From an uncultured Clostridia bacterium (lineage in GTDB: Bacteria; Bacillota; Clostridia; Christensenellales; UBA3700): a stretch of 50,578 bases of DNA. The notes under the pieces were generated by a model. It worked only from the letters and a program-made list of their open reading frames with translations, was not told where the DNA came from and did no database searches. Every line of letters starts with the position of its first letter. The stretch's first letter is position 1. A program made the position numbers and the translations under genes. The stretch lies in NCBI GenBank assembly GCA_944380395.1, contig CALWHM010000012.1, forward strand, positions 1 to 50,578, in the 5' to 3' direction. Below are positions 1 to 50,578 of this stretch, piece by piece.

Positions 1-285
1 GTCACTTTCTACTCCCTTTTAACCGTCATGTTCGCGCAGGTGGCAAAGCTGTTCAAACTCGCCGTCACGGGCGGTTTCACTTCCAACGTCATTCTGGACG
101 TAAATCTGGAGTGGTGGGCGCTCGTCATAATGGTAGCCGCCGCCGTGATAGGCGGACTGCTCGGCGCCGTGTTCAACAAGCGCCTTTCTTCAAAAGCCGT
201 CAACCGCATCTATTACGCCGTTATCGGGATAGTAATCGCGCTGAATATCTACAATATCATCTACAACGCGGTGACCGCGCTGTAA
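1..285 (+). CDS. TauE/SafE family permease, C-terminal part (cut by window start)
   Basis: The reading frame is open from base 1, so the gene begins before the window; only the last 94 residues are visible. Two hydrophobic helices flank a short basic loop (GAVFNKRLSSKAVNRIYY), which resembles the conserved end of the TauE/SafE (DUF81) family, where a glycine-rich helix is followed by a G-x-x-x-x-K-L-S-x-x-x-x-R-x-x-Y loop. Family members are membrane permeases linked to export of sulfite or other organic and inorganic anions; the substrate cannot be told here. It converges on the polyamine operon and is separated from it by a bidirectional terminator hairpin. Confidence 0.7.
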   Translation, partial: VTFYSLLTVMFAQVAKLFKLAVTGGFTSNVILDVNLEWWALVIMVAAAVIGGLLGAVFNKRLSSKAVNRIYYAVIGIVIALNIYNIIYNAVTAL

Positions 286-316
286 CTTGCAAAGTTATCC
301 GGTGAAACCGTTTGAA

Positions 317-338
317 AAACGCGCCCCGTGGCGCGTTT
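317..338. terminator. Bidirectional intrinsic terminator
   Basis: A 9-bp perfect stem (AAACGCGCC / GGCGCGTTT) with loop CCGT. A run of T follows on the plus strand, and a run of A precedes it and serves as the U-tract on the minus strand. It sits between the convergent permease gene and the 3' end of the polyamine operon. Confidence 0.75.
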
Positions 339-365
339 GTAATTTTCGTTCGTGCAGACAAAACG

Positions 366-1472
366 TCAGAGTCTGCTTTTGAAATCGTCGTAGGAAAAGG
401 TTCTTACCGTCACAAGTTCTCCGTTTGATTTCCTGTATAAAATGTCGGGCAGAGGGGTGCCGTTAAAGGTGTTGGTCTTTACCATTGTATAGAGCGCCAT
501 ATCCGTAAAAGTCACCTTATCGCCCACGGCAAGCGGGGAGTCGAACGAGTAATCGCCGATGACGTCGCCGGCAAGGCAGGTGTTGCCCGCAAGGCGGTAA
601 GTAAACTTTTTCTCTCCCGGCTGCCCCGAACCGAGTACGGGCGGGCGGTAGGGCATTTCCAGCACGTCGGGCATATGGCAGGCGGCGGAGACGTCCAGAA
701 CGGCTATATCCACGCCGTTGCGCACTATGTCCAGCACCGTGCCCACCAGCTCTCCAGCGTTCAGCACCACCGCTTCTCCCGGCTCCAGGTAGACCTGCAC
801 GCCGTACTTTTCCCGCAAGCGGGTTATGGTGCGTTCAAGGAGGGGAATATCGTAGTCGGGGCGGGTGATGTGGTGTCCGCCGCCCAAGTTTAGCCACTTG
901 ACTTTGCCCAAATATTTGCCGAATTTTTCTTCCAGCGCCTGAACGGTCACAGCCAAAGCGTCGCTGTTTTGTTCGCAGAGGGTGTGCATATGAAAGCCGT
1001 CCAAAACTTCAAGCGCCGTTTCGTCAAAGTCCTCCGCCTTAACGCCCATACGCGAACCGGGCGAGCAGGGGTCGTAAATGGCGTGCTCCTGCGTGGAGCA
1101 TTCGGGATTCAGCCTGAGTCCCACGTCCAAGCCGCAGAGCTTGGCGCGCACGCCGTACTTTTTCAATTGCGCCATAGAGTTGAACACGATGTCTGTCACA
1201 ACGGGCGCAAGCGCGTCAAAGTCCTCTTCCTTGTATGCGGGGGAAAAGACGTGCACTTCGCCCGGGAAGTGCTCCCTGCCCAGCCTGGCTTCATAAAGTC
1301 CGCTTGCCGCGGTGCCGTCCAAATATTGTGAAATGAGCGGATAAGTGGCGTAGCAGGAGTAGGCTTTTTGCGCAAGCAATATCTTGCAGCCCGTGTCGTC
1401 CTTTACTTTTTTCAGAACGCGCAGGTTGTGCAACAGGCTTTTTTCATCGATGATAAAACAGGGCGTACGCAT
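366..1472 (-). CDS. nspC: Carboxynorspermidine/carboxyspermidine decarboxylase
   Basis: Last gene of the polyamine operon. The 368-residue protein is a PLP-dependent fold III (alanine racemase-like) decarboxylase of the NspC family. The PLP lysine lies near residue 36 in LLAQKAYSCY, and a glycine-histidine cluster (LNLGGGHH) and HTLCEQN are family landmarks. It would decarboxylate carboxynorspermidine or carboxyspermidine to norspermidine or spermidine. The start chosen is the ATG at 1472, which shares its A with the TGA of the upstream dehydrogenase (TGATG), a classic translational-coupling overlap. An in-frame start 12 codons upstream would lie inside the upstream gene and adds a basic tail not expected of the family. 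Length fits NspC (about 370-380). Confidence 0.9.
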   Translation of the reverse strand: MRTPCFIIDEKSLLHNLRVLKKVKDDTGCKILLAQKAYSCYATYPLISQYLDGTAASGLYEARLGREHFPGEVHVFSPAYKEEDFDALAPVVTDIVFNSMAQLKKYGVRAKLCGLDVGLRLNPECSTQEHAIYDPCSPGSRMGVKAEDFDETALEVLDGFHMHTLCEQNSDALAVTVQALEEKFGKYLGKVKWLNLGGGHHITRPDYDIPLLERTITRLREKYGVQVYLEPGEAVVLNAGELVGTVLDIVRNGVDIAVLDVSAACHMPDVLEMPYRPPVLGSGQPGEKKFTYRLAGNTCLAGDVIGDYSFDSPLAVGDKVTFTDMALYTMVKTNTFNGTPLPDILYRKSNGELVTVRTFSYDDFKSRL

Positions 1473-2731
1473 CAGTCTACAAGAACGGGGTCGTTTTCTA
1501 TCTGCCAAGGCAGACCGTATTTATTCAGCGCGTCCATATAGGGGTCGGGGTCGAACTGCTCCACCGTGTACACGCCCGGCGCCGTCCACTTGCCCGTGAC
1601 CATCATCATCGCGCCTATCATCGCGGGCACGCCCGTGGTGTACGCCACCGCCTGTGAGCCTACTTCCTTAAAGCACTCTTCGTGATCGCAGATGTTGTAG
1701 ATGTAAGCGCTCTTCTTCTTGCCGTCCTTTACGCCCGTGAAGATGCAGCCGATATTCGTCTTGCCCTTGGTGCGCGGACCCAAAGAAGCGGGGTCGGGGA
1801 GCAGCGCCTTCAAAAACTGTATGGGCACGATCTCACGCCCTTCAAACATAACGGGCTGAGTGGAGAGCATTCCCACGTTTTCCAAACACTTCATATGCGT
1901 AAGATAGCTCTGCCCGAAAGTCATAAAAAAGCGAATGCGCTTTACGCCCCTGATGTTCTTGGCAAGGGATTCTATCTCCTCGTGGTGGAGCAGGTACATA
2001 TCCTTTTCCCCCACGCCGTCAAAATCATACTCGCGCTTTATGCTCATTGCGGGCACTTCCACCCACTTGCCGTTCTCCCAATATGAGCCGGGCGCGGAAA
2101 CTTCGCGCAGGTTTATCTCCGGGTTGAAGTTGGTGGCGAAGGGATAGCCGTGGTCGCCGCCGTTGCAGTCCAGAATATCTATCGTGTCTATGCTGTCGAA
2201 CAGGTGCTTTTGGGCGTAAGCGCAATATGCCTGCGTAACGCCGGGGTCGAAGCCCGAACCCAAAAGCGCGGTAAGTCCCGCTTTTTTGAACTTTTCCGCA
2301 TATTCCCATTGATAAGAATAGTCGAAGTAGGCGGAAAAGCCCTCCTTTTTGCAGCGCTCTTCGTATCTTGCGCGCCAGGCGGGATCGTCAGTGTTCTCCG
2401 GCTCATAGTTGGCAGTGTCCATATAGTTTACGCCGCACTTTAAGCACGCGTCCATTATGGTCAGGTCCTGATAGGGCAGGGCGATGTTCATAACAAGCTC
2501 CGGTTTGAAGGAGTTTATCAGCTCGCAAAGCTCGTCCACGCTGTCGGCATCCACCCTAGCAGTGCTTATTTTGGTCTTAGTCTTGCCTTCCAGCTTCTTC
2601 TTCATAGCGTCGCACTTGGATTTGGTGCGGCTTGCAATGCATATTTCGGTGAACACCTCGTCCGCCTGACAGCACTTTTGAATAGCCACCTGCGCCACGC
2701 CGCCGCAGCCGATGATGAGAACTTTTGCCAT
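1472..2731 (-). CDS. Carboxynorspermidine dehydrogenase (saccharopine dehydrogenase-like)
   Basis: 419 residues beginning with a Rossmann dinucleotide site (MAKVLIIGCGGVAQVAIQKC, glycine-rich G-x-G-G-V-A). The family (LYS1-like, called CANSDH or CASDH) condenses L-aspartate semialdehyde with a diamine (diaminopropane or putrescine) using NADPH to give carboxynorspermidine or carboxyspermidine. Its partner nspC follows with a one-base overlap, and speB precedes it by one base, so both diamine supply and decarboxylation are encoded alongside. Saccharopine dehydrogenase itself is a less likely reading given this context. No internal defects are seen. Confidence 0.88.
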   Translation of the reverse strand: MAKVLIIGCGGVAQVAIQKCCQADEVFTEICIASRTKSKCDAMKKKLEGKTKTKISTARVDADSVDELCELINSFKPELVMNIALPYQDLTIMDACLKCGVNYMDTANYEPENTDDPAWRARYEERCKKEGFSAYFDYSYQWEYAEKFKKAGLTALLGSGFDPGVTQAYCAYAQKHLFDSIDTIDILDCNGGDHGYPFATNFNPEINLREVSAPGSYWENGKWVEVPAMSIKREYDFDGVGEKDMYLLHHEEIESLAKNIRGVKRIRFFMTFGQSYLTHMKCLENVGMLSTQPVMFEGREIVPIQFLKALLPDPASLGPRTKGKTNIGCIFTGVKDGKKKSAYIYNICDHEECFKEVGSQAVAYTTGVPAMIGAMMMVTGKWTAPGVYTVEQFDPDPYMDALNKYGLPWQIENDPVLVD

Positions 2732-2732
2732 A

Positions 2733-3596
2733 TTAGACCTCCTTATTTTCGAGAGCTATGAGCATCTCGCGTATAATCTTGCAAGCCGCCGCGGTGGAAA
2801 TTCCGCTTTGGTCGTAGGGCGGGGAAAGCTCGTTCACGTCGCACCCCACGATGTTTGCCCGCCTGCACACGGCAGTGGCGGCTTTTCTGAGCGCGTCAAA
2901 CGTCACGCCGCCCGGTTCGGGAGTGCCCGTGCCGGGGAACACGGAAGGATCCAGAACGTCCAGATCCAAAGTAAAGTATACGGGCTTGCCCTTTAATTCT
3001 TCCAGCACGCCGTAAAGCCCTTCAAAGTCGAAAAGGCGGGTGGTGACTTTGCCTTCTTTCCACTCAAATTCGCTCTTATCGCCCGAACGTATGCCGAATT
3101 GGAATATCCTGCCGTCCCCTACGATGTCGTAACAGCGGCGGATAACGCACGCGTGCGAGAGTTTCACGCCCAGATAGTCGTTCCTCAGATCCGCGTGTGC
3201 GTCAAAGTGTATTATGTGCACGTCGGGATATTTTTCCGCAACCGCGCTGAACGCGCCCAGCGTTACCAAGTGTTCTCCGCCTATCATAAACGGTATTTTT
3301 CCGTCCTTCAAAATGGCAGCCGTGCGCTTTTTTATCACTTTTAGGGCGGCTAAGGGATCGCCTATCGGCAGGTCGAGTTCCCCGCTGTCCAAAACGCGGC
3401 AGTCCAGAAGATCCGCGTCCTGATAGGGACTGAAAGTTTCCAAGCCGTAAGAATCGCGCCTTATCGCGCCGCCCGCAAAGCGGGTGCCGGGGCGGAAGGA
3501 AGTGGTGCCGTCAAACGGCGCGGAGAACATAACTATGTCCGCGTTTTTGTAGTTGGTATCGCAAGCCATAAAGGCGTCAGTCTGCATGCTCAACAT
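2733..3596 (-). CDS. speB: Agmatinase (ureohydrolase family)
   Basis: 287 residues of the arginase/agmatinase superfamily. Manganese ligands are visible in GGEH (106-109), FDAHADLR (about 131-138) and DLDVLDPS (about 211-218). It should hydrolyse agmatine to putrescine and urea; an N-aminopropylagmatine substrate is also possible, because speD and speE lie in the same operon. The start at 3596 overlaps the last codons of speE; a GGAGG lies about 12 bases upstream inside speE, so 3587 or 3569 are alternative starts. It sits one base upstream of the dehydrogenase gene. Confidence 0.88.
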   Translation of the reverse strand: MLSMQTDAFMACDTNYKNADIVMFSAPFDGTTSFRPGTRFAGGAIRRDSYGLETFSPYQDADLLDCRVLDSGELDLPIGDPLAALKVIKKRTAAILKDGKIPFMIGGEHLVTLGAFSAVAEKYPDVHIIHFDAHADLRNDYLGVKLSHACVIRRCYDIVGDGRIFQFGIRSGDKSEFEWKEGKVTTRLFDFEGLYGVLEELKGKPVYFTLDLDVLDPSVFPGTGTPEPGGVTFDALRKAATAVCRRANIVGCDVNELSPPYDQSGISTAAACKIIREMLIALENKEV

Positions 3597-4437
3597 TGCT
3601 CAAAAGTTCCTCCACGTATGCGGGAATGTAGAACGCCCCCTTGTGCAGAGTCGTGGTGTAATATCCGCACTTTATGCCGCGCGCGTTCCAGCGCTTTTCG
3701 TCCAGATCGCGCAGCGGATGATATTTTTTGGACGCGAATCCGAACAGCCAATGTCCGGAAGGGTAGCTGGGGATATGCGCCTGATAAACTTTGGCTTTGG
3801 GGAAGGATTCCACAATGCGCTTGTGCGCGCGCTGGCAGGCGATGGCGTCCTCCGCGTAAAAAGGGCTTTCGTGCTGATTGACCATAATGCCGTCGCTGCG
3901 CAAAGCCTTGTAGCAATTGCCGTAAAATTCGCGCGTGAACAGTCCTTCTCCCGGTCCGAACGGGTCCGTGGAGTCCACTATTATAAGGTCGTAGGCGTCC
4001 TTCTTGGAGCGCACGAATTTGAGTCCGTCCTCAAAGTGCAGGCTCACGCGCGGATCGTCGAACGCGCACGCCGTGAAGGGCAGATATTCCCTGCACACGC
4101 GGGTGACTTCCTCGTCTATCTCAACAAGGTCGATATGCTCTATGTCGTCGTACTTGACCAGCTCGCGTATAACTCCGCCGTCGCCGCCGCCTATCACCAG
4201 CACGTCTTTGGCGTTCGGGTGCACTGCAAGGGGCACGTGCGTTATCATCTCGTGATATATGAACTCGTCTTTTTCCGTGAGCATCATATATCCGTCCAGC
4301 ACCAAAAATCTGCCGAATTCGGGGGAATCGAATACGTCTATACGCTGGAACTCGCTTTTGCACGAGTAAACCTGCTTATCCACGCGAATGGAAAGCTTTA
4401 CGTTGGGCGTGTGCATTTCAGAAAACCAATACTCCAT
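3577..4437 (-). CDS. speE: Spermidine synthase (aminopropyltransferase)
   Basis: 286 residues, the usual SpeE length. The decarboxylated-AdoMet site GGGDGG is at 83-88, the acidic residue that ends the next strand is in VEIDEE (about 106), and the catalytic aspartates fall in VDSTDP (about 154-159). The N-terminal beta-hairpin domain (residues 1-60) is intact. The enzyme moves an aminopropyl group from decarboxylated AdoMet, made by SpeD, to putrescine or possibly agmatine. It follows the decarboxylase gene by one base and overlaps speB, so the operon is tightly coupled. Confidence 0.93.
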   Translation of the reverse strand: MEYWFSEMHTPNVKLSIRVDKQVYSCKSEFQRIDVFDSPEFGRFLVLDGYMMLTEKDEFIYHEMITHVPLAVHPNAKDVLVIGGGDGGVIRELVKYDDIEHIDLVEIDEEVTRVCREYLPFTACAFDDPRVSLHFEDGLKFVRSKKDAYDLIIVDSTDPFGPGEGLFTREFYGNCYKALRSDGIMVNQHESPFYAEDAIACQRAHKRIVESFPKAKVYQAHIPSYPSGHWLFGFASKKYHPLRDLDEKRWNARGIKCGYYTTTLHKGAFYIPAYVEELLSNVEHAD

Positions 4438-4438
4438 A

Positions 4439-5893
4439 TCAAACTCCTTTCAGCACGTTCAGCCGAGTGATGTCGGCGTCTTCCGGACCGGTCATCGAAC
4501 AGCCCTTGTCCTTTGCGTATTCGATATAATCGAGAATTTGCGGTGTTATCTGCTCCCCGGGCGCCAGAATGGGTATGCCGGGAGGGTAGCACATCACAAA
4601 TTCGCTGCATATCCTGCCCGCCGTCTGCTTTAAGGGCAGGGAAACTTTATCCGCGTAAAACGCTTCTTGCGGGGATACGACCACTATGGGGTCGATGTAC
4701 TCTTGCTTCATCAGTCCCGCCTTGTCGCGCTTGAACCGCCTGCGTATCTCCGCCAAGGCGCCTATGAGCCGCTCTATCTCGCGCGGGCGGTCGCCTATGG
4801 AGATGTACGCCAGCAGGTTGCCCAGGTCGCCGAACTCCGCCTGAATGTCGTACTCGTCGCGCAAAAGCGAATACACTTCTATGCCCGCAAGCCCCACGTT
4901 CAGGGTGTTTATGGAAAGTTTGGTTTCGTCAAAGTCGAATATGCTGTCCCCGTTGATAAGCTCTTTTCCGTAAGCGTAATAGTCGCCTATCTCGTTGACT
5001 TCTTCGCGCGCGTACCTTGCCAGGCGCGTGACGTTTGCAAAAGCCTGCTTTCCGCGCAGCGCCAGGTTGCGCCGCGAAATATCCAAAGAAGAAAGCAGAA
5101 GATATGAAGCGCTTGTGGTCTGCGTAAGGTTTATTATCTGACGGACGTATCCTTCGTGCATAGCTGGGCCCGTGAGCAGCACGGAGCTTTGCGTCAAGCT
5201 TCCGCCCGACTTGTGCATAGACACCGCCGCCATATCCGCGCCCGCCGCCATTGCGGAGAGGGGCATATCCTCCCCGAAATAAAAGTGCGTGCCGTGCGCT
5301 TCGTCCACTATGCACAGCATACCGTGCGCGTGCGCCAGCTCCACTATCTTTTTCAAATCGGAGCAGATGCCGTAATAAGTGGGGTTGTTCACCAGCACCG
5401 CTTTTGCGTCCGGGTTTTGCGCTATGGCTCTCTCCACGCCCGCAACGCTCATTCCGAGCGATATGCCCAGATCATCGTCGCATTCGGGATCCACGTAAAC
5501 GGGCAGGGCGCCGTTCAAGACCATTGCCCCCATAACGCTGCGGTGCACGTTGCGCGGCAAAATTATCTTTTCGCCCTTCTTGGACACGGCAAGCACCATA
5601 CTCTGCACGGCGGAGGTGGTGCCGCCCACCATAAGGAAAGCGTGCGCCGCGCCGAACGCTTCCGCCGCCAGCTCTTCCGCGTCCTTGATAACGGAAACGG
5701 GGTGGCACAGAAAGTCCAGGCACTTCATTGAGTTCACGTCCAAATTCATACAACGTTCGCCCAAAAGCGCCGTAAGTTCGGGATTGCCGCGCCCGCGCTT
5801 GTGTCCGGGCACGTCAAAGGGCACCATTCGCATGGATTGGAAGTTTTCCAAAGCCTCATATATGGGCGCTCTTTCCTGCGTAAGTTTCTTCAT
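4439..5893 (-). CDS. speA: Orn/Lys/Arg decarboxylase, probably arginine decarboxylase
   Basis: 484 residues of the fold I PLP decarboxylase family in the short form typical of Bacillus SpeA. Seen: VPGHKRGRG near residue 28, the aspartate of VDEAHGTHF (about 197) that holds the PLP ring nitrogen, and the Schiff-base lysine in SMHKSGG (K228). The N-terminal wing domain of the long Proteobacterial enzymes is absent. Arginine is the likely substrate because agmatinase is two genes downstream; the sequence alone does not exclude lysine or ornithine. It begins one base after the speD stop. Confidence 0.87.
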   Translation of the reverse strand: MKKLTQERAPIYEALENFQSMRMVPFDVPGHKRGRGNPELTALLGERCMNLDVNSMKCLDFLCHPVSVIKDAEELAAEAFGAAHAFLMVGGTTSAVQSMVLAVSKKGEKIILPRNVHRSVMGAMVLNGALPVYVDPECDDDLGISLGMSVAGVERAIAQNPDAKAVLVNNPTYYGICSDLKKIVELAHAHGMLCIVDEAHGTHFYFGEDMPLSAMAAGADMAAVSMHKSGGSLTQSSVLLTGPAMHEGYVRQIINLTQTTSASYLLLSSLDISRRNLALRGKQAFANVTRLARYAREEVNEIGDYYAYGKELINGDSIFDFDETKLSINTLNVGLAGIEVYSLLRDEYDIQAEFGDLGNLLAYISIGDRPREIERLIGALAEIRRRFKRDKAGLMKQEYIDPIVVVSPQEAFYADKVSLPLKQTAGRICSEFVMCYPPGIPILAPGEQITPQILDYIEYAKDKGCSMTGPEDADITRLNVLKGV

Positions 5894-5894
5894 C

Positions 5895-6653
5895 TCAGTA
5901 CACGTTCCTGCCGCTGAATATCTCTATCATCTCGCGGCGCAGATTGTTCATTATTTCCAGCCTGAGTCTGGGCGGAAGTTCGTATACGTCCGTCTTGAAC
6001 AGGTAGTTTTGCAAGTTTATGTCCTTCACCATCATCTTGGTGTGGAAGATGTTGGCACCGTAAACGTTTATATCCGCGGCGTCGTAACGGGACAGAATGT
6101 TGTCGGAGATATAATCCTGTATGCTGGTCACCTTGTGGTCCATAAACAGCTTTTTGCCGTCCACGTCGCGCGTAAAGCCGCGCACGCGGTAGTCCATCGT
6201 GATGATGTCCGAATCAAAAGAGCTGATAAGGTAGTCCAGCGTGGAAAGCGGCGTTATCTCTCCGCAGGTGGCTACGTCTATGTCCACGCGGAAGGTGGCA
6301 AGTGAGGTTTCCGGGTGGTACTCCGGATAGGTGTGCACGGTGACGTGGCTCTTGTCCAGATGCGCAAGCTGAGTTTCCCCCGCGGGCTTCATAGAGCCTT
6401 CCGCTATCAGAATGGTCACGGAAGCGCCCTGCGGATCGTAATCCTGCTTGGCGATGTTCAGCACTTTCGCGCCTATCATATCCGTCAGAGTGGTGAGGAT
6501 GTTGGTAAGGCGTTCGGAGTTATACTGCTCGTCAATATAGGCGATGTAATCGCGCTGTTCGCGCGCCGTTTTGGCATAGCAAACGTCGTATATGTTAAAG
6601 CTCAAAGCCTTGGTCAGGTTGTTGAACCCGTACAACTTCATCTTATCTTCCAT
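5895..6653 (-). CDS. speD: S-adenosylmethionine decarboxylase proenzyme
   Basis: First gene of the operon, 252 residues, closely resembling the long SpeD of enterobacteria ([13 protein letters not shown] at the N-terminus, [13 protein letters not shown] later). The self-cleavage site [13 protein letters not shown] places the pyruvoyl-forming serine at residue 102. The product supplies decarboxylated AdoMet to SpeE. The start at 6653 has GGAGG five bases upstream and matches the family N-terminus. A second in-frame ATG at 6716, with its own AGGAG, would add 21 residues and would translate straight through the leader hairpin; it may matter for regulation rather than enzyme structure. Confidence 0.93.
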
Positions 6654-6975
6654 TGTTCCTCCGACAAAAAGGGCGATATGCCAAGCATACCGCCCGTAAT
6701 GTATCGTATAGTGCATAATGCTCCTACGGATAACAGAGTCTATATAGCAAATACTTACTTTTACTACTCTTATTGTTACAAGCGGTTTGTGCGCGTTTGC
6801 GCACACGGTTATCAAGTAACCAACTTATACGATCGGTTTCCCGATACAATAAGGCAACGGATGTTGCTGTTCGGCAGTGGACCCGGCTGTCCGTATGGCC
6901 TTGACCCGCAAGGGTGGTCCGTAGTTATTTGCATGGATACTCTGCAAAGGCGCACGCCTTTTCATATCCGATGGT
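6654..6975 (-). ncRNA. Structured 5' leader of the polyamine operon (candidate riboregulator)
   Basis: About 320 nt lie between the predicted transcription start (near 6975) and speD. Read 5' to 3' on the minus strand it is hairpin-rich: AAAGGCG-TG-CGCCTTT, an outer GGATA/TATCC pair, GCAAC-atcc-GTTGC, ATCGG-GAAA-CCGAT with a GNRA loop, GGTTA-cttga-TAACC, TGTGCG-caaa-CGCGCA, and finally the terminator-like hairpin. It matches no riboswitch consensus I recall (SAM, TPP, cobalamin, c-di-GMP, T-box all looked for). Ligand or factor unknown; a polyamine or AdoMet would be the natural guess. Confidence 0.6.
6665..6695 (-). terminator. Terminator-like attenuator hairpin in the speD leader
   Basis: On the minus strand an 11-bp stem (GGGCGGTATGC / GCATATCGCCC, one G-U pair, loop TTG) is followed at once by TTTTTGT and then by the speD ribosome site GGAGG. 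Having an intrinsic terminator between promoter and first gene is a hallmark of transcription attenuation. If it forms, the six-gene operon is not transcribed. Confidence 0.75.
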
Positions 6976-6981
6976 AGCTTC

Positions 6982-7010
6982 ATTGTAAAACATAAATTGC
7001 CAAATGTCAA
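6982..7010 (-). promoter_or_regulatory. Promoter of the polyamine operon
   Basis: Minus-strand TTGACA (7005-7010), 17-base spacer, TACAAT (6982-6987). A near-perfect vegetative sigma factor promoter, placing the start near 6975, 322 bases before speD. Confidence 0.85.
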
Positions 7011-7065
7011 TCACTTTCCCCAAAATTAAGGGCGGGAATTGAAAAACGCCTTTTTAAAGCGGGTA

Positions 7066-7357
7066 CCCGAAGGCAACCTCAGTAGAACACATTTTATTGA
7101 AAAACATAAAATATGTGTATATGTAGGTTTATAAAATGCTCTGCTTTTAGCGGAGCGCGTGGCGCTCCACCCATGATTACGCTTCGAAGTAACATAGCTT
7201 GTTTTATTGATATTCTTCTTCGAAGCCTTATCGGGGATGCAACGTCCCACGTTGCCGCGAGATGGCGCGCAGTTGTAGTAACCTACTACAAGCGACAAAT
7301 TGCACAAAGATGGCGAAAACAGCTAGCTAAAAGTGTTCTACTGGGGTTGCCTTCGGG
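7066..7357. mobile_element. MITE 1, flanked by TA, inserted in the 3' end of the esterase gene
   Basis: A 292-bp segment with about 30-bp terminal inverted repeats: the left end begins CCCGAAGGCAACCTCAGTAG and the right end, reversed, CCCGAAGGCAACCCCAGTAG. TA flanks both sides, the signature of Tc1/mariner or IS630-type transposition. It has no ORF. Its core (about 7256-7316, including a TTGTAGTAGGTTACTACAA dyad) matches MITE 2 at 41810-42067. It also carries a GGAGCGC-gtg-GCGCTCC hairpin (7152-7168) shared with the repeat islands. Without it the esterase would read ...FTKYPL and stop. Confidence 0.8.
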
Positions 7358-8286
7358 TACTTAGTGAAAATGCGCTTTACAAACTCGTTCAGGGCTTGCC
7401 GCCACACGGACGGGGAGTGTATGCCCAAGGGGGTGGAATAAGCCACGCTCAACCCGGCTTCTTCCAGCTTCGCCTTCAAATTTTCGCTCACGGGCAAAAG
7501 CGTGTCCAGACTGCCGCAAGTCACCTGCACGTAATCGAATTTTTCGCCCGTAAGCGTAAGGTCGGGCACGTATGAGGAGGCGGATACGACGTTGTCGCCG
7601 AATGAAGCGGAGGAAAACGCGCCCACGGCGCAAAACTTGTCGGGGTAGGCGAAAGCCGTAAGTATCGCTTCTCTGCCGCCCATTGAAAAGCCCGCTATCG
7701 CGGCGCCGTCCCTGCCGGGCAAAACGGAGTAATGCTCATTGACGTAAGGCATAAGACTTTCCGCTATCTCCCGCCCCGTCAAATCGTATACGGCGGTAAG
7801 GTCGGGAGAAGTCCACGAGGGCGCGCTTTCGTCCGCGTTCAGCAGGCTGTTCACGTTCACAAGTATCATCTCGCTTGCGCCGTCGAAATAGTGCGCGTTG
7901 GCGGATATTATATGCGCGTTCAGCACAAAGCCGTAAACGCTGCCCGTCCAGGAAGTATCGTCGCAATTGAGTCCGTGCAGCAGATAGAGCACGGGATAAC
8001 GCTTTGCTTCGTCATAGTCTGCGGGCAGGGTCACGGTGGCGTGGCGCATCGTGCCCGTAACGGCGGAGGGGTAGGTTATGCGCTGCGGCGCGCCGTAAGA
8101 ACAGCCCTCCTGCGCATTATAGAAGATATAACCGTCGGGGTAAGAGGGCTGTTCGGGCGCAGGCTGCGTTTGCTCCGGCGTCTGTTCGGGCGGCTGCTCG
8201 GACGCTTCGTCCGTCTTGCACGCGGCAAGGCAGAATATGATTATGATAAGCGCCGCCGCGGCTAATATGCGACAAATTCTCTTCAT
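7327..8286 (-). CDS. Secreted esterase lipoprotein (alpha/beta hydrolase, esterase D-like)
   Basis: 319 residues. The N-terminus is a lipoprotein signal peptide ending in LAACK, followed by a P/E/Q/T-rich linker (about residues 25-50) that would tether the enzyme to the membrane. The catalytic domain has LYLLHGLNCD (oxyanion loop), the nucleophile elbow GFSMGG and a late histidine in LGIHSPSVW, as in esterase D/feruloyl-esterase-like proteins. Substrate unknown; a polysaccharide-linked ester is plausible. The last ten or so codons (KYPKATPVEHF) come from the terminal repeat of MITE 1, so the native C-terminus was probably shorter by seven residues. The ATG at 8286 is preferred over a TTG two codons earlier. 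No strong ribosome site is seen. Confidence 0.8.
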   Translation of the reverse strand: MKRICRILAAAALIIIIFCLAACKTDEASEQPPEQTPEQTQPAPEQPSYPDGYIFYNAQEGCSYGAPQRITYPSAVTGTMRHATVTLPADYDEAKRYPVLYLLHGLNCDDTSWTGSVYGFVLNAHIISANAHYFDGASEMILVNVNSLLNADESAPSWTSPDLTAVYDLTGREIAESLMPYVNEHYSVLPGRDGAAIAGFSMGGREAILTAFAYPDKFCAVGAFSSASFGDNVVSASSYVPDLTLTGEKFDYVQVTCGSLDTLLPVSENLKAKLEEAGLSVAYSTPLGIHSPSVWRQALNEFVKRIFTKYPKATPVEHF

Positions 8287-8363
8287 ACTCAAATTTTATA
8301 CCGCTCGAAGCCGTTCGTCAAGGGGCGGGGAACGGGTATTCTTAATTTCCGCTTTAACCGCTA

Positions 8364-8392
8364 TTGACATCGCGCCTTCTGCCGTTTATAAT
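8364..8392 (+). promoter_or_regulatory. Promoter for the gene at 8422
   Basis: TTGACA (8364-8369), 17-base spacer, TATAAT (8387-8392): a perfect consensus vegetative promoter 30 bases before the start codon. Confidence 0.88.
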
Positions 8393-8421
8393 GTTATAAA
8401 CGAAATTATTGCGGGGATCTT

Positions 8422-8994
8422 ATGGCAGGCAAGAATTTAAGTGCGGTCAAAAAAAGCAGGCGCGGCGGGAGCAGGGTCATAGCCGTCGTCATACTCGCCG
8501 TGTGCGTGCTCGTGCTTGCGGCGGGCGTAGCGGCGGGCATTTACGTGACCACAAGCGCAAGCATTCTGGAGTTGGATCCTCAAAGCGGGGAAGTGGTGCG
8601 CAGCGCGGAGATAGAGGGTATGAACTTCGATACGGCGGCAATTCCGCTCGTGTCGGGCGACATAGTCTATATGGGCACGGCGGACAGCGGCATTGCGGCG
8701 GTAAACCTGAAAACGCTCACGATCGAATGGAATTTCGCAAACGTGGGCGGCGCGCTTGTGAGCAGCACTCCCTATACCAAGCCGGGCACAAAGCAGGTGC
8801 AGGGCGGCGTTATCGAACTGAACGGATACCTTTACTTCGGCGGTATGGACGGCGCGGTGTATAAGCTGTACAAGCAGGGAAATCTTGTCGCAAAGACGGA
8901 AATCGGTTCCCCCATATTGTGTTCGCTCGCCGCGTACGAAGGCTCTTTGATAGTCGTTGACTTTTCCGGCAACGTGACCAAAATAACGCTGTAA
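8422..8994 (+). CDS. Membrane-anchored PQQ-like beta-propeller fragment protein
   Basis: 190 residues. A basic N-terminus, then one membrane helix (about 20-42), then an extracellular domain with propeller-like blades: ILELDPQSGEVVRS, AVNLKTLTIEWNF and YFGGMDGAVYKLYKQG resemble PQQ/quinoprotein repeats (D-x-x-T/S-G-x-x-x-W). Only two to three blades are present, far below the six to eight of a closed propeller, so it is either a half-propeller or a small adaptor. Promoter and terminator of its own make it monocistronic. Function not recognised. Confidence 0.65.
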   Translation: MAGKNLSAVKKSRRGGSRVIAVVILAVCVLVLAAGVAAGIYVTTSASILELDPQSGEVVRSAEIEGMNFDTAAIPLVSGDIVYMGTADSGIAAVNLKTLTIEWNFANVGGALVSSTPYTKPGTKQVQGGVIELNGYLYFGGMDGAVYKLYKQGNLVAKTEIGSPILCSLAAYEGSLIVVDFSGNVTKITL

Positions 8995-9018
8995 GCGGGA
9001 AAGTCCCCCGACTTTAAG

Positions 9019-9046
9019 CGGCGCGGAACTCCGCGCCGTATTTTTT
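9019..9046 (+). terminator. Intrinsic terminator
   Basis: CGGCGCGG-aact-CCGCGCCG stem (9019-9038) followed by TATTTTTT, 25 bases after the stop of the propeller-like gene. Confidence 0.85.
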
Positions 9047-9133
9047 CCGCCTTTGAGCAAATAACGCTTTCGGCAGCCGCCGCAATGCTCCGCACTTGTT
9101 GCAAAAATCGTCACTTTAATTTTTTCTAAGGTA

Positions 9134-9163
9134 TTGACAATCCCGTATCGCTGTTGCTATAAT
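9134..9163 (+). promoter_or_regulatory. Promoter for the gene at 9214
   Basis: TTGACA (9134-9139), 18-base spacer, TATAAT (9158-9163). Confidence 0.85.
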
Positions 9164-9213
9164 TATTGCAGAGCATAAATTCCGCGTCTGCGGAAAATTC
9201 AAGGAGGATAATT

Positions 9214-9768
9214 ATGGCAAGGAAAAATCAAAAGAGCGCGCTCGGTTATATCTGTCTGGCGCTGGTTGCAATTTGCGCGATCGTCGCAATTGTGGGCGTA
9301 ACGCAGAATTGGACGGTCTTTGACATCGGAGGAGAAGAGGTAACCGGTTCCACATTGAAGGACTATATCGGAGAAGACATCTCCTGGGACAAGGTTTTTG
9401 ACAGCGGTTCCACCTCCACCACCATGGCTGCGCTGGGTTATCTTGCGGCAGCGGCTGTTTGCGTAGTGCTTGTGGCTTATATATTGAAGCAGCTTTTCAC
9501 CAACGGACTTTTCCGCGTGATAGTCATATTGCTCGGCGTCGTCACCATGGCGGCGGGCGTTGCGGCTATAGCTTATGCGGCAAATCAAACTTCCGGACTG
9601 TCTACGTCCACATCCGATTTGGGCGGCATTTTAGGCAGTATGGTCGAAGGGTTTGAAAACCTGGTCGGCGGATCCACCGGGGTAAACCTCGGCATAGGCT
9701 GCTATCTCACTTCCATAGGCGCGATAGGCGGCGGACTTTTCGCCGTAGTGGGCAGCATTAAGAGATAA
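9214..9768 (+). CDS. Predicted four-helix membrane protein, function unknown
   Basis: 184 residues. Start chosen at 9214 because AAGGAGG lies six to seven bases upstream; an in-frame ATG at 9166 has no such site. The chain shows four hydrophobic helices, about 10-30, 72-92, 95-118 and 158-180, with a polar serine/threonine-rich stretch between helices 1 and 2 (containing VTGSTLKDYIGEDISWD) and another between 3 and 4. No family recognised. It has its own promoter and a strong terminator, so it is transcribed alone. Confidence 0.7.
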   Translation: MARKNQKSALGYICLALVAICAIVAIVGVTQNWTVFDIGGEEVTGSTLKDYIGEDISWDKVFDSGSTSTTMAALGYLAAAAVCVVLVAYILKQLFTNGLFRVIVILLGVVTMAAGVAAIAYAANQTSGLSTSTSDLGGILGSMVEGFENLVGGSTGVNLGIGCYLTSIGAIGGGLFAVVGSIKR

Positions 9769-9790
9769 GCCAAAAGCGATTTGACAGCTT

Positions 9791-9819
9791 AAAGGAGCGG
9801 TTCGCCGCTCCTTTTTCTT
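9791..9819 (+). terminator. Intrinsic terminator
   Basis: AAAGGAGCGG-TTCG-CCGCTCCTTT with a UUCG-type loop and a following T run; 22 bases after the stop at 9768. Confidence 0.9.
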
Positions 9820-9912
9820 GACAAATACGGGACATATGTTGCCGTTTTCGCGTATTATTTCGTCGGCTTGCGCGGTAAAGCCGGCAGGGAACAATAATTT
9901 GAAAGGCAGGGC

Positions 9913-9943
9913 AAGGGGAGCGGCACGCCGCTCCCCTTATTCG
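9913..9943. terminator. Long perfect hairpin between convergent genes
   Basis: A 12-bp perfect inverted repeat AAGGGGAGCGGC / GCCGCTCCCCTT (9913-9938). On the plus strand the following ATTCGTTTTT is a weak T tract; on the minus strand there is no T run. It may back up the terminator at 9791 or stabilise the 3' end of the lipoprotein mRNA. Confidence 0.5.
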
Positions 9944-9959
9944 TTTTTGTCAAATGCCG

Positions 9960-10700
9960 TCACGCCACGGTGAAGTCGAAGAATAAGTTCAGATAGTAAG
10001 CCGTTACCCCCGGTTCGCCCGATTTGGGAAAGTTCAGCTGCACCGTGCCTATCGTTATAGGCACGTCTTCTCCGAATACAGCCAGCGCTTCCGTAGGTTC
10101 GAGCCTCAGCGATAAGCCGTAGGTTTTGGTGGTGGAGCCGATGTATTCCAATGTGAAGTAAGACTTGAAGTCGCCTTCGCCGAAAGAAGCCTGCATTCCC
10201 GTTTCTATAATCTGCGCGGAAAAAGTCTTGGCTTCTCTTTCGGGTACGGATATCGTAACGGCGGGGGAGGCTTTGCCGCTCACGGATACCTTAATGCCCT
10301 TGTACGGATTTTCTTCCGCAAGTTGAGAATTTAAGTCATCCACATAGCCGTTCAAACTCTTTATGATGTCGTCCGTACTGCTGCTTGCGCTTATGCCGTC
10401 CAACACGACGAGCGAACCGTCGCTTGCCGTCACGTCCGACCAATCTATTTCGCCCTTTAAGCGCTCAAATGCGGCGCGCGGGGTGACGTTCTCCACCTGC
10501 GCGTTCGGATCGGAAGGGTCGGACGGCGGTATAAATCCCTGCCAGCCGCCTTCGTCGTCCCATACTATGCTCTTGAGTTCGCCCGTGAACGTGTATTCCT
10601 TATCGTACATCTTATCGGGCATCCACGTGCATGCCGCAACGCCCAAAACAATGCATGCAAAAAGCGCCGCCGCTACGCAAAATTTAACGGTTCTCTTCAT
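9960..10700 (-). CDS. Lipoprotein of unknown function
   Basis: 246 residues. Signal peptide with lipobox GVAAC (cysteine at residue 24), so the mature protein should be attached to the outer face of the membrane. The remainder is polar with alternating beta-strand patterns and no recognised motif. AAGGAGG sits eight bases before the ATG at 10700, and a clear promoter lies 50 bases upstream. Codon use is like its neighbours. Role not inferable. Confidence 0.75.
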   Translation of the reverse strand: MKRTVKFCVAAALFACIVLGVAACTWMPDKMYDKEYTFTGELKSIVWDDEGGWQGFIPPSDPSDPNAQVENVTPRAAFERLKGEIDWSDVTASDGSLVVLDGISASSSTDDIIKSLNGYVDDLNSQLAEENPYKGIKVSVSGKASPAVTISVPEREAKTFSAQIIETGMQASFGEGDFKSYFTLEYIGSTTKTYGLSLRLEPTEALAVFGEDVPITIGTVQLNFPKSGEPGVTAYYLNLFFDFTVA

Positions 10701-10753
10701 AATCTCCTCCTTATAACGTTTAACTGTGCGCTTTGACGCGCTTGCTTAATTAT

Positions 10754-10782
10754 ATTATAACATATCTTCGTGCAAAAGTCAA
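10754..10782 (-). promoter_or_regulatory. Promoter for the lipoprotein gene
   Basis: Minus-strand TTGACT (10777-10782), 17-base spacer, TATAAT (10754-10759). Confidence 0.85.
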
Positions 10783-10915
10783 GTTTTACTGAACTTTAGA
10801 AGTTATTCGTCTGGAAAATGCCGCATAATTGTGCAAAAACCGCAAAATAGGGGAGAGGTGCGCCGCGCCGTTTTCGACGGAAAATATATATTATAGCCTT
10901 TTTTTCGCAATACTA

Positions 10916-10944
10916 TTGACGGCGGTCGCTCTTGCTGATATAAT
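10916..10944 (+). promoter_or_regulatory. Promoter of the YhhN-family gene, implying a leaderless mRNA
   Basis: TTGACG (10916-10921), 17-base spacer, TATAAT (10939-10944). The start should fall near 10951, while the only sensible start codons are TTG at 10950 and ATG at 10956, and no ribosome site fits between. Confidence 0.8.
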
Positions 10945-10955
10945 TTAACTTGAAG

Positions 10956-11663
10956 ATGGAAACGGCAGCTTACGTATTTACCGGTATTTGTTCGCTGTTC
11001 GCGCTTATCAAGGCTTATTACAGCGCGAACAAGCAATACTACAAGGAATTGTCCTTCAAAACGCTTGCCTCATTGGCGTTTGTCGCGGTGGGCATTTTCT
11101 CCCTGCTCTCCAACAGGGCAGCCATCGGCGTCTACGGGTTGTTTATCCTGCTCGGCGGCGTGCTGGGCGTTATGGGCGATCTGTTTTTGGGCGTGGACAG
11201 CCTGTTTAAGGACACCAAGGAAGCCGTGTTCGTGCACGCTTGGGGCGTGGTGTGTTTCCTGCTCGGGCACATCTCCTACGCCATCGCCATGCTCACGGCG
11301 TTTGAGCTGAACCTCTATCTCATTCCCGTAATATTCATCATGCCCGTTGCTTACATCATCGTCGGCGTGACCAAAACCAAGATTTTCCAAAACAAATTCC
11401 AAGGCGCGTTTATGACCGTGTACTTCGCTTCGCTGGGGCTGGGCGTCACCGCCGCCATCAACGCCGCAATAGTCACCTCGGGCGCAACCGTTTCCGTGCT
11501 GATGCTCTGCGCGTCCGTCCTGTTCGTCATCTCCGACTGCGTGCTCGGCTTCACGGCTTTTTCCAACAAGCGCGTTATCCCCACCAGTGTTAAGGCTTGG
11601 GTGGTGCCGGTTACGTACTATGCCGCCCAATTGCTTTATATGTTAACGCTGTTGGTTTTGTAG
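10956..11663 (+). CDS. YhhN family membrane protein (lysoplasmalogenase-like)
   Basis: 235 residues with seven to eight membrane helices. The family pattern is visible: GDLFLGVDSLF near residue 70, a buried FLLGHISYA near 100 and VISDCVLGFTAF near 190, whose aspartates and histidine are the conserved polar residues of YhhN/TMEM86 proteins. Animal members hydrolyse the vinyl ether bond of lysoplasmalogens; anaerobic clostridia make plasmalogens, so a lipid-remodelling role is reasonable but inferred. The start is set at ATG 10956; a TTG two codons earlier is possible. The -10 box ends 11 bases upstream. Confidence 0.82.
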   Translation: METAAYVFTGICSLFALIKAYYSANKQYYKELSFKTLASLAFVAVGIFSLLSNRAAIGVYGLFILLGGVLGVMGDLFLGVDSLFKDTKEAVFVHAWGVVCFLLGHISYAIAMLTAFELNLYLIPVIFIMPVAYIIVGVTKTKIFQNKFQGAFMTVYFASLGLGVTAAINAAIVTSGATVSVLMLCASVLFVISDCVLGFTAFSNKRVIPTSVKAWVVPVTYYAAQLLYMLTLLVL

Positions 11664-11679
11664 GGCAAAACCAACAGCG
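11647..11679 (+). promoter_or_regulatory. Hairpin overlapping the stop codon of the YhhN gene
   Basis: A 14-bp perfect stem CGCTGTTGGTTTTG / CAAAACCAACAGCG with loop TAGGG, so the stop codon is in the loop. No T run follows, so it is not a standard terminator. It could be an mRNA 3'-end stabiliser or the edge of the adjacent repeat region. Confidence 0.5.
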
Positions 11680-11717
11680 CACGAGGGCACTGTGTATAAG
11701 CACCCTCCTACTGTGTC

Positions 11718-11778
11718 AAGACACCTTTTTTCTTGGTCACATACGCATAGTATGCTCCCTGCGATAAAAAGGTGTCTT
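11718..11778. repeat. Nested inverted repeat
   Basis: Outer arms AAGACACCTTTTT (11718-11730) and AAAAAGGTGTCTT (11766-11778) enclose a smaller CATAC/GTATG hairpin (11740-11754). The T run in the first arm means it could act as a terminator on the plus strand after yhhN. Confidence 0.55.
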
Positions 11779-11785
11779 TCCTTGT

Positions 11786-11836
11786 ATTAGGGCACTTCTA
11801 CGCAGTGCTGTTGGTTGCGGCGTTTAACAAGGTGAG
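11786..11836 (+). repeat. 51-base dispersed repeat, copy 1
   Basis: Begins TATTAGGGCACTTCTACGCA and ends TTTAACAAGGTGA. An almost identical copy with two differences in the middle lies at 27509-27560 inside island III. Confidence 0.75.
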
Positions 11837-11838
11837 GA

Positions 11839-13349
11839 CGCTTCGCTTAGGCGCCGAATGAAAGTGTTTTGCGATAAAACTATTTTTCGGGCGCAATGTT
11901 ACTTCGCAAAACACTTTGCGCCTACGCTTTTAGGGGAAAACCCAACACGCTCCGCTGTGGTTTTCCCCTCGTTTTGCGGCAAGTGGTAAAATGTTGCGCC
12001 TAAGCGTTTGCCGCAAAACTTCACCCCTTTCCGTCCTAACGGAAAAATCCGCACAGCGAATTTTATAGGTAACGCTTGGCAAAATGCGATTTTGCCGCGC
12101 TTTATTTTATTATTCCCAAACATTTGCAAAGAGTTTTGCTTTGGCGTTAAGCCATAGTTACTTCAAAGAATAATTAGGGCGTAGTGGCTCGCCAACTCCG
12201 GTTCTCAAGTCTTTTAAGACTTAACGCCCGCACTTTTGCCGTGCTTATTATGTTCAATACGGTTTTGCGGACGCTTCCCATTCACGGCAACGCAAAATTC
12301 CATAATACCGGAATTTCTATAGCACAATACGGAAAACCGGTTGCTCAAAGTCGATAAAAATTCCGATATTTTTGAATTTTTCGTTAGTGGCGGCAAATAA
12401 CGCAAAAATGCAATATAGGCGTCGAAAAGGCGATAAAAAACAAAAAGGGGTGGTTTCCCCCCTTCCCCCCACACCCCCTATCCCCCGGGAATTAAGAATA
12501 AAGAATAAAGAGAGGGATATATATAGAGAAAACCCACGCTTTCTTGCAACTAAGTTTTAGATGATAGCCGGGAGTAAAGCAACGATAAAGGTTTTGCGAC
12601 TTTACATCTTCGCAAGGAGCGTGGGACGCTCCACCCCTTAACCGCATTGAAGTAACGAAAATGGTTTTGCGACTCTTCATCTTCGCAATGTTTTTAGTAG
12701 TGCTCAAGAAATAGGCATGTCAAGTGGTACTTGACAAGGGAGCGGGAGCGCGTGGCGCTCCACCCATTAACCGCCTTGCAGTAACAATTGCAAAAAGTCA
12801 AAGCAAAACTCTTTGCAAAGGCTTGGAAATAGTAGTAAAAATACAAGTGAAGCAAAACCGCGTTTTTGCGAGCGGCGGTGAGCCACCGCGGGCTGATTAT
12901 TCTTTGAAGTAATTACGGCTTAATGCCAAAGCAACACTCTTTGCAATAGCATAGCTTAGTAATAGTAGAATAAAGCGCGGCAAAATCGCATTTTGCCAAG
13001 CGTTACCTATAAAACTTGCCGTGCAAGTTTTCCGAATGAGTGAGGCTAGCCGAACGAATGAGGCGGAGTAGGTTGAATTTTCGCGCCTAAGTATTATAAG
13101 ACTTAAAGTTTACTCGGCGCGAAAAGAAGGGAGAACCGACCCTCAAGCAGGAATCGTCACAGCAATAGCGGAGAGTAGCCTTTGTTTTATTGTTTGATAT
13201 TGCAAGGCGGTTAATGGGTGGAGCGCCACGCGCTCCTGCGAATGGGTGGGTTCTCCCTTAAAGCGACACCGCAAAATGCCGTGAGTAGTAATACACCGCA
13301 CTATTTTTAGTTTATCTCACGGCATTTTCAACCGGCGGTGAAGCGAAGC
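11839..13349. repeat. Repeat island I: hairpin series on inverted flanks, no genes
   Basis: A 1.5-kb gene-free region. On the plus strand a series of hairpins follows in fixed order: HP1 (AAAGTGTTTTGCG 11861-11873 with CGCAAAACACTTT 11905-11917), HP2 (AGGGGAAAACC 11932-11942 with GGTTTTCCCCT 11959-11969), HP3 (GTTTTGCGGCAA 11971-11982 with TTGCCGCAAAAC 12008-12019), HP4 (GGCAAAAT-gcg-ATTTTGCC 12078-12096). The same series returns in reverse on the right, ending with HP1 arms AAAATGCCGTGAG (13273-13285) and CTCACGGCATTTT (13316-13328). Termini are CGCTTCGCTT (11839) and AAGCGAAGC (13341-13349). The middle carries GGAGCG-type hairpins, one GTCAAG dyad (12719-12735) and a G-rich tract on the minus strand (12457-12486). 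Open frames here are short and lack ribosome sites. Confidence 0.75.
12457..12486 (-). other. G-quadruplex-forming tract
   Basis: On the minus strand G5-ATA-G5-TGT-G6-AA-G6: four runs of at least five G with loops of two to three bases. This fits the strongest class of predicted quadruplex. It lies in the centre of island I. Confidence 0.7.
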
Positions 13350-13391
13350 TAGACGAATATATAGTAATTCAAAATTTCTTGCAGTTAAGTC

Positions 13392-13420
13392 TTGACAGGG
13401 AGGCTTTTATGTGGTAGGAT
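13392..13420 (+). promoter_or_regulatory. Promoter of nrdDG
   Basis: TTGACA (13392-13397), 17-base spacer, TAGGAT (13415-13420). The 5' leader would be about 60 nt. It lies 43 bases past the right edge of island I. No NrdR box pair was recognised. Confidence 0.7.
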
Positions 13421-13487
13421 AAATCTTGACCACAATATAAGCCATATAAATTTTTATTGCGGCACAACATATGGTAGAGGTGAGGGT

Positions 13488-15806
13488 ATGTTTACAACCA
13501 TTATCAAACGTGACGGAAGAAGAGTTCCTTATGACATTTCCAAAATCGAGGGCGCGATAGAAAAAGCGATGTCGTCCGCGGGCAGAACGGACATTGACGA
13601 GGCAAAACGCCTTGCTCATCAGGTGGAAGAGCGGCTTGAAGACAAGTTTACCGACACTAGCCCCACGATAGAGGACATACAGGACACGGTGGAAAAAGTG
13701 CTTATGGACAACGGCTTTGCGCGCGTTGCCAAGCGCTACATTCTGTATCGTGCGGAGCGCACCAAGACGAGGGAGATGAACACCTCTCTTATGCGCATAT
13801 ACAACGAGCTTACGTTTACCGACGCCATAGACAGCGATATGAAGCGCGACAACGCGAACATAGACGGCGATACCGCTATGGGCACAATGCTCAAATACGG
13901 CAGCGAGGGCGCGAAGGACTACTACAAAAAGTATATTCTGCCGCCCGAACAGTCCAAGGCGCACGAATGCGGCGATATACATATCCACGACTTTGATTTT
14001 TACACGCTCACTACCACCTGCTGCCAGATAGATCTGCTCAAACTTTTCAAGGGCGGATTCAGCACGGGGCACGGATTTTTGCGCGAACCCAACGACATAC
14101 AGAGTTATGCCGCGCTGGCGTGCATAGCCATTCAGTCCAACCAAAACGATCAGCACGGCGGGCAGAGCATTCCCAACTTCGATTACTCTTTGGCGCCGGG
14201 CGTTGCCAAGACCTACAAAAAAAGATATTGGTCGAACGTGGAAAAAGCGCTTGAACTGTTGAACGGCTCAAAGGCGGGCTATGAGGACATAAAGGCGGAG
14301 TATAAAAAGCTGGAAGAAGAAAAGGGGCTTAAACCCACGCTTGCGGAAAACGCGGAGTTCGACAAAGCCGAAAGGAAGATGTTCAAGGATGTCAAGGACG
14401 ATGTCTGGAAGAAGGTGAAGGAATTTGCCACCGCCCACGCACAGGAGGAAACGGAAAAAGCCACCTATCAGGCTATGGAGGCGCTTATCCACAACCTTAA
14501 CACAATGCATTCCCGCGCCGGCGCGCAGACGCCGTTCAGCTCCATCAACTACGGCACGGATACTTCCCCCGAGGGCAGAATGGTCATCAAAAACGTGCTG
14601 CTTGCGCAGGAAGCGGGCTTGGGCTGCGGCGAAACGCCCATTTTCCCCATTCATATATTCAAGCTGAAAGAAGGCGTCAGCTATAACGAGGACGACCCTA
14701 ACTACGATATGTTCAAGCTGGCGTGCCGTGTGAGCGCAAAGAGGCTGTTCCCCAACTTCTCTTTCCTGGACGCGCCGTTCAATAAGCAGTTCTACAAGCC
14801 CGGACACCCCGAAACGGAAGTGGCGTATATGGGCTGCCGCACGCGCGTTATGAGCAACGTCTACGATAAAAACAGGGAGATAACTTACGGCAGAGGAAAC
14901 CTTTCCTTCACGTCCATCAACCTGCCCAGAATAGCCATTCGCAGCAACGGCAATATAGATTGGTTCTTTGAAGAGCTGGAACGCAAGCTGGACCTTGTGT
15001 GCACGCAGCTTTTGGACAGGTTCAAGATACAGAGCAAGAAAAAAGTGCGCAACTTCCCCTTCCTTATGGGGCAGGGCGTGTGGATAGATTCGGACAAGCT
15101 CTCCCCGGATGACGAGGTGGGTGAGGTGCTCAAACACGGCACGCTGTCCGTGGGCTTTATCGGACTTGCCGAAACGCTGGTTGCGCTCATCGGCAAGCAC
15201 CACGGCGAAAGCCAGGAAGCCAGAAATTTGGGCTACGAAATAGTGCGCTTTATGCGTGATTATACGGACAATATGTCTAAAAAGACGGGCTTGAACTTCG
15301 GTCTTATCGCCACTCCCGCAGAAGGACTTTCGGGCAGGTTTGTGCGCATAGATAAAAAGATATTCGGTTCCATACCCGGCGTGACGGACAGGGAGTATTA
15401 CACCAACTCCTTCCACGTGCCCGTATACTTCCCCATATCCGCATATGAGAAGATAAAGATAGAAGCGCCCTATCACGAACTCACCAACGCGGGGCATATC
15501 TCCTATGTGGAGCTGGACGGCGACACCGCCGCCAACGTGGAGGCGTTTATGTCCGTGGTCAAGTGTATGAAAGAGCAGGGCGTGGGCTACGGCTCCATCA
15601 ACCACCCCGTGGACCGCGATCCCGTGTGCGGATATAACGGCATAATAGGCGATACCTGCCCCAAGTGCGGCAGACATGAGGGCGGCGAGGAAGTCAAGTT
15701 TGAACGCATACGCAGAATAACGGGCTACCTTGTGGGCACGCTGGACAGGTTCAACAACGCCAAGCGCGCGGAAGAACACGACCGCGTCAAACATAAACTG
15801 TCATGA
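13488..15806 (+). CDS. nrdD: Anaerobic (class III) ribonucleoside-triphosphate reductase
   Basis: 772 residues. N-terminal ATP-cone regulatory domain (about 1-95, MFTTIIKRDGRRVPYDISKIEGAI), then the ten-stranded barrel. Near the C-terminus a zinc site (CGYNGIIGDTCPKCGR, two Cys pairs) precedes the glycyl-radical loop RRITGYLVGTLD, placing the radical glycine at about residue 746. It reduces ribonucleoside triphosphates to deoxy forms under anoxia and needs NrdG to form the radical. The ATG at 13488 is preceded by GAGGTGAGG; the frame is open 32 codons further upstream, but that part overlaps the promoter. A long antisense frame here is a coding shadow. Confidence 0.95.
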   Translation: MFTTIIKRDGRRVPYDISKIEGAIEKAMSSAGRTDIDEAKRLAHQVEERLEDKFTDTSPTIEDIQDTVEKVLMDNGFARVAKRYILYRAERTKTREMNTSLMRIYNELTFTDAIDSDMKRDNANIDGDTAMGTMLKYGSEGAKDYYKKYILPPEQSKAHECGDIHIHDFDFYTLTTTCCQIDLLKLFKGGFSTGHGFLREPNDIQSYAALACIAIQSNQNDQHGGQSIPNFDYSLAPGVAKTYKKRYWSNVEKALELLNGSKAGYEDIKAEYKKLEEEKGLKPTLAENAEFDKAERKMFKDVKDDVWKKVKEFATAHAQEETEKATYQAMEALIHNLNTMHSRAGAQTPFSSINYGTDTSPEGRMVIKNVLLAQEAGLGCGETPIFPIHIFKLKEGVSYNEDDPNYDMFKLACRVSAKRLFPNFSFLDAPFNKQFYKPGHPETEVAYMGCRTRVMSNVYDKNREITYGRGNLSFTSINLPRIAIRSNGNIDWFFEELERKLDLVCTQLLDRFKIQSKKKVRNFPFLMGQGVWIDSDKLSPDDEVGEVLKHGTLSVGFIGLAETLVALIGKHHGESQEARNLGYEIVRFMRDYTDNMSKKTGLNFGLIATPAEGLSGRFVRIDKKIFGSIPGVTDREYYTNSFHVPVYFPISAYEKIKIEAPYHELTNAGHISYVELDGDTAANVEAFMSVVKCMKEQGVGYGSINHPVDRDPVCGYNGIIGDTCPKCGRHEGGEEVKFERIRRITGYLVGTLDRFNNAKRAEEHDRVKHKLS

Positions 15807-16339
15807 GCCTGCGCATTGCCGGAGTCGTGTCCGATTCCATCACGGACGGACCGGGAATAAGATATACTCTCTTCGTGCAGGGCTGTCCGCATCGCTGCCC
15901 CGGCTGTCATAACCCTCAGACGCACGATTTTCACGGCGGGCGCGACGCGGAAGAAGAGGAGATAATAGCCGGGATAAATAAAAATCCGCTGCTCTCCGGG
16001 CTTACTTTGAGCGGCGGAGAGCCTATGTGTCAAGCCCGCGCGCTGGCAAGCCTTGTAAAGCGCGTGCGCGCCGAGTGCCCCAGAATAAAAGAAGTGGCGT
16101 GCTACACCGGCTACACCTTTGAAGAACTTATGTCCGGCGCCGTGGACGGAGCCAAAGAACTTTTGCAGCAGCTGGATATTCTGGTGGACGGCAAATTTAT
16201 TCAAGCCGAGCGCTCCTGGGAGCTGAAATTCAAAGGCTCCAAAAATCAGCGCGTGATAGACGTGCCCAAGTCCCTGCAAGGTGGAGAAGACGGGGCGGCG
16301 GTGGCGGTGGTGCTTGATACTTCCGACCGCTGGAACTGA
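15803..16339 (+). CDS. nrdG: Anaerobic ribonucleotide reductase activating protein
   Basis: 178 residues, a radical SAM enzyme. The cluster motif is CPHRCPGCHN (C-x3-C-x2-C) near residue 28, followed by the SAM-binding LSGGEPM. It loads the glycyl radical onto NrdD. Start and nrdD stop overlap as ATGA, so the two are translationally coupled. Island II begins two bases after the stop. The C-terminal tail past VIDVPKSL is somewhat longer than usual but unremarkable. Confidence 0.93.
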   Translation: MSLRIAGVVSDSITDGPGIRYTLFVQGCPHRCPGCHNPQTHDFHGGRDAEEEEIIAGINKNPLLSGLTLSGGEPMCQARALASLVKRVRAECPRIKEVACYTGYTFEELMSGAVDGAKELLQQLDILVDGKFIQAERSWELKFKGSKNQRVIDVPKSLQGGEDGAAVAVVLDTSDRWN

Positions 16340-16340
16340 A

Positions 16341-18010
16341 GCGCTTCGCTTAGGCGCCGATTGAAAGTGTCGTGCGATAAAGTTATAATCAAAGCGAATG
16401 ATAACTTCGCACGGCACTTTGCGCCTACGCTTTAAGGGAAAACCCTGCCATTCGCAAGCTCTGCTTGCTTGAGGCTCGGTTTTCCCTTCTTTTCGCGCCG
16501 AGTAAGTGTTAAGTCTTAAAAGACTTAGGCGCGAAAATTCACCCCTTTCCGTCCTAGCGGAAAAATCCGCATGGCGAATTTTAGCGGTAACGCTTGGCAA
16601 AATGCGATTTTGCCGCGCTTTATTTTATTATTCTCATACATTTGCAAAGAGCCTTGTTTTGGCTCTAAGCCGTAGCTACTTCAATGCGGTTAATGGGTGG
16701 AGCGCCACCGCGGGCTGATTACTCTTTGAAGTAGCAAGCGTAGTTTTACCGCTTTCTTCTTCGCAAAGTCTTGGGCTGTCCTCAAAAAAATAGGTATGTA
16801 AGTTATTAACTGACAAGATTATTAAAGCAATTAGCCGTATATATCCATGTCAAGTGGTACTTGAGCAGCGAGCCGCTGCACTCTGAACCGCTTTGAAATA
16901 ACGAAAAAAAAGTTTTACTGCTTTTCTTCTTCGCAATGTCTTTGCTTGTATACAAAAAATAAGCATGTCAAGTGCTACTTGACAAGGAGCGTGGGACGCT
17001 CCATCCATTAACCGGATTGAACTAGCTATTACGGAGAGTCTAACCTTAGTTCTTCGCACCGGTATTGACTTGTCATTAAATAAATAGGCATGTAAGTTAT
17101 TATCTGACAAGATTATTAAAGCAATTAGCCGTATATACCCGTGTCAAGTACCACTTGACAAGATTATTTTTAATTACTCTTAGTTATAAAATTCCGGTAT
17201 TATGGAATTTCGCCCGACAAAATACGGCAAAATTATTGAGATTATGCCAAACCGGCATATTTGATGACTAGATGTTATATATTTGCGCAAAATTTTAAAT
17301 ATTTAAAATTTTATAACTGTTAGTTTTGCAAACAAGTTGATTACAAAGAAGCTCTTAATATAAATAAAGCGAAGTAAAACCACGTTTTTGCCAAGCGGCG
17401 GCGAGCCGCCGCCCCCTGATTACTCTTTGAAGTAACTATGGCTTAAAGCCAAAGCAACACTCTTTGCAAAGGCTTGGGAATACTAAAATATCCGCCACAG
17501 AAAACCGCGTTTTTCGGTGAGCGGCAGCGAGCCGCTGCACCCTGATTATTCTTTGAAGCAACTATGGCTTAATGCCAAAGCAAAACTCTTTGCAATAGCA
17601 TAACTTAGTAATAATAAAATAAAGCGCGGCAAAATCGTATTTTGCCAAGCGGCGGCGAGCCGCCGCCCCCTGATTACTCTTTGAAGTAACTATGGCTTAA
17701 AGCCAAAGCAACACTCTTTGCAAAGGCTTGGAGATAATAAAATATCCGCCACCGAAAACCACGCTTTTCGGTGAGCGCACCTATAAAACTTGCCGTGCAA
17801 GTTTTCCGAATGAGTGAGGCTAGCCGAACGAATGAGGCGGAAAGAGTGAATTTTTGCGGGCAAGGCGAGTGCGAAACCTTGATACTCTCCCGCAAAAAGA
17901 GAGAAAACCGAGGCTCAAGAAAACGATTTTGCGGCGAAACCAGGTTCCGCCGCAATGCGCAATAGTGCGTTTTTACCATTCAAGTCGTTTTCGAATGCCC
18001 GGGTTTTCTT
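16341..18010. repeat. Repeat island II: second hairpin-series island
   Basis: About 1.65 kb without genes, starting just after the nrdG stop. Left series: HP1 AAAGTGTCGTGCG (16364-16376) with CGCACGGCACTTT (16408-16420), including one G-U pair; HP2 AAGGGAAAACC (16434-16444) with GGTTTTCCCTT (16478-16488); HP3 TTTTCGCGCC (16490-16499) with GGCGCGAAAA (16528-16537); HP4 (16596-16614). The middle holds dyad pairs at 16798/16849 and 17092/17143 (both exactly 51 bp apart), constant-loop hairpins at 16865, 17397, 17524 and 17651, and a 24-bp AT palindrome (17287-17310). The right side (about 17590-18010) repeats the series in reverse with yet another HP3 stem (TTTTTGCGGG / CCCGCAAAAA) but lacks a clear terminal HP1. 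Confidence 0.7.
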
Positions 18011-18030
18011 TCAGACAAGCGAAAAACGAA

Positions 18031-18062
18031 AAGGCAGATACGGCTCAAACCGTATCCGCCTT
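18031..18062 (-). terminator. Intrinsic terminator of dgt
   Basis: Minus-strand stem AAGGCGGATACGG / CCGTATCTGCCTT (one mismatch) followed by TTCGTTTTTCG, 20 bases after the dgt stop. Confidence 0.8.
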
Positions 18063-18081
18063 TATCCTTTTTGTTTTTCGC

Positions 18082-19086
18082 TTAACTGTTCCACGTTTTC
18101 GGCACAAACAAATTCTCAAACATTCGTATGGCGTATCTGTCCGTAAAGGACGCGATATAATCGCCGACTACTCGGTCGCGGGGGTAGGAGTCGAGCAGGG
18201 AACGGTAAAAGTCGGGCATATCTTCCGGGTGGTTCATATAGTATTCAAACAGCATTTCCAGCATGCGCGTGGCTTTTTTCTCCTCGCCTTTGGCTTGCGG
18301 GTTGGTGTATACGCTCACGAACATAAAGCTATGCAATTTCTCCGTCATCTCGTCAAACAGCGGTGACTGCTTTATCTCCCCCTTCTCATAGCTGTTTTCC
18401 ACAAGGTCGGCGATAAGGTTGTTTATGCGCACGCCCTTGCTTCCGCCGAGCACTTCCACGCAGTCGCGCGGCAGGTCGCTTTCGGACAAAACGCCCGCGC
18501 ATTCGGCGTCCTCTATGTCGTGGTTGATGTAGGCAAATCTGTCAGCATATATCAAAAGTTTGCCTTCTAGGGTGGCAGGCGTGTCAAAATAGCGGTGGTT
18601 GGCTATGCCGTCGCGCACTTCGTAGGTGAGGTTCAGACCCTTGCCGTCCCCCTCCAAAAGATCGACGACGCGCAAAGAGTGTTGGCTGTGGATAAAGCCG
18701 CCTTTGATAAGTTTGTTCAGCACCGCTTCACCCGCATGTCCGAAGGGCGTGTGCCCGAGGTCGTGCCCCAGGCACATTGCCTCAGTAAGGTCTTCGTTCA
18801 GGCGGAGGGCGCGCGCCATAGTGCGCGCTATCTGCGCCACTTCAAGGGTGTGGGTCAGGCGCGTGCGGTAGTGGTCGCCCTCCGGGGAGAGGAACACCTG
18901 CGTTTTGTGTTTGAGGCGGCGGAACGCCTTGCTGTGAATTATCCTGTCGCGGTCGCGCTGATATTCCGTGCGCAGCGGGCAGGGCGGAATGGGGGTGAGC
19001 CTGCCTTTGGTGTCCTTCACGTGCTGGGCGAACTTGCTCAAATAAGTTTCTTCCACTATCTGTAAATAGGCGTTTTTGTATTCCAT
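18082..19086 (-). CDS. dgt: dGTPase-like HD-domain triphosphohydrolase
   Basis: 334 residues. The HD-domain metal ligands are readable in order: LTHTLEVAQIAR (H), GHDLGHTPFGHAGE (HD plus two further H) and YINHDIEDA (D). The N-terminal RDRDRIIHSKAFRRLKHKTQVF is diagnostic of the deoxyguanosinetriphosphate triphosphohydrolase family. It converts dNTPs to deoxynucleosides and triphosphate, and so can balance the pool made by the nearby NrdD. Length is in the short (type 2/3) class. The -10 box ends six bases before the ATG, so the mRNA appears leaderless. Confidence 0.9.
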   Translation of the reverse strand: MEYKNAYLQIVEETYLSKFAQHVKDTKGRLTPIPPCPLRTEYQRDRDRIIHSKAFRRLKHKTQVFLSPEGDHYRTRLTHTLEVAQIARTMARALRLNEDLTEAMCLGHDLGHTPFGHAGEAVLNKLIKGGFIHSQHSLRVVDLLEGDGKGLNLTYEVRDGIANHRYFDTPATLEGKLLIYADRFAYINHDIEDAECAGVLSESDLPRDCVEVLGGSKGVRINNLIADLVENSYEKGEIKQSPLFDEMTEKLHSFMFVSVYTNPQAKGEEKKATRMLEMLFEYYMNHPEDMPDFYRSLLDSYPRDRVVGDYIASFTDRYAIRMFENLFVPKTWNS

Positions 19087-19092
19087 ACATCA

Positions 19093-19121
19093 ATTGTAAC
19101 ATTTTTAAGCGCTTTACACAA
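19093..19121 (-). promoter_or_regulatory. Promoter of dgt, implying a leaderless mRNA
   Basis: Minus-strand TTGTGT, 17-base spacer, TACAAT (19093-19098). Only six bases separate the -10 box from the dgt ATG at 19086. Confidence 0.65.
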
Positions 19122-19206
19122 TAGGGAGAGAAAATTTTCTTCCGAAATGGCGGAATGGACGGGCGGAAGAGGGGAAATAATTATTATTTATAAAAAATAA
19201 AGGATT

Positions 19207-19235
19207 TTGCACGGCAAACGTCGTATATTTATATT
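19207..19235 (+). promoter_or_regulatory. Promoter of the dnaG-rpoD operon
   Basis: TTGCAC (19207-19212), 17-base spacer, TATATT (19230-19235). Confidence 0.6.
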
Positions 19236-19273
19236 AGAACATAAAATGCACTGCCGAGGCATTCAGGAAGGAT

Positions 19274-21016
19274 ATGGCGGATAATTTCAAAGATTGGCTG
19301 GAAGAGCTGAAAAGCAAGGTGAACATAGTGGACGTGGTGGAAGGCTACGTAAGCTTAAACCGCAAGGGCGGCAAGTATTGGGCGTGCTGTCCCTTCCACC
19401 ATGAAAAGACCCCGTCTTTTTCCGTGGATGAAGCGGGAATGTATTATTGCTTCGGCTGCCATAAGGGCGGCGACGTCATCAGCTTCGTGCAGGAGATAGA
19501 GCGCACGGACTTTATGGGCGCGGTGGCTATTCTGGCGGCAAAGGCGGGAATGAGCGTGCCCGAGTTTTCCAAGAAGGAGAGCGCTTCCGGCATAAGCAAG
19601 AGAAAGCGCGACAGGCTTTACGAACTTATGCGCGAGGCGGCTTCTTTTTACCACAAAAGCCTTATGAGCGAGGCGGGAGAGGCGGCGCGCGCCTACTTGG
19701 ACGGCAGGGGGATACTGCGCCCCACCGTCACTTCTTTCGGGCTGGGCTTTGCGCCGGGCAACGGGCTTATCGACCGCCTGAGGGAGAAGGGGTTCAGCAA
19801 TGACGAGATGCTGGACGCCGGCGTTGCGGGCACGGGCAAATCGGGCAGGCTGTACGACGTTTTGGGCGGCAGGCTGATAGTGCCCATAATAAACAATCTC
19901 AAACAGGTGATAGCCTTCGGCGGCAGGGTGCTTGAAAAGGGCGAACAGCCCAAGTACCGCAACACGAAAGAGACCGTCATTTTCGACAAGTCCAAGGAAC
20001 TGTTCGGTCAGCACACGATAAAAAAAGCCATGATAGAAGGCGCGGTGGACAGCGTGATAATGGTGGAGGGATATATGGACGTCATCTCCCTTTATCAGGC
20101 GGGCATAAAAAATTGCATGGCGTCTATGGGCACGGCTCTCACCGTGCAGCAGTCACGCCTTTTGAAGAGGTACGCGGACAAGGTGTACATCTCTTATGAC
20201 GGCGACTCCGCGGGGCAGAAGGCGACAATGCGCGGGCTGGACATTTTGTACGGGGAAGGACTTTCCGTAAAGGTGGTATCTGTGCCGGGAGGCAAAGACC
20301 CCGACGAATACGTGCGCGAGTTCGGCAAGCGCGGATATATGGATCTGCTTTCGCAGGCAAAGCCGCTTTTTGAATATAAGCTGGACAAGCTGGCGGAAAA
20401 TTACGACCTGAACGTGGCGGAGGACAGGGGCGCTTACGCGGTGGAGGCGGTCAAGGTGCTCTACGGCTTGAAAAATCCCGCGCAGGTGGAGGCTTATATG
20501 GACTACATATCCGCCAAAGCCGATATTCCCAAACCCGTTCTGGTCAAGCAGTACGCGCAGGGAGCGGAGGCGGAAGCGCGCCCCATACCCAAACTTGAAC
20601 TCACGCGCAAGACGGGCAAATATTACAACGCTATGAGGTATGTGCTCTACGCGCTGTTCGGCGGTCAGACGGACGCGGAATGCGGCGACCTTTCGCAATA
20701 TCTCACGGACGAAGAGCACAAGGCTATTTATGTGGAATACTGCCGCTTGAAGTCGTTCAGGGAACCTTCTTTGGACGATCTGCAAGCCATGGCGGAACAG
20801 TATCCGGAGGTGGAGGCGATATTCCGCGAGGGCAAGCGGGTGACGGAAGAGCAGGCGCCTCAGGTGTTTGAAGACTGCCTGCGCTCATTGGAAAAAGAGA
20901 AGAACAAACGCGAGATAATTGCGCTCACAAAACAAATAGACGGAGAAAAAGACCCCGTTAAACGCGATCTGCTGCTTGCGCACTACGCGGAATTAACGGC
21001 TAAAAATAAAAAATAA
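19274..21016 (+). CDS. dnaG: DNA primase
   Basis: 580 residues. N-terminal zinc-binding domain with [11 protein letters not shown] (C39, H42) and [11 protein letters not shown] (C59, C62). The central RNA polymerase domain follows, with the Toprim motifs [13 protein letters not shown] (catalytic Glu) and [13 protein letters not shown] (DxD). A C-terminal helicase-binding helical region ends the protein. It synthesises replication primers at the fork. AGGAAGG is six bases before the ATG. rpoD follows 16 bases later, the classic macromolecular-synthesis operon without rpsU. Confidence 0.96.
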
Positions 21017-21032
21017 TCACATCGGAGGAGTT

Positions 21033-22214
21033 ATGAAAGAAGAAAAAGATATGAACGAGATCCCCGAAGAAGTCAGGATATTGCAGGGGCTGGACGAGGA
21101 AACTCAGTCCGCCGCGCAGAGCGACGACGAAGAGGAAAAGGCAAGAAAGCGCAAAGCCAAGATAGAAGCGGAGATAGCCCGCCTTGCCGCTTCCGCCAGG
21201 GACGGCAGGATAAGGGAAAACGAACTCAACGACAAGTTGGACAAGTTCGGGCTGTCCATAGACAAGTACGGACTCACCGTGCAAGAGAGCGCAGACATCT
21301 TCAAGGCTTTGGAAGAGATGGGCGTGGTGATAGAGCCGAGTTCCGCCGCGGAAGTGTACGACATTTCCGACGGGCTGGAAGCGGCTACGGACGATTCCGT
21401 GAAGATGTACTTGAAGGACATAGGCACCGTGGCGCTGCTCTCCCCGGACGAAGAGCGCGAGCTTGCCCGCAGAATGGCGGACGGCGACGACAGCGCGAAA
21501 AAACGCCTTTCCGAAGCCAACCTGCGCCTTGTCGTGTCCATTGCCAAAAGGTACGTGGGCAGGGGTATGCAGTTCCTTGATTTGATACAAGAGGGCAATA
21601 TGGGCTTGCTCAAAGCGGTGGAAAAGTTCGACTACACCAAGGGCTTTAAGTTCTCCACTTACGCCACCTGGTGGATAAGGCAGTCCATCACCCGCGCCAT
21701 TGCGGATCAGGCGCGCACCATTCGCATTCCCGTACATATGGTGGAAACCATCAATAAAACGGGCAGGGTGGCGCGTCAGCTGCTGCAAAGGCTGGGCAGG
21801 GAGCCTTCTCCCGCGGAGATAGCCGAAGAGATGGGCGTTCCCGTGGAAAAGGTGATAGAGATCCAAAAGATAGCGCAGGATCCCGTGTCCTTGGAAACGC
21901 CTATCGGTGAGGAAGAGGACAGCCATTTGAGCGACTTTTTGGAGGACGACAAGGCGGCTTCCCCTTCGGACAGGGCGGAGGCGAAAATGCTGCGCGAACA
22001 GCTTTTGCAGGTGCTGGACACGCTCACTCCCCGTGAAAACGAGGTCATTCGCAAGCGTTACGGCTTGGACGATTCCCGCCCCAAGACTTTGGAAGAAGTG
22101 GGCAGGGAGTTCAACGTTACCCGTGAGCGCATCAGGCAGATAGAGGCCAAGGCGCTGCGCAAACTGCGCCACCCCAACCGCACCAAAAAGCTCAAGGACT
22201 TTATCAACAAGTAA
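21033..22214 (+). CDS. rpoD: Primary sigma factor (sigma-A/sigma-70)
   Basis: 393 residues. Region 1.2/2.1 begins at [17 protein letters not shown]. Region 2 has [55 protein letters not shown] in short recognisable blocks, and region 4 ends with [22 protein letters not shown]. The acidic/lysine-rich N-terminal extension (1-100) is typical of Firmicutes SigA. It directs RNA polymerase to TTGACA/TATAAT promoters, which fits the many such promoters seen in this window. GGAGGAG precedes the ATG. Stop and trmK start overlap as TAATG. Confidence 0.97.
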
Positions 22215-22870
22215 TGGACAGGCGGCTGGAACGCATTTTAAGTCACGTTCACGCCAAAGTGCTGGCGGATATAGGCTGCGACCACGGAAAAGTGGCGGTG
22301 TATGCCGTATTGCGCAAACTCGCGGACAAAGCCATAGCGGCGGACATCTCAAAAGAGTGTCTGAAAAAAGCGGAGGCGCTGGCGCGGGAGAAGGGCGCGG
22401 ATGGCGTGGAGTTCCGCGTGGGCGACGGAATGAGCGTGCTTAAAGAAGACGAGGCGGACAACGTGGTCATCGCGGGAATGGGAGGCAGGCTGATATGTAA
22501 AATACTCTCCGCCGCGCCCAAGATGAACGCAAAGTTCATACTCGTTCCGCATGACGACGCGCCGCTTTTGCGCGAATATCTGGCGCAAAACGGATATGTC
22601 AAAAGACGTGACGAGATAGTGTGTTCCGGCGGGAAATTTTACCCCGTCATCGTTTGTGAAAAGGGCGGGAGCGCATACTCCCCCGACTTGGAGGAACTGA
22701 TGTACGGCACTTCGCCGCTGGACGCTGACTGCGTAAAGTACGCAAAAGCGCGGCTTGCGGCGCTGGAAAAAATATGCTTGGAAATAAAAGAAGGCGACGC
22801 GCGCAGGCAGGAGCCGCTGGAAAAGCTGGGCGTGACGCGCGCGCTGTTGGAAAGGGCAAATGAAAGTTAA
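22214..22870 (+). CDS. trmK: tRNA (adenine-22-N1) methyltransferase
   Basis: 218 residues of the TrmK (DUF633/YqfN) family: an N-terminal SAM fold with ADIGCDHGKVAVYA (motif I), ADISKECLKKA (motif II) and NVVIAGMGGRLICKIL (motif IV-like, the family signature), then a helical C-terminal part. It methylates A22 of some bacterial tRNAs. Its position directly after rpoD and before a Nif3-like gene is the standard Firmicutes order. It overlaps the next gene by 11 bases. Confidence 0.92.
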   Translation: MDRRLERILSHVHAKVLADIGCDHGKVAVYAVLRKLADKAIAADISKECLKKAEALAREKGADGVEFRVGDGMSVLKEDEADNVVIAGMGGRLICKILSAAPKMNAKFILVPHDDAPLLREYLAQNGYVKRRDEIVCSGGKFYPVIVCEKGGSAYSPDLEELMYGTSPLDADCVKYAKARLAALEKICLEIKEGDARRQEPLEKLGVTRALLERANES

Positions 22871-23624
22871 AGACATTATCGGGATAATAGAAAGCTATGC
22901 GCCGCTTGAATTGCAGGCGGACTTTGACAACAGCGGAGCGCAGGTGTGCTTTGAACAGGACGAAGTGCGCGGCGTATTGCTGTGTCTGGACGTGACGCCC
23001 GCCGTGATAGACGAGGCGGTATCCAAGGGCGCCAATATGGTGGTATCCCACCACCCGCTTATCTTCCGTCCGTTCAAAAGACTGACGGCGGGGGAGTTTG
23101 CTTCCGACGCCGTGTTGAAGGCTGCCGCGGCGCGCGTGAGCGTGTACAGCGCGCATACCAATTTGGACAGCGTACTGGGCGGACTCAACGACTTTTTGGC
23201 AGGAGCGCTGGGCGTAGACGTGGATATAGAGCGCGCCGGCGAGGGCGAGTGCTACCGTATAGGCACGGTGCACGGCTCAGTCACGTTCGGACAGTTCGCG
23301 GAGCGCGCGGCGCAGACGGTGGGCGCGCATGTGCGCACCATAGGCAATAAGGACAAGGTGATAGCCACGGCGCTGGTGTCCACGGGCGCGGGCGGCGGCG
23401 ACAGGGATATGTTCGCAATGTGCTTAAACAGCGGCGTGGACGTGGTCGTCACGGCGGAAGTCAAGCACGACGTGGCTGTTTCCTGCGCGCAGGAAGGGCT
23501 TTGCGTGGTGGAACTTACTCACTATGACAGTGAAAAATGCGCCAGGAACATATTGGCGGGGCTTTTGAGCAACAGGGGCGTGGACTGCCTTTTTGCCTCT
23601 GAAAAAAGCCCGTATAACGAATAA
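22860..23624 (+). CDS. Nif3-like dinuclear metal protein (YqfO family)
   Basis: 254 residues of the NIF3/DUF34 family. Metal-binding landmarks: DNSGAQVC near residue 22, VVSHHPLIF near residue 61 and the C-terminal VVELTHYDSEKC. It forms hexameric toroids with a dinuclear metal site; proposed roles include GTP cyclohydrolase-type chemistry or metal handling, and none is settled. It lacks the inserted CutA/PII-like domain of the long YqfO, so this is the short form. It overlaps trmK by 11 bases, indicating one mRNA. Confidence 0.9.
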   Translation: MKVKDIIGIIESYAPLELQADFDNSGAQVCFEQDEVRGVLLCLDVTPAVIDEAVSKGANMVVSHHPLIFRPFKRLTAGEFASDAVLKAAAARVSVYSAHTNLDSVLGGLNDFLAGALGVDVDIERAGEGECYRIGTVHGSVTFGQFAERAAQTVGAHVRTIGNKDKVIATALVSTGAGGGDRDMFAMCLNSGVDVVVTAEVKHDVAVSCAQEGLCVVELTHYDSEKCARNILAGLLSNRGVDCLFASEKSPYNE

Positions 23625-23637
23625 AAGGAGAGAGGAA

Positions 23638-24339
23638 ATGGAACTTAAAAGCATGCTGGAATACCAGGAATTGGACAGGCAGGTATTTATGTTGGAGAAA
23701 AAACTGCGCGAGAGCGATGAGCTGAAAAACGCGAACAAGGTGCTGGCGGCGTTCAAGCAGTCGCAGGACGTCATCGTCGGGCTGAGCAGCAAGGCGCAGC
23801 AGAGAATGGACGCGGTGGTGCGCTTGGAGGAGAAGTACAGGCGCATAGCGCGCGAGCTTGAGGAACTCGATTCGGAAAGCGACAACATAGAAGGCGTTAA
23901 GGAGGCGGAGTTCTACGAAAAGCGCCTTTCGGAGATAGGCAAGACGCTCAAAGAACTTGAGAAGGACATCATCGCCGCCAACGACGATCTCAAGCGGCTT
24001 TCCGGTGCCATATCGCGCGAATTGCAGGATCAGCAGCAGCTCAAAACGCAATACGCCGCGGCAAAGAAGAAGTACGACAACCTGAAAATAACCATATTGA
24101 AGGACGCGCAGCCCTTCGTCAAGCAGATGGAGCCGCTGAAAAAAGATATAGACCCCAAACTTATGGAGCGCTATCTCAGGGTGAGGAACAATAAGAAAAT
24201 GCCCGTGCTGGTGCCCTATACCGCTTCGGGCGGCTGCGGGGGATGTATGATGGAGCTTTCCGAAAATGAAAAGGGCAAGCTGACGGCAAGCGGCATTTGC
24301 GAATGCCCCAACTGCGGCAGGCTGGTCTACAAGGTATGA
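23638..24339 (+). CDS. Coiled-coil protein with C-terminal zinc ribbon
   Basis: 233 residues. Long heptad-rich coiled coil (about 1-170, rich in E, K, L), then a C4 zinc ribbon, CGGC at about 200 and CPNC at about 225. This matches the CT398/DUF164 family, usually next to nif3-like genes in bacteria; function is uncertain. The start at 23638 is preferred because GGAGAGAGG lies just upstream; the frame extends 15 codons upstream into the Nif3-like gene. Confidence 0.88.
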   Translation: MELKSMLEYQELDRQVFMLEKKLRESDELKNANKVLAAFKQSQDVIVGLSSKAQQRMDAVVRLEEKYRRIARELEELDSESDNIEGVKEAEFYEKRLSEIGKTLKELEKDIIAANDDLKRLSGAISRELQDQQQLKTQYAAAKKKYDNLKITILKDAQPFVKQMEPLKKDIDPKLMERYLRVRNNKKMPVLVPYTASGGCGGCMMELSENEKGKLTASGICECPNCGRLVYKV

Positions 24340-25118
24340 TAAAGCACGAACGTTGGCATATACTCGTCGCCCTGGGCGTGGGCGCGCTGCTCGTAATCGT
24401 CCCGTCCGTGGTCATAGGCGTGCTGGGTTCTATGGGTAAGATGGAACCGGGATATTATATGTATCTCGCCCTTGTGCCTATGGGCATATTCTCCGTAGTG
24501 CGCGGCTTTATGTTCATTTCGGACAACCGCAACATAAAAATGCTGCGTGAAGAAGGCGCGAAGATAAAGGGCAGTTATATCAGTCACGGCACCAAACACA
24601 GTGACCGCCAGCCTTTGTATTACGTGCGTTACGGCTTTGAAGACGAAACGGGTCAGACCGTGCTTGCCACTTCCCCCGCACAGTACACGTGGGAGCAGGC
24701 GCTGGCGTTCCGCGCGGCGCAGGAGTTCACCGTGCTTTACAAGGACGGTAAATATATGATAGGAGAGGACGCTGCAAGGCTGTTTGAAAAACACTTTGAG
24801 GACGTCACCGCGCTGAAAAAAGCGTATAACGAAGCGTTCAACGTGGTCTACCGCGACCTTATCGAAGAAGCCGAACAAAAAATGCGGCGCAGAGCCGGCG
24901 CGCAAGCCGAGCAAGCCGAACAGGCGGCGGAAGAAGGTCAGGATACCGCAGCGGCGGAAGATGCCGAGGCGGAACAAGCGGAGCAGGCGGAAAATATCGA
25001 AGCGGCGGAGCAAACAGAGCAGGCGGAAGAAACCGAAGCGGAACAAGCGGAACAGTCCGGGCAGGAGCCTTTGACAGAGAGCGGTCAGAGCGCGGACGGG
25101 GAGGATCCCAAGGCGTAA
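24336..25118 (+). CDS. Two-helix membrane protein with low-complexity acidic tail
   Basis: 260 residues. Two membrane helices (about 8-30 and 38-58) are followed by a soluble domain with a DUF3592-like feel (GSYISHGTKHSDRQPLYYV, YGFEDETGQTV), then about 75 residues rich in E, A and Q built from degenerate QAEQAEQA / EAEQAEQ repeats. The start overlaps the zinc-ribbon stop as ATGA. The low-complexity tail is in the same frame throughout and is likely extended and flexible. Function unknown. Confidence 0.72.
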   Translation: MIKHERWHILVALGVGALLVIVPSVVIGVLGSMGKMEPGYYMYLALVPMGIFSVVRGFMFISDNRNIKMLREEGAKIKGSYISHGTKHSDRQPLYYVRYGFEDETGQTVLATSPAQYTWEQALAFRAAQEFTVLYKDGKYMIGEDAARLFEKHFEDVTALKKAYNEAFNVVYRDLIEEAEQKMRRRAGAQAEQAEQAAEEGQDTAAAEDAEAEQAEQAENIEAAEQTEQAEETEAEQAEQSGQEPLTESGQSADGEDPKA

Positions 25119-25247
25119 ACGGCGCCGCATATGAATATGGATAAAACGGACGGAATATAACAAAGCGCCCGTCGTAAAGAAGAGTAAAACGGCGCAGCTG
25201 AGAGCGGTAAAAGTACATAAAACAGCGCGAATTTATGTATTTAACCA

Positions 25248-25274
25248 AATAATTTTGCAGATATCGCAAAATTA
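25248..25274. repeat. Inverted repeat upstream of pit
   Basis: ATAATTTTGC / GCAAAATTAT arms with a seven-base centre (AGATATC). It lies 55 bases before the pit start and just upstream of its predicted promoter. It could be an operator or a terminator remnant of the previous operon. Confidence 0.45.
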
Positions 25275-25286
25275 TCCATAACGCCG

Positions 25287-25315
25287 TTGCAATATTTGTC
25301 GAAAGGCACTAATAT
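25287..25315 (+). promoter_or_regulatory. Candidate promoter of pit
   Basis: TTGCAA (25287-25292), 17-base spacer, TAATAT (25310-25315). The predicted leader would be only about seven bases and has no ribosome site. Confidence 0.5.
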
Positions 25316-25328
25316 GGAATAAACGGAT

Positions 25329-26384
25329 ATGAGCGCGTACGCGATAGTTATACTTGTCATGGCGGTGGCTTACACCTTTTACATGGGTTATTCGGACGGT
25401 TCCAACGCCGTGGCGACCTGTGTGGCTTCGCACTCGCTCAAACCGTATACGGCTATCGTCATCTCCGCCTTGTGCAAGTTCGCAACGCCGCTTTTGCTGT
25501 GCTATCTGATAGACAGTTACGGCGTGGCGGTCACGGTGGCAAGCCTTATAGATCAGGAAGCGCTTTCAAGCATATCGGGCGGACTTGTCGGGTTTATCTT
25601 CCTGCTGTCCACAATGCTGTCCGCGCTGCTTTGGTCGGGAGTATCGGCGGTGTTCAATGTGCCCAATTCCACTTCCCACACGCTGTTGGGCGGACTTGTG
25701 GGCGCGGGTGTGGTCACCTTCGGGACCGCCGCGATAGATTGGAACGCCGTGGGAATAAAGGTTATACTTATGGTGTTCCTTGCGCCCGTCATATGTATGA
25801 GCTTGGGCTTTTTGCTGGAAAAGCTGATAGCAAGGCTTACGGCATACCTCACCCGTTCGGCGGAAAAGCTGTTCAAGGGCGCGCAGGTGGTGAACATGAT
25901 GGTGCTTTCGGGCGCCATATCGCTCAATAATACGCAAAAGGGGTTGGGAGTGTATCTGCTCGCGGTGGTGCTCACGGGGCAGGGCGCGGCAAGCACGGCT
26001 CAGGCGGCGCAGGAGTTGCCTGTATGGATAATGATAATCTTCTGCGCCGCAATAGCGTTGGGGCTGATGACGGGCGGATTCAGACTCATATACGCCATAG
26101 GCAAAAAGCTGTTCGCGCTCAATCTGTTGCAGTCGTACGTGGCGCAGACTGCGTCTATGGCGGTGAGCGTTTTTTCCACCGCGTTCGGCATACCCATCTC
26201 CACGGGGCAGGTTATGTCGTCCAGCATAATAGGCGTGGGAATGGCGCAGCGCGTTAAGGGCGTGCGCTGGACAAGGGCGATAAAGATATTCACGGGATGG
26301 ATAATAACGTTTCCCGTGGCAATGGGCGTGGGCGCGGCTATATGCGCTCTGCTGAACGTGATAATACCGGGAGGGTCGTTATAA
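25329..26384 (+). CDS. pit: Inorganic phosphate transporter, PiT family
   Basis: 351 residues with ten or more membrane helices. The PiT signature occurs twice in inverted topology: GYSDGSNAVAT near residue 21 and a second copy near 290 (FSTAFGIPISTGQVMSSSIIGVG). Members import phosphate, often as a metal-phosphate complex, using the proton or sodium gradient. The partner DUF47 gene follows with a one-base overlap (TAATG). Length is somewhat short for the family (bacterial members 330-500). Confidence 0.9.
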   Translation: MSAYAIVILVMAVAYTFYMGYSDGSNAVATCVASHSLKPYTAIVISALCKFATPLLLCYLIDSYGVAVTVASLIDQEALSSISGGLVGFIFLLSTMLSALLWSGVSAVFNVPNSTSHTLLGGLVGAGVVTFGTAAIDWNAVGIKVILMVFLAPVICMSLGFLLEKLIARLTAYLTRSAEKLFKGAQVVNMMVLSGAISLNNTQKGLGVYLLAVVLTGQGAASTAQAAQELPVWIMIIFCAAIALGLMTGGFRLIYAIGKKLFALNLLQSYVAQTASMAVSVFSTAFGIPISTGQVMSSSIIGVGMAQRVKGVRWTRAIKIFTGWIITFPVAMGVGAAICALLNVIIPGGSL

Positions 26385-26980
26385 TGAAATTTTTTCGCAA
26401 GAGCATCAATTTTTATCAGCTTTTGGTCTCTCAATGCGACTGTATGAGCGAGGGCGTTACCGCGCTCTACAACTACTGTATGACCAAGGAAGAAACCTTT
26501 GCCGATCAGGTGGTGAAGATTGAAGAGGACGGCGATATGCGCCGCCGCATTCTCATCGATGAACTTAACCGCACGTTTATCACGCCCATAGAGCGCAAGG
26601 ATATCTTCAACCTCTCCCGCCAATTGGACGAAATACTCGACTATGCAAAAGCCACCATAGATGAGCTTCGCCTCTTCCGCATTCTGCCCGATGAAGCTAT
26701 GACGGACATCGTGGGCATTCTCGTGGAGATATGCAAGCACATAAAGCGCGCCGTGGAAAATATGGAACACCATCCCGCCATAGCCAAGGACGAAGCCATA
26801 AAAGTAAAAGGTCTGGAAAATAAAGTCGGCAACCACTATTACCGCGCGCTTGCCGCCCTCTTCGACCAAGACGATATGCACCTCGTGTTCAAATACCGCG
26901 AAGTGTACCGCCATCTCAACACCACCTCCGACGTGGCGGATGTGGCGATGGATTCTTTGCTCGACGTCCTCATGCAATAA
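26384..26980 (+). CDS. DUF47 (PhoU-like) partner of the phosphate transporter
   Basis: 198 residues, all-helical, of the DUF47/PhoU-like family (MKFFRKSINFYQLL opening, repeated E/D-rich helices that bind metal clusters, ending YREVYRHLNTTSDVADVAMDSLLDVLMQ). DUF47 proteins are encoded next to PiT genes and are thought to modulate the transporter. The start at 26384 overlaps the pit stop; upstream in-frame codons lie inside pit. Island III begins a few bases after the stop. Confidence 0.92.
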   Translation: MKFFRKSINFYQLLVSQCDCMSEGVTALYNYCMTKEETFADQVVKIEEDGDMRRRILIDELNRTFITPIERKDIFNLSRQLDEILDYAKATIDELRLFRILPDEAMTDIVGILVEICKHIKRAVENMEHHPAIAKDEAIKVKGLENKVGNHYYRALAALFDQDDMHLVFKYREVYRHLNTTSDVADVAMDSLLDVLMQ

Positions 26981-27508
26981 AATATAACCGCCGATTGAAA
27001 ATGCCGCAGGATAAAACCAGCAATAAAACAAGCTAGCCGTTCCTGCGGCATTTTGCGGTTACGCTTCAAGGGAGAACCCACCCATTCGCAGGAGCGCGTG
27101 GCGCTCCACCCATTAACCGCCTTGCAATATCAAACAATAAAACAAAGGCTACTCTCCGCTATTGCTGTGACGATTCCTGCTTGAGGGTCGGTTCTCCCTT
27201 CTTTTCGCGCCGAGTAAGCGTTAAGTCTTATAATACTTAGGCGCGAAAATTCAACCTACTCCGCCTCATTCGTTCGGCTAGCATCACTCATTCGGAAAAC
27301 TTGCACGGCAAGTTTTATAGGTGCGCTCACCGAAAAGCGCGGTTTTCGGTGGCGGGTATTTTATTATGCCAAGCCATTGCAAGGAATTTTGCTTTGGCTT
27401 CCCGCCACGCTCCTTCAAAGAGTAATCAGCCCGCGGTGGCTCACCGCCGCTTGGCAAAAGTGCGATTTTGCCGCGCTTGATTTACAATATGAAAGCCGCC
27501 GTTCGCTG

Positions 27509-27560
27509 TATTAGGGCACTTCTACGCAGTGCTGTTGGTTGTAGCGTTTAACAAGGTGAA
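27509..27560 (+). repeat. 51-base dispersed repeat, copy 2
   Basis: Near-identical to 11786-11836. Here it lies within island III, whereas copy 1 lies just outside island I. Confidence 0.75.
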
Positions 27561-28109
27561 ATTTTAAAGGTATACTCCTACTGTTATGTAGCCGGCATTT
27601 GCAAAACCGATAGTTGTAAAATTTTAAATTTTTAAAAATTCCCGTTGAAATCAACTCGTTTTTAAAAGTGATGGTTATAAAATTTTAAATATTTAAAATT
27701 TCAACCAAAAACCTGCTGAACACTATTCGAAGAGTAAGACTATTCGGTTGAAAAATATGTGCGCTGCACATATTCTGCGCCCGTGCCGAGCAAGCGTTAA
27801 GTCTTAAAAGACTTAGCGCGAAAATTCAACCTTTCTATTAGGCGCCAAAAGAAAGCATCCGCAAAACCGGAAGCCAATAAAAGCAAGTGTCTACAAAACC
27901 TATAACGCATAATTCCGGTATTCTGGAATTTCGCACTATCGGCAGACAGAAAAAATTAGCGTAAAAGCAAGGATATTTGGCAAAATGCAGTCACTCACGT
28001 GCAAAATCGCGTTGTTGGAAATTCCATAATACCGGAATTTTACGCCGCTGAGCAGGGAAAGTGCCCGCAAAACCGGACAGACAAATGGGTGCAAACTAAA
28101 CGCAAACCA

Positions 28110-28168
28110 TACACCTGTTAGGTGTACGCCGCGCTACTTCATACACCTGCTATACACCTATCAGGTGT
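28110..28168. repeat. Pair of ACACCT dyads
   Basis: ACACCTGTTAGGTGT and ACACCTATCAGGTGT, each followed by ACGSCGCG-like sequence, plus two extra ACACCT half-sites between them. This looks like paired protein-binding sites or two copies of a small hairpin module within island III. Confidence 0.5.
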
Positions 28169-28518
28169 ACGGCGCATTAACTATTATGCAATAAAGCGCG
28201 GCAAAATCGCATTTTGCCAAGCGTAACCTATAAAATTCGCCGTGCGGATTTTTCCGCTAGGACGGAAAGGGGTGAAGTTTTGCGGCAAACGCTTAGGCTC
28301 AACATTTTACCACTTGCCGCAAAACGAGGGGAAAACCATAGCGGAGCGTGTTGGGTTTTCCCCTTAAAGCGACACCGCAAAATGCCGCAGGAACGGCTAG
28401 CTTGTCTTATTACAAGTTTATCCTGCGGCATTTTCAACCGGCGGTGAAGCGCAGCGCTCAACCGGCGGTGAAGCGAAGCGCTTATATAAAGCTTTTAGTG
28501 ATTTTTGAAAATTGGGTC

Positions 28519-28547
28519 TAGACAAGCGGAAAAAAGTATGATATAAT
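28519..28547 (+). promoter_or_regulatory. Promoter of ppx-maf-mreB
   Basis: TAGACA (28519-28524), 17-base spacer, TATAAT (28542-28547). Confidence 0.7.
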
Positions 28548-28587
28548 TTCATATGTAGGAAAACATTTGCTTTTAAGGATGATGATT

Positions 28588-30102
28588 ATGGAAAAAATTG
28601 CGATTATAGATCTTGGGTCGAACTCCGCACGGTTAGTGCTCGTGGATATTTTGGAGGGCGGCTATTTTTCCGTTGTGGATCAGCTCAAAGAAACCGTTCG
28701 TCTGGCGCAGGATATGGAGGACGACGGGTTTTTAAAGCAGGGCAGGATAAATCAGGCTATCAAGACGTTTAAGATGTTCCGCAAGCTCTGCGACGCCAAC
28801 AATGTGGACAGGATATACGCATTTGCCACGGCGGCGGTGAGGCGCGCGAAAAATCAGCGCGGCTTTTTGGACGAGATTTTGGCGACCACGGGTATAAAAG
28901 TGCGCGTGCTGGACGAAAACGAGGAAGCGCAGCTGATATATCAGGGCGTGATAAACTCTATGGACATACCGCGCGGACTTATTATGGACATTGGCGGCGG
29001 CGGAATACAGTTTATCTACTACAACAGGCGCAATCTGTTGGGGCACGCCACTCTGCCCATAGGCGCAGTCACGCTCACTGAGATGTTCGCGGGAGAAGAT
29101 CTTTCCCCCGAAGAGCGCAACGACAAGATATACGCATATGTGCGCGAACAGCTGGACGGCGTGGAATGGCTGAACGAAATAGCGCCCGATACCCGTCTTA
29201 TCGGCGTGGGCGGTTCCTTCCGCAATCTGGGCAAGATAAGCCGTATGCTGAAAAAATATCCGTTGGATATGGCTCACAATTACGTGATAACCGCCACGGA
29301 ACTTCAAGGCATATACGCGAACATAAAAAAGCTTTCTTTGGATAAGACGATGAAGATAAAGGGGCTGTCCTCACTCAGGGCGGACATATTCCCCGCGGCG
29401 CTTGCGGCGGTGAACGCCGTTACGGACAAGCTGGGGTTTGAGGACACCGTTATATCCGGCTGCGGATTGAGAGAGGGCGCGATGTTCAGATACGCCGTGC
29501 CTTCCACCAACGAAAAGCCGCTTTCAGACGTGCTTGGACACAGCATTTACAGCCTGCTCAACTTCTTCGGCGAGAACATCGGGCATGCGGAACAGGTGTA
29601 CAATCTGTCCGTGCAGCTGTTCAAACAGCTGAAAGTGCTGCACAAACTGCCGCGCGCGTATGTCAGGGTGCTCCGCACCGCCGCCATGCTCCACGACGCG
29701 GGCAACAGGGTGAAGTATTACGACCATCAAAAGCACAGCGCTTACATCATATTGAACAGCGGACTGTACGGCATTTCACAAAAAGATTTGGTGATGTCCG
29801 CATTCGTGGCGGAACTTCACCGCAAGGGCGAACTCAGCCTTACGGAATTTATGCGCTTCCGCGAACTGCTGACGGACGAGGACGTGGACGCCGTGTACAA
29901 GCTGGGCGTTATCGTGCGCATAGCAGAGAGCTTTGACAGGAGTATGTCCGGCGTGATAAAGACGATAACTTGCGACGTGCTCGGGGACAGCGTTATAATG
30001 AAGACGGAAGCGGAAGGCGATTGTTCGCTGGAAATAAAGGACGCAATGCAGGCGGGCGCCAATTTCCGCAAGGCGTACAAGAAGAACTTGCAGATATTGT
30101 AA
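28588..30102 (+). CDS. ppx: Ppx/GppA family exopolyphosphatase
   Basis: 504 residues. N-terminal ASKHA fold with IAIIDLGSNSARLVLVDI (phosphate 1 loop) and GLIMDIGGGGIQFIYY (phosphate 2), then IGVGGSFRNLGKI. The C-terminal half is an HD-like helical domain with AAMLHDAGNRVKYYDHQKHS. It hydrolyses polyphosphate and/or pppGpp. Near the PiT/DUF47 pair, it suggests a local phosphate theme, though island III separates them. AAGGATGATG lies about ten bases before the chosen ATG at 28588; the frame is open for seven more codons upstream. Confidence 0.9.
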   Translation: MEKIAIIDLGSNSARLVLVDILEGGYFSVVDQLKETVRLAQDMEDDGFLKQGRINQAIKTFKMFRKLCDANNVDRIYAFATAAVRRAKNQRGFLDEILATTGIKVRVLDENEEAQLIYQGVINSMDIPRGLIMDIGGGGIQFIYYNRRNLLGHATLPIGAVTLTEMFAGEDLSPEERNDKIYAYVREQLDGVEWLNEIAPDTRLIGVGGSFRNLGKISRMLKKYPLDMAHNYVITATELQGIYANIKKLSLDKTMKIKGLSSLRADIFPAALAAVNAVTDKLGFEDTVISGCGLREGAMFRYAVPSTNEKPLSDVLGHSIYSLLNFFGENIGHAEQVYNLSVQLFKQLKVLHKLPRAYVRVLRTAAMLHDAGNRVKYYDHQKHSAYIILNSGLYGISQKDLVMSAFVAELHRKGELSLTEFMRFRELLTDEDVDAVYKLGVIVRIAESFDRSMSGVIKTITCDVLGDSVIMKTEAEGDCSLEIKDAMQAGANFRKAYKKNLQIL

Positions 30103-30644
30103 TGGTGATATTGGCATCGGCGTCTCCGCGCAGACGCGAACTTTTATCCGAGCTGACGAAAGATTTTATCGTTCAGCCCTCTTGCGTGAACGAGAAAACG
30201 GACAAGCTGCGCCCTTTTGCGGTGTGCATGGATTTGGCGCGTCAAAAGGCGGAGAGCGTGGCGGAGCGGTTCCCCGACGATTTGGTTTTGGGGTGCGATA
30301 CCGTGGTGTTTTTCCGCGACAAGATATACGGAAAACCCAAGGATGCGGAACAGGCGTGCCGCTATCTGCGCCTGCTCGGCGGCAGGAACCACACCGTTTA
30401 TTCGGGGATATGCCTGATGAAGAACGGCAGGCAGGAGTTGGCTTACGCCGTTTCGCAGGTCAAGCTGCGCAAGATGAGTCAGGAGCAGATACAAGAATAT
30501 GTGCGCGGCGGTTCTCCGCTGGACAAAGCGGGAGCATACGGAGTGCAGGACGGCGTTGTGGAATCGTATACGGGCGAATTTGAAAATATCATGGGCTTGC
30601 CGCTGAAACTTTTGGCGGGTATGGAGCTTTGGAAGGAAAGATGA
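30102..30644 (+). CDS. maf: Maf family nucleotide pyrophosphatase
   Basis: 180 residues. Family motifs: ILASASPRRRELL at the N-terminus, LGCDTVVFFRDKIYGKPKD (catalytic Asp) and GAYGVQDGVVESYTGEFENIMGLPLKLL at the C-terminus (YxxD replaced by YTGEFEN as in many Firmicutes). It hydrolyses dTTP/UTP or modified nucleotides and is linked to septum inhibition in Bacillus. TAATG overlap with ppx; ATGA overlap with the next gene. It lies upstream of the shape-protein gene as in Bacillus. Confidence 0.93.
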   Translation: MVILASASPRRRELLSELTKDFIVQPSCVNEKTDKLRPFAVCMDLARQKAESVAERFPDDLVLGCDTVVFFRDKIYGKPKDAEQACRYLRLLGGRNHTVYSGICLMKNGRQELAYAVSQVKLRKMSQEQIQEYVRGGSPLDKAGAYGVQDGVVESYTGEFENIMGLPLKLLAGMELWKER

Positions 30645-31639
30645 AAACGATAGATCTGGTCATCAATATAGGCACGCGCAACACGGGCATATATCAGCAG
30701 GGCAGAGGGCTTATAATAAAGGAGCCTTCCGCCGTGGTCATCACCAACCGCGGAGGAAAGATGACGCTTGTGGAAAGCGGCAGGGCGGCGGTGCAAGCCA
30801 AAGTAAGCGCCAAAGAACAATTGCTGTATCCCATCAAGGAGGGCGCGATATTCCACGAGCGCGCCGCCGTTTTGATGTATAAGGAGTTTATCGGCAGGGT
30901 ACTGCCGTATTCGCCTTTTAAGCCCAAGGTGCGCTGCATAGCCAATATATCGTGCGGACTCACCGCCGTTGAAAGGCGCGATGTGGAAAATGTGCTTATC
31001 AGGGCGGGTGCGGGCGAAGTCATACTGCTGGAAAGCCCGCTTGCCGCGGCGGAATTTCTGGGACTTGACCACGCGGTGATAGTGGATATAGGCGCGGGCA
31101 AGACGGAAGTTGCCGTCACTTCTCCTTCCGGGATAATATCCGGCTGTTCGGTGAATATAGGCGGCGACGCATTTAATCAGGCTATTATGGATTACGTGAC
31201 TGACGTGTTCCGTCAAAAGATAAAGTTCTCCACCGCCGAAAAGATAAAAAAGAGCATTTTGTCTTTTTCTCCGGCGGATAACGCTTCCTGCGTGGTGGAA
31301 AGCCGCAGCATTCAGGCGGATTCGGCTTCCAGCCTCAAATTGGAATCGCGCGGCATAAGGCAGGCGGTGGCGCCGCTTGTGGACAAGATAGCGGAAACGG
31401 TGGTGGCGGTGTGCTCGCAAATGCCCGCGAACATCTATGAGGATGTGGCGGCTTCGGGTATGCATTTGTGCGGCGGTTCGGCGAATATCCCCGCCATAGA
31501 CAGGTATCTTGCGGATAAGTTGGAGTGGGAAGCTTACGTCATCAACGAACCGGACAACGCGTGCGTGATAGGCGCGGCGCATTTCTTTGACAATCCCGGC
31601 AAGCTGGGCAGATTGCTCAATCTGCAAAATCTGCGCTGA
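30641..31639 (+). CDS. Divergent MreB-like cytoskeletal protein
   Basis: 332 residues, the MreB length and ASKHA layout, but with altered motifs: INIGTRNTGIY where MreB has DLGTANT-x-x-Y (phosphate 1), ISCGLTAVERRDV for VPSGxTxVERRAV, DIGAGKTEVAVTS for DIGGGTTDIAVIS (phosphate 2), and LCGGSANI for LTGGGALL (adenosine). Several nucleotide-contact residues therefore differ, so ATPase activity may be changed. No mreC or mreD follows, unlike most Firmicutes. It sits between maf and ttcA with four-base and one-base overlaps. Confidence 0.82.
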   Translation: MKTIDLVINIGTRNTGIYQQGRGLIIKEPSAVVITNRGGKMTLVESGRAAVQAKVSAKEQLLYPIKEGAIFHERAAVLMYKEFIGRVLPYSPFKPKVRCIANISCGLTAVERRDVENVLIRAGAGEVILLESPLAAAEFLGLDHAVIVDIGAGKTEVAVTSPSGIISGCSVNIGGDAFNQAIMDYVTDVFRQKIKFSTAEKIKKSILSFSPADNASCVVESRSIQADSASSLKLESRGIRQAVAPLVDKIAETVVAVCSQMPANIYEDVAASGMHLCGGSANIPAIDRYLADKLEWEAYVINEPDNACVIGAAHFFDNPGKLGRLLNLQNLR

Positions 31640-32484
31640 TGGGCACAGCTTTTGAAGCCGAACGCAGTATAATCACCACATACCGCAAGCGGATATGGGG
31701 CAGGTTCGTGCGCGGTGTGAAGGAATTTTCCATGGCGAACGACGGCGATAAGATAGCCGTTTGTATCTCCGGAGGCAAGGACAGTATGCTGCTTGCCAAG
31801 TGTATGCAGGAGTTGCAGCGCCATTCCCTGACCAAATTCGATTTGGAATTTATCTGTATGGATCCCGGCTACGCGCCCGCCAACAGGGCGAAGATAGAAG
31901 AAAACGCGCAGCTTTTGGAAATACCCGTGAAAATTTTCACTTCCGACGTGTTCGCCGTATCCGAAAAACTGCGCGCGGACAAGCCGTGCTATCTGTGCGC
32001 GCGTATGCGCCGCGGCTTTTTGTATGAGCGCGCCGCGGAGCTGGGGTGCAACAAGATAGCACTGGGGCACCACTTTGACGACGTGATAGAAACGCTGCTT
32101 ATGGGTATTATCTACGCCGCGCAGATAGGCGGAATGCTGCCCAGACTCAAATCCACTTCCCATCCGGGAATGGAACTTATCCGTCCGCTGTATTACGTCC
32201 ACGAAAAGGACATCATCACTTGGAGCAACCGCCATAATTTGCAATTTTTGGACTGCGCGTGCCGTTTTTCCGCGCGCGTGAAGGACGACGATTCCCTGTC
32301 CAAGCGCAAGGAGATGAAAAAATTGATAGAAAGTCTGCGCGAAGGTTATCCCAACGTGGACATAAACATATTCCGCAGTATGTATAACGTGCACGCGGAC
32401 ACGCTTATCAGCCACGACTTTATGGGCGTGGAGCACTACTTTACCGAAAGATACGGGGAAAAGAAGGACGAAGATCCCGTTTGA
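31639..32484 (+). CDS. TtcA/TilS superfamily tRNA-thiolation ATPase
   Basis: 281 residues. PP-loop SGGKDS at 44-49, an internal CYLCARMRRG pair (CxxC) near residue 115, GHHFDDVIETLLMG near 145, and the late CRFS. The paired cysteines and absence of a TilS tail point to the TtcA group, which uses an iron-sulfur cluster to thiolate cytidine 32, rather than TilS. The exact modification cannot be assigned from sequence. TGATG overlap with the MreB-like gene. It is an unusual insert between mreB and minD. Confidence 0.83.
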   Translation: MGTAFEAERSIITTYRKRIWGRFVRGVKEFSMANDGDKIAVCISGGKDSMLLAKCMQELQRHSLTKFDLEFICMDPGYAPANRAKIEENAQLLEIPVKIFTSDVFAVSEKLRADKPCYLCARMRRGFLYERAAELGCNKIALGHHFDDVIETLLMGIIYAAQIGGMLPRLKSTSHPGMELIRPLYYVHEKDIITWSNRHNLQFLDCACRFSARVKDDDSLSKRKEMKKLIESLREGYPNVDINIFRSMYNVHADTLISHDFMGVEHYFTERYGEKKDEDPV

Positions 32485-32560
32485 TATTTTTCCGCATAAA
32501 TTACCGTAAAATCCCTTTATTTTTCAAAATACGCCGCGCGGCAGATGTTATTATTCGGGT

Positions 32561-33340
32561 ATGAGTAATACCGTAGTTATAACATCGGGCAAAGGCGGAG
32601 TGGGTAAAACCACCGTAACGGCCAACTTGGGATACGCTCTTGCGCGCAGGGGCGTGAATACGCTGCTTATTGACGGCGACGTGGGGCTGAACAATTTGGA
32701 CGTAGCCCTGGGAATGGAAAACCGCGGCGCATACGATATGGCGGACGTGATGGCGGGCAAATGCAGGGTGTCGCAGGCGATTTTGCAGGTACCCGGCTTT
32801 CCACTTTATATAATGCCGTCCGCGCACGCGGTGTACAGTGAGCAGATAAAGGCGGGCGACTTCCGCGCGCTGATAGCCAGATTGGGCGCAAGCTTCGATT
32901 ATATACTGATAGACTGCCCCGCGGGGATAGAGGGCGGATTTCACCGCGCCGTGAGCGCAAGCGAGTACGCCGTGGTCGTCACCACTCCGCACCTTTCCGC
33001 CGTGCGCGACGCGGACAAGGTGGTTGCGCTGCTCTCCGGGTACGACTTGAAAGGGGTCAGCCTGATAGTGAACAGAGTGCGCGGAGATCTGTTGGCGCGC
33101 GGAGAAACGCTGGATCCCAAGCAGATAAGCCGCCTGCTGCGCTATCCGCTGCTCGGCGTGATACCCGAAGACGACGCGGCGGCAAAGGCGGGAGTGCAGG
33201 CGGAGGAGAGCAGTTCGCGCACCGCCTTTGAAATGACGGCGGGCAATATGCTCACGGGCGAAGGCAGATTGTATGATCCCGCCCTGCGTTACCGCGGCTT
33301 TCTGGGCGCGATACGCAGCCGTTTGAAGAAGAACGCATGA
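32561..33340 (+). CDS. minD: Septum site-determining ATPase MinD
   Basis: 259 residues. Deviant Walker A GKGGVGKTT at residues 10-18, LIDGDVGLNNLDV (A'), DYILIDCPAGIEGGF (Walker B), and a C-terminal amphipathic membrane-targeting segment (YRGFLGAIRSRLKKNA). It organises septum placement at the membrane. A MinE-like gene follows with ATGA overlap; no minC is found in the window. A 76-base gap separates it from ttcA, so it may have its own promoter, though no consensus is evident. Confidence 0.93.
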   Translation: MSNTVVITSGKGGVGKTTVTANLGYALARRGVNTLLIDGDVGLNNLDVALGMENRGAYDMADVMAGKCRVSQAILQVPGFPLYIMPSAHAVYSEQIKAGDFRALIARLGASFDYILIDCPAGIEGGFHRAVSASEYAVVVTTPHLSAVRDADKVVALLSGYDLKGVSLIVNRVRGDLLARGETLDPKQISRLLRYPLLGVIPEDDAAAKAGVQAEESSSRTAFEMTAGNMLTGEGRLYDPALRYRGFLGAIRSRLKKNA

Positions 33341-33573
33341 CGGGTGAAGAGGAGCTGCGCCGCCTGCGCAGACTGCTTTTTTCGGACAAGACGCGCCTGC
33401 CGTGCGGCTTTGCGGAGGCTTTGAAGAGCGATTTGGAGCGCACTCTTTCGCAATATATGCGCCTTTCGGGCAGGACGGAACTTTTTATTGATATAGACGA
33501 CAGAGGAGCGTATATCGTGCACATCTCCGCGCTTGCGGACGCCGTTTATCCGTGCAAAAAATTGAACGGCTGA
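33337..33573 (+). CDS. minE: MinE-like cell division topological factor
   Basis: 78 residues. The central RTELFIDIDDRGAYIVHISAL resembles the MinE topological-specificity beta-strand, preceded by the helix RLPCGFAEALKSDLERTLSQYM that corresponds to the MinD-binding region (L-x-x-D-R-x-x-L...L-x-x-E-I-x-x-V-I-x-K-Y). It overlaps minD as ATGA. It should stimulate the MinD ATPase at the membrane. Sequence is divergent, and the call leans on position. Confidence 0.75.
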   Translation: MTGEEELRRLRRLLFSDKTRLPCGFAEALKSDLERTLSQYMRLSGRTELFIDIDDRGAYIVHISALADAVYPCKKLNG

Positions 33574-33628
33574 TATGCATATCGCCGCACTTTAAGCCAT
33601 ATACTTTACCAAAGACGGAGGTGCTGTT

Positions 33629-33802
33629 ATGAAATACGATGAATTTGCAAACGGTGCGGTGAGTTATCCCTGCGATAACGTAAAGGTGAAGTTCAAGAAA
33701 AAGCGCAAGGCGGGACTTTTGGACATCTTCATAGTGCAGGCGGCTATCTGCGTGGCGGTCAGCTGCGCCGTGCTCATAACCAGATTCGTGACCATGGCAT
33801 AG
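33629..33802 (+). CDS. 57-residue single-pass membrane protein in the SpoIVFA position
   Basis: A short gene with GGAGGTG seven bases before its ATG. It encodes a basic cytosolic half (KVKFKKKRKAG) and one membrane helix (LLDIFIVQAAICVAVSCAVLI). Its stop codon TAG shares its G with the GTG start of the protease gene. In Bacillus the same place, between minD and spoIVFB, holds spoIVFA, the regulator and anchor of the protease. This is far smaller and has no LytM domain, but could be a minimal substitute. That is inference from position. Confidence 0.7.
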   Translation: MKYDEFANGAVSYPCDNVKVKFKKKRKAGLLDIFIVQAAICVAVSCAVLITRFVTMA

Positions 33803-34650
33803 TGAAATTACGCATACATCCCGCGTTTATCGCGGCGGCGCTGCTTATGATATTCACGGGCAACGCCGTCGCTTTCTGCGCCTATACCGTGGCGGTCATC
33901 GCGCACGAAACGGCGCACGCGCGTATGGCGGCGCTGCGTGGATACCGCTTGGGCGAGATAACGCTTATGCCCTACGGCGGAGTGATAAACGGCGGGGAGA
34001 GATATTCGCGCCCGGACAATATCTTAATTGCGCTGGCGGGACCTGTTTTCAACGCGGTCGCGGCGCTGCTCATCGTGGCACTGTGGTGGCTGTATCCGTC
34101 CGCGTATGCCTATACGCTGGATTTTTGCATAGCCAACGCCGCGCTTTGCGTGATAAACCTGCTGCCGTTTTATCCGCTGGACGGTTCGCGCGTGGTCTAT
34201 GCCCTGGCAAAGAACAAACTGCGCGCGTTAAAGGTTCTGCGGGCGGCGGGAGTCGCGGGCGGCGGAGCTTTGATAGTGTACAACGTAATTTCCGTGTTTT
34301 ATACCTATAATCTCTCCGCGGGGATAATGGGCGCTTTTCTCATATACGGGGCTGTGTTCGGCACGGGTGAGGAAAGTTACGTGCACGTTACGCGGTTTTC
34401 TCCGCTCAATAAGGATTACAAGGAGGGCGTGGAGGTGCGCACGGTGATGGTGCGGGAGGACGCGCCGCTTTTGAAACTTCTGCCGATGGTGAGGCGGGAC
34501 GCGCTGACCACCTTTATAGTGGTGGACGAAAACGGAACAAAGCGGGCGGCTTTTGATGAGTCCGCCTTGGAAAAGCTGTGCGTAAGTGAGCCGCTCACCG
34601 CGCCCGTATTTAAGGCGCTTGGAATGAAAAAGCGTACAAAAAAGCCGTGA
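33802..34650 (+). CDS. Site-2 (M50) membrane metalloprotease, SpoIVFB-like
   Basis: 282 residues from a GTG start. Zinc site VIAHETAHARMAAL (HExxH) near residue 34 and the second motif NLLPFYPLDGSRVV (the conserved LDG aspartate) near 113, both within membrane helices, as in SpoIVFB. A C-terminal CBS-like region follows (VRTVMVREDAPL, TFIVVDENG), also found in SpoIVFB. SpoIVFB cleaves pro-sigma-K in the mother cell during sporulation. The germination genes at 46.5-50.3 kb support a sporulating host. Confidence 0.87.
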   Translation: MKLRIHPAFIAAALLMIFTGNAVAFCAYTVAVIAHETAHARMAALRGYRLGEITLMPYGGVINGGERYSRPDNILIALAGPVFNAVAALLIVALWWLYPSAYAYTLDFCIANAALCVINLLPFYPLDGSRVVYALAKNKLRALKVLRAAGVAGGGALIVYNVISVFYTYNLSAGIMGAFLIYGAVFGTGEESYVHVTRFSPLNKDYKEGVEVRTVMVREDAPLLKLLPMVRRDALTTFIVVDENGTKRAAFDESALEKLCVSEPLTAPVFKALGMKKRTKKP

Positions 34651-34723
34651 ATACGATTAAATCGCATTATTAGGGCGGCTGCCAATGCAACTTTACGCAT
34701 AATTTGCATATACCTGAAAACGC

Positions 34724-34752
34724 TTGAAGTTTTCCTTTTTTTATGATATAAT
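34724..34752 (+). promoter_or_regulatory. Promoter of rng, implying a leaderless mRNA
   Basis: TTGAAG (34724-34729), 17-base spacer, TATAAT (34747-34752). The ATG at 34762 lies nine bases past the -10 box, with no ribosome site. Confidence 0.75.
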
Positions 34753-34761
34753 CATAAGCAA

Positions 34762-36243
34762 ATGAAATCTATTCTCATCGACGTACATTTCAGCAGTACC
34801 AACGTGGCGGTAGTGGAAGACGGCACGCTGGTGGAATTTTGGGTGGAAAGGCGCAACAACGCCAATATTGTCGGCAATGTCTACAAGGGCAAGCTGAAGA
34901 ATTTTCTGCCCGGAATGCAGGCTTCTTTCGTGGATATAGGAAGGGAGCGCAACGCCTTTTTGTACGACGGCGACGTGGTTGTGGACGATGAGAAGATATC
35001 CCCGTCCCCCGCGGCGCACTTCCGCCCCGGCGACGATATTTTGTGCCAGGTCACAAAGGACGAATTCGGCACCAAGGGCGCGCGCATAACCACGAATATA
35101 ACCATCGCGGGCAGGGTGCTGGTGCTTATGCCGCAGATGGATTACGTGGGCGTTTCCCGCAGGATAACGGACGAAGAACGCAGGCGCGAACTTATCGATT
35201 ACGTGAAAAAAGTGCGCCCGGAGGGGTGCGGCGTAATTCTCCGCACACAGTCGGAAAGCTGCGTTTTGGAGGAGATATCCGAGGAGATGGAGTATCTGTA
35301 CGCCAAGTGGTTGGAGATAAAGCGCAAGTTTCTCGTTTCGCACGCTCCCGCGCTCTTGCAGCGCGAATCCCCCGTGGCGGTGCGCGCCGTACGCGATATG
35401 CTGCGTGACGACGTGGACAAGGTCATCGTAAACGATAAGGCGCTTTACGACGAACTTGTGAGCGGAAGCAAATATATTCTCTCCAAGCGTCCCGATTTGT
35501 ACGAATATGACAGCTCCCAGCGTTCGCTTTTGAGAAAATTCAATCTGAATGAGCAGATAAACGCGCTTACAAAGCGCACCGTTCCTATGAAAAACGGCGC
35601 TTATCTTGTCATAGACAGGACGGAAGCGCTCACCATCATAGACGTGAACACGGGCAAATACGTGGGCGGCAAGAACTTGGAGGAAACCGTGTTTGAAACC
35701 AACTGCATAGCCGCCGAAACTATCGCAAAGCAGCTGAGGGCGCGGAACATAGGCGGCATCATAGTCATAGATTTTATAGATATGGAGTCGCCTTCGCATA
35801 TGGAAAAAGTGCTGGAAATTTTGAACAAGCACTTGGAACGCGACAGGACGAAAACGGTCGTTTTGGGCGTTACGCACTTGGGGCTTGTGGAAATGACGCG
35901 CAAAAAAACGCGCTCTATGCTTGAATCCGTTATGTTGCAGGAGTGCCCTTATTGCAGCGGAGAAGGGCATGTGTTCAGCAGCGAGCACGTTATTATGGAG
36001 ATAAGGGAAAAGCTTTACGATGTGATAAACAAGGATGTGCGCGCCGTGAAAGTCACGATGGCGGAGAGCGTGTGCAACAGGCTTATCGCGCAGCACTACC
36101 TTTCCAGGGAGTGCTCCGGAGTGTGGCGCGACGTGGTGCTTTACGCCATTCCCGATCCCAATTTGCATATAGAAAAATTCAAGATAGAAATAGATAATTC
36201 CGGCGTGCTCTCCCTGCCGGATACGGCAAAACTTATCTGCTGA
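34762..36243 (+). CDS. rng: Ribonuclease G/E
   Basis: 493 residues. N-terminal S1-type RNA-binding fold (GNVYKGKLKNFLPGMQASFVDIG) followed by the DNase I-like catalytic domain with metal aspartates in LTIIDVNTGKYVGG and IVIDFIDM, and the Zn-link cysteines in CPYCSGEG near residue 395. The length is that of RNase G, without the RNase E scaffold tail. It cleaves single-stranded RNA in rRNA maturation and mRNA decay. It lies between spoIVFB and rplU, as in other Clostridia. No ribosome site precedes the ATG. Confidence 0.93.
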   Translation: MKSILIDVHFSSTNVAVVEDGTLVEFWVERRNNANIVGNVYKGKLKNFLPGMQASFVDIGRERNAFLYDGDVVVDDEKISPSPAAHFRPGDDILCQVTKDEFGTKGARITTNITIAGRVLVLMPQMDYVGVSRRITDEERRRELIDYVKKVRPEGCGVILRTQSESCVLEEISEEMEYLYAKWLEIKRKFLVSHAPALLQRESPVAVRAVRDMLRDDVDKVIVNDKALYDELVSGSKYILSKRPDLYEYDSSQRSLLRKFNLNEQINALTKRTVPMKNGAYLVIDRTEALTIIDVNTGKYVGGKNLEETVFETNCIAAETIAKQLRARNIGGIIVIDFIDMESPSHMEKVLEILNKHLERDRTKTVVLGVTHLGLVEMTRKKTRSMLESVMLQECPYCSGEGHVFSSEHVIMEIREKLYDVINKDVRAVKVTMAESVCNRLIAQHYLSRECSGVWRDVVLYAIPDPNLHIEKFKIEIDNSGVLSLPDTAKLIC

Positions 36244-36260
36244 AAATTTTCCTTATTTTG

Positions 36261-36290
36261 TTGACTTTTATATCGCGTATGTGTTATCTT
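36261..36290 (+). promoter_or_regulatory. Promoter of rplU-prp-rpmA
   Basis: TTGACT (36261-36266), 18-base spacer, TATCTT (36285-36290), or TTATCT with 17. Confidence 0.6.
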
Positions 36291-36296
36291 ATATAA

Positions 36297-36373
36297 CGAG
36301 CCGCATGGAGAAGGCTTTGTTAAGCACGTCAGTGCGCCTTTACAGCGAGACCGGGAAGAGGAGGTAAATCTTA
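36297..36373 (+). ncRNA. rplU leader, possibly the L21 leader class
   Basis: A 75-nt untranslated leader with a GGC...GCC closed stem holding GCAC-gtca-GTGC, ending in the ribosome site GAGGAGG. Firmicutes rplU operons are known to carry a structured L21 leader that allows autoregulation. Position fits; I cannot confirm the consensus without a covariance search. Confidence 0.45.
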
Positions 36374-36679
36374 ATGTATGCTATTGTAGCCACGGGCGGA
36401 AAGCAGTACAAGGCGGAAAAAGACCAGGTCATCAAAGTGGAAAAGATCAAAGCCGAAGTCGGCGAAACCGTAGATCTTCAAGCGTTGATGCTGGTGGACG
36501 GCGATAACGTCATCGTCGGTGAAGCCGCAAGTGCCGTAAGCGTCAAGGCGGAAGTGGTTGCGCAGGATAAGGACAAGAAGATAATCGTCTTCAAGTATAA
36601 GTCCAAGAAGAACGAGCGCAAGCGCCAAGGCCACAGACAGCCTTACACCGCTTTGAAGATCAAGGAAATCAAAGCTTAA
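36374..36679 (+). CDS. rplU: 50S ribosomal protein L21
   Basis: 101 residues with the full L21 pattern: MYAIVATGGKQYKAEKDQVI at the start and the C-terminal KNERKRQGHRQPYT-x-x-KI signature. It binds 23S rRNA in the large subunit. Start of the rplU-prp-rpmA operon; its stop overlaps the prp start as TAATG. GGAGG precedes the ATG by nine bases. Confidence 0.97.
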   Translation: MYAIVATGGKQYKAEKDQVIKVEKIKAEVGETVDLQALMLVDGDNVIVGEAASAVSVKAEVVAQDKDKKIIVFKYKSKKNERKRQGHRQPYTALKIKEIKA

Positions 36680-37017
36680 TGACAAAGGTCATTGTAGGCA
36701 AAAAAGAAGGGCATATAGTATCCGTGGATTGCAAAGGACACAGCGGATACGCTCCCGAAGGAGAAGATATAGTCTGCGCCGCGTTATCGGCGGTAGTGCA
36801 GACGGCGGTCCTAGGGGTGCTTCGTGTGGCGGGGGCAAAAGCCGACTACCGCACGGACGAAGACAAGGGAAGCTTGAAGCTCACCATAAAAGAAGCAGAT
36901 GAGGAAAAGCGCCGCGAATGCGACATTATCCTTGAAACAATGCTCTTGGGTGTGAAAGATTTGCAAAAAGGCTTCTCCGCATTCATTAAGTTGGAGGTAA
37001 AAGACGATGTTTATTAA
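36679..37017 (+). CDS. prp: Ribosomal-processing cysteine protease Prp
   Basis: 112 residues of the YsxB/Prp family. The catalytic pair is visible: [20 protein letters not shown] contains histidine (about 21) and cysteine (about 33). Prp removes the N-terminal extension of L27 and is essential in Staphylococcus. The substrate gene rpmA follows and overlaps by 11 bases, and its N-terminus carries a matching extension. Confidence 0.93.
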
Positions 37018-37288
37018 GATTCAGCTCTTTGCTCATAAAAAGGGCGGCGGTTCTACCCGTAACGGCCGTGACTCCGAATCCAAGCGTTTGGGGGTCAAGA
37101 GGGCGGACGGACAGTTCGTTCTTGCAGGAAACATACTTGTCAGGCAGCGCGGAACCAAGATCCACCCCGGCAAGAATGTGGGCATCGGCAGTGACGATAC
37201 TCTGTACGCAAAGGCAAGCGGCGTGGTCAGATTCGAGCATTTGGGTCGCGATAAAAAGCAAGTCAGCGTTTACGAGTTGGCAGAGTAA
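37007..37288 (+). CDS. rpmA: 50S ribosomal protein L27 with Prp-cleavable extension
   Basis: 93 residues. The mature L27 sequence ([21 protein letters not shown]) follows a short extension, MFIKIQLF. In Firmicutes the Prp site is LQFF/A; here it reads IQLF/A, so cleavage would leave AHKKGG as the mature N-terminus that reaches the peptidyl transferase centre. It overlaps prp. A terminator follows at 37323. Confidence 0.96.
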
Positions 37289-37322
37289 TAACGATAAATG
37301 CAGGCGCAGCCTGTAAACATTG

Positions 37323-37355
37323 AAAAGTCCGTCGTGATTGCGGCGGACTTTTTTG
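37323..37355 (+). terminator. Intrinsic terminator of the rplU operon
   Basis: AAAAGTCCG and CGGACTTTTTT arms around an imperfect centre (TCGTGATTGCGG), with a T run; 35 bases after the rpmA stop. Confidence 0.85.
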
Positions 37356-37393
37356 TTTATGTCACCGCACGGAGCTTTTACGGCGGCTGTTGG

Positions 37394-38296
37394 TTACACT
37401 ATGTTGAGAGTCGCTATGATAATGACGGCGATCATTGCCGCTATATAAACCGCTTCCAAAAGAATGCTTAGCAGCGGTATTTTACTAACTACTGTATTGG
37501 TGGCTGTTTTGACAAGCCTCAAATACCCCTTGGGAGAAAGGGAGAATATTTCGAAGACTGTTAAGCCCGCTGTGATTATACTTGTCCAAACGATAGCAGT
37601 GATATTGGATTCGGAAAAAAGGCAAAGCACGATCAAAATGCCGGCTAAAAGTATGTTTGTCAAGCAGAATGCGACGCGCAGTTTTCCTCTTGTTTTTGCG
37701 GTTTCTTCAGCGTTTGCGGTGATAAATTCATAATATACGAGCGGTTCGTCATTGACGGTGAAGAAGGTGTATTCTTTTTTGCCGTATACAAATGTGATCA
37801 GCTGTCTTTTTGCGGGGGTGTTTTTTATGTCGGTCCAATGAGTTTTCAGAATTCTTTCGCAATTATAGCCACCGTGTTGGATACGATTGTATGCCTTGCA
37901 TATTACCGGGTGGTTAGATGTAATCTTTGTGACGGAAAACGGCACGCTGCCGGAATAACCTTCACAGATGGGGCGGGTGTCGTATACCGTAACTTTTTGC
38001 GTGTTTTCGGTCACGTGCAAATTCCCGTAACTGTCCTCGCTTACTTTATAAGAGCCGGTTCCTTCACGCACTTTTCGTATGTTGTAATGCTCCTCGCCAA
38101 TGCAAGTGCCGTGAAAAGTGGCGGAATAACCGGGTTCTTCAAAAACATCGATCGATGGTAGATCCGATTTTAAGCGTGAAACAGTATCGGGCGTGAGGTC
38201 GCATTCTTTCGAATCCAGATATTTTGTCAATGCCGCACGAAAATTATCGGTAGTCTTATCGCTTGCAATGGTCAGATCGCGCTCGGCTTTTTTCAT
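37394..38296 (-). CDS. Three-helix membrane protein of unknown function, divergent from xre
   Basis: 300 residues. The first 190 are soluble and polar, with many Thr/Tyr/Cys (TYDTRPICEGYSGSVPF is one stretch) and no known fold recognised. Three membrane helices (about 206-227, 230-250, 275-299) close the protein. GGAGG lies six bases before the ATG. Its promoter has an XRE operator exactly in the -35/-10 spacer, so it should be controlled by the divergent regulator. Lower GC than the ribosomal genes beside it suggests an acquired accessory pair. Function unknown. Confidence 0.72.
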   Translation of the reverse strand: MKKAERDLTIASDKTTDNFRAALTKYLDSKECDLTPDTVSRLKSDLPSIDVFEEPGYSATFHGTCIGEEHYNIRKVREGTGSYKVSEDSYGNLHVTENTQKVTVYDTRPICEGYSGSVPFSVTKITSNHPVICKAYNRIQHGGYNCERILKTHWTDIKNTPAKRQLITFVYGKKEYTFFTVNDEPLVYYEFITANAEETAKTRGKLRVAFCLTNILLAGILIVLCLFSESNITAIVWTSIITAGLTVFEIFSLSPKGYLRLVKTATNTVVSKIPLLSILLEAVYIAAMIAVIIIATLNIV

Positions 38297-38330
38297 GTTC
38301 TCACCTCCGTTTTCGATTTTAGTCTATAAA

Positions 38331-38350
38331 CACGCAGTCACGGCTGCGTG
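38331..38350 (-). promoter_or_regulatory. Hairpin in the 5' leader of the membrane protein gene
   Basis: CACGCAG / CTGCGTG with a six-base loop, between promoter and ribosome site on the minus strand, followed by TTTATAG. A weak attenuator or simply an mRNA 5' stem. Confidence 0.4.
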
Positions 38351-38360
38351 CTGCAAAATA

Positions 38361-38389
38361 ATTATATAGGAATTTTTCCTATAAGTCAA
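38361..38389 (-). promoter_or_regulatory. Promoter of the membrane protein gene with embedded operator O1
   Basis: Minus-strand TTGACT (38384-38389), 17-base spacer, TATAAT (38361-38366). The 19-bp dyad TATAGGAATTTTTCCTATA (38365-38383) fills the spacer, so bound repressor would block RNA polymerase. Confidence 0.8.
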
Positions 38390-38395
38390 TAATTT

Positions 38396-38416
38396 TATAT
38401 GAATTATTCCTATAAT
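38396..38416 (+). promoter_or_regulatory. Operator O2 overlapping the xre -10 box
   Basis: TATATGAATTATTCCTATA (38396-38414) matches O1 in 7 of 8 arm positions and overlaps TATAAT (38411-38416). O1 and O2 centres are 31 bp apart, three helical turns. The -35 region is poor. Confidence 0.7.
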
Positions 38417-38422
38417 ATCGTT

Positions 38423-38635
38423 ATGGATATCAAGGAAACGGTGGGAAATAATTTGCGCCTTGCCAGGCAAGCAAAGGGACTTACGCAAAAAGAAGTCGCA
38501 TTTGCGCTTAAAAAATATCAGCCCGACTATTCCCAATATGAAACGGGGAAGATTGAGCTTGATTATGAGAAGATAGTTGCGCTTTGTAAACTGTTGGACA
38601 CTACGCCAAACGAACTTTTTGACGGGCTTATATAG
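38423..38635 (+). CDS. XRE-family transcriptional regulator
   Basis: 70 residues, a single helix-turn-helix domain: NNLRLARQAKGLTQKEVAFAL and YSQYETGKIELDYEKIVALC with LLDTTPNELFD, as in small Cro/CI-type repressors. No dimerisation or sensor domain. The ATG at 38423 sits exactly where transcription should start after TATAAT (38411-38416), so the mRNA is probably leaderless; an in-frame ATG at 38399 lies within O2 and upstream of the -10. It likely represses itself and the divergent membrane protein through O1 and O2. Confidence 0.85.
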   Translation: MDIKETVGNNLRLARQAKGLTQKEVAFALKKYQPDYSQYETGKIELDYEKIVALCKLLDTTPNELFDGLI

Positions 38636-38760
38636 TACTCGTTTTTAGCGCCGTTGCCTTATATTTTATTGCTTATTCGATAACCTAATTTCAATTTTCA
38701 ATAATAGTCTATTCGGTTAATAATTTGCATTGGTTTTATCAATACGGATAAAACAATCTT

Positions 38761-39440
38761 GCCAAGCGGTACTTAACATGCTTATATTCGGTTGTAAAGA
38801 AAAACAAGCTTGTCAGTTAATAACTTACAAGGATATTTATTGCTTGCCCCTTTAATAGTCGTGTCAAGTGGTACTTGACACGGGTGTATACTGCTTGCTG
38901 CTTTATTAGTCTTGTCAAGTAGTACTTGACACGAATGTATATTGTTTACCCCTTTAATGGTCGTGTCAAGCAGTACTTGACATGGGTATATACTGCTTAC
39001 TGCTTTAATAGCCTTGTCAAGCAGTACTTGACACGAGTATATATTGCTTGCTGCTTTAATAGTCTTGTCAAGCAGTACTTGACATAAGTGTATATTGTTT
39101 ACTGCTTTAACAGTCTTGTCAAGCAGTACCTGACACGGGTGTATATTGCTTGCTGCTTTAACAGCCTTGTCAAGTGGTACTTGACACGAGTGTATATTGC
39201 TTGCTGCTTTAACAGCCTTGTCAAGTGGTACTTGACACGAGTATATACTGCTTACCCCCTTAATAGTCTTGTCAAGTGGTACTTGACACGGGTATATACT
39301 GCTTACCCCTTTAATAGTCTTGTCAAGCAGTACTTGACACGAGTATATATTGCTTACCCCTTTAATAGTCTTGTCAAGTGGTACTTGACACGAGTATATA
39401 TTGCTTGCTGCTTTAACAGGCTTGCCAGTTAATAACTTAC
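38761..39440. repeat. Tandem array of 17-bp dyads at exact 51-bp spacing
   Basis: Fourteen dyads begin at 38761, 38812, 38863 and so on to 39424, each step exactly 51 bp. Inner units are GTCAAGTGGTACTTGAC, GTCAAGCAGTACTTGAC or GTCAAGTAGTACTTGAC: six-base arms constant, middle variable. Units 2 and 14 are a different type, GTCAGTTAATAACTTAC and a one-base variant, which cap the array. The 34-base spacers are near-identical to one another, so it is a tandem repeat and not CRISPR. Because 51 is divisible by three, the minus strand stays open for over 200 codons, an artefact. Confidence 0.9.
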
Positions 39441-39600
39441 ATGTGAGTATTTTATGGGTGCAGGAAAAAGTATTGCGAAGAAGCAAAGCGGTAAAACTAT
39501 TTCTGTTATTGCAACGCGGTTAATGGGTGGAGAGCCACGCGCTCCCAAGGCTTAATCAGCCCGCAGTGGCTGGCTATGTGTTCAAGAATATAATTCCTTG
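39441..39600 (-). repeat. Fragment of the island-type repeat
   Basis: Downstream of the array: GCGAAGAAGCAAAGCGGTAA-type, GCGGTTAATGGGTGGAG and CAGCCCGCAGTGGCT segments, which are minus-strand copies of modules in islands I and II. The array thus occupies the place held by one or two dyads in those islands. Confidence 0.6.
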
Positions 39601-39689
39601 CGTGCACAAATTTATGCCGAATAGCTATTATGCGTTCACTGATTTGTGCTATAATATTACAAAATAAGGCAAAAGCGGGCAAATTGCGC

Positions 39690-40514
39690 ATGGGAAACGA
39701 ATATATAATAGTAGACGATCTGAAGGACTTCGATATTCGGCAGATACTCGACTGCGGGCAGATATTCAGATACGCAAAGACGGGTGAAAACGAATATACG
39801 GTAATGAGCCGCGATAAGCGGCTGAAAGTTATGCAGGACGAAAACAAAGCCGTGATATACGGCGATAAGGAGTTTGCGCGCAAGTTCTTCGATTTGGACA
39901 GAGATTACGGCAAGATAAAGAAAGCGCTTGCAAGTTTGCCGTATATGGAAGAAAGCCTGCGCTTCGGCGGCGGGATACGCATATTGAATAACGACGCGTG
40001 GGAGATGATAATTTCCTTTATTATATCCGCAAATAACCATATCCCGCGTATTAAAGGCATAATAGAAAGACTGTGCGCGGGGCTTGGAAAGAAGATGGAC
40101 GGATATTACGCTTTCCCCACGGCGGAAGCTATGGCGGGCAAGAACGAGGACTACTACTTTTCTCTGGGCGCAGGATATCGCGCTCCTTATCTTGCTTCCA
40201 CGGCAAGAGCGGTGGCGGAGGGCGCGTTTGATGTGAATGCGGTATACGATATGCCCACTTGCGAAGCGGCAAAATATCTGTGCTCGCTTATGGGCGTGGG
40301 TCCAAAGGTTGCGGATTGCATATTGCTGTTCGGCTATCACCGCACGGACGTGTTCCCCGTGGATACCTGGATAAAGAAGGTGTACCGCGATACGCTGGGC
40401 GGCGACGCCACAAATAAGCAAATGCGCCAAAAGCTGATAGGACTTTATAAAGAGCTGTCCGGATACGCGCAGCAATACCTCTTCTTCGGTAAGCGTGAGG
40501 AAGGACGGGGATAA
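39690..40514 (+). CDS. 8-oxoguanine/N-glycosylase-lyase family DNA glycosylase
   Basis: 274 residues. N-terminal TBP-like domain, then the helix-hairpin-helix core LMGVGPKVADCILLFG with the catalytic lysine (GPKVADC) and the later aspartate in DVFPVDTWIKK, as in OGG1/AlkA. It excises oxidised guanine. The start is chosen at 39690 (MGNEYIIVDDLKDFD) because the family begins near here, though the ribosome site is weak; in-frame codons reach back to 39630, before the TATAAT at 39650. Confidence 0.86.
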   Translation: MGNEYIIVDDLKDFDIRQILDCGQIFRYAKTGENEYTVMSRDKRLKVMQDENKAVIYGDKEFARKFFDLDRDYGKIKKALASLPYMEESLRFGGGIRILNNDAWEMIISFIISANNHIPRIKGIIERLCAGLGKKMDGYYAFPTAEAMAGKNEDYYFSLGAGYRAPYLASTARAVAEGAFDVNAVYDMPTCEAAKYLCSLMGVGPKVADCILLFGYHRTDVFPVDTWIKKVYRDTLGGDATNKQMRQKLIGLYKELSGYAQQYLFFGKREEGRG

Positions 40515-40640
40515 AGTGCATAAAAAATACATATAGATTTTAAGAGAAATACGGCGGAAAAACACCTGTATCGGTAAATATTAAAGAAATAAATATAGGA
40601 TATAAGGTGAAAGTGCATAAAAAAGCCATAAGGAGAGCAT

Positions 40641-41360
40641 ATGAATTACGCCGTACTTGCAGACTTGAACGCCACCCGCGCCGATTGCACTAGCTTTTTG
40701 AATGCGTTAAAGGAATTGGACGGGAACATATTATATTGCAAATTTTATTCTTACAACCCCAAACGCGACAGCGGATACAGCAGATATATACGCTCCGCGG
40801 GCGCGGACGTAGCGGTGCCGCTATATAACAGGAAAAAGGCGAGAATAGATATGCGGCAGGTGATAGACGCGGTGTCCATTTGCTGCACTAACGCCACAGT
40901 GGACGCATTTTTTATAATATGCGCGCCCGTGGACTGTACGCCCTTATTGTCTTACTTGAAAAGCGCGGGCAAATATGTGGCGCTGGGCGGGGACAGCGAA
41001 CCGTCCTATGCGTCGGGGTATGACCGTTTTGTGCACTTAAACCGAGTTGCCGCGCAAGATCCCCCATCGGACGGAGTAAAAAAGGAAAGCAAGGCGCTTA
41101 TTTCGGATGAAGAAGTGGCAAGAAGACTTAATATGCGCAGGCTGGACGCTCCGCCCGATCCTGCGCCACGGGAAGAAAAAGCGGCGTACAAAGGGGAGTT
41201 TTTGCCGTTCACGGGCATACGCGATGAAAAGGACAGTATGCTTGAAGTAAAAGAAAGGCTTGATGAGATATTGCGCGCAAAGAAAAACGCGCCCGCTAAC
41301 CCCGAGCAAGAACTGCCCGCGCCTGAGGATATGGATACGCTGCTTAAAAAGTATTTTTAA
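40641..41360 (+). CDS. NYN-domain (LabA/DUF88-like) putative RNase
   Basis: 239 residues. The first 125 follow the NYN (PIN-like) pattern: an N-terminal strand AVLADLNA, a central GADVAVPLYNRKKARIDMRQVIDAVSICC with a strand-helix and Asp, then FIICAPVDCTPLLSYLKSAGKYVALGG in place of the usual SGDSDF...LR-x-x-GK. Some acidic residues of NYN nucleases are replaced (PVDCTP), so activity is uncertain. The C-terminal 100 residues are charged and ordered poorly. AAGGAGAG precedes the ATG. Function unassigned. Confidence 0.6.
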   Translation: MNYAVLADLNATRADCTSFLNALKELDGNILYCKFYSYNPKRDSGYSRYIRSAGADVAVPLYNRKKARIDMRQVIDAVSICCTNATVDAFFIICAPVDCTPLLSYLKSAGKYVALGGDSEPSYASGYDRFVHLNRVAAQDPPSDGVKKESKALISDEEVARRLNMRRLDAPPDPAPREEKAAYKGEFLPFTGIRDEKDSMLEVKERLDEILRAKKNAPANPEQELPAPEDMDTLLKKYF

Positions 41361-41425
41361 CGCGATGAATTAAAGTCATATCTTTGCGTTTAAACGCTGT
41401 CTTGCCAAATGGTAAAAAATTTTTA

Positions 41426-41454
41426 TTGCGTCCCGCAAAAAATTATGTTATAAT
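41426..41454 (+). promoter_or_regulatory. Promoter of the LRR gene
   Basis: TTGCGT (41426-41431), 17-base spacer, TATAAT (41449-41454). Confidence 0.7.
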
Positions 41455-41493
41455 TAATGCAAGGGCGCGATATTGCCGTAAACAGGAGGGGAT

Positions 41494-42479
41494 ATGAAAG
41501 ACTTTGAATTTAATGATTATGAAAGGGATACATTACGTCGGTATACCGGTAGGGACACCGATGTTATCGTCCCCGACTGTTTCAGAAAAATAGGCGATTA
41601 TGCTTTTGATGATAATTCTTGTGTGGAAACCATAGTCTTATACGAGGGGATAAGGGAAGTAGGGGAAAATGCATTCTGCGGATGCAGAAGTTTGAAGGAG
41701 ATATGCCTTTCTTTCAGCATTCTTCATATCGGCTCTTCGGCGTTTGAAAATTGCCGCAATCTTCGCGGAATCATACTTCCCCCGGAGCTTACCGCAATCG
41801 AAAACAGTACCTATACCCAACCTCGATAGAACACTTTGATCGCACTGCTTTCGGCATATTTGCACAATTTGCCGACTTGTTGTAGGTTGCTACAACTTCG
41901 CGTCATCTCGCACAAATCTGCTCGAAAGCAGTTACGTTAAAAGCGGAGCATTTTAGCAGTATGCTTCTTCGCATAAGGAATTATATATTCATAGCGGATT
42001 ATCTTTGCAGAATCTTAGGGTGTAGAGTTACTCTGCTAAAATGTGTTCTATCGGGGTTGGGTATAGGTACCTTTAAGAATTGCAGGTGCTTGTCTTCCGT
42101 CAGTATGGGCAATAAGGTAAAAAGCATAGGTGACAGAGCATTTAGTGACTGTATAAGTTTAAAAGAGATAACTTTGCCGCAAAGCGTTTTGAGCATAGGC
42201 GACTATGCTTTCTGCAGAAGCGGATTGAAAACGATAGCTATCGGCGGGGAAGTGACCAACATCGGCGACTCAGCCTTTTACGAGTGTAAGAATTTGAAGG
42301 AGATACGCTACGCGGGTACGCGCGAGATGTGGGACGATATCGCCTTTGGCGGGGACGCCTTGCCCAAAGGCGTGAGAGTTATTTGTTTGGGCGATTCGGG
42401 CGGCTCATTGGACAAGTCCTTGGGAAGCGCGCCCGGCGGCGTGACGCACGGAGCAAACGACCGGGGAAGGAATCAATAA
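41494..42479 (+). pseudogene. BspA-like leucine-rich-repeat protein, broken by a MITE
   Basis: The first part (to 41829) gives repeats such as VETIVLYEGIREVGENAFCGC with a BspA-type F-x-x-C-x-x-L pattern and then runs into the MITE, stopping at 41829. The second part resumes at 42070 with FKNCRCLSSVSMGNKVKSIG and further repeats to 42479. Removing the 258 bases of the element and one TA rejoins both parts in frame as ENSTFKNC, giving a 241-residue protein. BspA-like proteins are often surface or adhesion proteins, but no signal peptide is seen here. GGAGGGG precedes the ATG. Confidence 0.85.
41810..42067. mobile_element. MITE 2, flanked by TA, inside the LRR gene
   Basis: A 258-bp segment whose left end reads CCTATACCCAACCTCGATAG and whose right end, reversed, CCTATACCCAACCCCGATAG; both run on into AACAC-A/T-TTT. 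TA flanks both sides and its removal restores the gene. The core (about 41850-41910) matches MITE 1 in reverse orientation, including the TTGT-A/G-GTAGGTT-CTACAA dyad. The outer 13 bases differ from MITE 1 (CCCGAAGG versus CCTATACC) while matching its own other end. No ORF. Confidence 0.88.
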
Positions 42480-42781
42480 AACTTACTTATTACGCACGTT
42501 TTTTATATTAAAAAAGCGCGCTTAAACATTATAATTTTCGCGCCGTGCGAGGGGATTTTTTCGCCGAAAAATTTTTTTGGTAATTTTAAATTTTTTCGTG
42601 AAAAACAGTTGACAAGGGGCAATTTTTGGTTGTATCTTATATATCACCGAGACAGAGAGCGGACAAGCTGCTCAATGTTGTAAAAATTACATTAAAATTA
42701 TTTGCGGGGCAATTCGCGCCGTGATATAATGAGAGCATTCAAGTCAGGCAGGCTTGAAAATACGAAAAAAAGGAGGACAAT
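42480..42781. other. Intergenic region with two promoters
   Basis: AT-rich. It holds a TTTTTTCGCCGAAAAAA hairpin (about 42557-42575), a TTGACA (42609-42614) with 18-base spacer to TATCTT (42633-42638), and a second promoter immediately before the small ORF. No larger coding frame. Confidence 0.5.
42702..42730 (+). promoter_or_regulatory. Promoter of the 35-residue ORF
   Basis: TTGCGG (42702-42707), 17-base spacer, TATAAT (42725-42730). Confidence 0.65.
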
Positions 42782-42889
42782 ATGAACGGGAAATATTCAA
42801 TGAACACACGCAGATTGGGTAAGTTTGACGCGGCGGATATACCTGCTTATATTGTCGCCGAAGAACATTTTGCACCGAAGGAGAGTTGA
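42782..42889 (+). CDS. Small protein of 35 residues, unknown function
   Basis: An ATG behind AAAAAGGAGGACAAT, one of the strongest ribosome sites in the window, with a good promoter 50 bases upstream. The product is soluble and mildly acidic (MNGKYSMNTRRLGKFDAADI, then PAYIVAEEHFAPKES), without a membrane helix or cysteine. It could be a leader peptide or a genuine small protein; the following 275 bases carry no gene. Confidence 0.55.
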   Translation: MNGKYSMNTRRLGKFDAADIPAYIVAEEHFAPKES

Positions 42890-43165
42890 TCTCTCATAAG
42901 GCGGCTCACTTGCGAGAATATCGCGTCTAAGCCATTTAAGCAAAGATTACCCGAATTTGCGGGATCATCCAACTACGCAGCACCGGAAGGGATTCTTTCG
43001 GAAACGGAAAACATTTTCAACCCAGGGGGAGAATTTGCGTTTGTTGCGTTTATCCGAATTTTCCGTTAAAAAAAACAAAGGCAGGAGTATGGTTTTTACC
43101 ATATTCGTAAAATTGCAACGGCTAAGTGTCGCTGTAAACAAAAATATCTGAGGAGAGGAGGAAAG

Positions 43166-44062
43166 ATGCATATGAAGAAATTTTATTTTGTGGCTTGTTC
43201 CGGGTCGGATATGGATTCCAAGATGGCGGCGGAGTTCAAGCAAAAAAACAAAAACGCGTACGTACCCGCAAAAGACGGCGGCAAGTACGAGTTCCACGAC
43301 GAGCGCCTTTTTGCGCTTTCGGAAGCAACCGACGTGCAGATAATCGTATCGCACGGCTTTGAGTCGAGCGACGAGCTGCTGACCTATGCCGTCATTACGG
43401 CTGCCAAGTTGGCAAAAGATTCCGACTTGAACTGCGAAGTGACGTTTGAGAGCAGGAAGGAAAGGTCCAAGTTCGCGCCTTGGCTCATATCCGTGCCCGC
43501 CATTGAAAAGTATATGGAGTATTATCCGTATGTGCGTTCGGATTCGGGCGCGGTGGATTACCGCGAGGCGGAACCCGTGGACGCCGTAAGGGCGTTGGCG
43601 AACTTTGCCAAGCGCCTGATGGGCAAGACCTTGTTTACGGACGAATATGTCCGCAACGCTATGGACGATTACTATATGGCGGAAAACGGTGAAGGACGCG
43701 TTCCCGAAGCGGTGGAGAAATATTTTGCCGCAACGGCGCGCGAGCACGTGAAGGAGGAAGACAAGTCCGGCGCGAAGGACTTTGACTTTGAGCGCTGGAT
43801 GGAGGAAGCCATAAAGCGCGGCTCGAAGCAGGAGAGCGACGACGTCGAGGACCTGTTTGACGAGGACGACCTGTTTGACGAAGAGGAAGACGACTTTGAA
43901 GACCTTTTCGACGAAGAAGAGGACGAAGAAGAGGACGTGGAAGAGCTTCGCAAGAAGGTGGCTGAACAGAGGGCGGCTCTGTTAGAAAGACTCAGGAAGC
44001 TCAACAACTCCGACGACGACAGGCGCAAGCAGGAAAACGGCGGCGACGACGGCGAGGACTAA
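43166..44062 (+). CDS. Uncharacterised protein with long acidic repeat tail
   Basis: 298 residues. Residues 1-190 look like a folded domain of unknown family (FYFVACSGSDMDSKMAAEF opening; PWLISVPAIEKYMEYYP). From about 215 a low-complexity stretch of Asp/Glu/Phe/Leu repeats (DLFDEDDLFDEEEDDFEDLF) occurs, then a short basic coiled coil (EELRKKVAEQRAALLERLRK). The acidic repeat could bind cations or basic proteins. GGAGG four bases before the first ATG; ATG at 43172 is the alternative. Confidence 0.7.
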   Translation: MHMKKFYFVACSGSDMDSKMAAEFKQKNKNAYVPAKDGGKYEFHDERLFALSEATDVQIIVSHGFESSDELLTYAVITAAKLAKDSDLNCEVTFESRKERSKFAPWLISVPAIEKYMEYYPYVRSDSGAVDYREAEPVDAVRALANFAKRLMGKTLFTDEYVRNAMDDYYMAENGEGRVPEAVEKYFAATAREHVKEEDKSGAKDFDFERWMEEAIKRGSKQESDDVEDLFDEDDLFDEEEDDFEDLFDEEEDEEEDVEELRKKVAEQRAALLERLRKLNNSDDDRRKQENGGDDGED

Positions 44063-44166
44063 CGGTCAAGGAAGGGGAATCCGATAAGGGGGAATATCAC
44101 TCTAGATAAAACGGTCAAGGAAGGGGGATCGCCCGATAAGGGGGAAGCATCACCCTGGATAAGGGG
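44062..44166 (+). repeat. Two imperfect 50-bp direct repeats
   Basis: ACGGTCAAGGAAGGGG plus CCGATAAGGGGGAA plus ATCAC-C/T-CT-G/A-GATAA, twice in tandem. Purine-rich strand; no coding value. Confidence 0.65.
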
Positions 44167-44172
44167 GAGGGG

Positions 44173-44197
44173 AAGTGTGCCGAAAGGTGCACTTTTC
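44173..44197 (+). terminator. Weak intrinsic terminator
   Basis: AAGTGTGCC-GAAA-GGTGCACTT (two wobble pairs, GNRA loop) followed by TTTTCC; about 110 bases after the acidic protein gene. Confidence 0.55.
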
Positions 44198-44249
44198 CGA
44201 ACCTCTGCATCTTAAAACGCATAGCTTTGCGCTAACTTGCACAAGTGCG

Positions 44250-44590
44250 TAAATGTGTATGCGGCATTTTATATATTTTCCGATACAAAGGACTGCGTAT
44301 CAAACCGCAGGCGCAAAAATATGTGCAGAACAAATATTTTATAACTATATATTATAAAGCAGTTTAATTCTCTGTGATAACCGCCCGCTCTGCTTTTCGC
44401 GGAATTTTAAAAATTTAAAATTTAAGGCGCGTTGCTTCGCCTTAATGCTTGGGAAGGCGCATAAATGCGCGCGCGGCATTTTAATATCTTCCGATACAAA
44501 GGACTGCGTATTAAAGACCGCAGGCGCAAAAATATGTGCAGAACACATATTTTATAACTATATATTATAAAGTAGTTTAATTTTCATAGC
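44250..44590. repeat. Pair of long direct repeats
   Basis: About 105 bases at 44255-44368 recur at 44470-44585: shared blocks include CCGATACAAAGGACTGCGTA, CGCAGGCGCAAAAATATGTG and AACTATATATTATAAAG. No gene. The rest of 44063-44703 contains nothing else I can name. Confidence 0.6.
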
Positions 44591-44593
44591 AAA

Positions 44594-44622
44594 AAAGCCT
44601 TGAAGCGGCACTTCAAGGCTTT
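44594..44622. terminator. Terminator of alaS (bidirectional)
   Basis: AAAGCCTTGAAG / CTTCAAGGCTTT, a 12-bp perfect stem with a five-base loop. On the minus strand it is followed by TTTGC; on the plus strand by GTTCG. Confidence 0.8.
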
Positions 44623-44703
44623 GTTCGATTTATCATTGCGATTGGTTGTTGTGCCGCGTCGATTGGCGCGCATTATGTCGTCGCGGTTGTTTATTGCGCC
44701 GTT

Positions 44704-46473
44704 TTAGTCTATCGTGGCGCGTATGCGGCGCACTCCTGCGGAAGAAGAACCTTCTTTAAGCAGGGTAAAGTGGTGGAGCTGTCCCGTATGCTCGGCATGG
44801 GGACCGCCGCATATCTCCTTGGAAAAGTCGCCTATCGTATACACTTTGACCACATCGCCGTACTTGGAGCCGAACACACCCGTAGCGCCCGCTTCGCGCG
44901 CCTTTTCAATGGGCATTTCCTCGCAGGTGACGGTAAGGTCGCGCTTTATTTGTTCGTTCACCAAATCTTCCACCTGTTTTTTCTCCTCGTCTGTGAGGGG
45001 ACGGTCGAAGTTGAAGTCAAAGCGCAGGCGTTCGGAAGTTATATTGCTGCCTTTTTGGCTTATGTCGTCCTTGCCCAGCACTTTTTTGAGGGCGGCAAGC
45101 AGAAGGTGTGTGGCGGTGTGCAGATATACGGTGCGTTCGCCCGTGTCGGCAAGTCCGCCCTTGAATTTTTGCTCCGCGCCCGCGTGCGACTTGGCTTGAT
45201 GGTCTTCAAACGCCTTGCGGTAGCCGTCCATATCCACCTTAAAGCCGCGCTCCGCCGCAAGTTCGACGGTCATTTCTATGGGGAAGCCGAAAGTATCGTA
45301 AAGCCTGAATGCGGTCTTGCCGTTTAAGGTATCGCCCTGCACCCATTTGAGCACTTTCTCCATCTCCTTAATGCCGTTTTCCAGCGTTTTGGAGAATTTT
45401 TCTTCTTCCTTGGCTATTTCGGAGATTATCTTATCCTTGTTAGCTTCCAGCTCCGAATACACGCCCTTATACTTGTCGATGTACATTTGAGCTATTTCGG
45501 TGAGCAGAGCGCTGTCTATATCAATGGTGCGGGCAAAGCGAATGGCGCGCCTCAAAAGGCGGCGCAGCACGTAGCCCTGATCCACGTTGGAAGGGACAAT
45601 GCCTTTCTCATCGCCTATAAGGAAGGTGGAAGTGCGCATATGGTCGGCAATGATGCGCATAGCGCGCGTAACGTTCTCGTCCTCGCCGTACTTCTTGCCG
45701 CTCATCTTTTCCAAGCGTTCTATTATGTCTGCAAAAAGGTCGGTTTCATACACGGACTTGTAGCCGTTGAGCATGCAAAGCGTGCGCTCCAAGCCCATAC
45801 CCGTATCCACGTTCTTTTGGGAAAGAGGGGTATAAGTGCCGTCGGGGTGGCGGTAAAATTCCATAAAGACGTTGTTCCATATCTCCACCCATTTGCCGCC
45901 GTCTTCTGCGGGGGAAGGGTTGCCCTCCACTTTTTTGCCCGTGTCCACGAATATCTCCGTATCTCCGCCGCAGGGACCCGTGGTGGAGGCTATCCACCAA
46001 TTGTGAGCCTTGGGCAGGTAGAATATTCTGTCTTCGGGAATGCCATGGCTCTTCCACTCGTTTGCGGCAACTTCGTCGCGGGGGCAGTCCTCATCGCCGG
46101 CAAACACCGTTACCGCCAACTTTTCGCGCGGGATACCCAGGACCTCGGTCAAAAATTCGTAGCTGAACGCGATGGACTCCTTCTTGAAATAATCGCCGAG
46201 CGACCAGTTGCCCAGCATTTCAAAGAAGGTGCAGTGAGTGGCGTCACCCACTTCGTCTATGTCGCCCGTGCGCACGCACTTCTGCACGTCGGTCAGGCGC
46301 TTGCCCGCGGGGTGCTTTTGTCCCAAAAGGTAGGGCACCAGCGGGTGCATGCCCGCGGTGGTGAAGAGCACGGACGGGTCGTTTTCCGGAATGAGTGAAG
46401 CGGAAGGGATGATTGCGTGTCCCTTCGATGCGAAAAATTGCAAATACTTTTCTCTTAATTCGTACGATTTCAT
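44704..46473 (-). CDS. alaS: Alanyl-tRNA synthetase, short form
   Basis: 589 residues against about 870 in the standard enzyme. The catalytic class II domain is complete (FFEMLGNWSLGDYF motif 2 at about 84; GMGLERT motif 3 at about 225) with the tRNA acceptor-binding helical domain. The editing-type zinc site follows: HTATH (452-456) and CGGPH (555-559). Missing are the beta-barrel segment that normally precedes the HxxxH motif (residues jump from LADTGERTVY to HTATH) and the whole C-terminal C-Ala domain: the chain ends at GVRRIRATID. Its -10 box lies ten bases before the ATG with no ribosome site. Confidence 0.92.
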   Translation of the reverse strand: MKSYELREKYLQFFASKGHAIIPSASLIPENDPSVLFTTAGMHPLVPYLLGQKHPAGKRLTDVQKCVRTGDIDEVGDATHCTFFEMLGNWSLGDYFKKESIAFSYEFLTEVLGIPREKLAVTVFAGDEDCPRDEVAANEWKSHGIPEDRIFYLPKAHNWWIASTTGPCGGDTEIFVDTGKKVEGNPSPAEDGGKWVEIWNNVFMEFYRHPDGTYTPLSQKNVDTGMGLERTLCMLNGYKSVYETDLFADIIERLEKMSGKKYGEDENVTRAMRIIADHMRTSTFLIGDEKGIVPSNVDQGYVLRRLLRRAIRFARTIDIDSALLTEIAQMYIDKYKGVYSELEANKDKIISEIAKEEEKFSKTLENGIKEMEKVLKWVQGDTLNGKTAFRLYDTFGFPIEMTVELAAERGFKVDMDGYRKAFEDHQAKSHAGAEQKFKGGLADTGERTVYLHTATHLLLAALKKVLGKDDISQKGSNITSERLRFDFNFDRPLTDEEKKQVEDLVNEQIKRDLTVTCEEMPIEKAREAGATGVFGSKYGDVVKVYTIGDFSKEICGGPHAEHTGQLHHFTLLKEGSSSAGVRRIRATID

Positions 46474-46483
46474 AATTGTTTAT

Positions 46484-46512
46484 ATTATATATTGTACGAT
46501 ATGATTTGGCAA
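46484..46512 (-). promoter_or_regulatory. Promoter of alaS, implying a leaderless mRNA
   Basis: Minus-strand TTGCCA (46507-46512), 17-base spacer, TATAAT (46484-46489). Ten bases to the ATG at 46473. Confidence 0.75.
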
Positions 46513-46562
46513 ATGCTTTAAGCAATTTTCATAAAATAATCTTACCTGCACACAACAAAGTT

Positions 46563-47996
46563 ATGCAAATAAACTATTCAAAGGCGGCAAACGCCGTGCA
46601 GAGCGAGTTTTCCGCGGATACGGACATACTGCGCATGGACTTCACCGTGGGCGGCAGGGCGGCGGCGCTGTTTTATATAGACGGATTCGTGGACAAGATA
46701 GCCTTTGAATCGTGCATACTGCGCCCGATAAAGCGGCTGGAAACGCTGGAATATCCGTATGCGGACAAGATAAATCAGGCAACTTCGCTCACGACTCCTA
46801 TGAAAAAAGTGCAAACGCCCGAAGAAGCCGCAAAGACGGTGACGGAAGGCGACATCGCGCTTATAATAGACGGGGCGGAGAGCATATTCATCTTTTCCGA
46901 GCGCGCCTATCAGACAAGGGGCATACAAGAGCCGCCCGTGACCAACGTGCTGCGCGGACCGAGGGAAGGGTTTGTGGAGGACGTAAAGATAAATATGACC
47001 ATGCTCCGCCGCAAATTGAAAACGCCAAAACTCACCTTCAAAAAGGCGTTCGTGGGCAAGTACACGGACACCGCCGTGGTCATATGTTATATAGACGGCG
47101 TGGCTTCTCCCGACGTGGTGGACGAAGTGGAAAAGCGCATAAACGCGATAAATATGGACGGCGTTGTGGAATCTTCATACGTGGCGCGGTACTTGGAAAC
47201 GAATTACCGCTCTTTGTTCACGCAGGTGGGCACAAGCGAAAAGCCGGACATCATCGCGGCAAAAATGCTGGAAGGCAGGGTGGCGGTAATAGTGGACGGC
47301 TCCCCTATGGTGCTCACAGTCCCTTTTATCTTGTTTGAGCACTTCCAGGCAAGCGAGGATTATTATATCAAATCCTTCCGCGCTTCCTTTATCCGCATAG
47401 TGCGCCTTATGGCGCTTGTGCTGGCAATAGCTCTGCCGGGCGCGTATGTGGCTTTGCAGGAATATCAATATCAGATGTTTCCGCTCAAATTTTTGATATC
47501 CATTATGAATTCCATATACGGAATACCGTTCACACCCACCCTAGAAATGCTATGTATACTTATCATCTTTGAAATTCTCAATGAAGCCAGCGTGCGAATG
47601 CCGCGTTACGTGGGTATGGCGCTGTCTGTCGTGGGCGCGATAGTGCTGGGAGAAACGGCGGTGAACGCGGGACTTTTTTCCACGCCCGCCATATTGGTCA
47701 TATCCGTATCCACGATAGGGCTTTACTGCGTGCCCGACGCCACGGAAGCGGGGAGTATTCTGCGCGTGCTGTTTGTGGCGATAGCGGGCGTTGCGGGGTT
47801 GATGGGGCTTATTTTGGCGGCGCTTGCCCTGATAGCGTATTTGGCGGATATGCGCAGTTTCGGCACGTCGTATCTTGCGCCGTTCGCGCCGCTGATAGAG
47901 CGCGATTGGCAGGACGGATTGATAAAAGAGAGCGTGCGCGATATGACGGAGCGCCCTTATTCAATACCCACTTATAACAGGGTGCGCAGGAGGTAA
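46563..47996 (+). CDS. Spore germination receptor subunit A (GerA family)
   Basis: 477 residues. N-terminal soluble domain (about 1-270) with the family landmarks QEPPVTNVLRGPREGF and GRVAVIVDGSPMVLTVP, then about five membrane helices to the basic C-terminus. GerA subunits form the ion-channel/nutrient-receptor complex in the spore inner membrane. The ATG at 46563 is chosen by alignment with the family; no ribosome site is clear and the frame is open to 46476. First gene of gerA-gerB-gerC. It diverges from alaS with 89 bases between. Confidence 0.9.
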   Translation: MQINYSKAANAVQSEFSADTDILRMDFTVGGRAAALFYIDGFVDKIAFESCILRPIKRLETLEYPYADKINQATSLTTPMKKVQTPEEAAKTVTEGDIALIIDGAESIFIFSERAYQTRGIQEPPVTNVLRGPREGFVEDVKINMTMLRRKLKTPKLTFKKAFVGKYTDTAVVICYIDGVASPDVVDEVEKRINAINMDGVVESSYVARYLETNYRSLFTQVGTSEKPDIIAAKMLEGRVAVIVDGSPMVLTVPFILFEHFQASEDYYIKSFRASFIRIVRLMALVLAIALPGAYVALQEYQYQMFPLKFLISIMNSIYGIPFTPTLEMLCILIIFEILNEASVRMPRYVGMALSVVGAIVLGETAVNAGLFSTPAILVISVSTIGLYCVPDATEAGSILRVLFVAIAGVAGLMGLILAALALIAYLADMRSFGTSYLAPFAPLIERDWQDGLIKESVRDMTERPYSIPTYNRVRRR

Positions 47997-47997
47997 T

Positions 47998-49125
47998 ATG
48001 GGAAAGACCACGAATGTGATATACCCCAATCAGGTCGCCCTTTTGGCGTTTATCGCATCCATCACCTTTAAGGTGGTAATGCTTCCGCAATATTTGGCGG
48101 GAGATGCGGGCAGAGCTGCGCCCATAGCAATGGCGTATCTTATGGCGATAGAAGTGATGGAGTTTGTCATAATTTACGGGGTGATAAAGCGCACTTCGCT
48201 TTTGCAGGCGCACATTCCCGAGGCGCTCAAAGCCGTGTTTATCTTGCTCGTGTCCGCGTCCAGCTACTTTAAGACGGTGGTGCTCTCCGCGGAGGCGGTG
48301 TCTTACATCTCCGGCACGCTCTTTGATAACGGCTTGTGGCGGCTGATAGTTTTGGCATATATGCCGTGCTTGGTGTATATCTCCTATAAGGGCGGAAACG
48401 TGCTGGCGCGCACGGCGCAGATAGTGTTTTGGTTTATCGCCGTATCTTTATTGTTCAACGTGCTGTTTGCGCACTTCAACGGGGACATAGGCAACCTTAT
48501 GCCCGTGCGTTTTTCTGGGGAAGTGATGAAGGCGTGCGACAGGCATTTGGTTTGGTTCGGGGACTTTACGCCCTTCTTATTTCTCACTGTGGCGCGCCCC
48601 GCAAAGCCGCAGAAAGTGCGCTTGCCCGTAATGATAGGGCTGTGTTTTGCGGCAGCGGTGGCTTTTATGATGATATTCATCACCGCATACGGCGGCGGCA
48701 GCGTGATGGTGAGCAACGCCTTTAACAAGATAGCCGTATTCAACCGCATATCCCTGCTTCTGGGCACGGTGGACTTCCCCACGGTGTGTTCGTGGCTGAT
48801 GATGTCCGTGATAAAGCTGGCGCTTATCGTGTACGGAGTTGTGGAAGGGCTGACGTATTTTTTCAAAAAGCGGCTTATAGTCGCGCTTTTGACGGGCATA
48901 GCGCTTTCGCTCACGCTGTTTTTCGGCATATCGGATATGGACATATCCTATAAATTGGCGGTATCGCCCATAAGGTACGCTGTGGGCGCCGTGGAGTATC
49001 TGCTCCCGCCGGCGGTATATTTGAGCGTGCGTATCTTCGATAAAACAAGCGTGCAATTTGACAGCACAAACGTGGACGCGGAAGAATTGCGCAAGGAGGG
49101 AAAATGCAGAGAAGGCAAAGGATAG
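47998..49125 (+). CDS. Spore germination receptor subunit B (GerB permease)
   Basis: 375 residues, ten membrane helices, of the GerAB family related to amino acid permeases (VIYPNQVALLAFIASITFKVV start). It would bind the germinant. GGAGG lies five bases before the ATG, and it starts just after the gerA stop. It overlaps gerC by 22 bases. Confidence 0.9.
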   Translation: MGKTTNVIYPNQVALLAFIASITFKVVMLPQYLAGDAGRAAPIAMAYLMAIEVMEFVIIYGVIKRTSLLQAHIPEALKAVFILLVSASSYFKTVVLSAEAVSYISGTLFDNGLWRLIVLAYMPCLVYISYKGGNVLARTAQIVFWFIAVSLLFNVLFAHFNGDIGNLMPVRFSGEVMKACDRHLVWFGDFTPFLFLTVARPAKPQKVRLPVMIGLCFAAAVAFMMIFITAYGGGSVMVSNAFNKIAVFNRISLLLGTVDFPTVCSWLMMSVIKLALIVYGVVEGLTYFFKKRLIVALLTGIALSLTLFFGISDMDISYKLAVSPIRYAVGAVEYLLPPAVYLSVRIFDKTSVQFDSTNVDAEELRKEGKCREGKG

Positions 49126-50255
49126 GGCGCTTGGGCGGCTACAAATGGCTGATAATAGTGGTGATAGCGGTGGTGCTTATCGGCTTTGACTTGCTTTCGG
49201 ACAACGCGAGCATTGTCAACCGCGGCATGGTGGTGGGACTTGCCATAGACAGCGGCGGGGATCTCATAGAACTTGCCGCGCAGGTCATCTTGCCGGGCAG
49301 TGAGGGCGCTTCTTCCGGCGGCAACGACTTTATGATATTCACTTCTTCCGGGGAAACTATGCAGGACGCCATAGAAAAACTTTCCGTATCTATGGGCATA
49401 AAGGCTTCCTTGGCGCACTGCACCTTGGTAATATTGGGGGAAGATCTGCTCCGCACCAAGTGCGAAAGCACGCTGAAACACCTGATACGTTCGCCTTATT
49501 TTGCGGACAACACGCTGCTTGTGGCGGCTTTGGGCAAGGCAAAGGACGTGCTTGCGGCTAAAGTGCCCATAAACGACGCTGCTTCTTACCATATGCAGCG
49601 AATGATGCAGGGCGTTCAGCGCGAAGCGGGCGTGAATATCTGCACGGTCAAGGACTATTTTGCCAATTATTATTATATCGGCGGAGCGAATTATATGCCT
49701 ATGGCGGTGGTGGAAGACTGCGAATTTTCACCCACCGGTCCCGACAAGAACGGGGAGGAGGGCGCTCAGCTTTTGGACCTTTCCCGCACCTTGGTTTTGA
49801 CAAGAGAAGGGTACGGCTTTGTGCTGGATCACGACGCGTCGCGCGGACTCAGCTTTGTGAAGGGCAGACTGAACGACGGCACGCTCATCTTCACTGCGGA
49901 CTGCTCGGAAGAGCGCGACGTCGTGGTCTTGGACAGCAAGTGCACGCTCAGCGTGAAAAGCGAAAATGAAGTCACGGCAAAAGTGAAGGTCAAAGTAAAG
50001 CGCAACGACCTGCCCACCGCCCAGAAGGGTATGATAGTCAACGCATTGAGTGAGCGCGAACGCGAACGTATCCGCGAAAGCGTGCGCGGGCAGATAATCG
50101 CCTGCTTTGAAGAGGGACAAAAACAGGATATAGACGTCTTCCACTTGGGCGAACACATCTACCGCAAATACGGTGAAGAGTGGCGCAAAAATCAGAACAA
50201 ACTCTACATCCGCAATATAAAATTCGACGCGCAAATCGAACTTGCGGTGAAATAA
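49104..50255 (+). CDS. Spore germination receptor subunit C (Ger(x)C family)
   Basis: 383 residues. Homology to GerC runs throughout (VVGLAIDSG near residue 43; LLVAALGKAKDVL; the C-terminal VKVKRNDLP and HLGEHIYRKYGEEW). Typical GerC is a lipoprotein, but the N-terminus here is one membrane helix (WLIIVVIAVVLIGFDLL) without a cysteine, so it should be held by the helix and not lipidated. AAGGAGGG precedes the ATG. The gene ends six bases before a copy of the repeat-island series. Confidence 0.88.
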   Translation: MQRRQRIGRLGGYKWLIIVVIAVVLIGFDLLSDNASIVNRGMVVGLAIDSGGDLIELAAQVILPGSEGASSGGNDFMIFTSSGETMQDAIEKLSVSMGIKASLAHCTLVILGEDLLRTKCESTLKHLIRSPYFADNTLLVAALGKAKDVLAAKVPINDAASYHMQRMMQGVQREAGVNICTVKDYFANYYYIGGANYMPMAVVEDCEFSPTGPDKNGEEGAQLLDLSRTLVLTREGYGFVLDHDASRGLSFVKGRLNDGTLIFTADCSEERDVVVLDSKCTLSVKSENEVTAKVKVKVKRNDLPTAQKGMIVNALSERERERIRESVRGQIIACFEEGQKQDIDVFHLGEHIYRKYGEEWRKNQNKLYIRNIKFDAQIELAVK

Positions 50256-50261
50256 ATATCA

Positions 50262-50578
50262 GGCGCCGAATGAAAGTGCCGTACGATAAAACTATAATCA
50301 AGGCGAAAAACAACTTCGTACGGCACTTTGCGCCTACGCTTTAAGGGAAAACCCGGGCATTCGAAAACGACTTAAACGGTAAGAACGCACCATTGCGCAT
50401 TGCGGCTGAACTTGGTTCCGCCGCAAAATCGTTTTCTTGAGCCTCGGTTTTCCCTTCTTTTCGCGCCGAGTAAGCTTTAAGTCTTATAATACTTAAGCGC
50501 GAAAATTCAACCCTTTCCGCCTCATTCGTTCGGCTAGCCTCACTCATTCGGAAAACTTGCACATCAAGTTTTATAGGT
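50262..50578. repeat. Start of a fourth repeat island (cut by window end)
   Basis: HP1 with arms AAAGTGCCGTACG and CGTACGGCACTTT, then HP2 AAGGGAAAACC / GGTTTTCCCTT whose loop holds a nested GAAAACGA / TCGTTTTC stem, then HP3 TTTTCGCGCC / GGCGCGAAAA. It begins six bases after the gerC stop. Confidence 0.72.

What the first reader, a model, noticed from the sequence alone, without database searches (positions are those of the whole stretch)
11839..13349. Repeat islands built of hairpins whose stems vary between copies but stay paired
The same ordered series of stem-loops (HP1-HP4) occurs at 11.8, 13.3, 16.4, 17.8, 27.0, 28.4 and 50.3 kb. HP1 arms read AAAGTGTTTTGCG, AAAGTGTCGTGCG, AAAGTGCCGTACG, AAAATGCCGCAGG and AAAATGCCGTGAG, and in each copy the second arm is changed to match, with one G-U intermediate (16364/16408). 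HP3 has three unrelated stems, each self-paired. Covariation with wobble steps normally marks selection on RNA (or single-strand DNA) structure, so this may be a large structured RNA family or an element mobilised through a folded intermediate. It could also arise from gene conversion between arms.
Basis: partly seen in the sequence, partly recalled or inferred. Interest (0 to 1): 0.85.

Follow-up and report, generated by a model that had tools for sequence, protein, structure and literature searches.

The report
Old hairpin islands, renewed in place
The window holds non-coding islands built of DNA hairpins whose stems do change in matched pairs, but between two related species whole hairpins have been swapped at the same places, which fits exchange between islands better than a hidden structured RNA.

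Summary
HP1 is a 77-position hairpin (7-bp foot, one-sided CGNNTG bulge, 13-bp stem). It is present at six of the seven named places and missing at 17.8 kb. Its stem covaries: 96.6% of 860 cells pair and 11 of 20 pairs change on both sides; 29 chance hits of the same pattern in unrelated genomes do not pair. HP1 was found only in the window's genus (Candidatus Alloclostridium relatives).

The RNA reading is not favoured. At 13 orthologous island borders shared with a sister species HP1 is the same at 1 and different at 12; in 10 of 11 measurable cases the orthologous hairpin ranks only 11th-22nd of 24. Single-arm mismatch events are A.C 10-11 and G.T 5. Nine of 65 HP1s carry 11 stubs of earlier HP1s, 9 of them different from the neighbour.

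Best reading: a genus-specific mosaic of palindromic non-coding DNA, in kind like BIME/MITE repeats, old at its loci and overwritten hairpin by hairpin through exchange between islands. No helper enzyme was found; the mechanism and any function are inferred. New variant of a known kind.

The parts
11839..13349 (.). Island A, between the YhhN gene and nrdD; HP1 at both ends
   Evidence: absent from the same gap in G001, G003, G005
11848..11924 (+). HP1, stem AAAGTGTTTTGCG
   Evidence: covariance model E 1.6e-19
11932..11969 (+). HP2, AGGGGAAAACC stem
   Evidence: perfect inverted repeat
11971..12019 (+). HP3, GTTTTGCGGCAA stem
   Evidence: perfect inverted repeat
12020..12076 (+). HP4 region (TTCACC...ATAGGT)
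   Evidence: repeated in other half-islands
13078..13125 (-). HP3 of the right half, TTTTCGCGCC stem
13127..13259 (-). HP2 of the right half (AAGGGAGAACC...GGTTCTCCCTT)
   Evidence: read
13266..13341 (-). HP1 of the right half, stem AAAATGCCGTGAG
   Evidence: E 1.4e-16
16340..18012 (.). Island B, between nrdG and the HD-domain gene; HP1 at the left end only
16351..16427 (+). HP1, stem AAAGTGTCGTGCG with one T.G pair
   Evidence: E 5.4e-20
16434..16488 (+). HP2 of island B
16490..16537 (+). HP3 of island B, TTTTCGCGCC stem
17376..17770 (.). 126-bp tandem repeat, about 3 copies, inside island B
17851..17898 (-). HP3 of the right half of island B, TTTTTGCGGG stem
26984..28482 (.). Island C, between the PhoU-like gene and ppx; HP1 at both ends
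26985..27061 (+). HP1, stem AAAATGCCGCAGG
   Evidence: E 3.9e-17
27202..27249 (+). HP3 of island C, left half
28277..28325 (-). HP3 of island C, right half
28327..28364 (-). HP2 of island C, right half
28372..28447 (-). HP1 of the right half, stem AAAATGCCGCAGG
   Evidence: E 2.6e-15
28434..28482 (-). 24-bp doubled foot of HP1 (stub)
50258..50578 (.). Island D after the GerAC gene, cut by the window end
50260..50336 (+). HP1, stem AAAGTGCCGTACG
   Evidence: E 2.0e-19

Best explanation
The islands are mosaics of non-coding palindromic DNA, an interspersed repeat family of one uncultured clostridial genus. SHOWN: half-islands follow the order HP1-HP2-HP3-HP4, and some islands are two such halves facing each other with other repeats between. 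SHOWN: the same intergenic places carry islands in two species, while the terminal hairpin there is usually a different variant and copies within a genome are more alike than orthologues. INFERRED: ready-made hairpins are copied from island to island by ectopic gene conversion or recombination, both arms at once, which accounts for much of the apparent covariation. INFERRED: pairing persists because damaged hairpins are overwritten by intact ones, or because the DNA hairpin is what is recognised or copied. Any use to the host is unknown; most likely none.
For: 13 orthologous borders G000/G002, HP1 same at 1, different at 12. Orthologous HP1 ranks 1st of 24 G002 units once and 11th-22nd in the other 10 of 11 measurable cases, best paralogue in G000 0.80-0.96 identical. 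Island gained before the G000/G002 split at nrdD, absent in G001, G003, G005. Stubs of earlier HP1s at 9 of 65 HP1s, 9 of 11 stubs different from the neighbour. Stem covariation of HP1, with both A.C and G.T single mismatches. Close copies differ one-sidedly 22:1 and 43:10, distant ones two-sidedly. Gene order differs at islands B and C. Found only in the genus.
Against: Conversion tracts were not mapped; the donor of no hairpin was identified. At HP2-HP4 the orthologue ranks 1st in 1 and 3rd in 2 of 11 cases, so turnover is uneven. In 5 of 13 borders one species has up to about 330 extra bases between the alignable flank and HP1, so the exact border is not shared there. Independent insertion at the same gaps in both species is not formally excluded. 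All genomes are drafts, and misassembly at repeats could create the changed gene order.
Confidence: 0.6

Rival explanations
1. HP1-HP4 are parts of a structured RNA family kept by selection on base pairing in the transcript.
For: Covariation above shuffles and above slid partners; 8 of 12 variable pairs at p<0.05 against a tree-aware null; RNA fold energies far below shuffles; mismatches removed over time.
Against: A.C events outnumber G.T on the unit strand (10-11 to 5; an RNA on the other strand would reverse this and is not excluded). DNA folds are at least as extreme. No Rfam match in the islands. Orthologous positions usually do not keep the same hairpin; islands differ in make-up.
Confidence: 0.12
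2. The hairpins are the ends of a non-autonomous element moved by an enzyme that recognises single-stranded DNA hairpins, like IS200/IS605, RAYT or integron systems.
For: Bulged hairpin with a conserved unpaired CG (8 of 8 pattern-independent copies) and TG (5 of 8); stubs joining at one base in 10 of 11; island gains between species.
Against: Y1 transposases in only 2 of 7 genus genomes and not in G000, and those seen have other end hairpins; reverse transcriptase only in G005 and G006; no integron integrase over cut-off in 7 genomes. No target-site duplication noticed by eye.
Confidence: 0.15
3. Pairing is kept neutrally by template switching between the two arms of each hairpin during replication, without selection or exchange between islands.
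For: Known to correct imperfect palindromes (PMC8794818, passages; PMC7202029, listing and abstract start only). Parsimony also reconstructs many two-sided changes (16 or 29 inner-stem events by tree).
Against: No inverted loops among 65 HP1 and 79 HP3 loops. Does not explain replacement of stem and loop together at orthologous places.
Confidence: 0.1
4. Assembly artefact: collapsed repeats in draft bins make copies within a genome look alike.
For: All genomes are drafts of 20-130 contigs in this genus; some islands lie at contig ends (C31, C40).
Against: Islands occur in separately assembled genomes next to their own orthologous genes; copies differ from each other by many substitutions.
Confidence: 0.03

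Closest known systems
REP / REPIN / BIME repeats (PMC3733652, passages; PMC3116915, listing only)
   Same: Intergenic palindromic units in alternating orientation, grouped in mosaics, stems varying between families.
   Different: HP1 is 77 positions long with a bulged two-part stem; no GTAG or CGTC tag at its foot; no RAYT-type enzyme in G000; variants differ at orthologous loci.
Double-hairpin and other repetitive hairpin elements of mitochondria (PMC10085805 and PMC2800124, passages)
   Same: Intergenic hairpin elements without coding capacity, called potentially mobile, mechanism unknown.
   Different: Here bacterial, embedded in islands of 0.7-1.7 kb, with several hairpin types in fixed order; DHEs were described as nearly identical across two fission yeasts, HP1s mostly differ.
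Inverted repeats in Borrelia plasmid intergenic regions (PMC2674063, passages)
   Same: Repeats downstream of genes with compensated stem changes, read by the authors as conserved RNA structure and compared with MITEs.
   Different: Small sets (9-11 sequences) on plasmids; exchange between loci was not seen discussed in the passages shown.
MITEs
   Same: Non-coding, inverted symmetry at the ends of some islands.
   Different: No autonomous parent, no target-site duplication noticed; composite interior.
Integron attC sites (recalled)
   Same: Folded site with variable stem and unpaired landmarks.
   Different: No integron integrase over cut-off.

Membership tests
REP/REPIN/BIME | Palindromic intergenic repeats combined in mosaics in both orientations | tested here: met
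REP/REPIN/BIME | GTAG or CGTC tag at one end of the hairpin | tested here: not met
   foot of HP1 is TARSCGC/GCGSYTA in nearly all of 68 members, no such tag
REP/REPIN/BIME | RAYT (Y1-type) transposase in the genome | tested here: not met
   PF01797 in 2 of 7 genus genomes (G002, G003), none in G000, which is 88% complete
MITE | Terminal inverted repeats | tested here: inconclusive
   five facing HP1 pairs; the other HP1s in hand have no facing partner
MITE | Target-site duplication and an autonomous relative | tested here: inconclusive
   ends read by eye only, none noticed; no relative found by the families searched
Structured RNA family | Match to a described family | tested here: not met
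   Rfam gathering search of the window: one match, outside the islands
Structured RNA family | Covariation beyond phylogeny | tested here: inconclusive
   8 of 12 pairs p<0.05, 3 after correction for 12 tests (own script)
Structured RNA family | Transcription | not testable with these tools
   no RNA-seq
Integron attC | Integron integrase in the genome | tested here: not met
   TIGR02249: 0 of 7 over cut-off; also 0 of 14 control genomes over it, so no positive control
Mitochondrial double-hairpin element | Two hairpins as the mobile unit | not tested
   unit of exchange not mapped

The most novel reading that the evidence does not exclude
A hairpin that replaces hairpins: an unknown activity cuts or joins at the foot of the inner stem (CGNNTG|A), recognising the fold and bulge rather than the stem letters, so that new HP1 units are spliced in behind the 5' stub of the old one, and competing stem types sweep through fixed genomic slots species by species.
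Probability: 0.15. Interest if true: 0.78.

Novelty: new variant of a known kind. Interest (0 to 1): 0.5.

Why it matters
Compensated stem changes are usually read as evidence for a functional RNA. Here dozens of copies in several species, with orthologous positions, show such changes where much of the signal seems to come from exchange of ready-made hairpins between loci. That makes the set a natural test case for covariation statistics and for concerted evolution of palindromes in bacteria. If the fixed CGNNTGA junction reflects an enzyme, it would be a new DNA activity that recognises shape.

Tried and rejected
Rfam at gathering threshold: only SpF59_sRNA at 6871-6920, outside the islands. 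Viral contigs: no match to the HP1 pattern. Density of perfect inverted repeats in samples of up to 20 kb: 6.3 per 10 kb in the window and 7.5 in one G003 sample, but also 4.5 in G010 and G011, which lack HP1, so not diagnostic; L171 and L181 have no readable base there and count as zero for that reason. IS200-like loci of G002 and G003: end hairpins unlike HP1. SbcCD: I first thought that cleavage of palindromes by SbcCD drives the exchange. No SbcD match reaches the curated cut-off in 25 of 25 family genomes, against 4 of 16 from other families of the order; no SbcC match reaches its cut-off in any of the 41, though only 1 of 14 control genomes does. So SbcCD is an unlikely cause; its lack may make hairpins tolerable, but family members without HP1 lack it too. 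Template switching: no loop inversion. One model hit in another family, G244, is a 46-nt simple hairpin and was not counted as a member. Two of the five measures do not favour the structure strongly: pairs with two-sided change 11 against 9.4 in shuffles, and further pair types 18 against 19.6. Literature: Alloclostridium with repeat, 0 papers; REP with gene conversion and concerted evolution, 0; two broader searches listed nothing on these islands.

Rows dropped before counts: pattern matches within 25 bases of a locus end, so 29 of 30 unrelated stretches form the control; 68 members were reduced to 65 distinct; 2 of 13 orthologous pairs because the G002 unit was cut. Members and chance hits were told apart by the record titles. 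An earlier count said 9 of 12 pairs at p<0.05; one search shows 8 of 12, used here. My note also says SbcD 25/25, which agrees.

Full report
WHAT WAS CHECKED. The window is C12:1-50578 of a 1.78-Mb draft genome of 66 contigs, 88% complete. Genus relatives: G002 appears to be Candidatus Alloclostridium intestinigallinarum (CAJFJA records), G003 an 'uncultured Christensenellaceae' bin (CALWHE), G001 Candidatus Caccalectryoclostridium excrementigallinarum (DVNJ). NCBI lists the first as Clostridia incertae sedis and the last in Christensenellales.

THE HAIRPIN. HP1 has a 7-bp foot (mostly TARSCGC/GCGSYTA), a one-sided six-base bulge CGNNTG, a 13-bp stem beginning AAA[AG]TG and a loop of about 30 bases. 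In a 43-row alignment 96.6% of 860 cells pair, 11 of 20 pairs change on both sides, and the covariation score is 0.418 against a mean of 0.173 in shuffles and at most 0.147 with slid partners. Because the search pattern fixes several pairs, I counted the seven arm positions it leaves free: 446 of 476 cells of 68 members are Watson-Crick, with 4 G.T, 23 A.C and 3 other cells; in 29 chance hits in unrelated genomes it is 52 of 203. Eight further copies that the pattern missed but the covariance model found keep CG at the start of the bulge in 8 of 8 and TG at its end in 5 of 8; one (L201) has a C-G pair where the pattern required G-C.

ORDER AND ARCHITECTURE. HP2, HP3 and HP4 follow HP1. Within a compact island (L006:1025-1815) the inner parts of the two halves pair with each other, giving one nested fold with z -15.0 as RNA and -18.8 as DNA. 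Of 29 HP1s in the window and L001-L020, ten form five facing pairs 0.7-1.4 kb apart; the others have no facing partner within 2.5 kb in the sequence held. No ORF of 100 codons or more lies wholly inside islands A and C; one of 101 aa (17674-17979, minus) lies in island B and was not searched.

DISTRIBUTION. By pattern: 31 in G000, 26 in G002, 12 in G003, 2 in G001, none in G004, G005 and G006; reversed-pattern control none. By covariance model: 5 of 47 family genomes, all in this genus, G005 by one match at E 9e-5; 5 of 297 sampled order genomes at 1e-4, four of the genus and one short hairpin of another kind. In the collection of 84,980 species the pattern lies in 67 stretches; by title 37 belong to the three named relatives and 30 are scattered (records of the window's own genome may be left out there). 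Viral contigs: none.

OLD LOCI, YOUNG HAIRPINS. Between the YhhN gene and nrdD lie about 1.8 kb in the window but only about 220, 265 and 155 bp in G005, G003 and G001. In G002 an HP1 stands next to nrdD at the same distance as in the window. Matching the flanks outside HP1 between G000 and G002 gave 13 orthologous borders. In 8 the flank alignment runs to within 60 bases of HP1 in both genomes; in 5 one genome has between about 120 and 330 more bases there. The hairpin is the same at one (L011/L051) and different, loop included, at twelve. In 11 measurable cases the orthologous HP1 ranks first of 24 G002 units once and 11th to 22nd ten times; the best paralogue in G000 is 0.80-0.96 identical. 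For HP2-HP4 the orthologue ranks first once, third twice and lower in eight. Some borders are also shared with G003 and G001 islands.

STUBS. Nine of 65 HP1s have one or two 5' feet of other HP1s just outside, each ending CGNNTGA (one CGNNTAA). Nine of eleven stubs differ from the adjacent HP1, so simple slippage does not explain them; in ten of eleven the stub is followed by GCGC. They read as remains of earlier occupants. Whether the junction is a cut site or the edge of shared sequence cannot be said.

WHY NOT RNA. On trees of 65 distinct HP1s, with the substitutions of each column replaced at random on the branches (own script, 60 replicates, 24,000 pooled values), 8 of 12 variable pairs reach p<0.05 with either tree and 3 pass correction for 12 tests. 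The strongest of 1540 column pairs is structural, but only 5 of the strongest 20 are; linked columns that change as blocks supply others. Single-mismatch events in the inner stem are A.C 10 or 11 and G.T 5 on the unit strand; an RNA on that strand should show the reverse, one on the other strand is not excluded, and the numbers are small. The same reconstruction has 16 or 29 two-sided changes, which do not tell exchange from compensation. Loops are not inverted. Close copies differ one-sidedly (22 to 1 at loop distance 0-2, 43 to 10 at 3-5), distant ones two-sidedly: mismatches arise singly and are later removed, as expected if intact hairpins overwrite damaged ones, or if the fold is selected.

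REARRANGEMENT. nrdG and ppx are neighbours in G001 (no island between) and in G002 (island between). In the window nrdG is followed by island B and an HD-domain gene, and ppx is preceded by island C and the PhoU-like gene. A rearrangement with both breakpoints in islands is the simplest reading; misassembly is not excluded.

HELPERS. Y1 transposase, reverse transcriptase, integron integrase and SbcCD were searched by family and do not explain the islands. An unknown recombinase would be missed, and G000 is incomplete.

COMPARISON. In kind the islands belong with bacterial interspersed mosaic palindromes, but they fail the tag and RAYT tests of REP/REPIN and the integrase test of attC. Mitochondrial hairpin elements and Borrelia inverted repeats pose related puzzles (passages). 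Template switching can maintain hairpins (PMC8794818, passages), but its loop-inversion footprint is not seen here. The long bulged HP1, the island architecture and replacement at shared loci make this a new variant of a known kind.

Noticed in passing
window 6871-6920 (minus): Rfam match SpF59_sRNA (66.8 bits, cut-off 37.2) just 5' of an S-adenosylmethionine decarboxylase gene (5895-6815, minus); it may be a leader element of that gene.
   Followed up: partly
window 38834-39424: 51-bp tandem repeat, 11.6 copies, containing TGTCAAGTAGTACTTGACA-like palindromes, related to modules inside island B.
   Followed up: no
window 18017-18083; G003 loci printed: A terminator-like hairpin AAGCGAAA...TTTCGCTT lies beside the right end of island B; similar hairpins stand just outside HP1 in 7 of 9 G003 copies printed.
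   Followed up: no
G003 islands, e.g. L037, L039, L036: Runs of hairpins with unrelated stems separated by the spacer ATTTCAC inside G003 islands.
   Followed up: no
family f1 genomes G000-G024: No SbcD match over the curated cut-off in 25 of 25 genomes of the family, against 4 of 16 from other families of the order.
   Followed up: partly
L003:2600-3050: Island in G000 with many TGTCCACTTTTGTGGACA palindromes in a row, separated by short variable spacers.
   Followed up: no
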